Below, in pieces: positions 1-64,000 of a DNA stretch of 64,000 nt. The stretch is from a virus: positions 1 to 64,000 of IMG/VR virus record IMGVR_UViG_3300035188_000399, one strand, 5' to 3'. Under the pieces are notes generated by a model that saw only the letters and a list, made by a program, of their open reading frames with translations, did not search any database and was not told where the DNA came from. Positions within the stretch are counted from its first letter, which is position 1; the number at the start of each line of letters is the position of its first letter. A program made the translations under genes and the position numbers.

Positions 1-109
1 TAATTCCCGCTCCCGGATGCACATAATTAAAGTATTTAATACCACCAATATCTTGACGCTCTCTTACCCAGAACGAATTTAATTTATTTATTGCTTTAAG
101 TTTTTTCAT
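1..109 (-). CDS. Hypothetical protein, N-terminal part only
   Basis: An ATG at 109 opens a frame that runs off the left edge after 36 codons. The product begins MKKLKAINKLNSFWVRERQD and is basic. An AGAGGAAA ribosome binding site lies just upstream, and a hairpin separates it from the preceding gene. No family recognised. The supported part is only the start and reading frame. Confidence 0.6.
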   Translation of the reverse strand, partial: MKKLKAINKLNSFWVRERQDIGGIKYFNYVHPGAGI

Positions 110-200
110 TGTAAATTTCCTCTTGGATTAATTAAACTGTTTCGGCATTATTGCCATCATCAGTACAAGTACAGCACTTGTAGACAGTCTGAGCAGTTTA

Positions 201-218
201 AAGACCTACTCAGGTCTT
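201..218 (-). terminator. Short hairpin, possible bidirectional terminator
   Basis: AAGACCT-loop-AGGTCTT makes a 7 bp stem with a 4-base loop directly after the stop codon of the gene at 222-521. The U run is poor on the minus strand and better on the plus strand, so termination strength is uncertain. Confidence 0.45.
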
Positions 219-221
219 TTA

Positions 222-521
222 TTAGGACGCCTCCAGCCGCGCCATGAACGCGTCAAGGTTTCCATAGAAATGGAAATTATTAGTAGAAAATACAAATAAT
301 CCTTCATTTGTAGTTAAATCATATCCATTTGTTTCTTTAAACAAATAAGATGACTCTTCTCTATCAGAAGTAGTAATGACTCCAAAACGAGTTCCTTCTG
401 GTGGCACTACTACTAAAATGTTAGCGCTTCCTCTTCTGCCTTCAAACACAGCACCTGTCGAAGAAGAGTAATCAACTAGGTTTAATTTTACTTCTAATCC
501 TGCAATAAATATGCAAATCAT
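222..521 (-). CDS. Hypothetical protein (99 aa)
   Basis: A 99-residue protein with no recognised family. It starts MICIFIAGLEVKLN and has no convincing membrane segment. The ATG has an AGAGGAAAA ribosome binding site, and 49 bases upstream lies one copy of the TGCGG-N7-GGTATCTTATATGA element, so it probably has its own promoter. It is isolated between two hairpins. Function unknown. Confidence 0.7.
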   Translation of the reverse strand: MICIFIAGLEVKLNLVDYSSSTGAVFEGRRGSANILVVVPPEGTRFGVITTSDREESSYLFKETNGYDLTTNEGLFVFSTNNFHFYGNLDAFMARLEAS

Positions 522-569
522 TTTATTTTCCTCTTGGAATGTTAATTAATTGAGGTACCTTATTGTACT

Positions 570-598
570 TCATATAAGATACCCCTTTTTCCGCAAAT
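570..598 (-). promoter_or_regulatory. Conserved promoter-like element A, copy 1
   Basis: The minus strand reads TGCGG, seven variable bases, then GGTATCTTATATGA. Two other copies (1321-1349 and 54029-54057) keep the same sequence and spacing. The element lies just downstream of the terminator at 602-625 and 49 bases before the ATG at 521, a promoter position. The two halves are too close for ordinary sigma70 -35/-10 boxes, so a phage RNA polymerase or another factor is possible (inference). Confidence 0.6.
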
Positions 599-601
599 AA
601 A

Positions 602-625
602 AGGGATGCTCCGAAGAACATCCCT
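602..625 (-). terminator. Rho-independent terminator
   Basis: On the minus strand AGGGATG-TTCTTCGGAG-CATCCCT is followed by TTTTA. It begins a few bases after the stop codon at 630 and should end the transcription unit 1284-630. Confidence 0.8.
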
Positions 626-629
626 GTTG

Positions 630-932
630 TTAAAGTACCAGTAATCCTGACTGGAATAAATGCCCTTCACATAGGACACTGAGCTTATAATCTTCCTCGT
701 TGATTAAATCGAGGATTAAAGCAAGGCTTTCAATCTTATCGCCACTCCACTCAACGCTGTTCCAACTGTATTGGACGTTCGCACCAATCTTAATTCGTGC
801 ATCTGCTCCTTCTAGCAGTGAAGAGTAGTTAAAATACTCTTCAGCGTCAACGGTGTCAAAATCCCAAGGGATTTGCGAATGTATAGAACTATCTAAAGTT
901 CTATTGATAATAAACATTACAGTCGAGTGCAT
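630..932 (-). CDS. Hypothetical protein (100 aa)
   Basis: A 100-residue acidic protein with no recognised family. Its start overlaps the end of the upstream gene by 16 bases, and GGAGAAGAAA precedes the ATG. It is the last gene of a three-gene unit (1284-630) with element A in front and a strong hairpin behind. Function unknown. Confidence 0.7.
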   Translation of the reverse strand: MHSTVMFIINRTLDSSIHSQIPWDFDTVDAEEYFNYSSLLEGADARIKIGANVQYSWNSVEWSGDKIESLALILDLINEEDYKLSVLCEGHLFQSGLLVL

Positions 933-1135
933 TTTCTTCTCCGAATAGCGATTGAGGCACGTCTAACGTGTCTTGGTTTACCTTTCATTTCTTTTTCAAA
1001 TTCTTCATCTGACAGATTTTTAATGTATAGTTCTGAATCAGCATAGCCTGACTTATTAATCATAAGAGAAGAAATGCGATAGTCTAACCAGCCAAGATAA
1101 GCTTGCTTGTTACCAGCTCCGCCTCTAATACTCAT
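917..1135 (-). CDS. Hypothetical small basic protein (72 aa)
   Basis: A 72-residue protein with an arginine-rich C-terminus (RHVRRASIAIRRRKCTRL), which suggests nucleic-acid binding but does not prove it. Its ATG overlaps the upstream stop as ATGA, indicating coupled translation. Middle gene of the 1284-630 unit. No family recognised. Confidence 0.65.
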   Translation of the reverse strand: MSIRGGAGNKQAYLGWLDYRISSLMINKSGYADSELYIKNLSDEEFEKEMKGKPRHVRRASIAIRRRKCTRL

Positions 1136-1284
1136 TTCTTAGGCTCCTTTTTCAAAGCTGCTTCTAGAAAGAAGCTAAACGGAATTGCAGGTTTCTCACT
1201 GCTGATCCTATTTCTATTCCATCCATTCTTATAATGTTTATGGGCATTAAGATCAGTTTCTGCTGCTTTGATTACCTTTCTCAT
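1132..1284 (-). CDS. Hypothetical small basic protein (50 aa)
   Basis: Fifty residues starting MRKVIKAAETDLNAHKHYKN and ending in a lysine-rich tail. It has an AAGGAG ribosome binding site 6 bases before the ATG and an ATGA overlap with the next gene. Element A lies 37 bases upstream, so this is the first gene of a three-gene unit. Function unknown. Confidence 0.65.
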   Translation of the reverse strand: MRKVIKAAETDLNAHKHYKNGWNRNRISSEKPAIPFSFFLEAALKKEPKK

Positions 1285-1320
1285 AGTGTTCTCCTTAGTT
1301 ATAATAATCGATATTGATTA

Positions 1321-1349
1321 TCATATAAGATACCATTATTTCCGCATAT
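1321..1349 (-). promoter_or_regulatory. Conserved promoter-like element A, copy 2
   Basis: The minus strand carries TGCGG-N7-GGTATCTTATATGA, identical in its fixed positions to the copies at 570-598 and 54029-54057. It lies 37 bases before the start codon at 1284. Confidence 0.6.
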
Positions 1350-1400
1350 TCCCTTTAAGATTTTGATACTAAAGAATAACAGATAATGGACTACGTCCTA

Positions 1401-1445
1401 GGGGTTAATTGAGGGGGGGAACGTCTGAAGGGTTAATTCAACGGG
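1401..1445 (-). promoter_or_regulatory. Dyad element B, degenerate pair
   Basis: Two variants of the dyad found elsewhere as CCCGTTAAATTAACCC. One at 1430-1445 reads CCCGTTGAATTAACCC; a more degenerate one is at 1401-1416. They sit between the GC-rich stretch and the unit starting at 1284, the same cluster-border position as the other copies. Confidence 0.5.
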
Positions 1446-1647
1446 TTCAGTGTCAAAATTTTCGCACGCACTGGCTCAGAGCCGCCCGTTCTGGCACCAG
1501 AAACTAGGGTACACGGCACGCGGCTGGCACGCTGATCCCTCAGTGATGCCCCGACACGCACGCGCCACACACGCCCAGATTTCACGCCCACCAAAATTCG
1601 TGCAGAAACTGCCCCTCTTGTCGCGGAAAATTTTGGCATCACCATCA
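1446..1647. other. GC-rich intergenic island
   Basis: About 200 bases with clearly higher G+C than the rest of the window lie between the GNAT-like stop codon and dyad element B. Frames across it exist on both strands, but they look like shadows: arginine-, valine- and alanine-rich, without a good ribosome binding site, and unlike the phage's codon use. A second GC-rich stretch lies next to dyad B at 53390-53600. It may be captured DNA or a structured untranslated region. Confidence 0.5.
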
Positions 1648-2103
1648 TCAGGGATGCTCGTCCAAATGCCATGTAGCTACGTATCCGATCCTACTCCAGC
1701 CCTGTTTTTCGAGAATCCGTGTGAAAACGTTTTTCTCGTCTACATTGCTTCCGTTTGAAATAATACAGTTAATCTCTCTACGCTTTGCTTCTTCAATTAA
1801 TTCTTCATGAAGGAGTATTACAGCTTTGACAGCTTGAGTACCTGTTAAATCAGAAGCAAAGAAACATTGTTGTAGTACAGGATCTTTAATACACTCATTC
1901 TTTCTTATGTCAGCCAACAGCCATGCTCTTATTACACCATCTACTTCAGCAACTCTGAGGAAACCTCTAACACCAATTATTTGACGCATTGATCTTACAG
2001 ATGTATCATAATCTGCTCTTATTAATTCTGGTTGTGAAAACTTCATATAGATTTTAACACAATCATGTAATTCATCTTTATTTTTAATTTTTCGTATAAT
2101 CAT
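1648..2103 (-). CDS. GNAT-like acetyltransferase-like protein
   Basis: About 151 residues from the ATG at 2103. The order of a small helix, RGFLRVAEVDGVIRAWLLAD strand pair, long helix and EKQGWSRIGYVATWHL C-terminus resembles GNAT folds found as single genes in phages. The acetyl-CoA loop is not clear, so activity is uncertain. The start is a problem: an upstream in-frame ATG at 2136 overlaps a terminator hairpin and has AGGAG only one base away, while the ATG at 2103 follows the hairpin's U tract with no ribosome binding site. Confidence 0.6.
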   Translation of the reverse strand: MIIRKIKNKDELHDCVKIYMKFSQPELIRADYDTSVRSMRQIIGVRGFLRVAEVDGVIRAWLLADIRKNECIKDPVLQQCFFASDLTGTQAVKAVILLHEELIEEAKRREINCIISNGSNVDEKNVFTRILEKQGWSRIGYVATWHLDEHP

Positions 2104-2105
2104 AT

Positions 2106-2134
2106 ATAAAAAGGCCCCAACCGAAGTCAGGGCC
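2106..2134 (-). terminator. Rho-independent terminator after phoH-like gene
   Basis: The minus strand folds GGCCC-TGACTTCGGTTG-GGGCC, followed by TTTTT. It starts 10 bases after the PhoH-like stop codon and should end the long tail/PhoH transcript. It overlaps the upstream candidate start of the GNAT-like gene. Confidence 0.75.
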
Positions 2135-2143
2135 ATTCTCCTA

Positions 2144-2812
2144 TTATAAATAAGCTTTTACAATTTCTTTACAGATACCACTACGTACAATATCTTCGAC
2201 ATCAAACGTAACAATACCCACTTTATTAACACCATGCAATCTAGAAATAGCGTCAGCTAATCCAGACGCACCCTTAATATCTTTCTGTTGAATATCACCA
2301 TCGATAACTACTTTGGTGTTTTCTCCAATACGCGTTAAGAACATTTTCATTTGAGCAGGAGTACAATTTTGAGCTTCATCTAATAATATAAATGTATTTT
2401 CAAATGTACTACCTCTGATAAATGCCAATGGCCTTGCTTCAATTACTTTACGTTTAAATAAGTAATCTGTAAACGAATGACCTAGTCTTTTATTCAATAT
2501 ATCTTTTATTGGATCAATGTAGGGAGCATATTTTTCCTCTAACTCCCCAGGTAAGAATCCAAATGATTCACCAGCTTCTACTGCGGGTCTAGTCACAATT
2601 ATCTTTGATATTCGCTTGTTCTGAAGTAATTGTGCAGCATATGATAATGCTACATATGATTTACCTGTACCAGCAACTCCAACACCAAATGTGATTATAT
2701 TTGATTTAATAGAGTTGTAATATCGTTTTTGTGCATCAGTTAAAAGAGCTAACTCTTTTTCGCCAGTAGGTTCAATAATGTTTTCTTGAGTACGTCTAGG
2801 TTTTTTCGCCAT
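2144..2812 (-). CDS. PhoH-like P-loop ATPase
   Basis: 222 residues. Walker A is GVAGTGKSY (K51) and Walker B is FILLDEAQN, with the spacing and the RPAVEAGESFGFLPG segment typical of PhoH. The protein is the short phage form: ATPase domain only, no RNA-binding extension. PhoH-like proteins are very common in phages and are linked to RNA or phosphate metabolism, but their role in phage infection is unsettled. It follows the holin-like gene by one base, so it is co-transcribed with the tail genes. Confidence 0.9.
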   Translation of the reverse strand: MAKKPRRTQENIIEPTGEKELALLTDAQKRYYNSIKSNIITFGVGVAGTGKSYVALSYAAQLLQNKRISKIIVTRPAVEAGESFGFLPGELEEKYAPYIDPIKDILNKRLGHSFTDYLFKRKVIEARPLAFIRGSTFENTFILLDEAQNCTPAQMKMFLTRIGENTKVVIDGDIQQKDIKGASGLADAISRLHGVNKVGIVTFDVEDIVRSGICKEIVKAYL

Positions 2813-2813
2813 A

Positions 2814-2996
2814 TTATTCAGGATCCTTTGAAGTTACATGTCCACCGCCTAATATAGCAACAGACAATGCTAATATACCGTCCATTTGTTCTGGTGATAG
2901 TTCGACTATTTTAAAAGCACTTAATGATGCTAAAGTAGAAGATATAATACCAAACCATGTAGATGGCTCTTTTAATCGTGCAAATAAATAACTCAT
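2814..2996 (-). CDS. Small membrane protein, holin candidate
   Basis: Sixty residues with two hydrophobic stretches, WFGIISSTLASLSAFKIV and MDGILALSVAILGGG, separated by a short acidic turn, and charged ends. Size and two-helix layout fit class II phage holins, but no signature motif is visible. Its ATG overlaps the stop of the tail-tip gene, so it is expressed late. The lysozyme gene is far away (35452-35901), and there are other candidate holins at 44970 and 47649-47932. Confidence 0.5.
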   Translation of the reverse strand: MSYLFARLKEPSTWFGIISSTLASLSAFKIVELSPEQMDGILALSVAILGGGHVTSKDPE

Positions 2997-5900
2997 AGTT
3001 TTCCTTTCAAGTTGTCTACTTCAGCTTTTAATTCATTAATAGCATTCACTAATAACGGAATTATTGAAGTATAGTCTAATTGTAAATAGTTTTCTTCATC
3101 TTCAAATACAGCTTCTGGTAACACTTCTTTAACTTGTTGTGCGATTAAACCGACATCATTTTTAATTGCAGTTTCATGCCGTTTGCTTAAATCGTTCCAA
3201 GTAAATGTATAACCTGTTAATGTACTAATTTTATCTAATGCATTTGGAATAGGTACAAGGTTATCTTTTAATCTTTCATCTGATGAAGTAACGTAACTTG
3301 CTGCAGTCATACTGCTATTTGTCTTCATAGAGCCAGTAGCATTTACCGCGTAAGTTGCATCTGCTAATGTTACCTCGTTATACGCGTCCCACCCAGGAAA
3401 GGATCCTGGAGGCCTATCTCTATATGATAAATATCTAAATAAACCTGCTGATGTAGACGTAGATAATGTCACATCAGTTCGTGCCATAAACTGGCCAATT
3501 ATAGGATAGCGAATTCTATAATCAATATAAGCGCCACAATCAAATCCAGATTCTTCCATTGCAAGATATGCACGTTTCATCTTAGTGGCATCTTTTATAG
3601 ATGATAGAAATAATGCACCATAACCGGTATCAACTGTTCCTACAGAATTTGCACGCATACGCCCTATAGCACCAAATAATCGAGGATTATTATTTGCGTC
3701 TGAGTCTGTAGTCGTTGCTTGGAAACCTGTTGATGTATAATTAGCACCGCGTCCTGTCAAACTTCCAGGCATTTCAGCATTAAATGCGGTAGATGCCGAA
3801 TTAGCTTGTCCATAAGTTTGTGTATATCTTAAGTCGGCTCTGAAAATCTCTTCCGCAGATGTAGAACCATCATCACCCATTGTAGCTACTTGATTACCAC
3901 TTGCATCTAGGCATCTAAATTCGTGTTCATTGCTATCATTAATAGTAAGACGTCTACCTGTACTTGCAGATTTTAAATTTCCAGTTATTACAGTAATTGC
4001 ATCTAATGTACCTACTTTTAATAAACTAGGATATACTTCTGTCCACGTTATTGTTGTACCTCCTGCAACATAACTCCCATCACACTGAAATAAAATCTCT
4101 CCACTACCTAATGTAACATTTGCAGACGCTATTTTCCATCCTGTAGTGTATTCTGTTGTACTCGCTGCATAAGAAAGTCCTGTTGGTTTAGCAGGGTAAC
4201 TTGCCATTGTTCCAGCTTTATACACCACTAAAGAACCAGCACCATTAGGCCCTTGAACTGTTGAATCAGCACCTTTCGGTCCTGCAGGTACTATTGTAGT
4301 TGTATCCATATCAAGAAAATATGGATCTGTCCTGTATGGATGCCAATAGGCTTTTACCGCTACTGTACTGGCGCCTGATACCGTTACAGTTCGTGTAGTT
4401 GTTGCTGTAGCTTGGGCATCAGTCACTACTTCAGTTTCTACACCATCTATATAAACACGCCAATATGCAGAATATGCAGACTTACCACTATTGCCTACAG
4501 TCCTAAATGACGAAAATACAATAGTAGTTGGTGAATATGTTCCAGCTAAACTTTTTACTGTTGTAGGGGAGTTTGCAGAAACTTCATACAAAACAGCGTC
4601 TGTACCGTTGGCATAATCACCTTGTGGCCCCTGTAATTGTTTAGCTAATGAAAATACAGCATCAACGGTTAGATTTGTTGCAGTCTCAGTTGCAGTGATT
4701 TTAACACTACCTGTATTTGCAGCTATCGCAGTAACTGTTTGTGTTCTACTTGTAGTCGCTTCAGTACACGTCACATCAGTTTTAGTAACGCTAAATGTAC
4801 ATAAAGACGTAATCTCAGTACTACCTTTATATACACGCATTGTTGTAGTAGCAGTATTAAACGCCCCTGTTAACGGAGTACCTGCCGCATTACATGGAAT
4901 GCCTTGATACTGATTAGACAGGACTGCACTTAAGCCAGTATCACCTTTTTCACCCTTTATTAAAGCTGCAGTAGACCATGCACCATATGAACTAACGATA
5001 GTATTAGTAGCATCAAGTGTATTAACTTGAACACTCATCCAACGCGAATCAGATGCTCCTGTTAGTTTCCAATCAGTTGTATCAGCTGTAATATTTGTAG
5101 AAGGTAAAGCTGGTGCTGTAGCAGATGTTGAAGAACTAAATATATAGCGTATCTTACTACCTGGCCCTGTCTTTGAAATAGCTACAGGAGTAGTCCAATC
5201 GCCTTGGCCAACAGCATCGCTAGTAAATAACCTAGTTGTCATGTATAATTGAGACTCACCAGGAGGAATGCCATCACTCCATGTTACACCCGTAACAGCT
5301 ACAGCAGGACTGCCAACAGTAATTACGCCAGTTGCATTGGGTGCTGAAAAAGTACCATCTGTAGATGCTGGTGGGTTAGGAGCTGCAGTATGTCTACAAA
5401 AACTAATTCCTTTTACCTTGCCTTGACCTTTTTGACCATCTTTTGAAAGCACAACCGGAGTTGACCACTCGCTTGCAGCAATACTATCTGTAGTTTCTTT
5501 ACTATTTGCAATAGCTGTTGTAATATATAATGGATCATTTCCTGACGGAATAGTCTTTTGCCACCCGTTAGCCAATGCCTCGGTAGTTATAGAATTCGTT
5601 GTAAAATCATAAGTAACAATTCCAGGGTTGCTTGTTAAAACATCTACAGATCGTTGATAAGCAGGTACAATAGCGCTTCTAAAGCTTACAAAACCTGTCT
5701 CATATTTAACAGGTGTGGCCCATTCAGTTGCCAATATATCATCTATATCTGAAATCGAAATAACAGATGCCATTGTCATATATAATTGATCAGTACCTGT
5801 TGGAATGGATGTAGACCATCCATCTAAAGCACCTGCTAACGCTTTTGTAGAAAATGTGTATGATAATGTAGTAGAAGGCACACTAATAGTTGTAGCTGTA

Positions 5901-8900
5901 GATCTTTTATATAAAAATATAGAATCTGAATTTATACCCCCAGATTTAGATAATAGCTTATCACTCTCAGTTCCTACGCCATAATCATCATACACAGTAA
6001 CTGTATACCAATAGTTAGTATTAGCTTCTGTATTGAATACAGCATAATTAGAAGTAGACTCTATCTCCTCCCCAGCTACTATGGCACTAGCACTTGTGTA
6101 TTGCTTAAATACATATTTTATAATATCTTTATCTGAATCAATTTCAGATTGAACAATAGACGATGTAATGCCTTTTGTAATTGTCAAATCTAGACTACTT
6201 GGTTCGTTATTAGATAAGGTAGCACTTAAATAACCAGTAGTTGCATTGTTTGCAGCATCAATTCCGTAAATTTTAATTTTAAAAGATCTTGTCGCTGTCC
6301 CAAAAATTTCGACATTCATTTCCTTAGTTAGTTTAAAACTCGTTAAGGAAATTGTGTAAGATTTCTTTAAGTCATCTGCAAGACTCAAAATTTGTACTAA
6401 ATATTTAGAGGGTTTTACAGGCTGTACAGATAAATTCTCCCAACTGATTTCAACATCTTTTGTGTTAAAAGTTGTATCAGAACTCCCCGTAACCTTTAGC
6501 GATGTTGGCGGATATATTTGTACTTTAATAGGCTTTATTACAACCCCATGCTCATACGTTGCAACTAGCCGTTTATTTCTAAACGCGTTAACGTCATACG
6601 AGAAAAGCATACCATTATCATAATAAATATATAAGATGCCTTCTTGTGTCAAAGCTGTGTGTGAACCGGCAGCAACATCGCCCAGCTTTATACTATCTTT
6701 GTATACGCTAAATGCTGTCCATGATATAACATTACTAACATTAGAAATAGAAAATCCTGGATATGTGTAAACTGCATTATCGAACATTTCTGCTTCTACT
6801 GTGCTACTGTAAGCATAAGGCGAAAAGCCTGTACGTGTTTGCGTGCGCACAGCAAATATAGCGCTAGAAATATTTAATAGCGGTAAAACAAACTCTCCGA
6901 TTATTGTACGACCTATTTCATTAAACACTGGAGGAGAAATACTATCTATATCACTTCCTTCATAGATATAAATAACATAATTAATCAAATCAACTTCTTC
7001 AGCAGCAGACCATTTTAAAACACCTAAAGAATTTTCGTTATAAGCTTCTTTTATTAAATGTACATCTGTAGGAGCAGCAATAACTGTAGCGTACTTATTA
7101 ATTGGACGTAAATACTCATTTTCTTTATCCATCCATGCTAACTGAGACCAATGAAACCTTTGAGCATTAACTTCACATGTATTATCTTCTGAGATCTTTA
7201 CAGAATTTATTCTAAAATAATTATGCTTTTCACCTATAGGCACATTTGCTGATGTTGACATTATTCCTAATGTTTCACTATTTATAATGAAGTAATCACC
7301 AGGTTCAAAGTATTTTTCTCTTACTACGTATTTAAATTTTATTGTGTATGCAGTTCTACTTGTTTTAACTAACTCTTCAGCTTTTGCTAATGCATGATAA
7401 TAATCTGTAATACCTGCATAAGATGTTTCTAATTCTAACGCTATACCATTATCTTCTTCTTTCATTTGAAGATATGTTGTATTTGTGTAGTCTAACTGTT
7501 GAACACCTTGATATGCAATCTCACGCGTAGTCCATAATATTTCGGTACCAACAGATTGTTTAAGAGCTGCTGAAACTCCCTTTTCTTCTTTAGTATTACC
7601 TGCAGTTATTATGACTTTATAATAGTGATTAGGAATTATTGTGTATACATCGTCCCCACCTTCTGAAGCAATGGGGTCGAATTGAGTTCTAAAAGGCGGT
7701 AAATTAATATCTTTAACTTTTTGTACAAAAGTTCCTTCTTGAAAAGACGTAGTTATTGGCCCTACTATAATATTATTTGTCGCACCATCATAAATAGTTA
7801 TAACAGCTGCGTCATCAGCTGCAAATTCTAAGTCATAAAAATGAGATTTATTTTCATCTCCTGCTACAAAATTTCTTATAATATAATAAGTTAATGTGGT
7901 ATTATTAAGAGTGCCATTCCACACGCCATATTTATTTAATAATTTCCTTGCACCACCTTCATCTTTCCATGTAAAATCTGCAATAGGATATTTAATACCT
8001 CCATACCCTCTTAAAGTAGTATCATTGATTTTATGTGGCCAACTAACGGCATCATCTTTAAAATCATTTGATTCGTTGTGAAATTTAATTGTACAATAAT
8101 TATATCTATTACTAGCAGATGGATATGCAATTTCAATATCCTGGTCTAATACAATATCATCATCTGTTAAAGTATGAAGTTCAATATCTGCAGGGGGTAT
8201 GAGGTCATCGGTAGCATTATTTACATATTCAAGAAGTAAGCTATATTTTCCTCTTGCCCATATTAATCTAGCATCAGACATTGTTGCTAAAATTTCTTCT
8301 ACATTATCTCTAATTGCTTTATTTGTATCAATTAAAATATTACACTCATATAGAGGTACATTTCTTTTACCAATATTTCGGTCATCACCATTTCGAGATC
8401 CATCAATAGGTTTCCAAATATGCCCACCAGCTTCGGCATCCATTTTTACAGGAGTATTACAAATTTGAGCTGCATGATAAAAAGTTGTAAGATCTATTTC
8501 TTCATCTATGTCGATTCCAGCACCTGCAACACTATCTGTCAAATAATCCAATAAACAGTACGCAGGATTGTTAGTATACACTTTAGGTGTAGACAGTGCA
8601 TATTGATCCCCTGTTTTAATTATTTCACGTACCTTACGTCCTTCTACTAAAAACTGTAAATTAGGAACTTGACTGAATTGTGGATCATCTTTATCTAATC
8701 TGAATACGCACGAAGCATAAGTCATGCCTTTAAATATTGCATCTTTTCTATCTGAAAAATTAGCTGCAAATATTGAATCAGCTTTTTCGTAGCCACCGTC
8801 TACAAGCACATCTGGTTCAATTTCTCTTTGAGCAGAAGAGTGGTGTACATCAATTCTATACGCAGATCTAGGGTATTTTGGGTTATCCCATTTTTTAGTC

Positions 8901-9454
8901 TCAGGTGAATCACTATTATCGTAGTTATTACTATACTGCGGTGAACCGAATGTACCTAAAGAAGGGTCTGATAAATATTTAGAGTCATCAATAATTACAT
9001 CATATACACCATTAATCTCTCCTAAGCAAAGCGCTTGTTGAAAAAATAAAAATTCATTTCGTTTACCTGTTAAATCTTCATCTAGTTGTGTATTTGTTTT
9101 GTTTGTCCAATTTTTAGTAATACCTTCATAGCTTTTAGTGATATTATTATACTTGCCTACTAAAATACTTCCTGTAGTATTAGATTGAACTCCTGACACA
9201 AAAGATTTGTCAGCATTACTTTCTACATAATCAAATGTGCCACTTGTTTCATGGAATACCCGAATACCACCTACTTTTGCTCTGCCGTAAACTAAGGCTA
9301 AATTATCTGGTTTTCCTTCAACGACCATTTCATAGCCTTTACGGGCTTCTACTCCGGACATATCAGGGCCTTTCGGCTTCTTAGCTAGAATCATTTGAAC
9401 TACAGATAAGACAAGTGATATACCTGCCAATACTAGTGATGTAATAGCTGCCAT
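2993..9454 (-). CDS. Tail-tip / host-specificity protein, J-like, with S74 chaperone end
   Basis: 2153 residues, the last of the lambda-like tail-tip series and directly after the L-like gene. An N-terminal hydrophobic helix (residues 4-23) and the GYEMVVEGKPDNLALVYGRA segment match the start of J-like central tail proteins. Residues from about 790 look like fibronectin type III modules. Collagen-like runs such as KGEKGDTG occur near 1496. The last ~100 residues form an intramolecular chaperone of the peptidase S74 family, with SSDERLKDN near 2055 as the usual Ser-Asp cleavage site, and a coiled-coil end. It should form the central tip, with the C-terminal chaperone removed after trimer folding. 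Confidence 0.85.
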   Translation of the reverse strand: MAAITSLVLAGISLVLSVVQMILAKKPKGPDMSGVEARKGYEMVVEGKPDNLALVYGRAKVGGIRVFHETSGTFDYVESNADKSFVSGVQSNTTGSILVGKYNNITKSYEGITKNWTNKTNTQLDEDLTGKRNEFLFFQQALCLGEINGVYDVIIDDSKYLSDPSLGTFGSPQYSNNYDNSDSPETKKWDNPKYPRSAYRIDVHHSSAQREIEPDVLVDGGYEKADSIFAANFSDRKDAIFKGMTYASCVFRLDKDDPQFSQVPNLQFLVEGRKVREIIKTGDQYALSTPKVYTNNPAYCLLDYLTDSVAGAGIDIDEEIDLTTFYHAAQICNTPVKMDAEAGGHIWKPIDGSRNGDDRNIGKRNVPLYECNILIDTNKAIRDNVEEILATMSDARLIWARGKYSLLLEYVNNATDDLIPPADIELHTLTDDDIVLDQDIEIAYPSASNRYNYCTIKFHNESNDFKDDAVSWPHKINDTTLRGYGGIKYPIADFTWKDEGGARKLLNKYGVWNGTLNNTTLTYYIIRNFVAGDENKSHFYDLEFAADDAAVITIYDGATNNIIVGPITTSFQEGTFVQKVKDINLPPFRTQFDPIASEGGDDVYTIIPNHYYKVIITAGNTKEEKGVSAALKQSVGTEILWTTREIAYQGVQQLDYTNTTYLQMKEEDNGIALELETSYAGITDYYHALAKAEELVKTSRTAYTIKFKYVVREKYFEPGDYFIINSETLGIMSTSANVPIGEKHNYFRINSVKISEDNTCEVNAQRFHWSQLAWMDKENEYLRPINKYATVIAAPTDVHLIKEAYNENSLGVLKWSAAEEVDLINYVIYIYEGSDIDSISPPVFNEIGRTIIGEFVLPLLNISSAIFAVRTQTRTGFSPYAYSSTVEAEMFDNAVYTYPGFSISNVSNVISWTAFSVYKDSIKLGDVAAGSHTALTQEGILYIYYDNGMLFSYDVNAFRNKRLVATYEHGVVIKPIKVQIYPPTSLKVTGSSDTTFNTKDVEISWENLSVQPVKPSKYLVQILSLADDLKKSYTISLTSFKLTKEMNVEIFGTATRSFKIKIYGIDAANNATTGYLSATLSNNEPSSLDLTITKGITSSIVQSEIDSDKDIIKYVFKQYTSASAIVAGEEIESTSNYAVFNTEANTNYWYTVTVYDDYGVGTESDKLLSKSGGINSDSIFLYKRSTATTISVPSTTLSYTFSTKALAGALDGWSTSIPTGTDQLYMTMASVISISDIDDILATEWATPVKYETGFVSFRSAIVPAYQRSVDVLTSNPGIVTYDFTTNSITTEALANGWQKTIPSGNDPLYITTAIANSKETTDSIAASEWSTPVVLSKDGQKGQGKVKGISFCRHTAAPNPPASTDGTFSAPNATGVITVGSPAVAVTGVTWSDGIPPGESQLYMTTRLFTSDAVGQGDWTTPVAISKTGPGSKIRYIFSSSTSATAPALPSTNITADTTDWKLTGASDSRWMSVQVNTLDATNTIVSSYGAWSTAALIKGEKGDTGLSAVLSNQYQGIPCNAAGTPLTGAFNTATTTMRVYKGSTEITSLCTFSVTKTDVTCTEATTSRTQTVTAIAANTGSVKITATETATNLTVDAVFSLAKQLQGPQGDYANGTDAVLYEVSANSPTTVKSLAGTYSPTTIVFSSFRTVGNSGKSAYSAYWRVYIDGVETEVVTDAQATATTTRTVTVSGASTVAVKAYWHPYRTDPYFLDMDTTTIVPAGPKGADSTVQGPNGAGSLVVYKAGTMASYPAKPTGLSYAASTTEYTTGWKIASANVTLGSGEILFQCDGSYVAGGTTITWTEVYPSLLKVGTLDAITVITGNLKSASTGRRLTINDSNEHEFRCLDASGNQVATMGDDGSTSAEEIFRADLRYTQTYGQANSASTAFNAEMPGSLTGRGANYTSTGFQATTTDSDANNNPRLFGAIGRMRANSVGTVDTGYGALFLSSIKDATKMKRAYLAMEESGFDCGAYIDYRIRYPIIGQFMARTDVTLSTSTSAGLFRYLSYRDRPPGSFPGWDAYNEVTLADATYAVNATGSMKTNSSMTAASYVTSSDERLKDNLVPIPNALDKISTLTGYTFTWNDLSKRHETAIKNDVGLIAQQVKEVLPEAVFEDEENYLQLDYTSIIPLLVNAINELKAEVDNLKGKL

Positions 9455-10080
9455 TATTTTCTACCCCACTTTACAATTATATTGGTAGAGCCTTCATAAA
9501 CTTGATCACAGGAAGTATCTTTTGCATCCATTTCTTTAACTTTTTCACGAGTAATGAAGAACGGTTTCTTCATATCTAAGTTGCACATTGGACTTGACCC
9601 GGTAATTGAAATCAAACTTTCACCTAAACCCCCAGCTTTAATTGTTCTATTGGCGCTATCAATGCGGCCTCTGTAAGTTATGATTGTATCATTAATATCA
9701 ACCATAGGTTTAGAATTTAATGGATCGATAAACCCAAGTCTACATTCAATCTTTCTTCCGACAAGACTATTCTCCAAGTCTGCTATTCTTGTAAATTCAG
9801 GATCAGAAAATACAATTTTATATTGTTCTCTATCTACAATAGAAGAATTTTGAGGAGGATCAGCAGCTAGCAGAGTTCCGTCAGCAACAAATAAATATTT
9901 AGGATTGTTTTGATCATTACCGTCTATTAATTGTATGTCATTGTAATGACTAGTTGAAGCATAAATATTAATTGGTTTTGTTTCAGTCTCATGAGAGGCA
10001 CGCTCTATTCGTACCATTGAGAAATATTCTATAGCATCACTATTTAATGCTCTTTGTATGTTTTCAGAGAAAGGGATCAT
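9454..10080 (-). CDS. Tail-tip protein, lambda L / DUF2163-like
   Basis: 208 residues between the M-like and J-like genes, each overlapping by one base (ATG/stop). The segment IECRLGFIDP, the GESLISITGSSPMCN region and a cysteine-containing end (SCDQVYEGSTNIIVKWGRK) resemble the hub-type proteins of siphoviral tail tips. The zinc or iron-sulfur cysteine set of lambda L is not complete here. It likely links the tail tube to the J-like protein. Confidence 0.65.
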   Translation of the reverse strand: MIPFSENIQRALNSDAIEYFSMVRIERASHETETKPINIYASTSHYNDIQLIDGNDQNNPKYLFVADGTLLAADPPQNSSIVDREQYKIVFSDPEFTRIADLENSLVGRKIECRLGFIDPLNSKPMVDINDTIITYRGRIDSANRTIKAGGLGESLISITGSSPMCNLDMKKPFFITREKVKEMDAKDTSCDQVYEGSTNIIVKWGRK

Positions 10081-10712
10081 TATACTGCCTCGATTAATTT
10101 AATGGAACCATTATCCATAAGTATACCATCTTCGTATACCATACCTATAACAGTGTCCGTATCATATTTCATATTAATAATAATATCATCTTTATATCTA
10201 ATACCTTGACCATCAACAACAGCTTTTCTTAACTGAGGATACACATGCAATTTAAAATGCTCTAAGCTTGACGTTATAGTATCCTGTGTTAACATATATA
10301 CTTTTGTATGTGATTCAGTTGCAAATTGTATAAATGTACCTTTAGGTAATAGTTTGCCACCATTTCCTGAAGTTACGGCTTGAACCCATAATGAAGATTC
10401 ACTTGCAGCAGTTGCTTCTGCAGTCATTGTAGCTGTCATTGTTAAGTTTGCTTTTGCCCCAACATTTTGGGGCATCAGTGCTTTAACAACCTCACCATGC
10501 CCTTTCGTTACAAAATTAACAAATAGTTCGTTTGCTGTTGTGTGAAGGGGAGATAGCTTCGTATCTATCTCCCATCTTTGAGCTGTACGTCTATATGTCA
10601 GTCTTTTCAACGAAAGGGTATCTGATGAGAATATCGGATGATTGCTTCTTACTGTCATTGGACTAGTGAATGCAGCAATAACCTTTGTTCCGTCCCAGAT
10701 ACCGTATGCCAT
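10080..10712 (-). CDS. Distal tail protein, lambda M / DUF2460 position
   Basis: 210 residues, mostly beta-strand by composition, located immediately after the tape measure gene where lambda has M. It starts MAYGIWDGTKVIAAFTSPMT. Sequence alone gives no strong family motif, so the assignment rests on position, size and one-base overlaps on both sides. Confidence 0.6.
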   Translation of the reverse strand: MAYGIWDGTKVIAAFTSPMTVRSNHPIFSSDTLSLKRLTYRRTAQRWEIDTKLSPLHTTANELFVNFVTKGHGEVVKALMPQNVGAKANLTMTATMTAEATAASESSLWVQAVTSGNGGKLLPKGTFIQFATESHTKVYMLTQDTITSSLEHFKLHVYPQLRKAVVDGQGIRYKDDIIINMKYDTDTVIGMVYEDGILMDNGSIKLIEAV

Positions 10713-13700
10713 TATCGTTTATATCCTGTTTCTCGATTTTGTGAATTAACACCATCTGCAATAGATGGCATCATTTTATATATCTCAGATTTTGTTTGTC
10801 TAGAGATATCTCCAGTTATATTTAAATTGATTACTTGTTGTGTTTTGCCTTTGCCTGTAGACATACTGACAACTGGCTTAGCACTCCTTGTGGTTGGCGT
10901 CGCCATCACAGAACTCGATGCGTTTACAAGACCACCTGTAGCAAATGTTGGTATTTGGCCATTATTAATTTGATGCAGTAAATTACGGTGCTGTGACGCG
11001 GCTGAAGCACGCACTACAAATTCACCTGTAGATAACATAGCAGGGATTGAATCAGATGTACTAGTTCCTGGGCCAGTTACAGTACCGCCTGTAGCCATGC
11101 TTAAAGATGAAAAGCCTAGACTGTCTGCAGAGAGTGCTCCGCCACCACCGCCAGAACCACCACCAAATATATTACCTATGCCATCAAATCCACCGCCACC
11201 ACCAAATAAATTACCAATAGCAGGGAATATCTTAGCAAGCGGTCCAATCATTTTAAAGATTGGTCCAAGTAGCTTCATTATCATATCCATAATGCCTCCG
11301 CCACCACCGCCTCCGCCACCATCTGCCATAGATGCGGCTTGTTGACCAATACTCATGCCTGAGCTTGCAATAGACATAACACCCGCTAATGCACCTAAGA
11401 AGTGGTGTTCAACTTCACCATTATTAATACCCATTAACATAGGTAAATTCTTTCTAGTAGCTGCAGCATTTACAACAAATTCGCCATTAGACAACATAGC
11501 CGGAATAGAGTCTGAAGTAGCTGTTCCTGCGCCTGTGACTTGACCACCAGTTGCAAATCCAAACGCTCCAAACATTTTAGAAAAGTCAAGATTTTTAAAG
11601 AAATCGAATATGCCGCCACCGCTTCCAGGTTCGCCTATCATTCCAGCTAATGGAGCAGGGCTACCGTTCATAGTGCCTGAGCCTATTAATGGAGTAATAT
11701 CTGTTGGACCACCCCCACTATCAGGTAACGCAAAAGTTTGAGCACTATCCATTCCTGTTTGTCTAGATAAGTTAGTCATACCTTCTGGTATTGTTCCTGG
11801 AGCATAATTGATATTATTACCATTTGCATCTATACCATTAGACACTCCAAGTGAATTAGCAGTCTTAGCATCAAACACGCCTGCCATTTTATCAACCGCA
11901 CCGCCTAATCCTCCTGCACTCACAGCAGTCTCCAATGCTGTTGCAGCTGCCTCTAAGTGTATTGCGGCTTGTAGTAATTTATCACTAGGATTGCCATTTA
12001 ATAAATTTAAGAAATTTCCTAATGCACCAGCAATACCTATAGCTCCGCCAAGTGTGCTATTACCACCTGCACCAGCTAAATTACCTGCGGCTCCAGCGAC
12101 ACCCGCTAAACCACTAATGATACCGCCTGCTGATCTTCTAAGTACTTTTCCGCTATTAATTGCTTCTAACAACGCTATATTTTCTTTAGTGTCTTTAGCA
12201 TTAATAATAAATTCGCCATTAGATAGCATTGTTGGAATAGAATCAGATGTGCCAGTACCTGGTCCGCTTATTTTACCACCAGTTGCAGCAAAGCCAAAAT
12301 CAAGATTCTTAAACCACTCCTCTATGCCAAAGCCGAAACTGTCAGCGCCTGTTGTTGTGCCTTGTAGCGGTCCAACAAAATCAGATCCACCTTGTGAGCC
12401 AGGTTGAATAGGGCCAACAAAATTATCAGCACCAGGAGTTCCTGATTGAAGGTCATCACCAAATATACCACCTGGTTCAAACATATTAGTAAAGAAATTA
12501 CCAGTATCAGCTTTAATATTGGGAAGTGAACTTGGTAAATTACTACCGCCACCACTGCCTCCCGCGCCACCACTTAACCCTGCAAACTTATTAACAGCAT
12601 CAGCAAAGATTTTAGAAGCCGACATCTGAATTTCTTCAGGAGACATATTGGAAATATCTTTCTTAGTAAGATCGTCCCACCAGCCACTAATACCGCCACT
12701 AAACTTGTCCCATGTCATATTACCTGTAAAGATATCTTTTATACCAGATCCAATACCGCTGAACATAGATGAAATGCCTTTACCTGCATTATTAAATGCT
12801 CTAGACAATGGACCATTTTTACCAAGGCCTATTGTATTAGTAAAAGAATTTGTAAACATATCAACAACTTGATCTTTAATACCAGTCATTAATTTGCTGC
12901 CAAAAGTTCCAAGCACTGATTTATCTTCATCTTTTTGTTGATTTAATAAACCTTTAAATGCATCTTTAAACGTAGATGTAAATGAATCTGCAAATGTTTT
13001 ACCTGCTTCTTTAGCCGCATTAGCTGCTTCAGTAACAGAGTCTCCCATTTCCTTCATCTTTTCATCTAAATCAGTAATTTTCTTTGCAGTATCTACTGTA
13101 GATAAACCAGACTTTTTCTCTGAATCAAGTTTATCTTGCAAAGATTCACGGTATATAGACATTGCTCTAAGTGTAGCTTTTTCAGCAGGATTCATACTGG
13201 ATACAATATCTTTTCCTAGTCCACTAAATTTGTCTAATACTGCATCAACATTTTTACCTGCACCTTTTTCAAATGCAACAAAATTAAGCATGCGATTAGA
13301 AGGCTGATTAGCATTTAAACCTTCATTATAAGACGTACGTAGAGTTGTAAGCTGATTCAATGAACTTAAAAATCCTTCTACAGGCTGCCCCTTACTTGCG
13401 GCTGCATTAATCATATCTGTTTTAGTATTAATATCTTCAGTAATACCTAGTAAAAATTGAACTGATTCTTCTCCAAGTTTATTAGCAAGTTCCTTATCTA
13501 CAACACCAAAATCAACTAAAGCTCCTCTAATATTTTCACCAAATTTATTTCTAATTTCATCAAATCTGGCTTTTTCGGATGTATATTTAATTGTTGCTTC
13601 TTGCGCAGCTTGTGCAGATGTAGCTTGAAATTTAGATAAACTAACATTAGAAACTTTTTGCTCACTTGGTTCAGTAGGCTTACGTCCTTCCATTGCTACA

Positions 13701-16700
13701 GCTTTGCCAGCTTTGATGCCAGCTCTGCCCTCATAGATTGCCATGAACTCTTCTTGCTTATCGTAACCTCTTCCTAGTTTAGCACCGGTCTGACCAGCAG
13801 CATATGCTCTGAATGCATCAGGAATATTCTTAAACATTTGAAGGTTAAGATACAAGTATTTAGCTATGCCTCTTAAAGAGTCTGCTTCATTAGTTTTATC
13901 AACACCTAAGAATTTTGCAGTAGCATTATTTATTTGTCCTAATCCAAAAGAAGTATCTATTACGCCTGGCTTGACTTTTGCAGGTATATTGTACCCTTGA
14001 GATTCATGTTGTACAACTGTTTTGACCATTTCTGCGGTTACGCCAGGAAATTCCTTAATCGCATCATTAATCAAATCACTCCATTTTTCTACATTAGCTT
14101 CAAATACAGGTTTTGCTGCAGGAGATTTAATAGTAGAATGAATCTTATCCATTGCACTATCAAGCCATGAAGAAGTTCTTGGGCCTGTAGAAGGTTTAGC
14201 TTCAGGCATATATGGCGATAATACACTTGGTGTTTCTTTAGCAGGCACTTCTAAACTCTTTGTTGCCATAGATCCTGCCAGCTCATCAACTTTAATGCCT
14301 AAATTATCTAGGCTAGTTGTTAATGTCTTAGTGGCGTCAATGCTATTTTCTAAGGGGGTTTGAAGCATTTTGTTTAAATCAGAACCTTTACTTAGAAAAT
14401 CATCTGTAAGCTTTTTAAGAATTTCAGCAGAGTTTGTTTTATCAAATCTGTTTAAAATTTCTTTTTGTGCATCAGAAAGTCCTGACATACCAGCAATACG
14501 ATTTAGCATTGAAAGATTAGAAGCTTCACTTGCTAATCCTTTTCCTTGATCAGACATTGCAGAGAGTCTATATGCACTAATATTTAATTCTGGCAATCCT
14601 GCTTTTATTTTAGCTAATGATGCATCAATACCATCAGTAAATGACTCTTCTACGCTATTTGCAAGATCTTTGAAAAATGTAATAAATGTTCCAGCTCTTT
14701 CAATTTCTTTTAATTTGCCAAATAGATTTTTAGCCTTGTCACTAAATTCATCACCACTCTGGGATAACGCATCTTCTAGTTCAATTTTGAATTTTTGAGC
14801 TGCACCAATTAAACCTCTAACAATGCCATTAGGCAATTTAGCTAAATCTCTGTCTGTTATATCAGTTTTGAATATATCTCTAACATTGCTTGTTTTAGAA
14901 GTAATATCATCAAAAGTAGATTTAAATCTTTCTAAATTCTTTTCAGCAGAATTTAATTCATTTTTCCATTGTACAAATAATTCAGGATCTTTTGTAGATG
15001 AAATCTTTTCTTTCAAAGATTCAATCGCAGCATTCATACCAAATAAAGTCATTAGACTATCTTGATTAACATACTTACGATTCATTAAGTCTGCAGCTGC
15101 TGAAAGCCTTCCACTGGTTAAAGTACCTTTTCTTGCTAAAGAAGATTCAACAGCAACTTTGCGGCCTCTATCTTCTTCTGCAACAATTTGTTGATATATC
15201 TCACGTTGCTTGTCTGCAGAATTAGGTGTTTTAGCTAAAGCTGTTAATTGCTCTTTAAGATTTGCAATATGTAAAGCAGATTGTCTTAATATTTCAGCTT
15301 GCTCTGGAGAAATTAATTGAATTTCCTTATCAGATATCTCACTAATAAATACGCCAAAACTTTCTTTAAGTGGTACTAAATCTACTGATTTTATTGAAGA
15401 CACTAAATTCTCAGCTCTGCTATTTAGTTCAGCTAATTTCTCACCATTATCTTTATAGATTTGTTTTTGAAGATTTATATCAGCTAATTCTATACCAATG
15501 CTGTCAATTTTCTCTTTAGTGTATCCTGCGTATTCTGAGGTTACTCTATTGATAGAATTACTTAAAAGAGCTTCATCTGTCAACAACTTAGCTGTTAATG
15601 GATTGGTTTTTGCTTTCTCCATTAACTTTTGCAACTCAGAATATTTAGTAATTTCTAAATCTAAAGATGTTGTATTTCCCGCCTCTTCAATATCTTTTCT
15701 GATTTGAAGAATATTATTATACTCATCCTGTAGTTTCTTATATTGCGCTGTGCCTTCTAATTGACTCATCAGCCCTGGCTTTTCAGGAATTTCTGGTAAT
15801 GCAACTTTACCTATTGTAGCTTTAAATTTAGTATCTCTTACGGCAGCTAAAGGGCCTTCTAAATCAGTTTTAGGTAAATTTTCAAAAGCTTTAGGTAATT
15901 GAAAACCTAATTCTTCAGAATATCCTTTAATAGATTCTCTTATTGATTTATCAGCACTTGCGTTTTTATCTGCTAATGCTTGACCGTATTGCTTTAAAGA
16001 TTCTGCTGTAATTTTAAGATTTACTCTTACATCTGTATTATCAGTTTCTTGAGCTTGTTGATCTAATCTTTTAATAGATGCAGTTAATGAATTAAACTTA
16101 CCTGCTAATTCATCTGTCATTATAAAAGAATTTGAATCTATTTTAATACCTATCGCTTTAGCATCTGAAATAGTCTTATTAAATTTCTGCTGAGATTTAG
16201 CAGCGTCTTCCATTTGCCAAATATATTTATTACGAGCTATTACTAAATTATTCAACTCTGCTATAAGCGGTTTTATAGCTTCTGAATTTTTATAGATATT
16301 TTCATCTAAATATTTTTGACTTTTAATCTCAGGATTAGCAAAAGGTAAAGCTTCTTTTACACTGCTTATTAAAGCTGGTGTTGCTTTATTTAATGTTGTT
16401 AATGCATTTCTAATAGATTCGTCAAATGGAGCTGTAATGGCCGATGTATTTCTTTCAAAAGATTTATTAATATCATCTAATACCATCGTCAAACTAGTAT
16501 CATTTAACTTTACATCAATTTGATACAGGTCTGCTTCAGGTAATTTATTACTTCCAATTTTAGATGCAATTTCTTGATTAGCAACTTTAGAATTAAACCC
16601 ATAAACAGCTTTCTGCTCATTAGTTAATTCACCAATTTTCAAACTTTCTTTAAGTTTAGGAATTCCTTTTTGTATATCAAACTTAGATTCAGCTACAGCT

Positions 16701-19700
16701 CTTTGCGCCCATATTTCAACAGCTCTATTTCGAGCTTGAAGATCTTCAATGCTTTTATCTATTTCGTCACGACTACCTTCAATACTTGTTTTACGGAAAT
16801 CGTCAATACTGTCAGCAAATTTAGATACTGCACCGTCTAAGCCTTCTCTTACTTTTGGAGTCAATAGCTCACGATTTACTTGAGAAAGATCATAGCTAAT
16901 AGATACACCTGCAGTTGCAAGTAAGCCTTTTTGTTGCTTAGACAACCCTGATGTAATATCCATTGGCTCATATTTGAAACCTAAAATTTCTTTAAGTTTT
17001 ACAATCACATCACTAAGATTTTCTGACCAGCTTTTAGACGTATTGACAAATCCTTCAAATATAGCAAAAGCCAGTGTAATGCCAGCTATTAATAGTCCGA
17101 TAAATCCTTTCTTTAAAGGACTCATTGCAGATTCAATAATTGCTGTAGATAATGATTTTCCTAACTTCCAACCTATAATTGCACCAATTAAGTTGCCTAT
17201 TCCTTCTAATTCTGGACGATGTAACATTACATTGGCGATATACTCTCCTGCAAAACCACCTGCAAGACTTGCTGCTATACGTGTAATACCGCCCATTGCT
17301 GTACCTAGTAGCGATACTGGCAATGTTAAAATTGAAGTAAACTGCGCATTAATAATAGAACGAAAACTTAATAACATTACACCTAAATACGCCAACAGTT
17401 GTGTAGTCTTATTTGATATAGCTTCAATAAATGCATCTACAAAACCATATCCAGCTTGTTCTCCGGCTTTTGAATAATAGTTTATAAATGTCTCATAACC
17501 TATAAATGCAAATGAAATAACAAAGAACGCTTTTGTACTTGCAAATGTTGCAAATAATGTTTTTACAGTATCAACGGTTGCTTTAAGTCTTGCTACGAAA
17601 GGTGCAAAATCCATGGTAAAAAGCGCTTTAATTAAATCAAAGAACGCGAATGCTGTTGCCTCAACTAGAGTATAAGTTAATTTTACAGTTTCCCATATAA
17701 CTTTTCTAAATTTTATCGTTACAAATAAAAGAGCTCTTCCAACAGCAGCTAGTAGATTGTATACAACATCCCATCCGATAGCGGAAAGTAATGAAAATGA
17801 AACACCACTTGCAACAACAGCATCTCCAATTTCTTGAGTGTATTGCTGTAATTTTGCTTGAAGCTGTGTCATACTCGAAGACATGTAATCAGAGAAGTCA
17901 CTAAAAGCGGCTATAGCTATTCCGATAGCGACTGACCACACAATTATAATACCTTCAACACCTACAATTGCCGCTCTAAACAATAATGCATTTTTTATAA
18001 AGTTTAAAATTTGAAGATTTATTGCTTCGACTCCCACTGCGGCAGAAAGTTTGTTTGCAAAATGCACAGCGGCTTTTATCATAAGTAATATAGCTGATAA
18101 CATTCCTACAAGCATAGCTGTATTACCAAAAGTAGATAATGCTTTGGCTAATTCAACAAATGGCGCACCAATATCGTGTCTTAACTGTCTAAATCCTTTC
18201 CATAACCCTGTAACAGATTCAGTAAATGCATCAAAATATGATATATCCCCTTTGACAGCACCACTTAAATTGTCTAATACAATATTTAATGGTATCAATT
18301 CTTTGACAATTGATTGTCCTGCATCTGCCATTGCATCTGCTGTAGGATTAATTGCTTTTTGAGTCTCTAGGTTGTATTTAAATCCGCCTGTACCTGTAAG
18401 TTCTTTATTTAAAAAGGTTTGTTCGGGTACAGAAGGTTTATTGAAATCACCAGCCTGTACTGCTATTACGAATTTTTCAAATTCAGCTTTACGATCGCCC
18501 CAAATTTTTTTCATTGCCTCCATAGTACTGTCAAGGCCTGTTTTAGGTAACTTAGGCCCCATGAGCATAGAATCTAATTCAGATTGATCAAAGGAACTTG
18601 GTGTATTTTTTCTAATTACATTTTCTGTAAAGTTGTCTACACCTTCACTCCATTTATCTTTTAAAGACTGCCAACCGTCTTTAATCTGATCCCAACGACT
18701 TCTAAAATATGTCGCATCAGTCATAGTGGTATCAGCAGATGCTGTAGCAGTATTAGGATCAAATACAGTTGTAGAAAGATTTTTATTTTCCTGCATATTT
18801 GCAACTAATTGCGTATACATATCTTTCTTTGGAAGATCTGCTTGAGCTACATCAACTTTTGTTTCTGGCAGTTTATTCAATTCTTTTAAATTAGCAATCA
18901 GATACCCAAGCGCAGTAGTAACAGCAAGAATTGCGCCTACACGCATAAATTTAGCAAAATCAAAAACTTTAATAAATGCAAATGCAATATCTTTAATAAA
19001 TAATAAAAGAATTCCAAGATTACTCATTAATTCTTCAATAAATATTAATGATTTGCTAAACATCTTTTCTAAGAATGGCGCACCAGGATTTAATGGCGGT
19101 ATTACCAAACTGAAAAGCAGCGTTGCTAATCTTACACTATATGGTGCAATAGCAATAGCTAATTCATTTATCATCGGAAATAGGACACCTTTCGTTATAT
19201 AAGAAAATACTTCTTTTCCGTATATAGCAAAACCGCCTGTAATGATTTGAAATATAGTATGTGTTAAGGGACTATCTTTAAACACTACATCAAACGCTCC
19301 AAGCATATCAAGAGCAAGCGCAGTCATTCCAAGCATCATTGTTTTACGACCAGGGCCGAATAATTCTCTAGAGATAAACGCTAAAGGACTTGCTGCCCAT
19401 GTTGATGCCGAAGACCCTAAATTTCCAGCAAAGAATCTGCCTACACCTGCAGTCAGAGCACTTAATGCAGCAATCTTTTCTGTAAATAAGCCAAGCATGC
19501 CAAACAGTGAAAGCACTTTACTTCCAAAAAGCCATGTACCTATTAGCCCAAAAGCGGTGTTTAAACCCATTCCCTCTAATAGTGTAAATATACCACTTAC
19601 AAACCCACCTATTGGAAATAAACCTTCTAAAAGACCTTGTCCAAATCCGCCTAAGAATCCAAATACTTGTTTCAATATACTAGGTAATTCTGTAATTAAA

Positions 19701-22390
19701 TAACCTATAGCAGTGCCAATAGCTGTTCCTATTACGCGCCCTATCTTTACACCAATAGACGCACTAGGCAGACTTTCCCACAATGATTCAATACTTGCCC
19801 ATGCATGTACAGCAGATAATACTAGTGTATTTTTAATGAATGAGCCGATTGGTCCATCGGGCATGAATTTTTGAGCTAATAAAGCCGCAAATGTTGCTAC
19901 AAAAGCTTCAGCAAATTGAGGTGCGGTTTTACCTACTGATTTTTCAATGGTATCTGATAGCACACTACCTAAAGACTTTATTTCAGAAACAACCGTCTTA
20001 AACCCTTCGCTTTCAATTACAATATTTATATTAGCTTGCGCTTCACTTATCCATTGTTTAACTTCACTAAATGCAGATTTTATTTTAGTCTTAAATTCTT
20101 CACTATTTAGATAGTCAGGATCTTTAAGCTTATTCCAAACATCAGCAATAGTATCTCCAAATGCAATTGCTTTTTCTTTTAATTCAAGTAAAAATTGTTT
20201 TATATCTTCAAAAGTACTTTTGTATTTATCAACATCAATAACTACTGTTGATGTTTTTAATTCTGATATAAATTGTTTTATAGAACTATATAAACCTTTG
20301 AAAGTAGCAATAACATTTTTAGCAAATGATATAATTTTCCCTAGAGGTCCACTTGATAGTTTTTCTGACGAACTATTAATCTCTGAAATTGTATCTGTCC
20401 AATATGAATGACCAACAACTTTATCCCATATCAGCCTGAAGTAGCCTATTACTGTTTCGGAAAAATTACGTATAGTAGCTGCAGCAGATTTTAATGAAGC
20501 AGAAATATTTATTTTAAAACCTAATTTGCCGGAAATATTTTCTATCTCTGTATTTAAAGCTTTTAAATCTCTGACAATTTGAGTCTTAAGACCATCGAAA
20601 ATACTTTTATACCATATGCTTATTCCATCCGTTTTAAAACTTTCTTTTAATTTTGAAGTTACTTTTTCGCCATATGTTTTAAACAAATCAGTATTTGTTG
20701 TAAAATCTTTAATAGTTCTATATAATAATTTTAGTCTAGATGAAACAAAATTGTAACTAGCATTAAATAAATTGGCATTTAATGAAATATTAATAACGCT
20801 GCCAGTATCACCTATTAACTCTATTAATGCCCATAATCCACGCAATGGAGGAAATATAGCTGCAACTATCTTTGCAAGAATAGTATTAAACGTATCAAAC
20901 TTTTCGGAAACAGCTACTACCATTTCTACTAAGTCTTCTCCTAGTAGCTTACGTAATGCTGTGCCAAGCAGCGTAAGTGGTTTTGTTATAAAATCAAATT
21001 CAGAGAATACTAAATTATTACCTAATGTTTTAAACATCTTTATTATAGGTTTTAATGTTCTATCTACAATTAAATCTCTTAAAGATGTAAAACCGGGAAT
21101 TAATCCACTAAGGTTTAATCCATAGCTAGCGATTGCATTGCCTAGCATTCCCATTAAGTATTGGCCGCCACTTGCAAATGTCTGCCCCATTACATAAAAT
21201 TTAGTTTTGGATTTCTTGATAAAAGTATTTCCCCAGTCTTCATATTCCGAAATTGTCATATTTAACATACTTCCGAATACTTTAGGTAATAGTTTTAGTG
21301 AATCAATAGTTCCTGTAAATAAATTACCCTTGTCAAATGCTTTTAATAGTTTACCAGTATTTTCTAAATTAGTAAAAACTCTTCTAATTACATTAACAGC
21401 AGCATATTCCATTTCATGCCACATATTAATTAAAAATTTTTCAATACCTGACGCAGCTAAAATAGTCTTTACTAGGGCCATTGCTTTATTAAAAGCAAAT
21501 ATAAATGGATAAAAAGCATTAGATAATCTTGGAGACCATTCTCTCCAAAATATATTCATATTTAATGACATTAATTTAATATCATCAGCTAAGGCTGATG
21601 CGCTTTGACCGGCTTTAAAGAATAGATTTCCCAGTCCTGAAGATATACCAAAACTTTTTGAAATTTCATTAAATAATATTGAGAAAGATTCTCTTGCTTT
21701 ATCAATCCCGCTGCCTAAAGTTGCTCCAGTTAATTTAAATTTTTTCTCAATTGCTGTAGATTGTGTGAGTAAAGCATTAAACACTACTTCTGAAGTTATG
21801 CGGCCTTGGTTAGCCATTTCACGTAATGCGCCTACTGAAATATTTAAAGAGTCAGCAATCATTTGCGCAACAGGTAAAGCTTGTTCCATTATAGAATTAA
21901 ATTCTTCACCGCGTAAAACACCTGAACCTAGTGCTTGCCCCAATTGCATCATTGCAGCTTTAAATCCTTCAGTAGAACCTCCTGCAACCATACCGGCCAT
22001 TTGCAATGACTTAGCGGCTTTTGAAATTGATTCAGATGAAGCATTTAATGATGAACTTGCAATACCCAGTTTAGCAAAAATCTGAGCAGTACTTTCAAAA
22101 GTAGAACGTGTCTCATTGGCAATTTTCTGTACTTCAATATATGCGGCACCAAACTCTTTAGTAGCTCCTGTGACTAATCTTATATTATTTTCAATAGATG
22201 TAAAAGTAGAATCAATTTGTGTTAATGCAACAATTGTTCCACCTACTGATAAAGCACCTGCTAACTTAGAAAATCCTGAAGTTACACTTGATACACTTTT
22301 ACTAATACTGCTTACAGAATTATTTAAATGCTCTAAATCTCTTTGGGCCTTGTCGACCCTTGCTTCGACATCAATTACAATGCCTGACAT
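10712..22390 (-). CDS. Giant tape measure protein with SLT domain
   Basis: 3892 residues. The N-terminus (about 30-240) carries a tape-measure domain with the typical IENNIRLVTGATKEF and ANQGRITSEVVFNALL segments. The middle is long helical, with several hydrophobic stretches that could cross the membrane during DNA entry. A soluble lytic transglycosylase-like domain lies at about 2765-2885, with catalytic Glu2796 in QHESQG followed by SFGLGQIN. The C-terminal part has glycine-rich linkers and three copies of an ATGG...TSDSIPAMLSNGEFVV unit. It sets tail length during assembly and helps breach peptidoglycan. At about 0.15 nm per residue it predicts a tail near 580 nm. Confidence 0.92.
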   Translation of the reverse strand: MSGIVIDVEARVDKAQRDLEHLNNSVSSISKSVSSVTSGFSKLAGALSVGGTIVALTQIDSTFTSIENNIRLVTGATKEFGAAYIEVQKIANETRSTFESTAQIFAKLGIASSSLNASSESISKAAKSLQMAGMVAGGSTEGFKAAMMQLGQALGSGVLRGEEFNSIMEQALPVAQMIADSLNISVGALREMANQGRITSEVVFNALLTQSTAIEKKFKLTGATLGSGIDKARESFSILFNEISKSFGISSGLGNLFFKAGQSASALADDIKLMSLNMNIFWREWSPRLSNAFYPFIFAFNKAMALVKTILAASGIEKFLINMWHEMEYAAVNVIRRVFTNLENTGKLLKAFDKGNLFTGTIDSLKLLPKVFGSMLNMTISEYEDWGNTFIKKSKTKFYVMGQTFASGGQYLMGMLGNAIASYGLNLSGLIPGFTSLRDLIVDRTLKPIIKMFKTLGNNLVFSEFDFITKPLTLLGTALRKLLGEDLVEMVVAVSEKFDTFNTILAKIVAAIFPPLRGLWALIELIGDTGSVINISLNANLFNASYNFVSSRLKLLYRTIKDFTTNTDLFKTYGEKVTSKLKESFKTDGISIWYKSIFDGLKTQIVRDLKALNTEIENISGKLGFKINISASLKSAAATIRNFSETVIGYFRLIWDKVVGHSYWTDTISEINSSSEKLSSGPLGKIISFAKNVIATFKGLYSSIKQFISELKTSTVVIDVDKYKSTFEDIKQFLLELKEKAIAFGDTIADVWNKLKDPDYLNSEEFKTKIKSAFSEVKQWISEAQANINIVIESEGFKTVVSEIKSLGSVLSDTIEKSVGKTAPQFAEAFVATFAALLAQKFMPDGPIGSFIKNTLVLSAVHAWASIESLWESLPSASIGVKIGRVIGTAIGTAIGYLITELPSILKQVFGFLGGFGQGLLEGLFPIGGFVSGIFTLLEGMGLNTAFGLIGTWLFGSKVLSLFGMLGLFTEKIAALSALTAGVGRFFAGNLGSSASTWAASPLAFISRELFGPGRKTMMLGMTALALDMLGAFDVVFKDSPLTHTIFQIITGGFAIYGKEVFSYITKGVLFPMINELAIAIAPYSVRLATLLFSLVIPPLNPGAPFLEKMFSKSLIFIEELMSNLGILLLFIKDIAFAFIKVFDFAKFMRVGAILAVTTALGYLIANLKELNKLPETKVDVAQADLPKKDMYTQLVANMQENKNLSTTVFDPNTATASADTTMTDATYFRSRWDQIKDGWQSLKDKWSEGVDNFTENVIRKNTPSSFDQSELDSMLMGPKLPKTGLDSTMEAMKKIWGDRKAEFEKFVIAVQAGDFNKPSVPEQTFLNKELTGTGGFKYNLETQKAINPTADAMADAGQSIVKELIPLNIVLDNLSGAVKGDISYFDAFTESVTGLWKGFRQLRHDIGAPFVELAKALSTFGNTAMLVGMLSAILLMIKAAVHFANKLSAAVGVEAINLQILNFIKNALLFRAAIVGVEGIIIVWSVAIGIAIAAFSDFSDYMSSSMTQLQAKLQQYTQEIGDAVVASGVSFSLLSAIGWDVVYNLLAAVGRALLFVTIKFRKVIWETVKLTYTLVEATAFAFFDLIKALFTMDFAPFVARLKATVDTVKTLFATFASTKAFFVISFAFIGYETFINYYSKAGEQAGYGFVDAFIEAISNKTTQLLAYLGVMLLSFRSIINAQFTSILTLPVSLLGTAMGGITRIAASLAGGFAGEYIANVMLHRPELEGIGNLIGAIIGWKLGKSLSTAIIESAMSPLKKGFIGLLIAGITLAFAIFEGFVNTSKSWSENLSDVIVKLKEILGFKYEPMDITSGLSKQQKGLLATAGVSISYDLSQVNRELLTPKVREGLDGAVSKFADSIDDFRKTSIEGSRDEIDKSIEDLQARNRAVEIWAQRAVAESKFDIQKGIPKLKESLKIGELTNEQKAVYGFNSKVANQEIASKIGSNKLPEADLYQIDVKLNDTSLTMVLDDINKSFERNTSAITAPFDESIRNALTTLNKATPALISSVKEALPFANPEIKSQKYLDENIYKNSEAIKPLIAELNNLVIARNKYIWQMEDAAKSQQKFNKTISDAKAIGIKIDSNSFIMTDELAGKFNSLTASIKRLDQQAQETDNTDVRVNLKITAESLKQYGQALADKNASADKSIRESIKGYSEELGFQLPKAFENLPKTDLEGPLAAVRDTKFKATIGKVALPEIPEKPGLMSQLEGTAQYKKLQDEYNNILQIRKDIEEAGNTTSLDLEITKYSELQKLMEKAKTNPLTAKLLTDEALLSNSINRVTSEYAGYTKEKIDSIGIELADINLQKQIYKDNGEKLAELNSRAENLVSSIKSVDLVPLKESFGVFISEISDKEIQLISPEQAEILRQSALHIANLKEQLTALAKTPNSADKQREIYQQIVAEEDRGRKVAVESSLARKGTLTSGRLSAAADLMNRKYVNQDSLMTLFGMNAAIESLKEKISSTKDPELFVQWKNELNSAEKNLERFKSTFDDITSKTSNVRDIFKTDITDRDLAKLPNGIVRGLIGAAQKFKIELEDALSQSGDEFSDKAKNLFGKLKEIERAGTFITFFKDLANSVEESFTDGIDASLAKIKAGLPELNISAYRLSAMSDQGKGLASEASNLSMLNRIAGMSGLSDAQKEILNRFDKTNSAEILKKLTDDFLSKGSDLNKMLQTPLENSIDATKTLTTSLDNLGIKVDELAGSMATKSLEVPAKETPSVLSPYMPEAKPSTGPRTSSWLDSAMDKIHSTIKSPAAKPVFEANVEKWSDLINDAIKEFPGVTAEMVKTVVQHESQGYNIPAKVKPGVIDTSFGLGQINNATAKFLGVDKTNEADSLRGIAKYLYLNLQMFKNIPDAFRAYAAGQTGAKLGRGYDKQEEFMAIYEGRAGIKAGKAVAMEGRKPTEPSEQKVSNVSLSKFQATSAQAAQEATIKYTSEKARFDEIRNKFGENIRGALVDFGVVDKELANKLGEESVQFLLGITEDINTKTDMINAAASKGQPVEGFLSSLNQLTTLRTSYNEGLNANQPSNRMLNFVAFEKGAGKNVDAVLDKFSGLGKDIVSSMNPAEKATLRAMSIYRESLQDKLDSEKKSGLSTVDTAKKITDLDEKMKEMGDSVTEAANAAKEAGKTFADSFTSTFKDAFKGLLNQQKDEDKSVLGTFGSKLMTGIKDQVVDMFTNSFTNTIGLGKNGPLSRAFNNAGKGISSMFSGIGSGIKDIFTGNMTWDKFSGGISGWWDDLTKKDISNMSPEEIQMSASKIFADAVNKFAGLSGGAGGSGGGSNLPSSLPNIKADTGNFFTNMFEPGGIFGDDLQSGTPGADNFVGPIQPGSQGGSDFVGPLQGTTTGADSFGFGIEEWFKNLDFGFAATGGKISGPGTGTSDSIPTMLSNGEFIINAKDTKENIALLEAINSGKVLRRSAGGIISGLAGVAGAAGNLAGAGGNSTLGGAIGIAGALGNFLNLLNGNPSDKLLQAAIHLEAAATALETAVSAGGLGGAVDKMAGVFDAKTANSLGVSNGIDANGNNINYAPGTIPEGMTNLSRQTGMDSAQTFALPDSGGGPTDITPLIGSGTMNGSPAPLAGMIGEPGSGGGIFDFFKNLDFSKMFGAFGFATGGQVTGAGTATSDSIPAMLSNGEFVVNAAATRKNLPMLMGINNGEVEHHFLGALAGVMSIASSGMSIGQQAASMADGGGGGGGGGIMDMIMKLLGPIFKMIGPLAKIFPAIGNLFGGGGGFDGIGNIFGGGSGGGGGALSADSLGFSSLSMATGGTVTGPGTSTSDSIPAMLSTGEFVVRASAASQHRNLLHQINNGQIPTFATGGLVNASSSVMATPTTRSAKPVVSMSTGKGKTQQVINLNITGDISRQTKSEIYKMMPSIADGVNSQNRETGYKR

Positions 22391-22405
22391 CTTTTATACT
22401 CCTTA

Positions 22406-22443
22406 TAAAAAACCCCTTAGGAATCATTAGATTCTTCAGGGGT
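22406..22443 (-). terminator. Terminator before tape measure gene
   Basis: The minus strand forms ACCCCTGAAGAATC-TAAT-GATTCCTAAGGGGT followed by TTTTTTA. It lies between the gene ending at 22452 and the tape measure start at 22390, so it probably attenuates rather than fully stops transcription into the tape measure gene. Confidence 0.75.
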
Positions 22444-22451
22444 GTGTTGTC

Positions 22452-22748
22452 TTAATTAGCTGATGTTACAATGACACCATTTGCGTCTACTTCTGAGAAG
22501 GACAACAAAGTTCTCTCAATAAAATGAGATGGCGCTTGTGTGCTAGAACCTGCATTTAGTTCATCAATATATTCTACATGATTAACTATACGTCCGTCTT
22601 CTATCTTCCATCCGTCTCTGGCATTACCTGTATCTACAGGTGTAGCATCTTTCAAAGCATCAATTAGTTTATGTAACTCCGCTTCTTTGTTGTTTTCGAA
22701 TTTCTTTACTAACTCTTTTTTGAAATTCATATTTATTTTTACAGACAA
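22452..22748 (-). CDS. HK97 gp10-like tail completion protein
   Basis: About 98 residues. The segment ATPVDTGNARDGWKI and the alternation after it match the HK97 gp10-like family of small head-tail or tail-completion proteins. I choose a TTG start at 22748, with GGAGG five bases before it and one base after the upstream stop codon. An ATG at 22730 is the alternative. The gene lies between the tail chaperones and the tape measure, an unusual place for this family, so position and fold do not fully agree. Confidence 0.65.
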   Translation of the reverse strand: MSVKINMNFKKELVKKFENNKEAELHKLIDALKDATPVDTGNARDGWKIEDGRIVNHVEYIDELNAGSSTQAPSHFIERTLLSFSEVDANGVIVTSAN

Positions 22749-22749
22749 A

Positions 22750-23040
22750 TTATCCTCCAAATAAATTTTCGCCACCAGAGGCGCTTGCAAGTTTTTGAAA
22801 GAATCCAGAACGTTTAAAGCTATTAGCATCAAAGTCACCGTCTTTCTTATTAGATTTTGGATTGTAAATAGCATCTAATGAAGTAAAAAGTTGCCAAGGT
22901 TTTTCTTTAACACCTTGCACTTGAATTAATTTAGCTGCTCTATCATCTGCTCGCCACTCTATTGGTCTTTGTTCTAAATAACTAAACCAACCTAGCATCT
23001 CCTCATAAGTCATTTCTTCATAGATTTGATACACTGGCAT
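22750..23040 (-). CDS. Tail assembly chaperone, T part (frameshift product)
   Basis: This frame continues upstream of its first ATG without a stop to the slippery site at 23094-23100, reading KVILSAEELPIFELAFHLKM. The MTYEEMLGWFSYLEQRPIEW stretch is typical of lambda T-like segments. The T part is therefore expected as the C-terminal extension of the G protein, made by -1 frameshifting, rather than as a separate protein. The GT fusion recruits tail tube subunits to the tape measure during assembly. Confidence 0.8.
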   Translation of the reverse strand: MPVYQIYEEMTYEEMLGWFSYLEQRPIEWRADDRAAKLIQVQGVKEKPWQLFTSLDAIYNPKSNKKDGDFDANSFKRSGFFQKLASASGGENLFGG

Positions 23041-23084
23041 TTTGAGATGAAAAGCTAATTCAAATATCGGTAACTCTTCTGCAC

Positions 23085-23408
23085 TTAAGATGACTTTCCC
23101 GCGTCTTGACCTTGGCCTAGACCTGAATATTTCATAATTTCATTAGAGAGTTTTGATAATTCATCCATAGGGAAACTATCGAAATCTGAATCATCAAGAT
23201 CAGCACCACCATCGACAGCTGAACGAACAACTGATTTGAGTAATTCTAAACCTGCATTTTCATCTTTCTCAGCGTCTTTGGCTTTGTTTTGAATATCTAA
23301 AACTTCTGAAACAGATAGTTTAGAAATCTTAACATCACTGCCTAAGAATTTAACTGTTTTAGTCATACGTTGACCAACAAGTGCTTTAATACCTTTTGCT
23401 TCTGACAT
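23085..23408 (-). CDS. Tail assembly chaperone, G-like
   Basis: 107 residues from the ATG at 23408, which has AAGG eight bases upstream; the ATG at 23438 would overlap the previous gene. The segment MTKTVKFLGSDVKISKLSVS resembles lambda G-like chaperones. The gene sits directly before the T frame and after the tail tube region. Near its end the sequence GGGAAAG allows a -1 shift into the T frame. Confidence 0.82.
   Translation of the reverse strand: MSEAKGIKALVGQRMTKTVKFLGSDVKISKLSVSEVLDIQNKAKDAEKDENAGLELLKSVVRSAVDGGADLDDSDFDSFPMDELSKLSNEIMKYSGLGQGQDAGKSS
23094..23100 (-). promoter_or_regulatory. -1 programmed frameshift site GGGAAAG
   Basis: The minus strand reads GCG GGA AAG TCA TCT TAA in the G frame. 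The heptamer G GGA AAG fits X XXY YYZ and is the same heptamer used by lambda G/T. A -1 slip after it avoids the nearby stop and enters the T frame, which is open from this point. Confidence 0.85.
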
Positions 23409-23409
23409 G

Positions 23410-23625
23410 TTACTTACCTTGATTAATTTTGCGTTCATCTAGTTGTGCTCGCATTTGATGTAAAATTGAGAGTGTTTCGAAAGCTTCAGTTTTCTTATCT
23501 GGAGTTAGCGAATCATCTTTCGTTCTTTCGAATGTTTTATTAATACTAATATCAATACTTTTAAGCATGTGTTTGACAGTGATGCCAACGACATACTCTA
23601 AGCTGAATGGTTTATCTTGAGCCAT
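23410..23625 (-). CDS. Hypothetical small protein (71 aa)
   Basis: 71 residues, mostly helical and charged, starting MAQDKPFSLEYVVGITVKHM. It lies between the tail tube gene and the G-like chaperone, with its stop codon one base from the chaperone's ATG and a terminator hairpin upstream. No family recognised; a tail-assembly role is suggested only by position. Confidence 0.65.
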   Translation of the reverse strand: MAQDKPFSLEYVVGITVKHMLKSIDISINKTFERTKDDSLTPDKKTEAFETLSILHQMRAQLDERKINQGK

Positions 23626-23646
23626 ATAGGTTCCTAATAGAAAAGT

Positions 23647-23668
23647 GGAGGGTACCGAAATACCCTCC
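23647..23668 (-). terminator. Terminator after tail tube gene
   Basis: The minus strand folds GGAGGGTA-TTTCGG-TACCCTCC followed by ACTTTTC, directly after the tail tube stop codon at 23680. It probably reduces transcription into the chaperone and tape measure genes relative to the abundant tube protein. Confidence 0.75.
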
Positions 23669-23679
23669 TTAAATAATGC

Positions 23680-24294
23680 TTAAGGCCCTACGGTCCAAGC
23701 ACCTTTAATATCTGATTGAACAGTAATTGTTAATTTTGCAGTCATTGCATCTGTCAAGCTTGGTGTTACTTCTAATGCTTCAAATTTACCTAAGAAGTAA
23801 TAAGAAGAGTTTTTAACAGAACCAATACCGTTTGCAACAGCTTTGTGGTTTGAAGGCTCAGCATCCATTAAAGTGAATCTGAACAATCTTAAAATACCAT
23901 CACCAATTTTAGGTGCAGTTGCAGTTGGGTTGGTAACACTAGCAGTACCACCTAAATAGCTGTCTGCCCATAAGTCTGGGATATAGTTAAGTGTGATTTC
24001 CATTGTTGGAGAATCAGCTTGACCTTGAATTTGTTTAGATGTTTTAGAACCGTATTCAGGAACTTTAACAACGTTAGCAGGAAGACCAATTGCAGGGAAT
24101 TCTTTAATGTGCGTAATACGCATAAATTCGTTAGCATCGCCTGTAGCTGCAGCATCAAAATAAGATGTTACGGTAGAAGCGCTTGTAAAGGCTGCAAAAG
24201 TGTTTTCTACATCAGAAGTTTTAGCGCCAAGTGATGTTAAGCTGACAGATAAGTCAGTGAAACGAGCTGCGCCAAGTGTATCAATATGTGCCAT
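23680..24294 (-). CDS. Major tail tube protein
   Basis: 204 residues starting MAHIDTLGAARFTDLSVSL, from the ATG at 24294 with AAAGGA upstream; a longer frame to 24342 lacks such a site. Size, beta-rich composition, segments such as VPEYGSKTSKQIQGQADSPT and the C-terminal TAKLTITVQSDI strand match lambda V-like tube proteins. Position between the terminator-like gene and tail chaperones supports this, and it is followed by a strong terminator as expected for an abundant protein. Confidence 0.8.
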   Translation of the reverse strand: MAHIDTLGAARFTDLSVSLTSLGAKTSDVENTFAAFTSASTVTSYFDAAATGDANEFMRITHIKEFPAIGLPANVVKVPEYGSKTSKQIQGQADSPTMEITLNYIPDLWADSYLGGTASVTNPTATAPKIGDGILRLFRFTLMDAEPSNHKAVANGIGSVKNSSYYFLGKFEALEVTPSLTDAMTAKLTITVQSDIKGAWTVGP

Positions 24295-24310
24295 TTTAAT
24301 TCCTTTAAAT

Positions 24311-24724
24311 TTAAGTAGGACTTCCGTAGAAGTTGAAATCAATTGTATAAGTACTCTTATGTATCACAGGCAATGCTTTGTCAGGCCCATTATGAACCAA
24401 ACTGCTAATACCGAATTGTGTTACTTTACCTGTACTTGTTGTTTTAGATTTATCTAGAAGATATTTATCTAAAGTATCTGCGATAATCATAGCACGTCTT
24501 GTGCCAGAGCCTGCAGCAGTAAATATATCAATTATTAGAATACCTGCTAATGAATATCTATCTATAGGTTTTCCACTAGGTATCACTGATACGCGAATAA
24601 ATTCATCATTAGTAGTATTCATAACTACAAAATTTGTCGGGAATGTTTTTATGTTTTCAGCTTTCCACTCAGTAGAATTAAAAACTGAATAAACGTCTCT
24701 CTCTAATATTTCGTACTTACCCAT
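24311..24724 (-). CDS. Tail terminator candidate (137 aa)
   Basis: 137 residues in the position of the tail terminator (lambda U-like), just upstream of the tail tube gene. It starts MGKYEILERDVYSVFNSTEW and has the mixed helix/strand pattern with a central GILIIDIFTAAGSGTRRAMI segment often seen in such proteins. No decisive motif is visible, so the call rests on gene order and size. Confidence 0.6.
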   Translation of the reverse strand: MGKYEILERDVYSVFNSTEWKAENIKTFPTNFVVMNTTNDEFIRVSVIPSGKPIDRYSLAGILIIDIFTAAGSGTRRAMIIADTLDKYLLDKSKTTSTGKVTQFGISSLVHNGPDKALPVIHKSTYTIDFNFYGSPT

Positions 24725-24726
24725 AA

Positions 24727-25071
24727 TTATACCTCATGAAATAATTCGACAACAGAAATATGGTTATTAGATGTAATCATATTTCCAAAATGCCACTTAT
24801 CACCATCTATATAAACATGGTCAGTCATTGAAAACGGTCCGACTTCTTTTGTTTTAAACATAATAGTCATCGTTTTTGCTTCTGGAGTTTTAGACGTCTT
24901 TGTAATAATTATTTTTGTCGTTATCGAAGGTATAGTCGTTTCATTAACTTCACCAGTACTAAAATCAAACTCTGAATTGGTTGTTTTAGTGAAAGTTGCT
25001 TCAATAGCTAGATCTTTAGCTGCATTAAAAGCTTTATTTAGTGCATTACCAATTAATGAATTATAAGACAT
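24727..25071 (-). CDS. Head-tail joining protein candidate (114 aa)
   Basis: 114 residues, beta-rich, with the pattern VYIDGDKWHFGNMITSNNHI near the C-terminus, typical of small neck proteins. It lies between the DnaT-like/adaptor gene and the tail terminator candidate. Stop and start codons overlap with the upstream gene. Function inferred from synteny. Confidence 0.55.
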   Translation of the reverse strand: MSYNSLIGNALNKAFNAAKDLAIEATFTKTTNSEFDFSTGEVNETTIPSITTKIIITKTSKTPEAKTMTIMFKTKEVGPFSMTDHVYIDGDKWHFGNMITSNNHISVVELFHEV

Positions 25072-25553
25072 TAATTAGCCCTCCACCATGTTCTCTTGCC
25101 GCTATTCCGGAGTAACGGTTTGATAAGTGTCTTAACAACCATAGGAATTTTATCCGCAGGTCTAATGACGCTAAGCTTTAAGCCACTAAGTTCTAAGTCT
25201 TTGATTAAACCAGTGTTGTCGAGTAATCCATCATTATTTAATAAATGATAAGCTAACTCATAAGTAGCTTTAACTACTCTTTGATCAACATCAGTAGAAA
25301 TTAAAGGAACAAGTATACCTAATTTGGGATCAAAGTATTCACCATCTTTACGAGGATGTGCAAGTAACTGATTTGGACTTGTAGCTACTCCAATCCAATC
25401 CAATTCATCCAACATAAATGTAGCAGTGCATAATGATTGCTCTTTCTGTACATCAGGGGCATCAGTCCAAGCTGCTACATCTAATCTATTTTCGAAATAA
25501 ATATTGGCCTCAGTTACAGTAGCATTTGAAGTAACGCCTTTAACTAGTGCCAT
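25071..25553 (-). CDS. Head-tail adaptor candidate, putative DnaT-like family
   Basis: 160 residues directly after the major capsid gene. The order of N-terminal ANIYFENRLDVAAWTDA, central helices and GLKLSVIRPADKIPMVV resembles small phage proteins annotated as putative DnaT-like or head completion proteins that occur at this position. The link to DnaT is weak; a connector role fits the neighbours better. Confidence 0.6.
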   Translation of the reverse strand: MALVKGVTSNATVTEANIYFENRLDVAAWTDAPDVQKEQSLCTATFMLDELDWIGVATSPNQLLAHPRKDGEYFDPKLGILVPLISTDVDQRVVKATYELAYHLLNNDGLLDNTGLIKDLELSGLKLSVIRPADKIPMVVKTLIKPLLRNSGKRTWWRAN

Positions 25554-25563
25554 AACTTACTCC

Positions 25564-26787
25564 TTAAGAATGGAATACAGGCAAGATACCTAATGATAAT
25601 GCAGATTGTGTTTTACGTGTCCACACACCTCTTGTGCTGCCAATAACAGATGCTGCAGTAAGTGCTTTAGTAACACCGCCTTCAACAACACCCATATAGT
25701 CAGCATCAGATGGGAATGCAGTTTTAGCACCATTCCAATCGTAACCAGCAGGAGCTAATACATAACCCCAACGATTCCAGATAGAAGTTGTACCGCCACC
25801 TTTATATTTGTTAGCATCACGGTATACTTCAACAGAATCAGGTACAGTTAAGTTTTCCATAGCGATTGCACCAGGCAATACAATGAAAGAAGTTTTAGTA
25901 CCTACTACGTCAACACCAGCACCTGTATTGATTTTAGTCAATTCAGCAGATGATAATGATTGTGAAGCACGTGTAGTAATTAAACGGAATTTACCGTTAA
26001 AGATTGTGTTAAAGTTAATGTTACCATCAACAATAGTTGTTTCGTCAACAAAGTTAGCTGAACGGAATGAAGCCAAAGTTTCAGGAGATACAACTAAGTA
26101 TGCCCAATCTGGTTCATAGTCTTTGAATGCCATACCAAATGCATTTAAGAAACCTTCAGCACGTGACGCGCCTTGGTATGCATAGTTAGTAGCGCCTGCA
26201 GGTGAAACACCATTAGCAGTAGTAATTTTGTTTGTACCAAGATCAACATAGAAACCATAAGATTTATCTGCAGGATCATTGGTGAATGTTTGACCGCCTA
26301 CACCAGTTACACCTGTACCTGTGGCAGCACCATTCAATAATTCAGAAACAGCAACACCTTTTAACACAGAAAGAATAGCATTGTGTTCGTCTTGAGCACG
26401 GGTTTCACCGAAGTCACGACCAATTTTAGCTAAACCGTCTTGTTGTGTTACGATTTGTTGCATATTAACTTTTTCAGCACCATGTGTACGCACAGTTTTA
26501 ATGTATGTGCTGTAGTCAGTGTCATAGTTAGTTTTTGTACCATCTGTAGAGTCAGTTAATGACGCAACATTGATAGTTGGGTTTAATGGTTTGAACCAAC
26601 GCATTTGACCGATAAAGGTTTCTGTGCTAGTGTCAATTTGTGGATTAGAAGAAGTGATACCTGTACCAGATAATTTCTTTGCAGTGGTGTAAGCTTCATC
26701 GCTATAAGCACCAATCGCTTCTTGTAATACATAGTTATTATTTAAACCCGAAACCCCTGTAGGGAGGGTTAAAGTTGAAGCACCCAT
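25564..26787 (-). CDS. Major capsid protein
   Basis: 407 residues immediately after the scaffold gene, with a strong AAGGA ribosome binding site. The N-terminal region and long helical segment with RDFGETRAQDEHNAILSVL, followed by the WAYLVVSPETLASFRSANF and FIVLPGAIAMENL strands, fit an HK97-fold capsid protein of the type that lacks a fused prohead protease. No protease gene is seen nearby, so the scaffold may leave the prohead without cleavage. Confidence 0.85.
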   Translation of the reverse strand: MGASTLTLPTGVSGLNNNYVLQEAIGAYSDEAYTTAKKLSGTGITSSNPQIDTSTETFIGQMRWFKPLNPTINVASLTDSTDGTKTNYDTDYSTYIKTVRTHGAEKVNMQQIVTQQDGLAKIGRDFGETRAQDEHNAILSVLKGVAVSELLNGAATGTGVTGVGGQTFTNDPADKSYGFYVDLGTNKITTANGVSPAGATNYAYQGASRAEGFLNAFGMAFKDYEPDWAYLVVSPETLASFRSANFVDETTIVDGNINFNTIFNGKFRLITTRASQSLSSAELTKINTGAGVDVVGTKTSFIVLPGAIAMENLTVPDSVEVYRDANKYKGGGTTSIWNRWGYVLAPAGYDWNGAKTAFPSDADYMGVVEGGVTKALTAASVIGSTRGVWTRKTQSALSLGILPVFHS

Positions 26788-26808
26788 CTTTTATTTTCCT
26801 TAAAGTAT

Positions 26809-27447
26809 TTATTTCCTGCGAAGTGACCCTTCAGCAGCACGTTTAAGTACTTCATCTTGTGATAAGTTGAATAAAGATTTATTCGAAGTATCTTGAGAAG
26901 TACTGCTAGAACTTGTCTGACCTGCCCCTGTCGAAACTTTTGGTTTGAATAAGAAAGAATTATTATCGTCTTCAGAAAATTGTTTTATAAAGGTTCTTAG
27001 ATCAGTTCCTGATTTATGCACCCATACTCCATTTTCATTTTGTATAAGTTGCGATGCCACATCCATATATGCCATATCTGCAGCTTTATCACTCCTAAAC
27101 GTATACCCACTAAGAATAGATTTTACTTCTAAGTCCCTAGCAAGTTCTATGTTACGTTTTGTTATCGTTTCCAATTTAGCATTGGCTTCCGCTAACTGAA
27201 GTTCATAAGCTTCTTTATGTTTTCCTTCTTCTTGAAGTCTTTTTAATTCAGCTTCTTTTTCTTTTTGTTCATACTCTGCAGCTTTCTTTAACGCGTCGTC
27301 ACGTTCCTTATAAGCATTATCAAGTTTGGACTTAATAGGTTTAAGAGCTTCCTGGATTTTCGAGTCCACATCATCCACAGGAGGATTGGAAGGAGCAGGA
27401 GGCGGAGTAGTATTGTTAGTTTCTTCTTGTTCGACATTTTCGGTCAT
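26809..27447 (-). CDS. Capsid scaffolding protein
   Basis: 212 residues: a proline-rich acidic N-terminus, a long charged coiled coil (about 30-105, KERDDALKKAAEYEQKEKEA), a short globular part and a serine/threonine-rich tail ending in basic RRK. This is the usual make-up of phage scaffolds, and it lies immediately before the major capsid gene. It is the first gene after the dyad-flanked intergenic element at 27524-27660. Confidence 0.8.
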   Translation of the reverse strand: MTENVEQEETNNTTPPPAPSNPPVDDVDSKIQEALKPIKSKLDNAYKERDDALKKAAEYEQKEKEAELKRLQEEGKHKEAYELQLAEANAKLETITKRNIELARDLEVKSILSGYTFRSDKAADMAYMDVASQLIQNENGVWVHKSGTDLRTFIKQFSEDDNNSFLFKPKVSTGAGQTSSSSTSQDTSNKSLFNLSQDEVLKRAAEGSLRRK

Positions 27448-27523
27448 TGGTAATTTCCTTTGAGTACAACTCAGTTACATAGAACAGATACAATCTGCCC
27501 TATAGGATATTTTGTTTTAATGT

Positions 27524-27660
27524 TTAGGGTTAATTTAACGGGTTCTATTAATCCCTAAGATATACATCTATTAGTATATTTATTAAGAATATATGATAGA
27601 CTGATTAACTAAGGGATTATAATATAGGGGGACCGACTTAGGGTTAATTTAACGGGGTCT
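27524..27660 (-). repeat. Dyad-flanked intergenic element B, copy 1
   Basis: About 135 bases between the Tad2-like stop and the scaffold gene. Copies of the dyad CCCGTTAAATTAACCC at 27527-27542 and 27641-27656 flank an AT-rich core. The core has inverted arms (AATCCCTAAG and CTAAGGGATT) and, on the minus strand, CCCCCTATATTATAATCCC. The same arrangement recurs at 48447-48624 with much shared core sequence. Its place before scaffold and capsid genes suggests a late promoter region; a replication origin is an alternative. Confidence 0.65.
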
Positions 27661-27880
27661 AACTAACCAAAACCCAATCTTCTGCTAATAAATCAGAGAC
27701 TGAAGGAACCCATGTATCAAAAGAGTTTCTGACATTTTTAATGACAAAGTGAGAATTCAATTCAGAAAACTCAAAGTCATGCGCTTTGACTAATTTGATA
27801 TACATATCTTTTCCGTTCCAACCGCTACGTGCTAGTTTTTGACCAGCAATTATCATATCTAATGCGTGACTAAATCTCAT
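27659..27880 (-). CDS. Tad2-like (DUF2829) anti-Thoeris protein
   Basis: 73 residues from the ATG at 27880, which overlaps the upstream stop as ATGA. The pattern MRFSHALDMIIAGQKLARSG, then WNGKDMYIKLV, then DTWVPSVSDLLAEDWVLV at the C-terminus is the DUF2829 signature. Members of this family (Tad2) block Thoeris defence by sequestering its cyclic ADP-ribose signal. Whether this copy binds that or a related signal is inferred. It sits between the polymerase fusion and the scaffold, away from the main accessory region. Confidence 0.82.
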   Translation of the reverse strand: MRFSHALDMIIAGQKLARSGWNGKDMYIKLVKAHDFEFSELNSHFVIKNVRNSFDTWVPSVSDLLAEDWVLVS

Positions 27881-28011
27881 TTGTGTTTTGCTCCGCATAC
27901 AGTACATGTAAAACCTTTCTTTTGATCTGGGTTCATTACACGCATTTGTTTACCGTGGAGATTATCTTGATTAGGGTGTTGACATGTACATCTTTTAATT
28001 TCTGCTGACAT
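27877..28011 (-). CDS. Small zinc-ribbon-like protein (44 aa)
   Basis: 44 residues with CTCQH near the start and CTVCGAKHK at the end. These cysteine and histidine pairs could bind one zinc ion. ATAGGA precedes the ATG, five bases after the polymerase fusion's stop codon, and the stop overlaps the Tad2-like start. Function unknown. Confidence 0.7.
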   Translation of the reverse strand: MSAEIKRCTCQHPNQDNLHGKQMRVMNPDQKKGFTCTVCGAKHK

Positions 28012-28015
28012 ATAA

Positions 28016-31000
28016 TTATCCTATTCCATAGAAACCCCAATCATCATCAAACTTAGTTGGATCGGGAATTTCACTCATAACATCTTTTTTAGTTAAGATG
28101 TCTTTTTCTGTTAATATTTTACCACCGACAACTGATTTGCCTGCTACAGGTATTAATCCTTTGTCAATAGCTTCGTTTAAATATTGATCATATAATTCTT
28201 TAGGGAAACCTCTTGCTAACATTTCATCTAATGTAACTTTAACAGGATTTTTATCTAATACATTAGCGTAAAGTTTTCTTATACCCTTCCGGGCCTCCAA
28301 CATATCGGCTGCATTGGCGAAAAACGCATCGTGAATGGTGCTTGTGGCAATCTTATTGTCTCGTCCCCATAGGTGGAAATTTTTGACCAATGTTGCGTCA
28401 TTGGAGTGGTTTCCGTTGACTGCATAAGCTGTGCGTGCTTTTGTGGCATCTGCGATATCATTTATTTTCCCATCAGCATTTACTACTTGTTCCCACCAAG
28501 TAGCTTCGGTCTTTTGTTGTATTTGGACTAAGTTATTAATCCAATTACCATCTTTATCTTTATATGCTAATCGTTCTTCAAAAGATTGTGTGAAATTTTG
28601 TTCGATAATCTTACCATCAAAATTTACCCATGGGACATTAGTCCATGACTTAGGAAGCTTATTAGCATAAAATATTTCAAAACCTTTAGATATATTTAAT
28701 TTTTCAATAGGTTCTAATCTAAATACCTTAAATCCAGTACGTCTGTCATTAGGTGCTTTTACACCATATATTAAATCAGCTAATGTTCCATCTGGTTTCC
28801 AGCCATCAAATCGTTTTAAAAATTTCTCTGATAGCGCTTCACCAGCTTTTAGTCCTAGTATTTCACTTATCCTGTCAGGGAGGACATAACCTTTTTTACG
28901 AACACCTAAAACTGCGGTAGTTCCTATTGATTTCCAATCTAAAGCAGCTTGAGAAGGTTTGGCATTAGTCAGGTAATCTTCAGCCAATCTGCCGAAAAAT
29001 TTTGTAAAGTCTTTTAAAATAGGTACTTGTTCACTAAGATGCTCAGACATTAATTTAGCAATAGCTTGAAAATCTCTTGGCGTAACAACCATATCATAGG
29101 TATGTGTCATCTTTTCCACTAAGTCTTTAGTGGCAGGATCAAGGAAATATAACTGTTCCATAATCTCGTCACCAGGATCTAGGCCTTTATTAAATATGTC
29201 TTTTACATTTTCTCTTAATTGTTTTAGTTGCGCAGTAGTTTCAGGATCAAACTTTTCATATCTTGCTGCACGTGCTGATATTTCATTTAATACTTTGTCT
29301 CTATCACTAGCTCTAACAACTAAAGTAGGTGCAAATGTTTCAGGCTTTTTAGCTACATTAACTAATTCTTCTTGTAACGCTGAATTAAGATCTGAAATTG
29401 TCTTTTCTGTATCTGTAGTAGCAGGTGTAAATCCTGCATCTTCCAAAGCCATTTCAGCTGCTTGTTTATTTGTCTTTAGATTATAAACACTAGCTTCATC
29501 TTTAATGATAGTATCTTCACCAAATCTATTTGACTTTAAAATACGTTTTTGAGCTTCTAATAATTTGAAAGCTCTAGAATCAGAAGGGACATTTAAAGAT
29601 TTTAAATGCTCATCCAAAAACTCACCGAGTTCTTCTACAACTTGCATAGCAATATATTTCTTAGTATCGCCTTTTGAGCGCTGTTCAAATTTAGCTTTAT
29701 TTTCAGCTATTTTCTCTTTAGAAAATTTCTCGCCAGTCTTATGATCGAATGTTTTATATGTAGCACGTTCTTTTCGTTCATCTGTTAGTTCAATATCAGC
29801 GGTATGTAACCATTTAAATGTATCTTTTAACTCTGCAGGAGATAACTTACCTTTCATAGCTTTAGCAATTAAATCACCTTGAGCTTTAATAATTTCGTCT
29901 GGTGTACCTACATAATTAGGGTCTGTTTTGTTTTCAACACCTAATACACGTAATAAGCCAGCTGAGTCTTGTCTTTCAGATAACAAACCTTCTGTCACTT
30001 TTACTTCAGGCGGTTTTGCAGGTTTCTTTTCCAATACTTTTGCAAGCTTACCTTCAACATTAAGAATTCCAGTTCTTTCTCCAGCTCCATAAAACGTAAC
30101 CATATTTTGAGCTTTTGCAGCTTTACGTAAATCCTTTTCATTGAGACCTAATCTTTCATTTAATACTTTAAATCGTGGATCATTAAATGTTGCTGCAGCA
30201 ATTTCATCATATAGACGTCTTTTCTGATTTGTAGGAACAACATTAGATAGCGATGCAAGCTGTTTATTCTTAGTAGTTAAAGCAATAATCTGTGCACCAG
30301 ATGACGAAGCATCTTGTTCAAGAGCAAGAGCAGTTTTATAGGAATTCATTCTATTAGTTGAAGCTAAATTTTTCAAATCTGACTCAGACAAAGTGTAATG
30401 CAAAGGACTACTTCCAACATCTGATTTAGTTTTTATTTCAAATGTTTTAGATGTTTTAGCTGCATATTTCAATCTATCTACGCCTCTCGAATGCCCAACT
30501 ACTAATGCTGCTTTTTGATCAGGTTCAGTAAAATCTGCACCAATGTCAAATTCAACTCGATAACCGTTATTTTCTAACTTAGCTTTTATATCGTTATAAA
30601 ACTTATCAGCTAACGGATTACCTTTTATAAACTTAGGATTACCTTTTACGATAACAGCTAGTGGTTTTTCATTTAGATAATTATCTATCTTAGCCGCTTC
30701 CATAGCAAACCTAAAGAACTTACCTAACTCTTCGCCTTCAACTAATTGCACCATATCAGACTCTAATATAGCGCGAATATCTCCTGGTTTACCACGTAAC
30801 ATTTTATTACCAATATCTACCATCTCTGGCCACAATTTATCAGCAATCTTTTGTCTGCCTGTAAATGACAATGAATTATATCTGCCTTCAAATACATCAT
30901 TCAGACCGCCCATGAACGCGCCTATTTGATCTCTAAAGTTTCTATAACCATCTTCACCAAGAACTTTTTCAACTTCAGTATTTAAGAAAGGTCTGAATGA

Positions 31001-33652
31001 TTCTCCTGATTGCGGACTAATAAGGCCACGATCATAGATCCTAGCCCGATGGTCAACAAAAGCATGATTACTGAAAGAGTAGCCATTATTTCTAAGCCAA
31101 TCCATAGACTTGAAACGCTCATATGCATCACCTCTGGAAGAAATATAGTGTTTATATTCGTTTAAATCATTATACTTTTTAGCATTACCTTTATCATCTT
31201 CAAAGTATAATAACTTTTGTGTAAAGTCATAAAAGTCATTGTCAATTTTGTATTTAGATTGAGATGCCCAATTTAATGCATCAGTTAAATTCTTGTCAAC
31301 AAATTCTTCAGGAAAGTCAGAAAAACTATTAGTAGATGTAATAGGTATACGTGTATCTTCTAAACCTAGGAGACCTCTGTCAATAAAATAAGTTTTATAG
31401 CCCTCGCGAAAAACCAGTTTATTCTTCTTTGTTGTTACGCCAACACGTAGGCCGACCTCCACTTTCCGTGTGAGCTGTGAATATTCTTGTATTCGAGGAT
31501 CTACAACTCTTATGTTGTATGACAGAGTGTCATAATAAGGGCCAAATAAAGAACCGCTAAGTCTACTTTTCATTCTTCGTTTTTGAACACCATATGTTTC
31601 AACTTCAAAGAATTTATTTACATTTTTAGCTTCTAAAAGCTTCATACCTGTTTCATACCATTTACGTCTTGTACCATTAAGATTCGCAAGATTATATAAA
31701 TCTCTTCCAAGGGCAATAGCAAATTGGTCTCTGTCTGGCATATCAGCCATACTTAATCTATGAGCAAATTTAAGATAAAATTGTTGTAATGCAGATTCAG
31801 TTAAGCGATCTTTACCTGTAGGTAATTTTCTTAAAGTAATAGGAATTTTATAGTCAAATACATTACGCAACTCTCTCGCTATTTTAGGTGCTGTATTGTC
31901 TTCCCAATAATTCTTAGCAGTAATATTGTCTATAAAATTATCATGTAAATCTTGCAATTGAGTAGGGCCTAGCACTGGATCAATATAATTATTCTGTTTT
32001 AGTTTCTTCAATACGTTGGTATCACTACGTATCTGAGTCTCAATAGCATCAGAAACATTCATAACATCAAATTTAATTTGACCTTGTACTACAGCCTTAA
32101 AGTTATTCCATTGTTCACCATTATTTCTAAATCTTGTGAACAATATACGAAGATTATCTACCACAACAGCTCGTTCATTGACACTCATCTTTTCACTAAG
32201 TGTATCATTAAATGACTTAATGAACTCTTTATCTTTTGGCTTTAAAACATCACTTTGTTCTGCAAGTCTTAAGTTATTGTTGAGTACGGATGGATTAGGT
32301 TGATATAATCTTGTATCTTCGTAGCGCCCTGTAACGGGATTAAAGACGAGTTGATCCTCCGTTGGAAGACTGTTAAGCACTCTTGTTTTGGCAGCTTTCT
32401 TTGTATGTATAAGTGCGCCTCGATAGTTTGTAAGGGACAATGTACCATCTAATTCTCCTGATTGTAAGAGATAATAATCTTTTAATGTTTGGATTAATTT
32501 AGGATCACCTATAAGATCATCTGGTGTCATAATAGGTAATTGCATCGCATCTAATTTAGCTTTAGCATTTGCAAACTTTTGTGTATCATTAGGCAATGTG
32601 TAAGTAGGGTCAGTCATGCGTCTCAATTCTTTAATACCAATAGTGTTACCTTCTGGATTAGTGAATTGATCGACAGTAAGTTGTCCGCTTTGAAACATAT
32701 TAACTTTTTTATAATCACCTAAATGTCTTAATTGCACATCTTGTGGTTGTCTTAGCAGCCAGTCATTATAACTTTCTCTCAATGGCGTATTACCATCATA
32801 AAAAGCTTTTTGTTTGTCCGTAAGTCCTGCTAAGTTTCGCTTACGTACTTGTGCTACGCTTTCTAAATCTGCAATGTCTTTCCATGATTTAAACACTGGA
32901 ACAGTAGTAGACCTGCAATGCCAATGTGCTGGCGGGAGATGTGTTGTATCATTTATCGGATATATTTCACCATCTCTATGTGCACATAGCGGGGTTGTTC
33001 GTGCGTCAAGGACAGCAACGTATTGCCATCCTTGTAACGCTTTTTCATTTGCCTTATAAATCGCATGATCAGCTTGTGAGGATACGGATGTGATAGCCGT
33101 TATTACCAGACCTCTTGACTGCATGCGAGTTATATTATGTACATTTCCTGTACGTACTTGTAGAGCTATTTCATCTACGCTTTTTCCGTCAGCTATACCT
33201 TTACGTATAACTGCTTCTAATCTAATTTTTTCATTCTTAGCAATGCCTGACCAGCCTTGCTCCATTGTTCCATTTTCACTTAATGGATTTTTCAGAACGA
33301 TTTCTTCAGCTATTCTATTCTTAGGTCTTTCTGTACGCCATATCTTACCCATTGCTACTTCAACTTTTTGATAAGCATATGAGAGCTGGTCTGATACAAG
33401 AGACGATAAGTCTTTTTGAACCGAATTATTAATAGACTTATATGTCTTTCTTAATTCTTGGTCAACAGCTTCTCTAAATCTATCAAAGCCTCGTCCTGAT
33501 AATTCTGCATCTTTAATTAATTTGTCTAGTCTAACAACATGACCATCAATAACTAAATCAACTTTACCAGAGACTCTTCTCTCATATAAACGGATCATCG
33601 CTGCGCGATCTAGTGTTTTATCGTATATTTGTGTATTACTATTGACGATCAT
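28016..33652 (-). CDS. MuF-like head protein fused to single-subunit RNA polymerase
   Basis: 1878 residues directly after the portal gene. Residues about 150-260 form a Phage Mu F-like domain, with LDARTTPLCAHRDGEIYP and PPAHWHCRSTTVPV. The rest has single-subunit RNA polymerase motifs in order: motif T-like DHRARIYDRGLISPQSGES near 867, motif A LEQDASSSGAQ with Asp1114, motif B R1176-x3-K1180-x7-Y1188-G, and motif C STIHDAFF with Asp1775, preceded by NGNHSNDATLVKNF. The A-to-C distance is ~660 residues against ~275 in T7 polymerase, so large insertions are present. By analogy with the N4 virion polymerase it may be packaged and injected; this is inferred. Confidence 0.85.
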   Translation of the reverse strand: MIVNSNTQIYDKTLDRAAMIRLYERRVSGKVDLVIDGHVVRLDKLIKDAELSGRGFDRFREAVDQELRKTYKSINNSVQKDLSSLVSDQLSYAYQKVEVAMGKIWRTERPKNRIAEEIVLKNPLSENGTMEQGWSGIAKNEKIRLEAVIRKGIADGKSVDEIALQVRTGNVHNITRMQSRGLVITAITSVSSQADHAIYKANEKALQGWQYVAVLDARTTPLCAHRDGEIYPINDTTHLPPAHWHCRSTTVPVFKSWKDIADLESVAQVRKRNLAGLTDKQKAFYDGNTPLRESYNDWLLRQPQDVQLRHLGDYKKVNMFQSGQLTVDQFTNPEGNTIGIKELRRMTDPTYTLPNDTQKFANAKAKLDAMQLPIMTPDDLIGDPKLIQTLKDYYLLQSGELDGTLSLTNYRGALIHTKKAAKTRVLNSLPTEDQLVFNPVTGRYEDTRLYQPNPSVLNNNLRLAEQSDVLKPKDKEFIKSFNDTLSEKMSVNERAVVVDNLRILFTRFRNNGEQWNNFKAVVQGQIKFDVMNVSDAIETQIRSDTNVLKKLKQNNYIDPVLGPTQLQDLHDNFIDNITAKNYWEDNTAPKIARELRNVFDYKIPITLRKLPTGKDRLTESALQQFYLKFAHRLSMADMPDRDQFAIALGRDLYNLANLNGTRRKWYETGMKLLEAKNVNKFFEVETYGVQKRRMKSRLSGSLFGPYYDTLSYNIRVVDPRIQEYSQLTRKVEVGLRVGVTTKKNKLVFREGYKTYFIDRGLLGLEDTRIPITSTNSFSDFPEEFVDKNLTDALNWASQSKYKIDNDFYDFTQKLLYFEDDKGNAKKYNDLNEYKHYISSRGDAYERFKSMDWLRNNGYSFSNHAFVDHRARIYDRGLISPQSGESFRPFLNTEVEKVLGEDGYRNFRDQIGAFMGGLNDVFEGRYNSLSFTGRQKIADKLWPEMVDIGNKMLRGKPGDIRAILESDMVQLVEGEELGKFFRFAMEAAKIDNYLNEKPLAVIVKGNPKFIKGNPLADKFYNDIKAKLENNGYRVEFDIGADFTEPDQKAALVVGHSRGVDRLKYAAKTSKTFEIKTKSDVGSSPLHYTLSESDLKNLASTNRMNSYKTALALEQDASSSGAQIIALTTKNKQLASLSNVVPTNQKRRLYDEIAAATFNDPRFKVLNERLGLNEKDLRKAAKAQNMVTFYGAGERTGILNVEGKLAKVLEKKPAKPPEVKVTEGLLSERQDSAGLLRVLGVENKTDPNYVGTPDEIIKAQGDLIAKAMKGKLSPAELKDTFKWLHTADIELTDERKERATYKTFDHKTGEKFSKEKIAENKAKFEQRSKGDTKKYIAMQVVEELGEFLDEHLKSLNVPSDSRAFKLLEAQKRILKSNRFGEDTIIKDEASVYNLKTNKQAAEMALEDAGFTPATTDTEKTISDLNSALQEELVNVAKKPETFAPTLVVRASDRDKVLNEISARAARYEKFDPETTAQLKQLRENVKDIFNKGLDPGDEIMEQLYFLDPATKDLVEKMTHTYDMVVTPRDFQAIAKLMSEHLSEQVPILKDFTKFFGRLAEDYLTNAKPSQAALDWKSIGTTAVLGVRKKGYVLPDRISEILGLKAGEALSEKFLKRFDGWKPDGTLADLIYGVKAPNDRRTGFKVFRLEPIEKLNISKGFEIFYANKLPKSWTNVPWVNFDGKIIEQNFTQSFEERLAYKDKDGNWINNLVQIQQKTEATWWEQVVNADGKINDIADATKARTAYAVNGNHSNDATLVKNFHLWGRDNKIATSTIHDAFFANAADMLEARKGIRKLYANVLDKNPVKVTLDEMLARGFPKELYDQYLNEAIDKGLIPVAGKSVVGGKILTEKDILTKKDVMSEIPDPTKFDDDWGFYGIG

Positions 33653-33661
33653 GTGTCACCA

Positions 33662-35251
33662 TTATTCTTTAATTATTTTCGGTTTTACAGCGGCTTCTGT
33701 TTGCATCGCATATTGGTCATTATACTTAGTTGCTGCAGGTATAATTTGAGGGTCAGCATTAACTTCTTCTAAACCTGCTTCATCATCATATTCTGAATCA
33801 AGAATATCATTTGCTTTAAGCATTTGTAGCCAAACAGTTCTAGGCAATAAACCGGATTGATACCATTGTGTTACAAGATTTAACCAATCAGCACCTAAAG
33901 GAACTGGATCAAAATCTGCAGAAAGATTGAATACAATATCACACGAATCAATTTGTAATCCATATCTCCAATTTATCATTAGACATATTACTTGTTTTAA
34001 TGTACTAGAGATTTTAGTACTTAATACACTAAGTTGTGCTGTTTGAGCAGCATTACGAATTTCTAATGCTACACCTGATTGTTCGTTTTCAGTGGTAAGC
34101 ATTCTAATGCCAAGCTTAGCCATCTCATCGATAGATGCTTCAATAGCTTTTTGCATATCTTGTAATGCTTCTGTAGGTGTTTTTAAGACATCTGCTTTAT
34201 CATCTTGGCGTAATCTTATCCAAGACCCTAATCCAGCGTCTACTATTTCGTCAAATTGTTCATCACCCATATCTGACATAATAACTGGCGTATATGTCGC
34301 TGCACCATAGAGTAGGTGATTACGTCTACTAATTTTGTTATAGAGACTAATCTCCTTATCTACAATAGGCATTAGTAATGGCATGATAGGTTCTATATTA
34401 CCATTAACAGGCCACGCAGGAATATGCTTTAAAGGCTCACCGTTATTAAGAATGTTATCAAATGTTTCAATTAATTCAAAATGACCTGATGGTAATGGTT
34501 GTTGTAATTTTTCACCAATACCGCCTACTTTTAATGTTTGATCGCCATTATCTTTAGTAGTTCCCATGAACTTTCTAATTTGATAATTACCTTGTTCATT
34601 TAATTCATGTACCCATACCGTAGGGACACGCGCAGCATGAAATTCATTAATAGAATAATCTTCTGAGTAACCTTTAACGATTACATATTTGAGAACTGTT
34701 TTACCAAACACATCAACCGCTGTAGCCCAGTTTACAATAGTTTCAGCTTTTTGAAGAATAGGATATGGTTTAATCATATCTCTAGTTTCTTTATCTAAAT
34801 TTTCTGCATTGCTAATTGATGGATAGTCTACAAATACCCATGCACGTGATGTATTAATTTCTTCCCATAATAGTTCATCTAAGAAAGAAACTAAGGTACA
34901 ATCATCACGTCCAATATTATTAATGAGCCATTCTTTAGCCTCTTCAGGTACTCCATCAGGTAATTGCAATATAGGAGCTTTTCTTAATAAGCCACCTACA
35001 AGCATCTTAGCAAATTGTGCTGTAATACCTGGCAATTCAGCTTCTGACTTATAAAAGTCATACTGAGCTTGACTCATTGTTGTTGAAAAAGGAATTAATA
35101 AATTACTGAATCTAATAAGATCAATATATTGATCAATTTCTTTTACAGTACGTTCCCCATTGCATACAGCACGTGCCTTATTCCACGAAGGTTTAAGATA
35201 CTCATACGCTTGACAAGGATCCGCAACTGTCTTAGTAGGGCCGTAGCTCAT
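33662..35251 (-). CDS. Portal protein
   Basis: 529 residues before the MuF-like gene. It contains the helical stem and wing features of SPP1/HK97-type portals. Segments include SQAQYDFYKSEAELPGITAQ, WVFVDYPSISNAENLDKETR, EISLYNKISRRNHLLYGAAT and MLTTENEQSGVALEIRNAAQ, the last typical of DUF4055-like portals. It should form the dodecameric DNA channel at one capsid vertex. GAGAGG before the ATG gives a good start. Confidence 0.85.
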   Translation of the reverse strand: MSYGPTKTVADPCQAYEYLKPSWNKARAVCNGERTVKEIDQYIDLIRFSNLLIPFSTTMSQAQYDFYKSEAELPGITAQFAKMLVGGLLRKAPILQLPDGVPEEAKEWLINNIGRDDCTLVSFLDELLWEEINTSRAWVFVDYPSISNAENLDKETRDMIKPYPILQKAETIVNWATAVDVFGKTVLKYVIVKGYSEDYSINEFHAARVPTVWVHELNEQGNYQIRKFMGTTKDNGDQTLKVGGIGEKLQQPLPSGHFELIETFDNILNNGEPLKHIPAWPVNGNIEPIMPLLMPIVDKEISLYNKISRRNHLLYGAATYTPVIMSDMGDEQFDEIVDAGLGSWIRLRQDDKADVLKTPTEALQDMQKAIEASIDEMAKLGIRMLTTENEQSGVALEIRNAAQTAQLSVLSTKISSTLKQVICLMINWRYGLQIDSCDIVFNLSADFDPVPLGADWLNLVTQWYQSGLLPRTVWLQMLKANDILDSEYDDEAGLEEVNADPQIIPAATKYNDQYAMQTEAAVKPKIIKE

Positions 35252-35252
35252 A

Positions 35253-35450
35253 TTAGCCTCTCAAAAGCTTATTGAAGTCTTCAATAGTACCTTCAAATCT
35301 TTCTAGTGTTGCATTGCTAACAGCCACAATTTTATCGTCTTCTGTTTTTGTAATTTCCCAATTAGAAGGTGTTGTATCTTCGAAAGATTTTACAGCTAAT
35401 GGAGCAGCAGTAACTTTAGGAGCTACTACAGGAGTTTCTTGTTCTGCCAT
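35253..35450 (-). CDS. Hypothetical small acidic protein (65 aa)
   Basis: 65 residues: an alanine/proline/valine-rich N-terminus and a C-terminus with WEITKTEDDKIVAVSNATLE and RFEGTIEDFNKLLRG. It lies one base from both neighbours, lysozyme and portal. No family recognised; possibly a small virion or head-decoration factor. Confidence 0.65.
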   Translation of the reverse strand: MAEQETPVVAPKVTAAPLAVKSFEDTTPSNWEITKTEDDKIVAVSNATLERFEGTIEDFNKLLRG

Positions 35451-35451
35451 T

Positions 35452-35901
35452 TTATTTTCCTAAAAATTTGTTTGATTCACGTTTACGTCTATTAGTAAGA
35501 CCTTGTACTACTTTACCTTCGTCTTTATTCCATCTAAGGAATTGAGCAGCTACCTGATCTCTAGGTGCGCCTGAATTTAACAATCGTAATAATGTAGAAC
35601 CTTTGAAAGCCGGTACACCTACATTGTATGTAAATTCTACTAATGCGTCAAATTCGTTTTGTGTCAAAGGTACAGCAACAGATTTGTCTACTGCGCTTAC
35701 GTATTGTTTAAGTGTAACTTTGAAAAGTTGTAATGCACGTTCCTTAGTAATGGGAGCGTCCTTTAGTGTAACTTTAGTACCGTTTTCATAAACAGTGCTG
35801 CCAAAGCCAATTGTAGGGACGCCCTCACCATCTGGATACGGATGCGATCTAAACCCTTCAGAGCCTTTTAAGTCCTCTGCGCCTTTATCGCTAAGTTCCA
35901 T
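35452..35901 (-). CDS. Endolysin, GH24 T4-type lysozyme
   Basis: 149 residues. The catalytic triad of T4-type muramidases is visible as Glu15, Asp24 and Thr30 (EGFRSHPYPDGEGVPTIGFG) with E-x8-D-x5-T spacing, followed by the ALVEFTYNVG core and a basic C-terminal RRKRESNKFLGK. It cleaves peptidoglycan. There is no signal peptide, so a holin is needed; candidates lie at 2814, 44970 and 47649-47932. Its ATG is two bases after the stop of the small gene upstream. Confidence 0.92.
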   Translation of the reverse strand: MELSDKGAEDLKGSEGFRSHPYPDGEGVPTIGFGSTVYENGTKVTLKDAPITKERALQLFKVTLKQYVSAVDKSVAVPLTQNEFDALVEFTYNVGVPAFKGSTLLRLLNSGAPRDQVAAQFLRWNKDEGKVVQGLTNRRKRESNKFLGK

Positions 35902-35903
35902 AA

Positions 35904-36071
35904 TTAAGCCGCTGTGAGAGCTGCGACTGCAACGCCAACTGCAACTTCTTTTGCCACGTCTTGCACGTCAGGGTTGGTTACAACCTTTTCTACAGCATCT
36001 GTGGCTTGGTGTACAGTGTGGTTAACTGCTTTTCCTACATCTTTAAATGCTTTATCTAAACTATTTGTCAT
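35904..36071 (-). CDS. Hypothetical small helical protein (55 aa)
   Basis: About 55 residues starting MTNSLDKAFKDVGKAVNHTV and ending in an alanine/valine-rich hydrophobic stretch (VAVGVAVAALTAA). It could be amphipathic or membrane-associated. ATGA overlap with the upstream gene and position right before the lysozyme make a lysis role possible but unproven. Confidence 0.6.
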   Translation of the reverse strand: MTNSLDKAFKDVGKAVNHTVHQATDAVEKVVTNPDVQDVAKEVAVGVAVAALTAA

Positions 36072-36220
36072 GACACAGCCTCTTCAACAACTTCTATAAT
36101 AATATCGTGTGGTACCGCAGGTAAAAGGGCTTCCACAACATCTTCTAATACTTCTTCAACAGCAGGTTCTACCGGAGTAGTGTTTTTTAGCATTTCTTCT
36201 ATTTGTTCCCAACTTGACAT
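36068..36220 (-). CDS. Hypothetical small acidic protein (50 aa)
   Basis: Fifty residues starting MSSWEQIEEMLKNTTPVEPA, strongly acidic, with a repeated E-E-V/A pattern. AGGAG lies 6 bases before the ATG, and the stop overlaps the next start. Function unknown. Confidence 0.6.
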   Translation of the reverse strand: MSSWEQIEEMLKNTTPVEPAVEEVLEDVVEALLPAVPHDIIIEVVEEAVS

Positions 36221-36228
36221 AAAATCTC

Positions 36229-36483
36229 CTACATGGTTGGTTTATACATTTCTGTATCTTTAGTGTTAGCGGTGTTAGCGCCTACGTTATAACCATATTC
36301 AAAAGCTTCTGAAACTAACTTATGTAAAGCAGTTTCAAATGCCATTTTATATTCAGCTTGTTTAGCAATTTTCTCTTCAGGCACAAATGCAGTACTTTCT
36401 TTAATTGCCCCTGATTTCTCAGCAGGCTCGAATACAGAATCGCATTCTTCTGCTGATAGTTTAATTGTATGTACTACTTGCAT
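36229..36483 (-). CDS. Hypothetical protein (84 aa)
   Basis: 84 helical residues starting MQVVHTIKLSAEECDSVFEP. Start overlaps the end of the upstream gene by 10 bases. No family recognised. It is in the short run of small genes between the glycine-rich virion-type protein and the lysozyme. Confidence 0.6.
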   Translation of the reverse strand: MQVVHTIKLSAEECDSVFEPAEKSGAIKESTAFVPEEKIAKQAEYKMAFETALHKLVSEAFEYGYNVGANTANTKDTEMYKPTM

Positions 36484-36806
36484 TGAAATTCCTTATACGA
36501 CATCATAAAACGTCTAGTGATTGCTTGGCCCTCTGGTGTATAAAAGAAATCTACGACTTTATCTTGATTACCAGATTGGGATAGCCATGTTTGTTCTTCT
36601 TCCGATAGTGCAGAACCAAGAGCAGCTAGCATGGGATTCACACTAGCTGCTACAGTTTGGTTAAGACTCGTGTTTAGCTTGGACATCTCTTCCTGAAATA
36701 CTCTTCGCATCTGATCTTCTACGTTTTCCACTGTCTTTGAGACCGTAGGTTGGATCTGCGCTTGGAGTAATCGGATTCGTTCCTCTAATGATTGAGTCAC
36801 GTCCAT
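36474..36806 (-). CDS. Hypothetical coiled-coil protein (110 aa)
   Basis: 110 residues with an N-terminal coiled coil (LEERIRLLQAQIQPTVSKTV) and a C-terminal YTPEGQAITRRFMMSYKEF segment. It follows the 291-residue protein by six bases. No family recognised. Confidence 0.65.
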   Translation of the reverse strand: MDVTQSLEERIRLLQAQIQPTVSKTVENVEDQMRRVFQEEMSKLNTSLNQTVAASVNPMLAALGSALSEEEQTWLSQSGNQDKVVDFFYTPEGQAITRRFMMSYKEFQCK

Positions 36807-36812
36807 TTTCTT

Positions 36813-37688
36813 CTATCCGTTCACACGATTGTTCGTCGCTGTTTGGGCGTTTCCCGTTAAGGTACTTCCAATAGCAATAGTTTGCTGTGTATTACGTTGT
36901 AATTCACCTACTAAACCGTTTAATACACCAAGAATACCTTGCATTTGTTGTTGTTGTTGGTTTTGTAAGTTATTTTGGTTTACTGTTTGGTTAACTTCAA
37001 CAGTAGACGCTCTAATAGCACCTTGAGTTGTAGAATTAAACAATTCACCTTGCAATACACCAACTTGGCGTTGTAATTCTAATTCACGAGAGTTAGGTAA
37101 TGTGTCTTTAAGATTAGCAATAGACGCCAAAATTTCTTTTGTATTGCCATCAGCATTAGCAGTAATAATTTGTGTATTACGCAATCCATCAATAACTGCA
37201 TCTTTAGCCGCTAGCGCTGTAGCCGCAAAGCCTGCTGCAAGTGCTGCATTAGTAGCTGCTTGCCCCATTTCAATCTGAGCAGTGTGACTATCAATAGAAT
37301 TGATAATATTAGCCTGTCCTTGCATTGAAGAGATTTGAGATTGCAATACTTGATTTTGAATTCCTGCATTACCTGCAGTAACAGCAGCTTGCAAATTACC
37401 CTCAGCTTGCCAGATTTCTTTTTCTACCTTACCAATTTCACGTCTTGCAGAACCGATATCTTGAATAGTGTTAATACCATTAACAATGCCTTGAACTTCA
37501 TTAGTTGTTGCCGCGTGTGCACCTAAGGCCGCTGCTGCGCCATCGCCATTATTATTTCCAAACAAACCGCCTCTCCCGCCAAATAATGCTGCACCTAAAA
37601 TTAATGGTGTAATTCCGCCCATACCAAACATATCATTAGATTGTGGTTGAGGTGTTACAAATAAATTTGGTGTTGTCATATCAGCCAT
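36813..37688 (-). CDS. Probable virion protein, glycine/alanine/glutamine-rich (291 aa)
   Basis: 291 residues. The N-terminal 60 are glycine-rich with a hydrophobic patch (ITPLILGAALFGG). The middle is alanine-rich helix with repeated Ile/Gln heptads, and the C-terminus is Asn/Gln-rich (NQNNLQNQQQQQMQG). An AAAGGAG site precedes the ATG. The make-up resembles internal or ejected virion proteins, but I recognise no family. Confidence 0.6.
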   Translation of the reverse strand: MADMTTPNLFVTPQPQSNDMFGMGGITPLILGAALFGGRGGLFGNNNGDGAAAALGAHAATTNEVQGIVNGINTIQDIGSARREIGKVEKEIWQAEGNLQAAVTAGNAGIQNQVLQSQISSMQGQANIINSIDSHTAQIEMGQAATNAALAAGFAATALAAKDAVIDGLRNTQIITANADGNTKEILASIANLKDTLPNSRELELQRQVGVLQGELFNSTTQGAIRASTVEVNQTVNQNNLQNQQQQQMQGILGVLNGLVGELQRNTQQTIAIGSTLTGNAQTATNNRVNG

Positions 37689-37711
37689 GTAGTACTCCTT
37701 TTAAAATTAAA

Positions 37712-38056
37712 CTAAACATTTGGATACCATTTATTAGAAGTACCATCATATGTCATAATAATAGCTTTATTAACCACTGCTGTAGATGCTAATGCAATGT
37801 TACCAGTCGTAGTCGTCGTAAAAGCTCCTGTAGGTATTAACGTAATTTGCCCACCATTTTTAAAAGGTGAAACAATTGTTGATATTGCCGCTGTACCTGA
37901 AATAAACACTATAGCTGCAGCAGGAGAGATAGCTGCTGCTGATGCAATAGTTGGTATACTATACCCTAAATCTTGTAATCCTAAATAATCTAAAAATGCT
38001 AGTTTACCTAAATCCGCATTAGTGGGTACTTGATCAGGATCTGTACCGATTAGCAT
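37712..38056 (-). CDS. Small fibre-related protein (114 aa)
   Basis: 114 residues. The N-terminus, GTDPDQVPTNADLGKLAFLD, is nearly the same as that of the large fibre at 38376-40499 (GTKPNQTPTNADLGTMAYED), suggesting a shared attachment tag. The rest is Ala/Thr/Ile-rich beta structure. Probably a minor fibre or tail accessory protein. Confidence 0.6.
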   Translation of the reverse strand: MLIGTDPDQVPTNADLGKLAFLDYLGLQDLGYSIPTIASAAAISPAAAIVFISGTAAISTIVSPFKNGGQITLIPTGAFTTTTTGNIALASTAVVNKAIIMTYDGTSNKWYPNV

Positions 38057-38379
38057 TATTCACCTGCCCATATTCTATAAGGGGTTGTCGGTGCTGTAAT
38101 TAACGGCAATGCAGCCTCTTGTTCAGCTGTCAAATCAGCTTTAATATTAACATGCCATCCGTCAATGGGTAGCATTTCAGGATATTGCAGGTTATCTTCA
38201 GTACGTAATACTTGACCTGTTGGTTTATAAATTAAGCCAATTACATCTGTAGTAATTTTTGTAATAAATTGGGTATCACTTTCTGTACCCCAAACTGGTT
38301 CAACAGTTGCTAAGCCTAATTCTAAGAACTTAGCTGTGAACTCAGCTTCATTTGTGAATTTTAAAAAATAGTTTTTCAT
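38056..38379 (-). CDS. Tail fibre assembly-like protein (107 aa)
   Basis: 107 residues directly downstream of the large fibre gene, with ATGA-type overlap. The segment YPEMLPIDGWHVNIKADLTA and the C-terminal TPYRIWAGE are like short proteins found next to phage fibres. A chaperone or capping role is inferred from position. Confidence 0.5.
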   Translation of the reverse strand: MKNYFLKFTNEAEFTAKFLELGLATVEPVWGTESDTQFITKITTDVIGLIYKPTGQVLRTEDNLQYPEMLPIDGWHVNIKADLTAEQEAALPLITAPTTPYRIWAGE

Positions 38380-40499
38380 GTTGTTGTGAGTCCTTGAAGT
38401 TCAGTGTTGCTTAGACGTTTGGGGTAATAAGCTATTTTGGAAATTGTTCTAACCCCTACTATATTATTATATGTGCCCATGCCTATTTTTAGATTTGTAA
38501 AGGTTGGAATTGTTGCTGAGGTATCTGTATAGATTATATCATTTCCATTTGAGTAAGCAATATCATTGGCTTTATAACCTATAGCTTGCCTTGTAGTTAA
38601 AGACTCTGTATACTGTTTATAAGCATCTGCCTGAACAATGTTAGCATTTTCAAAATAAAGACCAGTACTCTTATAAGGATTTACAAAAAGACATAATCTC
38701 GTGCCAAAAATGGTATTATCTAATTGCGCCAACTGCCCAAAGCCATTAGCGCCTAATGTTACTGGTATTTTTGCAGTAAGTGCTAAAGTACCCTCATCTT
38801 GTCTATACCAACTAGAAAAATTAGTCCCAGTAATAACAGCATTATCCGCTGGACGAGTTGCTTGAGCTGAACTAGAGATATCTGCAGTACGAATACCTTG
38901 GCTAGAAGAAATTGACGGAATATAGCTTGTAGCTGTATTGCCTGCTTCTAGTTGTGCGCCCCAGATGTAGATGCCGGATGTGCCGTCGCCTGTATAAGAT
39001 GCCCCATTTTTTGCAGCAATAATCCATATTGTTCCAACCAAAGCAGCCGAATCAGTAGTAGCAGATATTCTGAACCATCCATTTCCAACCGGTGTAATAC
39101 TCGTTGCTGTTGTTGAGCCGTTGCCTATTACCGAAGTAGCTGTTGCCAAATTAAAGTCTGCTAAAATTGGGTTTTTTGGAGTTACTGCTTCATACGAACT
39201 TAGTCTTATAGTGGTATGCTCAGCGGCTTTCACATATAGCGACAATGTTATTGCGGCAGATGGTGGTGTGTAGATATTATAAATACTGTGAGCTGCTGTA
39301 GTAGCTGATTCAACCAATTTGTCAGCAGTTAAAGTCCCATCTGGCGCAGTTGCTGCATTTGCTGTTATCGTTGCATTACTTTTAACCCAAATCGCATTAT
39401 CAAACTGTTCGCTATAAGTCAGCAAATTAGTAGCCGCAGGTTCAAGTAACAACTTAGGTGATAACGCTAAATTCAATGGATTATAGTTATATCTAGCTAC
39501 ATTAGTTGCAGCAGATTGAATTAAACCATTCGAGCCAATGAATGTACCAGTTGATGCCCGTGAGGTAAAGCTATCGGCGGAAGGGATATAGCTTGTCGCA
39601 AATGCGCCTTGTTCTAGTTGTGCGCCCCACATGTAAAAGCCCGAAGTGCCATTTCCAATATAATTAGCATTTGTACTAGAGCCAGTGCATGGGAGTACAA
39701 GGAATCCTCTAAAGTTATTCCCTGAAGAACCTGTAGTCGGTGTAATATAGCATCTATACCACCCATTTCCAACAGGAATTATACCAGAATTATCAGCTGT
39801 TGCACTACCATTGCGAAATATAACAGTGCCGTTTGACAAGTCAACATAAAGGCTTGCACCTCCACCATCAAATGAATCTCCTCCTACTGTTAAGCAAACT
39901 ACTGTAGTTTCACCTGCCTTGAGGTAAACCGACATTGCGTACCTGGTAGAAAGACTTAAAGCTATTGTCTTACCTGTATAATGGTTTTGCGCTACAGAAT
40001 CTTTTGATTCAACAATTTTACATGCAGTCAATAATCCATCTGGAGCAATTGCAGCGTTAGGTAATAATGCTACATTATAGGAAAGCCAGTAATTACTGGC
40101 AGCGCCATATGTTTCTGTATATTGTAATAAATTAGTGCGTTGTTCTTCAATCAGCAACCCTAGCGATTCACCTGTAATTGGATTATGATCAAAACGAGCT
40201 TCATTACTTGTGGCACTCTTAACCAACCCATTAGCATCTGTGTAAGTTCCAATACCTCCACGCGTAAATGTAATACGTGAATCTAAAGTTTTACTCTTAG
40301 CGAAATCTAATAACAGACTAGGCCTGATAGTTGCTCTGCCTGATCTAGCTAATGCTGAATTCTTAATATCACCTATTGTAACAGTACCGAGTGTATCAAT
40401 TTCTGTATTACCCCTAAAGTAATCAGCGTCTTCATATGCCATTGTACCTAAGTCGGCATTCGTGGGGGTTTGGTTTGGTTTTGTTCCTATTAATCCCAT
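38376..40499 (-). CDS. Tail fibre / receptor-binding protein, paralogue 1
   Basis: 707 residues. After an N-terminal tag there are two copies of a ~250-residue unit that starts with a version of LLIEEQRTNLL or LLLEPAATNLL, then a YSEQFDNAIW-type strand, APDGTLTADK, and GNGWFRISAT / GNGWYRCYIT strands. It ends with TSYIPS. These look like beta-sandwich (LamG/jelly-roll-like) carbohydrate-binding domains. A final domain ends YYPKRLSNTELQGLT. It has clear similarity along its length to the adjacent 699-residue fibre. Confidence 0.75.
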   Translation of the reverse strand: MGLIGTKPNQTPTNADLGTMAYEDADYFRGNTEIDTLGTVTIGDIKNSALARSGRATIRPSLLLDFAKSKTLDSRITFTRGGIGTYTDANGLVKSATSNEARFDHNPITGESLGLLIEEQRTNLLQYTETYGAASNYWLSYNVALLPNAAIAPDGLLTACKIVESKDSVAQNHYTGKTIALSLSTRYAMSVYLKAGETTVVCLTVGGDSFDGGGASLYVDLSNGTVIFRNGSATADNSGIIPVGNGWYRCYITPTTGSSGNNFRGFLVLPCTGSSTNANYIGNGTSGFYMWGAQLEQGAFATSYIPSADSFTSRASTGTFIGSNGLIQSAATNVARYNYNPLNLALSPKLLLEPAATNLLTYSEQFDNAIWVKSNATITANAATAPDGTLTADKLVESATTAAHSIYNIYTPPSAAITLSLYVKAAEHTTIRLSSYEAVTPKNPILADFNLATATSVIGNGSTTATSITPVGNGWFRISATTDSAALVGTIWIIAAKNGASYTGDGTSGIYIWGAQLEAGNTATSYIPSISSSQGIRTADISSSAQATRPADNAVITGTNFSSWYRQDEGTLALTAKIPVTLGANGFGQLAQLDNTIFGTRLCLFVNPYKSTGLYFENANIVQADAYKQYTESLTTRQAIGYKANDIAYSNGNDIIYTDTSATIPTFTNLKIGMGTYNNIVGVRTISKIAYYPKRLSNTELQGLTTT

Positions 40500-42599
40500 T
40501 TAGCCTCCTGTAAGTGATTGTAGTTCTGCATTTGACAGACGTTTAGGATAATATGCTAATTTGAGTATGTGTAAGTTTTGAGTAGGCCCAATTAACATTC
40601 TACTCATACCTTGTCCAACTGCAGCAGACGTATCAGTTTCAGTTGTGCTACCAGAAACTGAAAATGCAATGTCATTAGTTGCGTATGCAAGTGCGCATGA
40701 TATTACAGTTTGTGATGTAACAGCAGTTCCATTGAAATCCCATTGAGAAACACTGTTATCAAATCCGTACGAATCAATAGTTGCGCTGCCACTACCGCTC
40801 ACATACCTTAATGAAATAAATGAGCCTGCACCGCCTGCACCCCTATCTACCCATGCCATAGTCGGAACCGATACTGCAGTAGTAGTTGACATTAATCTTG
40901 AAGTTGCATGCAATGTGCCTTCATCTTGTCTGTACCATTTTAAATCTGTCATCACAGCGCCATCAACCGCTCGCGTATATTGACCCGATGAACTTGCATC
41001 AGCACTACGAGTAACTTGGCTAGAGGTTGTTGGGATATAGCTTGTAGCTGTAGTTCCTACTTCTAGTTGTGCGCCCCATGCATAATAATATTCGCCTATT
41101 ACGCCACTGCCTCGGATGACACCGTTTATTCCCCATCCTCTAAATAGTATTGATGTTCGACTATTAGTTGCATCTCGCGTTATTACATAACTTATTCGGT
41201 ACCAGCCATTACCCACTGGAATAATAGAAGGTTGATTACGCCCAGTATCACCGCCAATATAAGTACCTGTACTAAGATTAAATACTAGATTATCTTCGGT
41301 ATTACCTATATAATACATATTAAATACAAATGTAGTAGCCGTGCCAGCTTTTACAAAAATGGAAGCAGTATAATCTGTTATATTTGAGGCTGGTACTGCA
41401 AGTGTGTATTGGAATAACGAAGTCCCACCGCCATCATTAGTTATCTTATCCGCAGTAGTATTACCATCTGGTGAAGTAGTATTATTTGCAGTAACCGCAA
41501 TACCAAGATTACCACCTGCATTTTCCCAAACAGCATTATCAAACTGTTCGCTATAAGTCACTAAATTAGTCGCAGCAGGCTCTAATAACAACTTAGGCGC
41601 CAATTTCAAATTCATTGGATTATAGTTATATCGCGCAGTATTAATAGCCGAAGTTTTAACTAATCCATCAGATCCAATATATGTAGCCGTAGACGCACGA
41701 GATGTGAAGGTATCATTCGAAGGGATATAACTGGTGGCAAATGCGCCTTCTTCTAGTTGTGCGCCCCAGATATATAAGCCGGATGTGCCGTCACCTGTGT
41801 ATGAAGCAGTTGTACCGTTATCTAAAAAGTATGTTAAAGCAGTTTGGACATTTAAATTACCCCTGGTGGTCGTCAGTGTGCATCTAATCCAACCATTACC
41901 TATTTCAGTTATAGTTGAGCTAGTATTAGTAAAATTTGCATTATTTGTTGATACAGCGGTAACTTGTTTCGTATCTAAATTAAAAGTAGATGCTGACACA
42001 TAAGCAACATTATCTGTAAACTGTATTTTAAACCTTCTTGTACTTCCAGTTGGAAGTTTTTTAATATATATAGACGTAGTAAATGTTTTGTTAGCTAGGC
42101 TTTGCGAGGCATAAAATAAGTATTGTAAAGAACTTGTTGATTCAATAAAACTTTCAGCAGTCAAAGTCCCATCTGGTGCGGTAGTTGAATTTGTAGTTAC
42201 TGTTGCTCCCGATTTAAGCCAAGCCGCATTGTCAAAATTCTCACTATAACTCAGCAAATTAGTACGTTGCTCTTCAATCAATAACCCTAACGACTCTTTA
42301 GTAACTGGATCATGGTCGAAACGTGGTTTACCCGCTTCAACTTTCTCAAGCAATCCATCAGCATTATACCTAGTACCGATGGACGCTCGTGTAAATGTAA
42401 TTCTCTTGTCTAATCGCTTAAGATTAGCAAAATCTAACAGCAGACTAGGTCTAATGCTACTTTTAGTATTCTCAATATTAACGTTTACATTATCGACTGC
42501 ATCTTTGAGGTTAATGAAGTTAGTGTCTAACTCTGTATTTGTTAATGTTGAATTCTTAGCATACGACCCTGTCTGACGAGTGACAATAGTAACGGCCAT
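40500..42599 (-). CDS. Tail fibre / receptor-binding protein, paralogue 2
   Basis: 699 residues, adjacent to and paralogous with the 707-residue fibre. It has the same two tandem beta-sandwich units (LLIEEQRTNLLSYSENFDNA and LLLEPAATNLVTYSEQFDNA), the GNGWYRISYV strands and the YYPKRLSNAELQSLT end. The N-terminus differs (MAVTIVTRQTGSYAKNSTLT), with a short helical NTELDTNFINLKDAVDN typical of virion-attachment ends. One fibre likely arose by duplication, perhaps widening receptor choice. Confidence 0.75.
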   Translation of the reverse strand: MAVTIVTRQTGSYAKNSTLTNTELDTNFINLKDAVDNVNVNIENTKSSIRPSLLLDFANLKRLDKRITFTRASIGTRYNADGLLEKVEAGKPRFDHDPVTKESLGLLIEEQRTNLLSYSENFDNAAWLKSGATVTTNSTTAPDGTLTAESFIESTSSLQYLFYASQSLANKTFTTSIYIKKLPTGSTRRFKIQFTDNVAYVSASTFNLDTKQVTAVSTNNANFTNTSSTITEIGNGWIRCTLTTTRGNLNVQTALTYFLDNGTTASYTGDGTSGLYIWGAQLEEGAFATSYIPSNDTFTSRASTATYIGSDGLVKTSAINTARYNYNPMNLKLAPKLLLEPAATNLVTYSEQFDNAVWENAGGNLGIAVTANNTTSPDGNTTADKITNDGGGTSLFQYTLAVPASNITDYTASIFVKAGTATTFVFNMYYIGNTEDNLVFNLSTGTYIGGDTGRNQPSIIPVGNGWYRISYVITRDATNSRTSILFRGWGINGVIRGSGVIGEYYYAWGAQLEVGTTATSYIPTTSSQVTRSADASSSGQYTRAVDGAVMTDLKWYRQDEGTLHATSRLMSTTTAVSVPTMAWVDRGAGGAGSFISLRYVSGSGSATIDSYGFDNSVSQWDFNGTAVTSQTVISCALAYATNDIAFSVSGSTTETDTSAAVGQGMSRMLIGPTQNLHILKLAYYPKRLSNAELQSLTGG

Positions 42600-42600
42600 A

Positions 42601-43065
42601 TTAGAGTACCTGTAGTTTCCACGTTACGGTTAAGGTATCAGCAGCACCTTTGTTAATAACACTAAATACTGTACGCGCAATCATATCATTAGTTGTTGAC
42701 GTAGCAGCATTAAATAAACCTGCTTCTGTAATAGCGCCTGTACCTATACCCGCACCAAATGTAGCAGCAACTGAGATGGTATCATTAGTAAGAGTTGTAG
42801 TAGAAGCTGACGGAGCAGATGTTGCAACACGTGACCCTAAGGCTGCACCTAAAGCACTATCAGTAGCGGCAACAGCAGTTGATGCAGTTCCTACACCAAT
42901 CCAACCAATAGCAGCAGGAGCGCCAGTGGATAATAATCTTTGAGCAATATAGCCTTTGCCGACATTTACAATAGTATTGCTAGTACCAGTTTGTTTAAGG
43001 TTCCCATTTTCATCTCTAAGCTCGAATTCTACATAGCCTCTAGCTTGAATTTGTTCTGTAAGCAT
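42601..43065 (-). CDS. Structural protein, fibre-region (154 aa)
   Basis: 154 residues. The segment IGWIGVGTASTAVAATDSAL and ITEAGLFNAATSTTNDMIAR are typical of short phage tail proteins of the gp-like 'GTGTTAPAATD' type that join fibres or form small spikes. It lies between two fibre genes. Exact role unknown. Confidence 0.6.
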   Translation of the reverse strand: MLTEQIQARGYVEFELRDENGNLKQTGTSNTIVNVGKGYIAQRLLSTGAPAAIGWIGVGTASTAVAATDSALGAALGSRVATSAPSASTTTLTNDTISVAATFGAGIGTGAITEAGLFNAATSTTNDMIARTVFSVINKGAADTLTVTWKLQVL

Positions 43066-43076
43066 TTTAATTTCCT

Positions 43077-44390
43077 TTAGTATAAAGTCCCTACATACAT
43101 AGGTGTAACGTAATCATTAGATACGTAGTTATTAAAGTACATTGAGATAGAGTCAGATGTTCCAACTGTCTCAATGGTTATTCTGTTTGGATTAAACAAT
43201 ATATAATCCGAATTAGATGATGTATCTAAAAATGCTCGCGATAGACCGAATGATATTATGTCAATATTTGATAAAGTGTCTGTAATATTTTTACCAACAT
43301 TATATAATGCATTATCACTATTGGTTGATGTGTCTAAAATAGTTCTTGATGCATTATATTGTAATGCTACAATATCACCAGCAGTATTAGTATCTACAAT
43401 GACTTTGCCTAAATCAAATATATTAGAATCCGCAGTTGATGCTGAATCGCTAATTGTTTTACCAATACTAGAATTAACGCTATCTGATAAAGATGTCGTA
43501 TCTGTGAAGATCTTACCAAGATTTAATAATATAGAATCACTAGACGCCAATGTATCAATGACATCTCTAATTAAACTTAATAGTGTAATTATTGTATCGC
43601 CAATATTGAAGTTATCTAAAATACCTTTACCAATATCATTATTAACGACATCATTACTTGAGATATTATCTTGTAATCCTCTGCCTACACTCTTAGAAAT
43701 ACTATCTGTAGTATTTGCAGAATCGATAATATTTTTACCTGGCCCATTTGAAACTAAATCAATAGTTGCAGCCGTATCCGTAAATACTTTACTAATACTA
43801 TTTGCGATAATATCTGAGATACTAAAGTCATCATTGTCATTTGCATAAAATATTTCAGTTAACGCATCACTGACAGTAAAATGCTCTTCTACGATTTTAT
43901 TAAAAGCCCGTGTTACTATATCAGTAGGTGAGAATGTTTCAACAGAAAACGTCTTAGTTAATCCAAAACTGATTATATCTACTGTAAGGAAATCAGCTAG
44001 ATATGCATCTTCAGCATAACCACTAGCATAATAATCTAGATTACCATGTTCTTCAAATGTGGTAGAAATATCTTTAGCGATAAATTCACCAAAATTAATA
44101 CCATCAATGGGTACTTTACCTATATCTCTGAGATTAACGTCAGAGACAGATAATGTATCTTTTGTTATTGAGTTTGGATTTAATACTACACTATCAGTAA
44201 TCGGCAAACTATCAGCAGCTCTGGAGAAATATCCACCATATCTTACTGGATCATTAATATCATATGTAATCTTTGCTGCCTCAAAAGCCGGTTGTGTTAC
44301 AGGCTCAGTGACAATATAATTAGTAACTAATGATTTTTGATTAACACTAGTCTTTAATTTTTGTGTTATTAAATTAGTTTTCAGTTTCAT
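43077..44390 (-). CDS. Repeat-rich fibre-like protein (437 aa)
   Basis: 437 residues. From about residue 50 to 410 the chain repeats a ~21-residue unit of the form D-T-x4-D-x4-N-x-G-K-x-I, e.g. NLGKIFTDTTSLSDSVNSSI and DLGKVIVDTNTAGDIVALQY. At least ten copies are visible. Such Asp/Ser/Thr-rich short repeats suggest a thin fibre or beta-solenoid shaft. It is in the fibre cluster and overlaps the upstream gene by four bases. Function is inferred. Confidence 0.65.
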   Translation of the reverse strand: MKLKTNLITQKLKTSVNQKSLVTNYIVTEPVTQPAFEAAKITYDINDPVRYGGYFSRAADSLPITDSVVLNPNSITKDTLSVSDVNLRDIGKVPIDGINFGEFIAKDISTTFEEHGNLDYYASGYAEDAYLADFLTVDIISFGLTKTFSVETFSPTDIVTRAFNKIVEEHFTVSDALTEIFYANDNDDFSISDIIANSISKVFTDTAATIDLVSNGPGKNIIDSANTTDSISKSVGRGLQDNISSNDVVNNDIGKGILDNFNIGDTIITLLSLIRDVIDTLASSDSILLNLGKIFTDTTSLSDSVNSSIGKTISDSASTADSNIFDLGKVIVDTNTAGDIVALQYNASRTILDTSTNSDNALYNVGKNITDTLSNIDIISFGLSRAFLDTSSNSDYILFNPNRITIETVGTSDSISMYFNNYVSNDYVTPMYVGTLY

Positions 44391-44977
44391 ACGTCAGGTA
44401 CAAGGTCAGTAAGGCTATATAAAAGCTCTACTGTACCTCTTACTGGTTTCCATGTTCTAACAAAATTAGATGGATTAGTCGGCTCTGTAACTCTTAATTC
44501 AAAGAATCCATATACAGGGCTATCTACTGTTGGACTCTTTTCCCATCCTGTAGATATTGTACTAGGAAATCTAATGCTAATATCATTTAAATTAATATTT
44601 AACCATTTAGTAGATATTGCACTTGGAGTTTCATTGCCTGAAAGTAGTAAGAATTTATAATAGAGGCCGTTGTATAAAACTACATCATCGTAATTATATG
44701 TATTTGTCGATACCCAATTAGTTGGTGTACGAGGCCTGACAACAGTTAGTGGTGTTTGAACACCATTTAACTTGATAGTCGATGGTGCTTCTGTTTGTCC
44801 ATCTACATTTAAGGCTTCTAATAAAACAGCTTCAAATGTATAAGCAAGAGATGCATCAGTAATAAAATTAAGTGTAATAGGAAATTCGAGTTGTTCACCT
44901 TTAATGAATGACCATAAAACACCACCACCATCCGTAATTAGATCATCTGTTGCACTATTAAATTTGGATCTAGCCAT
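44387..44977 (-). CDS. Fibre-region protein with possible carbohydrate-binding segment
   Basis: 196 residues. Residues ~85-130 read NWVSTNTYNYDDVVLYNGLY, similar to type 3 chitin/carbohydrate-binding segments in phage tail proteins. The rest is beta-rich. Start overlaps the upstream stop. Probably a tail or fibre accessory protein. Confidence 0.55.
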   Translation of the reverse strand: MARSKFNSATDDLITDGGGVLWSFIKGEQLEFPITLNFITDASLAYTFEAVLLEALNVDGQTEAPSTIKLNGVQTPLTVVRPRTPTNWVSTNTYNYDDVVLYNGLYYKFLLLSGNETPSAISTKWLNINLNDISIRFPSTISTGWEKSPTVDSPVYGFFELRVTEPTNPSNFVRTWKPVRGTVELLYSLTDLVPDV

Positions 44978-45338
44978 TGCCCCTCCATTCCGATTTATCG
45001 GCTTTTCTTTCTAGTTTATCGAGTATTTGATCTAATTTCTTCCCCAGGCTTTCACCTAGGGTTTTAAGATCTTCTTTACGAGCATATTGCGTAGCCATTT
45101 GAGTTTCTAAATCTTCTAGCTTATCTAGCTTTTTAGAGATATCTTGTAGCTGTTGATTAAGTTCGACTTTCTTCACATAATCGTTAGCAATAAGGATTTT
45201 AACATCACTAATAGCCTTTGCAACAGAATCGTTATCTGCTTCTAACTTATTAAACTTAGACATAAGTAGTCCCAATGCGGCTGTGGCAATCGTGCCTCCA
45301 GCACTCAATACGACATTTACCCAATCTTGTGCTTCCAT
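44970..45338 (-). CDS. Membrane-anchored coiled-coil protein, holin-like candidate
   Basis: 122 residues from the ATG at 45338, with AAGGA nine bases upstream. A single hydrophobic helix (VVLSAGGTIATAALGLLMSK) is followed by a long coiled coil with alternating Leu/Lys/Glu. This resembles XhlA-like or holin-accessory proteins. It immediately follows the large terminase. A longer frame upstream overlaps the terminase and is unlikely. Confidence 0.6.
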   Translation of the reverse strand: MEAQDWVNVVLSAGGTIATAALGLLMSKFNKLEADNDSVAKAISDVKILIANDYVKKVELNQQLQDISKKLDKLEDLETQMATQYARKEDLKTLGESLGKKLDQILDKLERKADKSEWRGNG

Positions 45339-45348
45339 TTTATTATCC

Positions 45349-46133
45349 TTAAAAGTTGAAACCACGAGAAACCCGTTTCCCGCCCGTTTGTATTGGATAG
45401 AGGTATTCTGTGGCATATCTAATACCATCAGAAAAATGCTCTATATTCTCCGACTTATCAATAGTCGCTATATCTAAGTTGCGGTCTGTCCATTTTGTTC
45501 TTTCAAGAGATAAAATAGTACCGGAACATCTAGGATGTACATACAGGTCTATTTTACCTGAAGCTGTTAATAGTTTACGATTTACTGCGGCTACACTATC
45601 GATAATAGGTGGTGCAGCCCTGTGTGCTCTACATATAATGCCATATGTCTCTAGTATACTAAAGTCAGTACGGCCTACTGGAGCAGAAGTCTTTCTAGCA
45701 CGACCAGAAGGATCTGGATATGCATATATCTTATGGCCTTTATATTTTTCTTTAATAGCAATAGCCAGTGATTCTGTATCAGGATGCCCTTGGAACTCAT
45801 CAATAAATTGCATTTGATGCCCTCTAAGTGTGAAGACACTAGAACACTGACGCATGACGTTAAAGTCAATACATATATGAACATCTTCACCTTCCATAAG
45901 GTCTTCTAATGTAGCATCAACATGTTTCTTACGATCAAAACAGTAGAATACACTATTACCTGATTCAGCAAATTGTGCTAAGTATTCTGATGCCCATGTT
46001 ACTGGGTCAATCTTATCTTTAATCTTTTCTATTTCTTGTTGATCTAAGAATGGCGATTGTAAATAATCATATTGATAAAATCCCCAATCAGAGTCTGATT
46101 CATGATATGTAGATAGTGTATGAAAGAAATTAT
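45349..46133 (-). CDS. terL: Large terminase, exon 2 (nuclease domain)
   Basis: Second exon, 785 bases. Joined to exon 1 it gives a 441-residue protein with the junction reading STPKG-YNFFHTLSTYHESD, the usual terminase motif. This exon begins with the T of a TAT codon split by the intron. The nuclease part has ICIDFNVMRQC (first acidic residue), YPDPSGRARKTS and HFSDGIRYATEYL (last acidic residue) as in RNase H-like terminase nucleases. An ATG at 45897 makes an open frame but is internal to the exon and not a gene start. Confidence 0.9.
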
Positions 46134-47115
46134 CTTATTTGTTAACTAAAGGTCGTTAAGCTTTAGTAGTGGTTTGGCGAGTATTAGTTAATTAATAATT
46201 TTTCCAAGTTTTCCCATTACGTATTGAGTTTATGGTGCCTTTATTAACACCATAAATTTCTGCTATTTCAGGATCTCTTTTCCCTTCAGCAAACATTTTA
46301 CGTATACTTGGTATATCTTCCGCTGAAAGTTTAGCCATATGTTTAGCAATAAATTTGCCATACGCTACAACTACATCAGCTCTGTTTTCAGGTGTCCACC
46401 CTGTAATATGTGACCACCGATGGCCTTTGTTTATTTTACTTATAAGCTGTTGATTAACACCAAAAACTTCTGCAATTTCAGGACCAGAATACTTACCTGT
46501 TAATAGTAATTCTTTTATTTCTAAAACATCTTCATTGCACAATCTTGCATTAAAATGTTCTTCACCCTTTTTACTTACTTGTAATCCTGTTTCAAACGCA
46601 TGTAATTGGTTTTCAGATTGCGTACACCACTCTAAATTGTTAACACAATTATTTTGCTTATTTCCGTCAATATGATTAACTTGCGGTCTGTTATCAGTAT
46701 TTTCAATAAATACTTCAGCAACAATTCTATGAACAGGCGTTATAATACCATTAACCGATACGCGAGAGTATCTTTCAATATTATGTTTAAGAATTAAACC
46801 TGTTTTGTCATTTCTGATTTGACCGTCAGTATTTACTGAGTACATTGTATCTCTATATTGTTTCCACATTTTACTTCTCCAAAAGTGCTCGCCAAAGCAC
46901 TATCTATATATTACTATATAGAACAGACTATATCATCAACAATTTCTTGTTGTTCCGCGCTTCCCAAGGACTTCCTCAGTACGAATTTCATCATCGGTTC
47001 TCGACGGTATATTCTAGTCGTTACACTTTCAAAAGCATTCCTGCTTAAGCTTAGCTCGGTATTGTCCCATAAGGATATCCACCGAATTCACGGAATTTTA
47101 AAAGGTCATTTGTTC
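46134..47115 (-). other. Group I self-splicing intron in terL
   Basis: 982 bases. The upstream exon ends in T and the intron ends in G (position 46134), the group I rule, and splicing restores STPKGYNFF exactly in frame. Core elements: AACGACTAGA (P7, 47013-47022), GATATAGTCTG (46924-46934), GACAATACCGAGC (P4-P6 strand), and near the 3' end TTAACGACCTTTAGTTAAC, closely like the T4 td intron. TTTGGCGAG at 46889-46897 and CTCGCCAAA at 46173-46181 can pair and place the endonuclease gene in a peripheral loop, probably P9. Confidence 0.9.
46192..46869 (-). CDS. HNH homing endonuclease inside the intron
   Basis: 225 residues. Residues ~1-40 are a NUMOD4-like motif (WKQYRDTMYSVNTDGQIRN). The HNH core follows (VHRIVAEVFIENTD, then QVNHIDGNKQNNCVNNLEW). 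Two helix-turn-helix repeats end the protein: GPEIAEVFGVNQQLISKIN and DPEIAEIYGVNKGTINSIR, which should bind the target. GGAG lies seven bases before the ATG. It should cut intronless terL alleles and spread the intron. Confidence 0.9.
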   Translation of the reverse strand: MWKQYRDTMYSVNTDGQIRNDKTGLILKHNIERYSRVSVNGIITPVHRIVAEVFIENTDNRPQVNHIDGNKQNNCVNNLEWCTQSENQLHAFETGLQVSKKGEEHFNARLCNEDVLEIKELLLTGKYSGPEIAEVFGVNQQLISKINKGHRWSHITGWTPENRADVVVAYGKFIAKHMAKLSAEDIPSIRKMFAEGKRDPEIAEIYGVNKGTINSIRNGKTWKNY

Positions 47116-47656
47116 AACCTTTAGGTGTACTAATAACTAATGAACGTCCAGGACTTCTAGCACCATAACTTAATGCTCTTTTATTAGACCATCTAGTGGC
47201 AATAGTAGGCTGTATTACAGACATCCATGCATCTTCAGCACCAAGACCTTTGGTACATGATGATATCTCATCCCATACGACAAAATAAGAACCCTTGCCA
47301 CGCATACGTTCTACTGATTCATATGATAATAATCTTAATTCAACATTATTAGCGAACCAAAATCGTCCTAAGTCACGGGACATTTTGATAGCATAGTCTT
47401 CCATTCCCAAGTCGTATGCTATTAAAGGAAAATAAATATCCTTTACTTGATCATAAGTAGGAGCAATGATGTACACTGTCTTATTAGGCACCTTAGCTGC
47501 TAGCTCGAGTAATTCAAATACAGCTGTAACTGCACACACAGCAGCCATATATGATTTACCCCAACCCCTAGCGCAACACACTACGGCATATCTTAATTTC
47601 TGCTCTACAAATAAATGTTTATATATTTCAGATTGTGCTGGATGAAGGTTAATCAT
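47116..47656 (-). CDS. terL: Large terminase, exon 1 (ATPase domain)
   Basis: First exon, 541 bases (180 codons plus one base). Walker A is CCARGWGKSY (K34) and Walker B FVVWDEISS (D129, E130), followed by the PTIATR and LVISTPKG motif III region at the exon end. Without splicing the frame ends in TGA two codons past the junction, so the unspliced product would be a 180-residue ATPase half lacking the nuclease. The ATG overlaps the end of the small membrane protein upstream. Confidence 0.92.
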
Positions 47657-47825
47657 ATAATACTAAGTCAATGAGATCGTTTAAAACGCATATACCTAAA
47701 TACATCAATACAACAATAACCCATGTTGATGTCTCTAAAAAGGCATATGATGCAAACATAATTAAATTAGTAAACATTATAATGTAATCCAAATCAATAA
47801 TAATATCGCTACTGCTGTCTGACAT
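47649..47825 (-). CDS. Small membrane protein (58 aa)
   Basis: 58 residues with two hydrophobic stretches (YIIMFTNLIMFASYAFL and WVIVVLMYLGICVL). Its stop overlaps the terL start as TATATGATTAA, and its start lies inside the upstream membrane gene. AAGG precedes the ATG. Possibly part of a holin or antiholin pair; role unproven. Confidence 0.55.
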   Translation of the reverse strand: MSDSSSDIIIDLDYIIMFTNLIMFASYAFLETSTWVIVVLMYLGICVLNDLIDLVLYD

Positions 47826-47932
47826 AGTAGGGCCTTAATCGCTAGTTGTTCGTTTTTAGGGATAAAATAAATTGTTAACATCATCAATGCTACTTGTGAG
47901 AACACAAATAACAGTTGAGCATTTTCACTCAT
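47777..47932 (-). CDS. Small membrane protein (51 aa)
   Basis: 51 residues with two hydrophobic stretches (LLFVFSQVALMMLTIYFI and ALLCQTAVAILLLIWITL). The ATG overlaps the stop of the small terminase candidate as ATGAGTGA. The 3' third overlaps the next membrane gene in another frame. Function unknown. Confidence 0.55.
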   Translation of the reverse strand: MSENAQLLFVFSQVALMMLTIYFIPKNEQLAIKALLCQTAVAILLLIWITL

Positions 47933-48359
47933 AATCTTCGTCGTCACTATCATTATACTCCCCTATAACATGTGTGTCACCTTCTCTAGTTAAATTAATA
48001 ACTAATGGGGATCTCATTTTATCTTCTATGATATTAGTCTCTGGAACACGTCCATATTTATAACGCAACAGTTTATCTGACACAGCTGTCATCTTATCTA
48101 TTAAATTCATATGTGTCTGTTCATTATACCATTTAGTCTTACCTGTAGATGTTAATGGTACTATTTTATTATCACGCCAGTCATTATAATATTGTAATTG
48201 TTCTTCTAAGAATCTATACTGGTGTACTAATGCTTCAATAGGATCAAACCCTAAATCTTTAAGCTTAGCTACACTCAAACGTCCACCAGCAGTTAAATTA
48301 CTCAGACGTTGTATCTTGACACCATCTTCTCTCTTCAGTGGCTTTGTCTGTGTGTCCAT
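47925..48359 (-). CDS. Small terminase subunit candidate
   Basis: 144 residues. The N-terminal part has GGRLSVAKLKDLGFDPIEAL, then helices with YRFLEEQLQYYNDWRD and IDKMTAVSDKLLRYKYGR, and a strongly acidic tail (DSDDEDYE). It is the gene before terL, separated only by the two tiny membrane genes. No strict terminase motif is visible, so the call depends on position, size and make-up. Dyad-flanked element B lies directly upstream. Confidence 0.55.
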   Translation of the reverse strand: MDTQTKPLKREDGVKIQRLSNLTAGGRLSVAKLKDLGFDPIEALVHQYRFLEEQLQYYNDWRDNKIVPLTSTGKTKWYNEQTHMNLIDKMTAVSDKLLRYKYGRVPETNIIEDKMRSPLVINLTREGDTHVIGEYNDSDDEDYE

Positions 48360-48446
48360 AGTTTACTCACATTTCAGTTTGCATTCAATGAGTTACGTCT
48401 CCGTAGCCCTCTATTTTAAAAATTAACAATTATTTATTATTAATCT

Positions 48447-48624
48447 TAGGGTTAATTTAACGGGGTTTTATATATGTTTCTGCGCCTGTGCCCCTTGGAT
48501 AAAGTCAGGAGATCCCTTAAGGTATATATCTATTAGTTAATTATTAATGATTAATAACTAAGGACTAACAACTAAGGGATAATAAATCAGGGGGAGCGGC
48601 TTTAGGGTTAATTTAACGGGGTCT
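48447..48624 (-). repeat. Dyad-flanked intergenic element B, copy 2
   Basis: About 178 bases between the small module gene at 48628 and the terminase unit. The dyad CCCGTTAAATTAACCC occurs at 48449-48464 and 48605-48620 with an AT-rich core between. The core shares ATCCCTTAAGGTATATATCT, TAACAACTAAGGGATAATAA and the GGGGGA..GGCTTTAGGG run with copy 1 at 27524-27660. It precedes the terminase operon as copy 1 precedes the scaffold operon. Confidence 0.65.
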
Positions 48625-48627
48625 GGA

Positions 48628-48831
48628 CTATACGACAATATAGAAAGTTGATCGAGAAGATCGACAATAAGAACCATCACTCATATACCAATTAAATTCT
48701 GTTTCTATGCCCATTGGTGGTAGTATATCTTTATTTTCTCCTGTAATAACTACTGTTGGTGATTTATATGCTACCTGTAATGTTCTACCGATAGTGTCTG
48801 TTATTGTACTGCCTAATATTATATCGTTCAT
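48628..48831 (-). CDS. Single ~60-residue module protein (67 aa)
   Basis: 67 residues from the ATG at 48831, which overlaps the upstream stop (ATGA). It is one unit of the recurrent small-module family of this region, ending NWYMSDGSYCRSSRSTFYIV, to be compared with WFYADGSYYKTEKTTYDLI in the 119-residue neighbour. Expected to be a small beta-barrel; function unknown. Confidence 0.6.
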   Translation of the reverse strand: MNDIILGSTITDTIGRTLQVAYKSPTVVITGENKDILPPMGIETEFNWYMSDGSYCRSSRSTFYIVV

Positions 48832-49178
48832 TTTTTGAAAAACTCCCCATAAAGTGATTCTGTTCTTTCTACCCATGCTACATGCGCTTCATATTCTGTA
48901 TCAAATTGCCCAATATAATATGTTTTATTCTCATATCTAACTTGAGATATCCATTTATTTCTACGTTTACACCAATAAACACCTTTATACTGGCTTGATG
49001 TGTCATCGCCATTAGACTTTTTCCATTTCTTTCTATTACGACAATTCTCTGCATGTGTAGCTAATCGTAAATTTGATAAGTCATCATTCATATTATCTTG
49101 GTCTATATGGTCAATTTCATAACCTTCTGGAATTGGTCCATATGCTGCAATCCAAATTTTACGTGTTTTGTTACTCAT
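48828..49178 (-). CDS. HNH endonuclease with AP2 domain
   Basis: 116 residues. An HNH core (YEIDHIDQDNMNDDLSNLRL) is followed by an AP2 DNA-binding domain (SQYKGVYWCKRRNKWISQV, then YYIGQFDTEYEAHVAW). Such free-standing HNH-AP2 proteins are mobile nucleases of phages. It lies within the accessory operon after a terminator. Confidence 0.85.
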   Translation of the reverse strand: MSNKTRKIWIAAYGPIPEGYEIDHIDQDNMNDDLSNLRLATHAENCRNRKKWKKSNGDDTSSQYKGVYWCKRRNKWISQVRYENKTYYIGQFDTEYEAHVAWVERTESLYGEFFKK

Positions 49179-49208
49179 ATTATTCCTTAAAGCAAAAAAA
49201 ATAAGGGG

Positions 49209-49238
49209 CCTCCTACCACCCCGAAGGGCAGTAGGAGG
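49209..49238 (-). terminator. Strong terminator in accessory region
   Basis: The minus strand pairs CCTCCTAC with GTAGGAGG around CCCTTCGGGG, followed by CCCCTTATTTTTTTT. It lies just after the stop codon at 49246 and separates the module cluster from the HNH-AP2 gene. Confidence 0.85.
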
Positions 49239-49245
49239 GGTAAAA

Positions 49246-49608
49246 TTAAGAAATCTTTTTAACTAAATCATCTTCACTTTGTTCAGTAGAATGACCATCA
49301 AAAGTAAATACACGGGCTGCTGCTATAGAAGTGTTAGCATGAAATACACCCATAATAGGATATTTAACTTTATGGTCGTCACACACGCTTACAATAGTCA
49401 CTAGTTCCGTGCCATCACGTGTTTCCCACACGTCGCCTACTTTGAATTTAGGTTCAAACTCTGATTCTCTAAACCAACTCGTGCTATAGTTATTATTACA
49501 ATAAGATACACATAAATATGGTGCTGCATCTCCTTTATGCGCTATATACACAATTTCCCAATCACCTGACCATCTAAAAGGTTTTACTTTATCGCCTACT
49601 TTAAACAT
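49246..49608 (-). CDS. Two-module small protein (120 aa)
   Basis: 120 residues made of two ~60-residue units: MFKVGDKVKPFRWSGDWEIV and KFKVGDVWETRDGTELVTIV each begin one. The second ends FTFDGHSTEQSEDDLVKKI, the family's DG...DL ending. Stop and start overlap with the next gene. Function unknown; a small beta-rich binding module is likely. Confidence 0.6.
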   Translation of the reverse strand: MFKVGDKVKPFRWSGDWEIVYIAHKGDAAPYLCVSYCNNNYSTSWFRESEFEPKFKVGDVWETRDGTELVTIVSVCDDHKVKYPIMGVFHANTSIAAARVFTFDGHSTEQSEDDLVKKIS

Positions 49609-49967
49609 TAATGTGCCTCCCTAATTAAATCATATGTAGTTTTCTCGGTCTTATAATAAGAACCATCTGCATAAAACCAGCGACCTGTACAAGGTTCGCC
49701 TATTTTAGCCGCCCAGTAGTTACCATGACTATCGTTATAGCGCACTTCAAACCTAGAGTCTTCTTGGTCAATATAGGTATGAAACACTTCTAGCTTTATT
49801 GGCATGACAATATCGCAGACTTTACCATCCCACGATTTACCATTAGCATGAAACCAATTAAGATTATCTGTAAAGAGATTAATGACAGCAAACCTATCAT
49901 CTTTCTCATACATGACATACATACGATGTTGATTGGTATTTCTATACTCTTTACCTACTTCAATCAT
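49608..49967 (-). CDS. Two-module small protein (119 aa)
   Basis: 119 residues in two units, starting MIEVGKEYRNTNQHRMYVMY and KLEVFHTYIDQEDSRFEVRY; the second ends WFYADGSYYKTEKTTYDLI. GGGAGG precedes the ATG. Same family as its neighbours. Confidence 0.6.
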   Translation of the reverse strand: MIEVGKEYRNTNQHRMYVMYEKDDRFAVINLFTDNLNWFHANGKSWDGKVCDIVMPIKLEVFHTYIDQEDSRFEVRYNDSHGNYWAAKIGEPCTGRWFYADGSYYKTEKTTYDLIREAH

Positions 49968-50341
49968 GCTATTTTCTCCTTTAATGGATAGTTGTTACGA
50001 TTAGATGCTTTACCATCGCGTGAATAGTACACAACCTTTTGCCCAATGGTGTTAGGGTATATAACAGCTAGAATTGGGTGCGTAACAAAGTCACTAGGAT
50101 TTATAGCAGCTATCAACACTCTATTATTAAAGTGATCTAACCAAGTTTCGCCTGGATGAATGTCTAAACATGTATAATTAAACAGCAAATCTTTACCGCC
50201 TGTTTTACACTTACCTGATGCATCATATCCTGCATAAGCGCCTGTAAAGGGATACCGACCAATGTATTCGTCGCCTGTCCTTGCTACAATGTCAACTTTA
50301 TTCATATCGCTGTCGCGATATATTTCACCTACTTCAATCAT
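49964..50341 (-). CDS. Two-module small protein (125 aa)
   Basis: 125 residues in two units, starting MIEVGEIYRDSDMNKVDIVA and LDIHPGETWLDHFNNRVLIA; the second ends VVYYSRDGKASNRNNYPL. The start MIEVGEIYR matches MIEVGKEYR of the next gene, so these are recent paralogues. Coupled to it by ATGA overlap. Confidence 0.6.
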   Translation of the reverse strand: MIEVGEIYRDSDMNKVDIVARTGDEYIGRYPFTGAYAGYDASGKCKTGGKDLLFNYTCLDIHPGETWLDHFNNRVLIAAINPSDFVTHPILAVIYPNTIGQKVVYYSRDGKASNRNNYPLKEKIA

Positions 50342-50495
50342 GGCAGTTTACCTCATTTTGAGCAATTAAAGAGTCCATAATTTCTGGAATAACTAATGTT
50401 GTAGTCATACCAGGAATTGGAGTGTTAGAATACACTGTGTTATCAAATATAATGTATGGTGTTCCCATTAGGGATATAAATAATAGTGCGCACAT
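50334..50495 (-). CDS. Hypothetical small protein (53 aa)
   Basis: 53 residues starting MCALLFISLMGTPYIIFDNT, so a hydrophobic N-terminus and a polar rest. AGGA lies seven bases before the ATG. The stop overlaps the next module gene. Function unknown. Confidence 0.55.
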   Translation of the reverse strand: MCALLFISLMGTPYIIFDNTVYSNTPIPGMTTTLVIPEIMDSLIAQNEVNCHD

Positions 50496-50496
50496 G

Positions 50497-50712
50497 TTAT
50501 TTTCCTGTTAAACAATGATGTAGAATGTTATGAATAATGCGATTCTCTTCAGCTTCGTCGGCTGCTTTCTGGCTTATTGCCCTTAACGCTTCTAACTTGA
50601 TCTCTGTGCAGTTGATTGCTGCTTGCAATTCTAATGCTGTTTCTTTTGACAGTATTGCTTGGTCTACTTGGAACGTGTACTCGAAGTGCGTGTCTGCTTG
50701 GAACAGTACCAT
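50497..50712 (-). CDS. Hypothetical helical protein (71 aa)
   Basis: 71 residues, mostly helix, starting MVLFQADTHFEYTFQVDQAI. GGAG sits eight bases before the ATG. It overlaps the C-terminal part of the frame at 50549-50908, but here the codon use looks more natural. Function unknown. Confidence 0.6.
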   Translation of the reverse strand: MVLFQADTHFEYTFQVDQAILSKETALELQAAINCTEIKLEALRAISQKAADEAEENRIIHNILHHCLTGK

Positions 50713-50908
50713 GTTTTTTCTCCAATTTAGCTATGAATGTATGAATATGATGTCCACCAAATATATCTCCAACCCATGCCTTTACTATAGGTTTCTTAGA
50801 GAACATCATATTGTTCTTGTACTCAAACTTATCACCATCAATGTCAACGCCCGTGAAGGCGTTAACACTATTAGACAGTAATAAGAGTATTACAGCAATT
50901 TTGACCAT
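50549..50908 (-). CDS. Secreted or periplasmic small protein, overlapping end
   Basis: 119 residues. The start MVKIAVILLLLSNSVNAF is a clear signal peptide with an Ala-Phe cleavage site, and a compact domain follows (GVDIDGDKFEYKNNMMFSKK). The last ~50 residues, arginine/serine-rich, overlap the next gene in another frame and look like read-through after loss of an original stop. Function unknown. Confidence 0.5.
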   Translation of the reverse strand: MVKIAVILLLLSNSVNAFTGVDIDGDKFEYKNNMMFSKKPIVKAWVGDIFGGHHIHTFIAKLEKKHGTVPSRHALRVHVPSRPSNTVKRNSIRIASSNQLHRDQVRSVKGNKPESSRRS

Positions 50909-51084
50909 TGGAATCGCATCATACGTGCGACTTCATGCCAAGCTTCGTAATCAATGGTGTATATCTTACCATCAACTTTCATTAATCTATCATTACCTTC
51001 TACATATAGATGCAGTTTAACAATGTGATCAAAGTTAAGAGCGATGAGCTCTTCTTCTGTACTCTTAATTATAATGATATTCAT
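50890..51084 (-). CDS. Hypothetical small protein (64 aa)
   Basis: 64 residues starting MNIIIIKSTEEELIALNFDH with ATGA overlap to the upstream gene. Contains KVDGKIYTIDYEAWHEVARM. Not clearly one of the module family. Function unknown. Confidence 0.55.
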   Translation of the reverse strand: MNIIIIKSTEEELIALNFDHIVKLHLYVEGNDRLMKVDGKIYTIDYEAWHEVARMMRFQWSKLL

Positions 51085-51554
51085 TCGTCCATCCCGATAA
51101 ATTCCATACCTAATTCTTTACGAACTGCCGTTCTACACTCTAAAGCTTCTGCTAAAGTTCTGAATGTTCTTCCAGTTCTACTGCCCTCAAAGTTAATCGC
51201 AAAATCGTAAACGATCCTTTCATTTGAAACTCGGGGTTTAATGTCTCTGTACACACTTCTAATAGTTGTACCATCTTGTAAATATAAATTTTCAATTTTG
51301 GTGTTATTTCTATTATTGTCTACATACCCTAAATAATCTTTGCGGCCAAGTACAATGCCATGATGGTATGTCCATATAAGGCGTGCAGCTACATACATCT
51401 TTCCCTTGTGCTGTACGACACGATCACCTTTTGAACTAAATTTTACAGCATTATGACTGTGTTTAAATTTAGCATCTTTCCAATACAAGCAACCTGTAAT
51501 AGAATCATAGTCGAATAATTTTTTAAGCTCTTGCTGAATCATTTGTAATACCAT
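51081..51554 (-). CDS. HNH-like endonuclease-related protein (157 aa)
   Basis: 157 residues. It has LFDYDSITGCLYWKDAKFKH, then AARLIWTYHHGIVLGRKDYL and VDNNRNNTKIENLYL, the order of phage HNH nucleases but with the histidines of the core replaced, and an AP2-like C-terminal part (RTFRTLAEALECRTAVRKEL). It may bind DNA without cutting. Start at 51554 or 51542. Confidence 0.6.
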   Translation of the reverse strand: MVLQMIQQELKKLFDYDSITGCLYWKDAKFKHSHNAVKFSSKGDRVVQHKGKMYVAARLIWTYHHGIVLGRKDYLGYVDNNRNNTKIENLYLQDGTTIRSVYRDIKPRVSNERIVYDFAINFEGSRTGRTFRTLAEALECRTAVRKELGMEFIGMDE

Positions 51555-51867
51555 TTAGTAGTGTTGAAAATTTACCCAAAGTAGGTAATGGATAAGTTGG
51601 AATATACATATTGTCAATCTTTATGTTAAATGAGCTTTTATCTCTAAAGCTTAGCCTTTTAGCAGGCCATTCACCATAATATATGCGCCATGCCAGACGC
51701 GCCATTGTTGTTTGTTTTTTATAACACCGTGAATTAACTACATATTGTTCACCTTTTTTACCATTTGCAGTAAAGCCTACATATCTGTGATAACGATTCC
51801 ATATTTTACCTTTGATAGGATCATAATTGTAATAACCATCTTTAATCCAAATATCAAATTCTTTCAT
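51523..51867 (-). CDS. Degenerate HNH-related protein (114 aa)
   Basis: 114 residues. The pattern FDIWIKDGYYNYDPIKGKIW, then ARLAWRIYYGEWPAKRLSF and NIKIDNMYIPTYPL mirrors the previous gene, without intact HNH residues. Likely a decayed or repurposed homing nuclease. It overlaps the next gene by 32 bases. Confidence 0.55.
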   Translation of the reverse strand: MKEFDIWIKDGYYNYDPIKGKIWNRYHRYVGFTANGKKGEQYVVNSRCYKKQTTMARLAWRIYYGEWPAKRLSFRDKSSFNIKIDNMYIPTYPLPTLGKFSTLLNGITNDSARA

Positions 51868-51869
51868 AA

Positions 51870-52544
51870 CTATTTCTCGTTAATAAAAGTTAATACGTCA
51901 CGACCTAATATAATTAAGTCATTTTCAATAATACCGTCTGCTAAGATTAATATAGAACCCTCTTTAATTTCCACTAAGAATTCATAATCGTCTCTTTTAA
52001 ACTTAGCGGTTCTGCCATCTACCCCTGTAATACTAAATGCTCCACGTGTAACATCAGTTTCTAATTTAATACCTGGTTGTGTTGCAATGATCTCTTTTAA
52101 ACGCTTAAATGCTTCATCACTTGCTAAAGAGACACTAACTTTCATATCGTCAATTTTACAATTTGGATATAAAAGTTTTAATAAATCCACTTCAGCATTA
52201 GAAGAACATTTTAATGTTTTAGACTCAAGTGTAACAATTGCATTCTTAGGCACTATTTGCAAGGCTCTGTCTAAAGATAATCCCAAGAATTCATTGATTA
52301 GCCCTCTCTTTCTATATGCAGCAAATGGAATACTTGCATACATTTGAGTCTCTTCTGGCAAATCAAATATTACACGCATTTGAGTTTGTCTAGAAGTATT
52401 TAAAAGATCTTCTTTAGACACTAAGGGAATCCCTATTAATACTAATTCATTACATTTTTCAACTAAAGTTTTACCTTCATTACGGGCCATTACTGCAACC
52501 GCATCACGAATTTTGTGTGTTGTATATACTGTAACTGTTTTCAT
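51870..52544 (-). CDS. Hypothetical protein (224 aa)
   Basis: 224 residues. The N-terminus (MKTVTVYTTHKIRDAVAVMA) could be a ribbon-helix-helix-like segment. The C-terminal 70 residues read GVDGRTAKFKRDDYEFLV and ENDLIILGRDVLTFI, which recalls the end of retropepsin-like proteases, but no DTGA-type catalytic motif is visible. It has a terminator upstream and an AAGGAA site. Function unknown. Confidence 0.6.
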   Translation of the reverse strand: MKTVTVYTTHKIRDAVAVMARNEGKTLVEKCNELVLIGIPLVSKEDLLNTSRQTQMRVIFDLPEETQMYASIPFAAYRKRGLINEFLGLSLDRALQIVPKNAIVTLESKTLKCSSNAEVDLLKLLYPNCKIDDMKVSVSLASDEAFKRLKEIIATQPGIKLETDVTRGAFSITGVDGRTAKFKRDDYEFLVEIKEGSILILADGIIENDLIILGRDVLTFINEK

Positions 52545-52570
52545 TTGATGTTCCTTTAATTAAATTAGAT

Positions 52571-52602
52571 TAAAAACCCCTTAACCATTACGGTCAAGGG
52601 GT
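52571..52602 (-). terminator. Terminator
   Basis: The minus strand pairs ACCCCTTGACC with GGTTAAGGGGT around GTAAT, followed by TTTTTA. It follows the stop codon at 52615. Confidence 0.85.
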
Positions 52603-52614
52603 GTTTGTTAAAAA

Positions 52615-53229
52615 TTACTTACCAGCTTTTGCTTCACGTTTTAAACGATTAGCTTCACGTTTTGCAGCTAATTCAGCTACAGCTTCTGGGCCTTTAGCCT
52701 CAGCTTCTGCATCTTCTTCAGCACGTTTCTTAGCTTGGTATTCTGCTAAACCAGCAGCAGCTTTAGGTGATACTTCGCGTTTCTCAACGCCAGCACTATA
52801 AGCTTCCAAAATAGCAGCAGAATTACTAACAACATAATCAGCAAGTTCAGGATTACCTGATGCTTGTAAGATTTCTGTTTTAGCGGCTTCTACTTTTTCT
52901 TCAGCAGTTAAACGTTTAACAGCAGGCCATCTGAACGAATCTAAGACAGCTTTTGCATTGTCAAATAAGAAACCTGAAGTGATTTCCGCTAATGCTTTTT
53001 CCAATTTGTTATAATCAGATTTAGTCACACGACGAATAGTACCACTTTCGAAAGCAGATTCAACTGTGTCTTGGTTATCTACTAACCAATCGGCGACTTC
53101 CGTTTGATTGTTTACAGCTGTTAACATAGCTGCTAAAATCAATGGACGTCTAACAAAGTTTAATGCTTCTGCTTTAGTTGCAAATGTTTGACCGTTTACT
53201 ACGAATGCTTGTTGGATTTGAACTGACAT
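52615..53229 (-). CDS. Hypothetical protein (204 aa) with charged helical tail
   Basis: 204 residues. The N-terminal half is globular (FVVNGQTFATKAEALNFVRR; EVADWLVDNQDTVESAFESG), with a second similar stretch ELADYVVSNSAAILEAYSAG, suggesting an internal duplication. The last 55 residues are an Ala/Glu/Lys-rich helix. It has its own long leader with dyad element B upstream and a strong terminator downstream, so it is probably made in quantity. No family recognised. Confidence 0.7.
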   Translation of the reverse strand: MSVQIQQAFVVNGQTFATKAEALNFVRRPLILAAMLTAVNNQTEVADWLVDNQDTVESAFESGTIRRVTKSDYNKLEKALAEITSGFLFDNAKAVLDSFRWPAVKRLTAEEKVEAAKTEILQASGNPELADYVVSNSAAILEAYSAGVEKREVSPKAAAGLAEYQAKKRAEEDAEAEAKGPEAVAELAAKREANRLKREAKAGK

Positions 53230-53366
53230 GATGAATTCCTTAAGATAAATTATTAATTAATATTTATCTGTGCGGTCCCACTTAGTGCGCTCTTGCCCAA
53301 GGCTTCTTACCAATGCTCTTACAGTTATTAACACGAGATGAGAGTCTAACTTCTTATTTGAAATTA

Positions 53367-53382
53367 GGGTTAATTTAACGGG
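53367..53382 (-). promoter_or_regulatory. Dyad element B, single copy
   Basis: CCCGTTAAATTAACCC, the same sequence as at 27527, 27641, 48449 and 48605. It lies in the ~200-base leader between the GC-rich end of the gene at 53431 and the gene at 53229. Apart from this element and the ribosome binding site I see nothing else in 53230-53430. Confidence 0.6.
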
Positions 53383-53430
53383 GTTGGCACACTCGCATTA
53401 CAACCCGAACCCGTTAATGTACTGCTTTTG

Positions 53431-53784
53431 CTACGCGGTGGCCGCAGGTGGCACGAGAAATCTGTCCCATGCCTGCAGGGATGCCTCGGACGCGGTTGCT
53501 CCGTGTGCCCCCGTTTCTGCCCCAAAATTGGGCACCTGCACGCCCACTGGCACAACTGGCGGCTCATCGCCAATCTCAATCAAATCCAGCGGCATACCCA
53601 TATCCGCATCAGCTATATTGAAATAGCCTTTAATAGACCATGTTCCGCGTTCCCAATCCCCGTCTTCATCCTTGTAAAGACCAATTACACGATAAGGATC
53701 TACTGTATATTGTTCATCAATTATTGCTAATAAGAGAACTGGGAAACCACATCTAGTTTCATATACTTTATTAATATTAATCAT
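53431..53784 (-). CDS. Module protein with GC-rich C-terminal extension (117 aa)
   Basis: 117 residues. The first ~70 are one family module (ININKVYETRCGFPVLLLAI; ending MGMPLDLIEIGD). The last ~47 (VVPVGVQVPNFGAETGAHGA and so on) are Ala/Pro/Val/Gly-rich and encoded by DNA with clearly higher G+C than the surroundings, as though foreign sequence had been appended. ATGA overlap with the upstream gene. Confidence 0.65.
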   Translation of the reverse strand: MININKVYETRCGFPVLLLAIIDEQYTVDPYRVIGLYKDEDGDWERGTWSIKGYFNIADADMGMPLDLIEIGDEPPVVPVGVQVPNFGAETGAHGATASEASLQAWDRFLVPPAATA

Positions 53785-53981
53785 TTTCTTACTACCCCTT
53801 GGCTTGGATCTTGAAGTTCGACAAGCTCATAAACGTGCTTGCCATCGATTACAACACCACCAATATTAGTTTGGTGGACTAGCTTATAGCCATCGTATTT
53901 TGAACTTACGACAGCTAAACATATTATTACCGCTACCATCATTCCGATGATAAAGGATATTAAATCAAATTTTTCCTTCAT
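53781..53981 (-). CDS. Single-pass membrane protein (66 aa)
   Basis: 66 residues from the ATG at 53981, with AGAGG eight bases upstream. A transmembrane helix (LISFIIGMMVAVIICLAVVS) near the N-terminus precedes a small polar domain. Element A, copy 3, lies 48 bases upstream and should drive this gene and the next. Function unknown. Confidence 0.65.
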   Translation of the reverse strand: MKEKFDLISFIIGMMVAVIICLAVVSSKYDGYKLVHQTNIGGVVIDGKHVYELVELQDPSQGVVRK

Positions 53982-54028
53982 GTTATTAACCTCTTGGTTT
54001 GTTAATAAAAGTTTACCTTTAAACTCTT

Positions 54029-54057
54029 TCATATAAGATACCTAATTTGCCGCAATT
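54029..54057 (-). promoter_or_regulatory. Conserved promoter-like element A, copy 3
   Basis: TGCGG-N7-GGTATCTTATATGA on the minus strand, as at 570-598 and 1321-1349. It overlaps the end of the module gene at 54042 and lies 48 bases before the ATG at 53981. Confidence 0.6.
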
Positions 54058-54254
54058 AAATCTAAGTCATTATCAAAGACTTCTTCATCACATCTGCCGT
54101 CAAGCCTCCATCTTTCATCAATCCACTCTGCATAATCAGTGTCATAGTAGCGACCCAACACTGGATACTCAGTTTTAACTGATGTGATAATTTGATGTAC
54201 TTCAGTTTTAAAGCCACATCGAGTTTTATACTTCTTTTGAATCTCTATTTTCAT
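54042..54254 (-). CDS. Single-module protein (70 aa)
   Basis: 70 residues, one family module: MKIEIQKKYKTRCGFKTEVH, TEYPVLGRYYDTDYAEW, then RWRLDGRCDEEVFDNDLDLI. Most similar to the module in the gene at 53431 (both have a KxYxTRCGF start). AGG before the ATG; overlaps the upstream gene. Confidence 0.65.
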   Translation of the reverse strand: MKIEIQKKYKTRCGFKTEVHQIITSVKTEYPVLGRYYDTDYAEWIDERWRLDGRCDEEVFDNDLDLIAAN

Positions 54255-54441
54255 ATCGGAACCTATAAGAAAAGTTTTTAGTGCTCATTGTGTAGACTTC
54301 ACCAGTCATTGTATATTGATATACAATAGAGTCTACCCAACGGGTTTCACGACTACAATGCATCATACCTTCATATAGCACTTTAACTCTCGTGCCGGCT
54401 GAATTGCCAATATACTCTTGCCCTACAATTGGAACTATCAT
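54226..54441 (-). CDS. Single-module protein (71 aa)
   Basis: 71 residues starting MIVPIVGQEYIGNSAGTRVK with VYQYTMTGEVYTMSTKNFSY near the end. A divergent module-family member. ATGA-coupled to the upstream gene. Confidence 0.55.
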   Translation of the reverse strand: MIVPIVGQEYIGNSAGTRVKVLYEGMMHCSRETRWVDSIVYQYTMTGEVYTMSTKNFSYRFRYENRDSKEV

Positions 54442-54671
54442 TCGTGTACCTCTTCAACTAAGTCTTGGCCAAATCTATTACGACCCCATTCGTCTACAAT
54501 TAACACAGGATGACGTTGTGAAATCCCTTTTCTAATATTAGCAGTCCAATTGCCGTCGTCATCTGCGTGAATAACCTTATAAACACGGCCATCTTCTGTG
54601 CGATATTGTGTACCTACCTTTAATGATAAGGCTCTTCGTGATTTAAAACTCATCATTTCACGTATAAACAT
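54438..54671 (-). CDS. Single-module protein (77 aa)
   Basis: 77 residues. After a basic leader (MFIREMMSFKSRRALSLKVG) comes TQYRTEDGRVYKVIHADDDG and a WGRNRFGQDLVEEV end, one module of the family. GAGG lies seven bases before the ATG. Confidence 0.6.
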   Translation of the reverse strand: MFIREMMSFKSRRALSLKVGTQYRTEDGRVYKVIHADDDGNWTANIRKGISQRHPVLIVDEWGRNRFGQDLVEEVHE

Positions 54672-54680
54672 ATTATTACC

Positions 54681-55004
54681 TCACCCGTAGAGCGGTACTA
54701 GATTTCTAATCGTACTTTCTAACTTTGTTGGATTAAAACCTTTAACCGTCCCATCTGGTTTAATTCTTGAAAATTCTTCTTTCCACTCTCCAGTAAACGA
54801 ACCATCAAAACTTGATCTAACTGCCCCTTCGTATAACCACCCTACAGGTTTTTGTTTATTGTCGTGCATTGCCATCATTGCATTAGCAAACCAACCAAAC
54901 ATAGCTTCCCTATCAACATTGCAATTAGGGTAGGTTTTAAAAAAGAAATCTGTCCACTCTCTTGCATCTGTACTGCTGTGAATGCTCATATCGTAGTCAC
55001 TCAT
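54681..55004 (-). CDS. Hypothetical protein (107 aa)
   Basis: 107 residues. The N-terminal half is helical (DAREWTDFFFKTYPNCNVDR; MFGWFANAMMAMHD), followed by PVGWLYEGAVRSSFDGSFTG. The pattern resembles short phage proteins of unknown function. Close spacing to both neighbours suggests an operon. Confidence 0.6.
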   Translation of the reverse strand: MSDYDMSIHSSTDAREWTDFFFKTYPNCNVDREAMFGWFANAMMAMHDNKQKPVGWLYEGAVRSSFDGSFTGEWKEEFSRIKPDGTVKGFNPTKLESTIRNLVPLYG

Positions 55005-55007
55005 AAA

Positions 55008-55163
55008 TTACCCCGGTGGATTGCATGAGTAGCACATGCAGTTTCTGTGATAGCCGTGTGGGCCAAGAATTCTGTCACCATCTTCCTCCCAATTTTCTTC
55101 CTCTGGTTCTGGATCGTAATCCCATTCTTGTGATTCAGTTAGTCTGCCTCTATAAAATGTCAT
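55008..55163 (-). CDS. Hypothetical small acidic protein (51 aa)
   Basis: 51 residues, acidic middle (PEPEEENWEEDGDR) and a cysteine-containing end (NCMCYSCNPPG). The C-x-C-x2-C motif could bind a metal. Its stop lies next to the following ATG. Function unknown. Confidence 0.55.
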   Translation of the reverse strand: MTFYRGRLTESQEWDYDPEPEEENWEEDGDRILGPHGYHRNCMCYSCNPPG

Positions 55164-55182
55164 ATCTTATCTCTCAGTAAAT

Positions 55183-55473
55183 TTATGTGTTAATAAGATT
55201 TGTTAGCTGATCACTTTCTATGGCACCCTGCAGGGTGCCATAAGATGGAAAGTAGCCTGTCAGACTACAAGTCCCTCCACCTTCAAAGTAGATGCTTTCA
55301 TTAGAGAAATTGAAGCCAATTATCGTCTTCGACCCTCTTCTCGCGGTCCCCCATGTCTGGCCTATTGCGAATTCAGTCCCGTTTACACGAATGCGTTTCT
55401 TTGACTTATGAATCTCCAATTCACCACCAAGGCGATGGTAACGTTGCCACTCTGCGTCCTCATACATGCTCAT
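55183..55473 (-). CDS. Hypothetical protein (96 aa)
   Basis: 96 residues with a beta-rich centre (IRVNGTEFAIGQTWGTARRG; TIIGFNFSNESIYFEGGG). Possibly a divergent module-family member, but the match is weak. The start overlaps the upstream stop by four bases. Confidence 0.6.
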   Translation of the reverse strand: MSMYEDAEWQRYHRLGGELEIHKSKKRIRVNGTEFAIGQTWGTARRGSKTIIGFNFSNESIYFEGGGTCSLTGYFPSYGTLQGAIESDQLTNLINT

Positions 55474-55622
55474 GTCTCATCTCTCCAATAAATGTCTTTC
55501 AACTTAGCTTCAACCACATGTTCTAATTGTTTAATGTACACGTATACATCGTATGGCACTTTGAAATGCGCAAGTTTACGCGTTTTTAAATCGGGGATTG
55601 CTACAAAGTATGAACCTGTCAC
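55470..55622 (-). CDS. Hypothetical small protein with GTG start (50 aa)
   Basis: 50 residues from GTG at 55622, which overlaps the TGA of the acidic gene (GTGA). GGAGG precedes it by four bases. Product: strand, then helix (YVYIKQLEHVVEAKLKDIYW). Function unknown. Confidence 0.55.
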   Translation of the reverse strand: MTGSYFVAIPDLKTRKLAHFKVPYDVYVYIKQLEHVVEAKLKDIYWRDET

Positions 55623-55747
55623 GTATCCTCCTCTTCCCATTCATCATCAAGTTCTTCTTCATCATCGTCGATCCAAGACTCGTCCTCATCTTCAGCTGCT
55701 ACTTTACCCCAATCTACTTCTTCGCCATAATTTTCATATAGATCCAT
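55619..55747 (-). CDS. Extremely acidic mini-protein (42 aa)
   Basis: 42 residues of which 23 are Asp or Glu and one is Lys: MDLYENYGEEVDWGKVAAED, then a DDDEEELDDEWEEED run. Such charge is typical of DNA-mimic or histone-like inhibitors, but no family is recognisable. Coupled to the next gene through GTGA overlap. Confidence 0.6.
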   Translation of the reverse strand: MDLYENYGEEVDWGKVAAEDEDESWIDDDEEELDDEWEEEDT

Positions 55748-55749
55748 TG

Positions 55750-56622
55750 TTAAACCTCTTTAATTAAGTCTTCATCACTGTAAGCGCCACAGTCATAATA
55801 ATAACCTTTGCGTGTATATATACGTAAGGAATCATCACTCGCGCCCATTGCAACAACATGTTCATTATCTCTAATATGTATTATCTCATACTTATCACCA
55901 CGCTCGTTAACATACATACTACCAACTTCTAAGCAGAGTCCATTGAATTCACTCACAAGACTTATTTCTGCGATAGGAAATTGCTGTCCCTTGAGCAATC
56001 CTGTTAATTTAGTTGCAAGTCCTGATTCAACCCTATACACATGACCTTTGGCACCGATATAAAGCTTTTTATCATCTGGAGGAAAGACATCAACTATATC
56101 ATAATCAGACTGTTCATTTTCAAATATTTCACCATATTTACTTACACCAAACTTGCAGCCATTAGTTGTACTATATTCATATCTATAGAACCCTACGTCA
56201 CTGGTTGTTTTTGCTATACTAGCCATTTGACCGCTACGTGTTACATAAATACCACCTACTTTTACTCTAGGCGGTCTTAGCAAATCGCACTCAGATTTTG
56301 TATCAAAATACATTTTACCGTCTATTGTGTAGTCATAGCCATTATCACCACTAAATACATATCTACCATAATGCTCTATATCTGTTAATGTTACAGGATT
56401 TCCCTCTCGTGTAAAATACTGACGACCTGCTTTAAACTTAAAATTACGTACACGTTCTACTAAATCCCAATCTGATTCGTCATAATCAAATCTCTTACCA
56501 TTCTTTGTTACTGTATAATCAGCATTTGTACCAAACGGGTACACAGGACTCTCTGTCGTCTCAATAACTCTGACAACTTTACCGTGACGTGTTCTATACT
56601 TCTTGTTCAGCTTTATTTTCAT
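55750..56622 (-). CDS. Five-module protein (290 aa)
   Basis: 290 residues made of five tandem copies of the ~60-residue unit: about 1-58 (KYRTRHGKVVRVIETTE ... DESDWDLV), 59-118 (QYFTREGNPVTLTDIEHYG ... TKSECDLL), 119-180 (IYVTRSGQMASIAKTTSD ... EQSDYDIV), 181-229 (degenerate) and 230-290 (MYVNERGDKYEIIHIRDN ... YSDEDLI). This is the longest family member. Function unknown; likely a string of small beta-barrels that could bind a common ligand many times. Confidence 0.75.
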   Translation of the reverse strand: MKIKLNKKYRTRHGKVVRVIETTESPVYPFGTNADYTVTKNGKRFDYDESDWDLVERVRNFKFKAGRQYFTREGNPVTLTDIEHYGRYVFSGDNGYDYTIDGKMYFDTKSECDLLRPPRVKVGGIYVTRSGQMASIAKTTSDVGFYRYEYSTTNGCKFGVSKYGEIFENEQSDYDIVDVFPPDDKKLYIGAKGHVYRVESGLATKLTGLLKGQQFPIAEISLVSEFNGLCLEVGSMYVNERGDKYEIIHIRDNEHVVAMGASDDSLRIYTRKGYYYDCGAYSDEDLIKEV

Positions 56623-56767
56623 TTTCGATTTCCTTCTGGATTTTAAATAGGTTCTTTAACTGTCTGTTTCTGATCAAAAGCTCTTGTTCTAACAACTGAA
56701 TAGCATGTTTCTTTTCAATTATTAGAATTTCCACCTGCCTTTCATAAATGTAAATTGGCGTCATCAT
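56594..56767 (-). CDS. Small coiled-coil protein (57 aa)
   Basis: 57 residues, almost all helix with a leucine/isoleucine heptad pattern (VEILIIEKKHAIQLLEQELL). AGGAGG lies six bases before the ATG. It overlaps the ligase end upstream and the five-module gene start downstream in other frames. Function unknown. Confidence 0.6.
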   Translation of the reverse strand: MMTPIYIYERQVEILIIEKKHAIQLLEQELLIRNRQLKNLFKIQKEIENENKAEQEV

Positions 56768-58109
56768 ATATGCCCTCCTGAATGTTCAACAAATGTTCTA
56801 GAGTATCTGCTTCATCTTTATCATAGCGTCTCTCAATGAACTTAGGCTCAAATAATGAATAGTTACCTTTTTCATCACAAATTACTTCTGAATACGTTAC
56901 ACCTATAATTGCATATAACCAATCCCCTCTGTCATTCCAAATTTCTTGTGTCAAGGCATCTGTAAGATTACCTACACCTACTGATAATTCACCATCTTCT
57001 GTTACACACAATAGTGAGCCAAATGTATCTTTATTGGCACCTGTTCCTTCCAAGAACTCAATTACTCTTAACTCACACTCAAACTCTTTCTTAAATTTTA
57101 CACCACTAGTTGTAGTGCCATCTTTCCATATAAGGTTTACAGCTTTCAGCATAGTACCTTCACAACCTTTCTTTACAAGCTCTATGAAGTGCTCTTCGGC
57201 TTCTTCGAGGTTCTGTACAGTACGTGTATCAATGATACGTGTCCATTTAAGATTTGTTCCAAGCTGAATATCATCCATGTTTAGCATGTCATGGTGCAAA
57301 TTACTTAACCGCTCCCAATACGGAATTGTGCCGCCATTACAGAGTTCTGGCAAACTTACTCTATCCCATACAACAAATACAGGATGTTCTTCAGGCTTAA
57401 AGCTGCCGCCTAAATTTACGCGTCTGATAATACCATTGCTAGTCTTACGCTCTAGAAACTCTCCATTTACTTCTACCAATAACTCACCATGATATTGAAA
57501 TCCTCCTTTCATGTGAGGGTTTAATTCGTTGATTAAATCACTGTAAGCTTCAATAGGCATTGGCTGATAGCTACGAGATAGCATTGTTATATCACCAGCG
57601 CTCTTAGTGATATTTACAAACAGCCCATCCATCTTTTCCTGTGAATACGCAGGGAATTTAAAGTTCTCCATTTTAATATTCTTAGGTAAGCTGAATCTCA
57701 TATACTTCTTGACAGGAATAAATTCATAGTCTCTAGCCTTATTAATAGACTTAGCATCAAAACCTGCTTCAAGGCTTTTATTAAGTATCATCTTAAACAG
57801 CAGTTTAGACTTTATAGACAGTGTGCTCATGTGCTCTAATACAGCATCTCGCGCAGCATGGCCAGTTAGCCTTCTCTTTGCTAAGTCATCTAATAAGTTA
57901 AATGTACTATTATCAAAGAGATAACCATTACTATCTAATGGAAAGGTAATATTTTTAATGCCATACATTATAAATGGGTTGTATGTGTGCCATACTACGT
58001 CTTCAAAGTTTTCGTCTTCAAAACCATACGCCAACATCTTAATCTTTTCATTCTTAGAAGGCTGTTCTTTAATAGCTTCTATTAAGTCGTAAATTTCATC
58101 ACTGTTCAT
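56742..58109 (-). CDS. ATP-dependent DNA ligase
   Basis: 455 residues, close in length to T4 ligase. Motif I is SQEKMDGLF with adenylation Lys159. FQYHGELLVE (motif III), KKGCEGTMLKAV (motif IV) and SGVKFKKEFECELRV (motif V) follow. It seals nicks in phage DNA using ATP. The gene is preceded by a terminator and followed by a coiled-coil gene. Confidence 0.93.
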   Translation of the reverse strand: MNSDEIYDLIEAIKEQPSKNEKIKMLAYGFEDENFEDVVWHTYNPFIMYGIKNITFPLDSNGYLFDNSTFNLLDDLAKRRLTGHAARDAVLEHMSTLSIKSKLLFKMILNKSLEAGFDAKSINKARDYEFIPVKKYMRFSLPKNIKMENFKFPAYSQEKMDGLFVNITKSAGDITMLSRSYQPMPIEAYSDLINELNPHMKGGFQYHGELLVEVNGEFLERKTSNGIIRRVNLGGSFKPEEHPVFVVWDRVSLPELCNGGTIPYWERLSNLHHDMLNMDDIQLGTNLKWTRIIDTRTVQNLEEAEEHFIELVKKGCEGTMLKAVNLIWKDGTTTSGVKFKKEFECELRVIEFLEGTGANKDTFGSLLCVTEDGELSVGVGNLTDALTQEIWNDRGDWLYAIIGVTYSEVICDEKGNYSLFEPKFIERRYDKDEADTLEHLLNIQEGIYDDANLHL

Positions 58110-58120
58110 AAAACCTCCGA

Positions 58121-58144
58121 TAAAAAGGGGAACCGAAGTTCCCC
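58121..58144 (-). terminator. Terminator after nucleotide-metabolism genes
   Basis: The minus strand folds GGGGAAC-TTCG-GTTCCCC followed by TTTTTA. It follows the stop codon at 58150 by six bases and separates the nrd unit from the ligase. Confidence 0.88.
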
Positions 58145-58149
58145 TATAA

Positions 58150-58341
58150 TTAATTCCACGCTAAATATTCATTCATACGGTAACCACTAAGGCCCCATTT
58201 ATATGCTTCAACATACTTATATTTACGATACAATGCTCGTAATTGTTTCCTACGCTGTTGACTGTTACCTGATAATACAAAATGACTTGGGCTAAGCGTG
58301 ACAAGCGATACATTCTCCTGCTGCGTTTGATTTGATTCCAT
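58150..58341 (-). CDS. Small protein overlapping nrdA end (63 aa)
   Basis: 63 residues starting MESNQTQQENVSLVTLSPSH, rich in basic and aromatic residues (RALYRKYKYVEAYKWGLSGY). It starts 50 bases before the NrdA stop codon in another frame, with TTAGGA upstream, and ends six bases before a terminator. A longer frame reaching 58551 lies inside nrdA and is a shadow. Function unknown. Confidence 0.6.
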   Translation of the reverse strand: MESNQTQQENVSLVTLSPSHFVLSGNSQQRRKQLRALYRKYKYVEAYKWGLSGYRMNEYLAWN

Positions 58342-59992
58342 TAGTAGTCCTAATATAGTAAAGTGACTTAATACCTTCATCTTCAAATGCCATTTGATGA
58401 ATCTTAGAAATATAAGCTTCACTTTCATCAGCGCTAAAGAAAAGGTTAATAGATTGAGCCTGATCAATATATCTTTGACGAGCAGATGCCAACCTAATAA
58501 TTGCTTCAGGTGAAATTTCAAATGCTGTTTTAAACACAGCTTTTTCTTCATCAGTTAGATAATCTTCATTCTGAACTGAACCATTATCATCTACAATACG
58601 CTTCATTGCAGCTGTTACATCTTCACCATGAGACTTGATAATCTCTCTAAGCTTTGGTGGTGATCTAAACATTTTACCGCCAGCAGTGTTTTGTACAAAC
58701 GCATTTTTATAGATTGGTTCAATACCTTGTGACATACCACCAGCAAATAGCGCTGATGACAAGTTAGGTGCAATAGCTATTAAATGTGTGTTACGCATTC
58801 CATGACCACGACACCAATCGGGTTCGCCCCATTCGCGTGCCATCCATTTAGATGCATCTCTAGCTCTTTCACGCAAATGATAGAACATGGACTGACTAAG
58901 ATTATGAGCTTCAAATGAATCGAATGGTAACATCTTTTCTTGTAGATAACTATGGAAGCCTAACATACCTAAACCTAAGGCTCTCGACTTCTCAGCAAAT
59001 CTAACAATACGCTCCATTCCTTTCTTTTTCTTACCAATTTCAATTTGGTCTTGATTGACACAGTCTAAGAATACAGTAGCAATAAAGACAGCATCCGTAT
59101 CTTTCCATTGGTCATAATACAGTGCGTTCATTGAAGAGAGTACACACGCAAATGTATATTCTTCTTCTTTGTATTCACCACTGAATAATGCAATTTCTGT
59201 ACACAAGTTAGATGCTTTAACTTCCAATCCCATAGACTGATACATGGGAGGATTAGCGCGGTTTACTTTATCAACAAAGAAGAAATATCCTTTCCCTAAC
59301 AGTCTAAGCTTCATTGCACGTTGGTAGCGTCTAATTGCATCAGAATCGCCTGCATTCATGCGTGCTATAAATGCATCACTTACAATCCAACCTACATTAG
59401 CATCATCAGGATACTTCATGATGTGTGTCACTAGCTCATCGAAGTCAGCATGATCAATTTCTAAATAGCCTGCCCATGCACCACGTCTCTGTGAACCTTG
59501 AGAAATATCTTGCGCTACTTTTACAAATCCCTTAAAGACTGGTAACACGCCACTAGCACTCCCAGCGACACCACTAATTGCACTACCACGAGAACGAATA
59601 TTCCCCATGTAGTTAGATGTTCCGTAGCCTTGTTGACTAAGCACTGCGACTTCTTTTTGCTTTTCATAGAAATCATAAACATTATCTTCTACTGCACCGC
59701 CTGAACAACTTACAGGGCATCCAAACCCTGTTCCCATATTTGCCATTACTGGAGTACTAGGAATCAGCCAGCCCTGCCACATAATATCAAAGAACTTTTT
59801 CTCCCAATAAATAGGATCAGGTGTATATGATGCGGCATGCTTAGAGATCCTTTTGTAAATAGATAAAAGATCTGGATACTCTGGAGAGATGTACTTCTCT
59901 TTTAATAATTGCCAACTGTTAGTAATAATCCAATCAGGTAATTTCCCCTCTGCTTGTAATCGTTTACGCTCTAAACTTAATTCTCTATACAT
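58292..59992 (-). CDS. nrdA: Ribonucleotide reductase alpha subunit, class I
   Basis: 566 residues from the ATG at 59992, which overlaps the nrdB stop. Key residues are visible: Cys96 (CPVSCSGG), Asn262, Cys264 and Glu266 (SNLCTEI), Cys283 (FACVLSSMN) and the C-terminal redox pair Cys561-x2-Cys564 (GECIACHA). The protein is about 200 residues shorter than the E. coli enzyme and lacks the N-terminal ATP-cone, so it should not be shut off by dATP. It reduces ribonucleotides for phage DNA synthesis with NrdB. Confidence 0.93.
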   Translation of the reverse strand: MYRELSLERKRLQAEGKLPDWIITNSWQLLKEKYISPEYPDLLSIYKRISKHAASYTPDPIYWEKKFFDIMWQGWLIPSTPVMANMGTGFGCPVSCSGGAVEDNVYDFYEKQKEVAVLSQQGYGTSNYMGNIRSRGSAISGVAGSASGVLPVFKGFVKVAQDISQGSQRRGAWAGYLEIDHADFDELVTHIMKYPDDANVGWIVSDAFIARMNAGDSDAIRRYQRAMKLRLLGKGYFFFVDKVNRANPPMYQSMGLEVKASNLCTEIALFSGEYKEEEYTFACVLSSMNALYYDQWKDTDAVFIATVFLDCVNQDQIEIGKKKKGMERIVRFAEKSRALGLGMLGFHSYLQEKMLPFDSFEAHNLSQSMFYHLRERARDASKWMAREWGEPDWCRGHGMRNTHLIAIAPNLSSALFAGGMSQGIEPIYKNAFVQNTAGGKMFRSPPKLREIIKSHGEDVTAAMKRIVDDNGSVQNEDYLTDEEKAVFKTAFEISPEAIIRLASARQRYIDQAQSINLFFSADESEAYISKIHQMAFEDEGIKSLYYIRTTNGIKSNAAGECIACHA

Positions 59993-60983
59993 TCTTCGGT
60001 GTCCATGTAAATTTGGCTTCTGCCCAGTCTCTACGGTAATCATTACCTTGTGCAATGAATGTGTCATGCAGTGTACTTGATTCAATATCCAAATAGAACC
60101 AATCAGCAATTGGATTATATTTAGGTTCAAAGATAGCTGGATAGCCTAGTCTTTCTAAACATATATCTAATCTAGATTGTACAAAATTCTCTAACATCAA
60201 AGCATTAATACCAGGAATATCTCCTTTGTCAAAGATTTTCTTGATAATCTGTTTCTCATGTTCAAACAAGATCCATGCAGTAATCTCTAATTCATTAGCT
60301 AGCTTCTCATGTGCTAAGTATTCTTCAGCTTCTATTGCTTCATGATATAGAGTGTTAAACAAATAAGCACCAGCTTGACTATGAATGTTCTCGTCGATTG
60401 CCGAAAAATTAATTCCAGCATTGATGTTTTGAAACTTGTTCTTTCCATTGTTGTTAAAATGTTTAAGGAAGGCAAAACTAGAGTAAAGAATAGCACCTTC
60501 AATCATGCTGAATACGCCTACTGATTTTAATTTATCATAGGTTGTTTCTGATTGTGTAGCTACCTTTTCTAACCATTCCATTCTATCTTTAAGAATAGGA
60601 TCATCTAAATACGCTAGATAGAATTCAGGATTATCTAATCCTAATAGCTCATTAATCTTGTTGTAGAATGGTGCATGAATGTTTAGTTCAAACATTGCAA
60701 ATACTGAAGCCATCCTTTGAACGTCTGGGCGTGGAAAATGCTTGCATATATAATCACGCCAATAGTTATTTCCAACATTAACTTCGTAATGTACAAACAG
60801 TAAGAGTACACTAACAATGCCATGATACTCAGCTTCTGTGCAATTTGTTCGTAATTCATGTATATCTTTCTCCACCTCTACTTCATCAGCAGTCCATAGA
60901 ATAGATGTTTGTTCTTCAGCAAAATTAATCAATGCTGGGTAATCAGTACCGTAACACTCTCTTTCTTCGAGTATCTGTGCCAT
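59985..60983 (-). CDS. nrdB: Ribonucleotide reductase beta subunit, class I
   Basis: 332 residues, before and overlapping nrdA. Metal-site residues by alignment to the family: Glu36 (where E. coli has Asp84), Glu99, His103, Glu162, Glu198 and His201, with a tyrosine at 107. The first Glu/His pair is spaced E-x3-H (FELNIHAPFY), not the usual E-x2-H, while the second (DENIH) is normal. It should make the radical for NrdA; the cofactor type cannot be told from sequence. Confidence 0.9.
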   Translation of the reverse strand: MAQILEERECYGTDYPALINFAEEQTSILWTADEVEVEKDIHELRTNCTEAEYHGIVSVLLLFVHYEVNVGNNYWRDYICKHFPRPDVQRMASVFAMFELNIHAPFYNKINELLGLDNPEFYLAYLDDPILKDRMEWLEKVATQSETTYDKLKSVGVFSMIEGAILYSSFAFLKHFNNNGKNKFQNINAGINFSAIDENIHSQAGAYLFNTLYHEAIEAEEYLAHEKLANELEITAWILFEHEKQIIKKIFDKGDIPGINALMLENFVQSRLDICLERLGYPAIFEPKYNPIADWFYLDIESSTLHDTFIAQGNDYRRDWAEAKFTWTPKNV

Positions 60984-62600
60984 TTAAATCTCCACAAAGT
61001 CGTCTGGTTGCATAAAGATCGATGCTTCTAATCTACCTGTTGGATAGTCATAGTCAACACCTGGCACATTACCAGTTAGACCTGTAAACCTACTTTTTAA
61101 TACTCTCATCTTAATGTGATTCCTAATTCTATCATCATCGTTTGACATATCACGAGCAAATGCTATAATATCATTCGAGATTTGTTTAATCGAGCCTGAG
61201 CCTTTAATATCATCTAACGAAGGCAGTTGACCTTCTTCAAATGACGTTTTACCTGTAGGTGTCTTTCTTAAATGTGATACTAGCCCAATCCAAACAGGAT
61301 ACCTCTTACATAGTCGTAATAAGTCATTCATTGTTTTGTCAATAGCTTCGTTACCAGTTAAGCCATCAACACCTTCCGAAACTAAAATAGTAATATGATC
61401 AATGAATAAATACTTACACCCAGACAACGCCATATATTCTAGTTTTTCAAATAATGTAGAATCTTCCATTGAGCCTTGATGATCAAGAACCATGATTCTA
61501 TCATCACCGAATACAGCTCTAAAGCCTGCTTCCAACTCACTTTCTGTTAATTCTCGGAAAGATGGATTTACATTTAAAGGAATACCAGCAAGCTTACGTG
61601 TTGTTTCTGCAGGTGCCTCTTCAAGCGCTACTATACCTACCATCTCTTTAGTGGTATCTATAATATGCCATACAATTTCTCTCAATATAGTTGACTTACC
61701 TGAGCCGGTGCCTGACGTAAACAATACAATCTCGTTCTCACGCATGCCTTTGGTTTTAGTATTTAATGCATCTAAGCATGGAGGATATGGTATAGACTCA
61801 ATATCATTATATGCTTTTAAGGCTTCCCATAATTCATCACGTCCTAAGATACCGACAGGCGTATATTTAGATGCTTCCCAAATAGCTACTAATAGCTGTT
61901 GTCCGCCTTTCTCAAGTAACATTTGGCTAGGATCTTTTACAGGCAATTTAGCTAATCGAACTTTGTCTGCACCTACATACTTAATAGCATCAGCTTTAGC
62001 TTTCTCACCTGCTTCATCATTGTCAAGGCATAATACAACTGTATCAAAGCCTCTGATCCAATCTCTGTGTGTAAGCAAAGTTTTTACATTTGATGCAGAA
62101 GGTATTGATACTACAGGATATATCTTTCCGTATTTATCAAGAGACGCTTGAGCTACAGCCATTGCATCTAGTTCGCCTTCTGTTACAATCAGTCTTTTAC
62201 CACCGCTTGTAAATTTATCCATGCCAAACAAAGTTGTAGGCTTGCCTATACACGAGAATGATTTAGGCAGTTGTCTTACTTTATAGATACCTTCCCCATA
62301 AGGATAGTAGTGCGTTGACACTTCACCATCTTCATTGAAAGCAAATTTAACCCCAAAGAACTCTGAAACTTCTTTTGAAATCTTTCGTTCTTTAATGCCA
62401 GTTGTTCTTAGTTTCTCAATATCTAACGTGTATACTTTTTTCTTTTCCACTTGATTAAACTCCCGATCTTTGTAGTCAATATTGGATGGAAATCTTGTCT
62501 GGCAACTGAAGCAATATGATGTATAATCTTCATATATTTGCATTGCGTCAGATGACTTACAACTTAAACACGGTTGATTATGAACTATTACTTTACCCAT
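60984..62600 (-). CDS. DNA primase-helicase, T7 gp4-like
   Basis: 538 residues. N-terminal zinc motif CLSC...CFSC (Cys11, 14, 30, 33), then a TOPRIM primase domain (VTEGELDAMA near 137, LCLDNDEAGEKAKADA near 190), then a DnaB-like helicase with Walker A TSGTGSGKST (Lys ~301), followed by ALEEAP and FIDHITILVS. It unwinds the fork and makes primers. It lies one base from nrdB. Confidence 0.93.
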   Translation of the reverse strand: MGKVIVHNQPCLSCKSSDAMQIYEDYTSYCFSCQTRFPSNIDYKDREFNQVEKKKVYTLDIEKLRTTGIKERKISKEVSEFFGVKFAFNEDGEVSTHYYPYGEGIYKVRQLPKSFSCIGKPTTLFGMDKFTSGGKRLIVTEGELDAMAVAQASLDKYGKIYPVVSIPSASNVKTLLTHRDWIRGFDTVVLCLDNDEAGEKAKADAIKYVGADKVRLAKLPVKDPSQMLLEKGGQQLLVAIWEASKYTPVGILGRDELWEALKAYNDIESIPYPPCLDALNTKTKGMRENEIVLFTSGTGSGKSTILREIVWHIIDTTKEMVGIVALEEAPAETTRKLAGIPLNVNPSFRELTESELEAGFRAVFGDDRIMVLDHQGSMEDSTLFEKLEYMALSGCKYLFIDHITILVSEGVDGLTGNEAIDKTMNDLLRLCKRYPVWIGLVSHLRKTPTGKTSFEEGQLPSLDDIKGSGSIKQISNDIIAFARDMSNDDDRIRNHIKMRVLKSRFTGLTGNVPGVDYDYPTGRLEASIFMQPDDFVEI

Positions 62601-63111
62601 CTTTATACCAATTGGTTAATGAATCTTGATTTGCATGTACGATTGTGTATAATCGCTCTCTGTGGTCTGCAGAGACATTTTCTTTAACATCCCATGAGAC
62701 TTTCTCAATTTGTTTGTTATACCATTTTAATGACACTGGAGTTTCAACATGACATAATGACCATGTTTCTGCCCACGCTAAGCTGCCCTTTGTAGTATAT
62801 TCTTCAATGACGATAAACTTAAACTCTTTCTTTGGTCTGCTTACGAAGTGAGACGCAAGACAGTTAGAGCTACTCTTGTATCTACGCCAATCAGATTCCT
62901 GCCCATAAGTAGCTTTACCATATGATCTGTAGTTCTTTTTGCCGAGATAGAATCTATCCAAGATCGTATCATATATAACATAGATGAATCCCACATATTT
63001 TTTATTTCCCTCGTTCATTTGTCTATGAAAACACCAATGTCCATTATCAAATTTACTAACATCCGTGTTAGTAATTACGTGATCTATTTTACCAGTAAAG
63101 GCTGCCATCAT
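62593..63111 (-). CDS. SegE-like GIY-YIG endonuclease
   Basis: 172 residues. Family features: GFIYVIYDTILDRFYLGKK (the GIY...YIG pair), then QESDWRRYKSSSNCL, and AWAETW with the catalytic glutamate. Free-standing nucleases of this type behave as homing enzymes between phages. It lies between exonuclease and primase, with short overlaps on both sides, as an insertion into the replication operon. Confidence 0.8.
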   Translation of the reverse strand: MMAAFTGKIDHVITNTDVSKFDNGHWCFHRQMNEGNKKYVGFIYVIYDTILDRFYLGKKNYRSYGKATYGQESDWRRYKSSSNCLASHFVSRPKKEFKFIVIEEYTTKGSLAWAETWSLCHVETPVSLKWYNKQIEKVSWDVKENVSADHRERLYTIVHANQDSLTNWYKDG

Positions 63112-63899
63112 CCATCTCTAATCTCCTGCGCTATTGGCCAATTATCAAAACAGAAATAGTCATCATAAGTATTCTGTATATTAATTAATTTAGCATTAGC
63201 TAATAAATATTCTGCCCATTCATCTCCATTGGCTTTGATATATTCCTCAACTACTGCTGTTTGAAATTCTTCATCTGTCGTACAATGTGCTAAAGCTTTT
63301 TTAGCTTTTACTGGCCCCATTTTCCAGATGCCTGGTATATTATCAGTAGCATCACCTTTAAGTACTTGCTCATAGAAGTTTCTTTTGGCATCAAGTTCTG
63401 ATACTTCTATTGTTTCTTTACTTCTAATATTATAATGCTTACCAGGTATCATCAATAGATCTTTGTCAATAGAACATATAACATAGTCTATATTGTGTGC
63501 CTTACATTCATTTGCCCAGATTCGTAGTAGATCATCGGCTTCTCTTCCATCAGCGGCTATTGCTAATCCTTCATCTACTGCCATTTGTCTAACAAACGGT
63601 ACAAATAAATTAGGCTGACCGTTTGCACGATGTTTCTTATATTCAGAGAAAATCTCATCTCTATAATTACCTTCGCCTTTTACAGCCATACAATAATCAC
63701 TAGCAAAAGTTTCTTCCATAATAACATCTAGCATTCTCTGAAAATTCATCCAGATATTTTTACGATATTCAGTGTCTTGTGCTTGAGTAAATTCTTGAGG
63801 TATTACATTACCATCATCGTCCATATATGTAACACCATCAGACCGATTGTAACAGCAGTTGTGTGCTAAAATATCACCATCAATCAAGGCTATCAGCAT
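63108..63899 (-). CDS. 5'-3' exonuclease, FEN/PIN-type
   Basis: 263 residues. Acidic metal-binding motifs: ALIDGDILAH at the N-terminus, GREADDLL, CSIDKDLL, and the helix-hairpin-helix KGDATDNIPGIWKMGPVKA. These are the features of T7 gp6/T5 D15-like exonucleases, which remove RNA primers and degrade DNA from 5' ends. It overlaps the upstream gene by 20 bases and the SegE-like gene by 4. Confidence 0.92.
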   Translation of the reverse strand: MLIALIDGDILAHNCCYNRSDGVTYMDDDGNVIPQEFTQAQDTEYRKNIWMNFQRMLDVIMEETFASDYCMAVKGEGNYRDEIFSEYKKHRANGQPNLFVPFVRQMAVDEGLAIAADGREADDLLRIWANECKAHNIDYVICSIDKDLLMIPGKHYNIRSKETIEVSELDAKRNFYEQVLKGDATDNIPGIWKMGPVKAKKALAHCTTDEEFQTAVVEEYIKANGDEWAEYLLANAKLINIQNTYDDYFCFDNWPIAQEIRDG

Positions 63900-64000
63900 C
63901 TAAAACTCCCATCTCTTGAGAAAGTTGCATTCTTAAAAGTGTTCTATCTATCTTATCTCTAATGTCAGGCACTCTTTCACAATTCAATCTAATATTACAT
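63880..64000 (-). CDS. Hypothetical protein, C-terminal part only
   Basis: An open minus-strand frame enters from the right edge and stops at 63880, overlapping the exonuclease start by 20 bases. The visible end reads CNIRLNCERVPDIRDKIDRT, then LLRMQLSQEMGVLDADSLD. Too short to identify. Confidence 0.55.
   Translation of the reverse strand, partial: CNIRLNCERVPDIRDKIDRTLLRMQLSQEMGVLDADSLD

Follow-up and report, generated by a model that had tools for sequence, protein, structure and literature searches.

Some phages, among them N4-like, crAss-like, P23-45-like, and jumbo phages, carry RNA polymerases (RNAPs) in the virion. Thermus phage P23-45 (PMC10770324), a siphovirus, has a virion RNAP (vRNAP) fused to a structural protein and two distinct promoter motifs; the vRNAP transcribes a pre-early block that holds the gene for a second RNAP, and the authors of that work reported that P23-45 relatives without the fusion are also without the motif. 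Coliphage N4 (Schitoviridae; PMC4496689) has a vRNAP of the T7 superfamily, early promoters, and a second T7-like RNAP produced from early genes. According to a 2017 survey of polyvalent proteins, N4-type vRNAPs are found only in N4-like phages. In the open-access literature that we searched (most subscription papers lay outside the search), neither a MuF-fused T7-type polymerase nor a promoter for such an enzyme was described.

The window analysed here, i.e., the whole stretch of DNA under study, covers positions 1–64,000 of a virus record that is 77,545 bases long. Like P23-45, this phage is a siphovirus with two distinct motifs and a putative virion RNAP fused to a structural protein, which would transcribe a block of early genes holding the gene of a second RNAP. 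It differs from P23-45 in that the polymerase of the latter is a two-barrel enzyme carried on the tape measure protein, whereas the one described here is of the T7/mitochondrial type and is carried on MuF; the motifs of the two systems are unrelated. The definition of the two-barrel vRNAP class (crAss-like phages and P23-45; double-psi-barrel homologues of cellular RNAP) is not met, the fold being that of T7 RNAP. With N4, the phage shares a polymerase of the T7 superfamily, putative early promoters, and a second T7-like RNAP encoded in the early region, although packaging of the first enzyme is here only inferred. N4 promoters, however, require an extruded inverted-repeat hairpin centred near −11/−12, which is absent here; the N4 vRNAP is a protein of ~3500 aa with another architecture, as opposed to a 1546–1878-aa MuF fusion in a siphovirus; and N4 RNAPII is a heterodimer that acts with cofactors, while N4 late genes are transcribed by the host RNAP. 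By analogy, and on computational grounds only, the system may work in the manner of N4 and P23-45 while being a member of neither group.

All identified genes of the record lie on the minus strand, and the gene content is that of a siphovirus: a portal, a MuF-RNAP fusion, a scaffold, a major capsid protein, a tail fibre with an S74 peptidase, PhoH, replication genes, and a tape measure protein of 3892 aa. A crAss-like identity, first guessed from the giant proteins, was rejected; the giants are the tape measure and tail fibre proteins, and the relatives of the portal are in phages DSS3_VP1 and Kolga. Two side observations concern the structural region. Between positions 45,349 and 47,656 (minus strand), a fragment of the terminase large subunit (47,114–47,656) is followed by an HNH endonuclease ORF (46,192–46,869), an arrangement that may reflect an interruption of this gene, too. 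At positions 38,376–42,599 (minus strand), two adjacent tail proteins of ~700 aa match the same PHROGs with the matched domains reordered, and could possibly represent a duplicated tail gene.

The element under study, TGCGG-N7-GGTATCTTATATGA, has exactly three matches in the window, all on the minus (coding) strand. No further sites were found in the window at one to three mismatches, while 0.02 sites would be expected there by chance with up to three mismatches allowed. The element copies and the features around them, all on the minus strand, are as follows.

570–595: element copy A, exact match, spanning −24 to +2; predicted start G at 571
602–625: intrinsic terminator directly upstream of copy A, its T-run ending at TGCGG
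222–521: small early gene after copy A, 99 aa, without a family match
1321–1346: element copy B, exact match; predicted start G at 1322
1132–1284: small early ORF after copy B, 50 aa, read from the sequence
54,029–54,054: element copy C (distal), exact match; predicted start G at 54,030
53,781–53,981: small ORF after copy C, 66 aa, with ribosome-binding site AGAGG; start codon inferred

The sequence-only reading of this DNA had reported these three sites on the minus strand, and they proved to be exact, except that their right-hand ends had been drawn 3 bases too far. It had also placed the sites 37–49 bases before the start codons of small genes. This held as well, since the start codons used here (521, 1284, and 53,981) lie 48, 36, and 47 bases downstream of copies A, B, and C, respectively. 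For copy C, the ATG at 53,981, which is preceded by a ribosome-binding site, is the more probable start codon, because an in-frame ATG at 54,032 straddles the predicted transcript start and would, by inference, fall outside the transcript. In the whole record, there are five exact copies of the element, the additional two being at 75,716 and 76,898, again on the minus strand; the remaining 13.5 kb of the record contained no plus-strand copies and no matches to a reversed-pattern control. The motif search proposed as a check by the sequence-only reading thus returned copies on one strand only, and the outcome that would have refuted that reading, many copies inside genes and unrelated to gene starts, was not seen. 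The existence of the element and its strand and position are therefore shown by computation, and a chance repeat is ruled out by the copy counts in the window, in the record, and in a set of 15 genomes described below.

The number of copies per genome should be read with some caution. The two ends of the record carry diverged repeats (window positions 1–1968 versus record positions 75,665–77,543) that are ~85% similar, with 127 bases identical, and therefore the 1321/570 and 76,898/75,716 pairs may be one locus assembled twice. The repeats could be strain versions in the assembly or a tandem duplication of the early module; a close relative (G001) has one such pair of elements. This caveat does not harm the case, because the case rests on many genomes.

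Among 2.9 million viral contigs, the exact pattern was found in 50 stretches. A MuF-RNAP relative is encoded in 21 of 25 element-bearing records; the other four are fragments of 34–43 kb that carry the second RNAP. The fusion was present in 15/15 element-bearing records of at least 53 kb, and in all 30 element-bearing records of this size that were examined. In the opposite direction, records of at least 60 kb that encode the MuF-RNAP contained the element in 9/9 cases in a first search and in 6/6 cases in a second, all negatives being shorter fragments. The co-occurrence of element and fusion is thus shown by computation, and the element marks a family of uncultured siphoviruses. When 50,697 records of known phages were searched by similarity, the element was not found, and only partial matches at the level of chance were returned. 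A search of bacterial genomes returned a single contig, a phage-sized record in a metagenome bin, which does not reveal the host.

An alignment of 94 sites gave the consensus YGCGS-AAAA-n3-RG-TATCTTATATGA, with an information content of ~36 bits. Because this alignment was selected on the core, mismatches were also counted in a separate set of 83 sites, in which three mismatches were allowed anywhere in the element. The first box accounted for 56 mismatches over five positions, the RG pair for 23 over two positions, and the last 12 positions for 8; positions −9 to +1 (ATCTTATATG) had just two mismatches in the 83 sites. When 15 genomes oriented along their genes were scanned with a position weight matrix (cut-off 14 bits; no score above 4.5 bits in 24 random genomes), 48 sites were detected, all 48 on the coding strand and none on the opposite one.

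Two independent observations make it very likely that the element is a promoter, though all of the evidence is computational and there are no transcript data. Terminator-like hairpins were present in the 60 bases before the element at 25 of 105 sites, but at only 47 of the 1261 positions taken as controls from upstream of other genes (odds ratio 8, p = 7e−12). In addition, the onset of RNA stems of at least five pairs coincides with the G of TATATG. Of 87 distinct leaders, 15, 17, and 18 have a stem at offsets 0, 1, and 2, respectively, with ~3 expected, while at offset −1 and earlier their number in the same leaders was near expectation. The sequences of the stems vary (GATAAGC/GCTTATC, GGTACAC/GTGTACC, GAAGAG/CTCTTC, and others). 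In the window, the 5′ hairpins are GAAGTACAATAAGGTACCTC for copy A, with its onset at the G, GATAATC...GATTATT for copy B, and GAAAGAGTTTAAAGGTAAACTTT for copy C. The hairpin onset is shown by computation. Since stems of changing sequence keep one onset base, the G of TATATG is the predicted +1, which puts the start at minus-strand positions 571, 1322, and 54,030 and the element at −24 to +2; the identity of the start site is inferred from hairpin onset and has not been mapped.

Other classes of signal were considered and rejected. A σ70 promoter (TTGACA, 16–18 nt, TATAAT) has the wrong spacing, as the sequence-only reading had correctly remarked, and matches to it in the region (7 versus 6.4 expected) are at the level of chance. 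The element has no conserved internal structure and no N4-type hairpin (mean z −0.04), which rules out an N4-style hairpin promoter. An RNA family of the Rfam type is ruled out as well, since Rfam gave no match in the window or in the rest of the record. Promoters of the T7 class (T7, T3, SP6) resemble the element in being short, strong, and asymmetric, with an AT-rich −4 to −1 segment, a +1 G (predicted for the element), and a single-subunit RNAP (putative for the element). The element differs from them in that conservation reaches −24, there is a separate YGCGS box and no GGG start, and the putative polymerase is fused to a head protein. The 23-bp T7-class site (−17 to +6, GGG start) is accordingly not matched by an element that spans −24 to +2 and has a predicted start of GA.

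The start codon follows the element by 12–126 bases (median 36) at 45 of the 48 sites. In 15/15 genomes, the element lies 1.9–4.2 kb upstream of the gene for the second RNAP (RNAP2) and on the same strand, and in 14/14 further records it lies within 8 kb upstream of that gene; combined, it is found ~2–8 kb upstream of RNAP2 and on the RNAP2 strand in 29/29 records. Most genomes have one distal element 11–33 kb downstream of the early block and RNAP2 gene, as at 54,029, so not all copies belong to one early cluster. In the record studied here, the capsid and tail operons have no element at their heads. These results show that the element heads early operons, including the one that carries the second-RNAP gene; this and its occurrence in phages that encode an RNAP fused to a structural protein are as expected of an early promoter read by a virion-carried phage RNAP.

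The candidate vRNAP is encoded in the window by the following features, both on the minus strand.

28,016–33,652: MuF-fused single-subunit RNAP, 1878 aa, with Pfam Phage_Mu_F and RNA_pol matches
32,903–33,217: MuF domain of the fusion, residues 146–250

The sequence-only reading had mentioned a MuF-RNAP fusion, and the fusion is real. Its relatives are mostly ~1546 aa long. The match to PF00940 (RNA_pol) is above the cut-off, and across 59 sequences there is little or no variation in motifs A (QDASSSGAQ), B (RKxxK-N7-YG), and C (HD), the invariant catalytic residues being D616, K682, Y690, and H1046-D1047. The 1150-residue polymerase part of a relative (L117) was folded using 59 sequences, and the resulting model was confident, with a pLDDT of 82 and a pTM of 0.79; an earlier model built from 11 sequences was unusable (pLDDT 47). 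A Foldseek search with the L117 model identified T7 and human mitochondrial RNAPs with E-values of about 1e−17. Among viral models, the top match (E = 4e−62) was a 1463-residue protein, which we take to be, from its same length, the likely DSS3_VP1 fusion, followed by T7-like RNAPs, with N4-type vRNAPs lower. The RNA_pol match, motifs A, B, and C, and the palm fold together show by computation that the polymerase belongs to the T7/mitochondrial single-subunit superfamily. Given the fold and the retained catalytic motifs, the protein is predicted to be a plausible active single-subunit RNAP on a head protein, its activity being inferred.

The fusion encoded in the window also contains two extra segments, 29,327–30,022 (residues 1211–1442) and 30,359–30,670 (residues 995–1098; both minus strand), which adjoin catalytic motifs B and A, respectively, and are missing from most relatives. 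Other relatives have different insertions or intron-like breaks at nearby places. Inteins were considered for the two segments and rejected as lacking Pfam support; without a Pfam match, the segments are probably not inteins.

A second, free T7-like polymerase gene (PF00940, usually ~750 aa) is present in every tested record that holds the region. De novo comparison revealed a second repeated motif, RACCCGTTAAATTAACCCT (also written ACCCGTTAAATTAACCC), at the heads of middle and late operons. Genomes typically carry this motif four to eight times on the coding strand: downstream of RNAP2, in the region of the terminase, immediately behind the MuF-RNAP gene and before the capsid genes, and before the early block. 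The second motif is shown by computation, and RNA hairpins are moderately enriched just after it. The corresponding features are listed below; the motif copies are on the minus strand of the window.

about 71.5–74.4 kb of the record: RNAP2 gene
1430–1446, minus strand: second motif ACCCGTTGAATTAACCC, candidate RNAP2 promoter before the early block
53,367–53,383, minus strand: second motif copy
48,605–48,621, minus strand: second motif copy
48,449–48,465, minus strand: second motif copy upstream of the terminase region
27,641–27,657, minus strand: second motif copy just after the MuF-RNAP gene, before the scaffold and capsid genes
27,527–27,543, minus strand: second motif copy in the same interval, just after the MuF-RNAP gene and before the scaffold and capsid genes

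As a separate observation, an insertion that contains an HNH endonuclease ORF (L132:14080–14830, about 72.1–72.8 kb of the record, minus strand) interrupts the RNAP2 gene and is likely an intron; the gene is also split in several relatives.

The pairing of motifs with polymerases was evaluated in partial Mantel tests on 15 genomes. Divergence of the element followed that of the vRNAP (0.42, p = 0.024, with RNAP2 held constant) and not that of RNAP2 (−0.37), while the second motif followed RNAP2 (0.57, p = 0.0065) and not the vRNAP (0.07). Individual genomes are informative in both directions. Genome G018 has an outlying MuF-RNAP, an altered element, and a canonical second motif; G014 and G026 have the most divergent RNAP2s, an altered or missing second motif, and a canonical element; and in G033 and G022 the second motif is altered or missing while the element is canonical. 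The co-variation is shown by computation, but the test is modest, because the identities of the two polymerases correlate across genomes. With 15 genomes, the evidence for pairing the element with MuF-RNAP and the second motif with RNAP2 is good without being conclusive.

We consider it likely, with a probability of about 0.8, that the element is the early promoter of a MuF-fused virion RNAP in a two-polymerase cascade, in the absence of any transcript, binding, or virion data. In this view, the MuF-RNAP fusion would enter the cell with phage DNA; packaging and injection are inferred from its fusion to MuF, a head protein. The enzyme would recognise the asymmetric double-stranded sequence YGCGS-AAAA-n3-RG-TATCTTATAT and start RNA at the next G, direct recognition being likewise an inference. 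It would make early mRNAs, often with a 5′ stem-loop that may protect them, and these would include the RNAP2 message. RNAP2 would then use RACCCGTTAAATTAACCCT to transcribe middle and late genes for replication, packaging, and structural proteins. The guess that the element may serve as the early promoter of the MuF-fused polymerase, made in the sequence-only reading, is thus supported by all evidence that could be computed, while transcription by the fusion enzyme is not shown.

One described relative of the fusion provides an argument against this reading. Roseophage DSS3_VP1 (Naomviridae) resembles the phage studied here in two ways: its portal gene adjoins a gene for a MuF-RNAP fusion, which is only 32% identical to ours, and it encodes a T7-like RNAP separately. 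The element was not found in this phage, whose operons are headed by a different repeated motif, GATAGGKTRCGTTAAAGARGGGG, and whose DNA contains uracil. EBPR siphovirus 1 encodes a MuF-RNAP ~58% identical to ours, with the RNAP half annotated as hypothetical. No convincing copy of the element turned up when EBPR siphovirus 1, DSS3_VP1, and Kolga were searched. Because the EBPR siphovirus 1 record is partial, without an annotated second RNAP, it may lack the early region and does not allow a verdict on the element. Apart from this, the MuF-RNAP gene in that record is followed closely by GACCGTTATTTTAACCC (L133:31206–31240), a variant of the second motif, in a position that matches the one found here. 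In DSS3_VP1 (L134/L135), GATAGGKTRCGTTAAAGARGGGG has eight intergenic copies (2238, 2329, 6576, 7404, 19,198, 19,322, 29,392, and 46,547) and is likely, by inference, the promoter for that phage's own second RNAP.

Three alternatives to the MuF-RNAP promoter were considered. The element could be the promoter of RNAP2, which would amplify its own operon after first transcripts had been made by the host polymerase. In favour of this, all genomes checked have the element upstream of RNAP2, which resembles T7 RNAP more closely than the fusion does; however, a different motif heads the middle and late operons and tracks RNAP2, which the element does not, and G014, G026, G033, and G022, with an altered second motif and a canonical element, as well as G018 with the reverse pattern, argue against this possibility, making it unlikely. 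The element could also be read by the host RNAP, directed by an alternative σ factor or by a specificity factor that the phage encodes. Phages often rely on the host RNAP at their early promoters, and the AT-rich core resembles a −10 element. Yet ~36 bits and a near-invariant −9 to +1 core would be unusual among σ promoters, there is no −35/−10 spacing, σ70-like matches are at chance, and the element is tightly tied to phages with MuF-RNAP; we regard this explanation, too, as improbable, though a role of the host polymerase cannot be excluded at every element site. That the element is an operator, or else an RNA element transcribed as part of early leaders, as its conservation in the 5′ regions of small genes and the RNA hairpins after it might suggest, is very unlikely, because it is not palindromic and lacks conserved inner structure, terminators end right before it at many sites, the hairpin onset is at one fixed base, and the start codon follows at variable distances (12–126 bases).

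For the preferred reading, a MuF-RNAP early promoter, the work specifies an enzyme together with its likely promoter, resolved to single bases, and a predicted start site. A second pairing of enzyme and promoter is specified as well. Two purified proteins and short pieces of duplex DNA would suffice to test both pairs, and orthogonal pairs of this kind have practical uses, too. A bolder reading, for and against which the odds appear to us evenly balanced, is that the element represents a new kind of promoter: a duplex signal of 26 bp would contain two recognition boxes, YGCGS near −22 and the almost invariant ATCTTATATG reaching to +1, and would be read by an injected, MuF-fused T7-like RNAP. 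Together with RNAP2 and its promoter, it would then constitute a self-contained transcription programme, without need for the host polymerase, that is widespread in uncultured siphoviruses.
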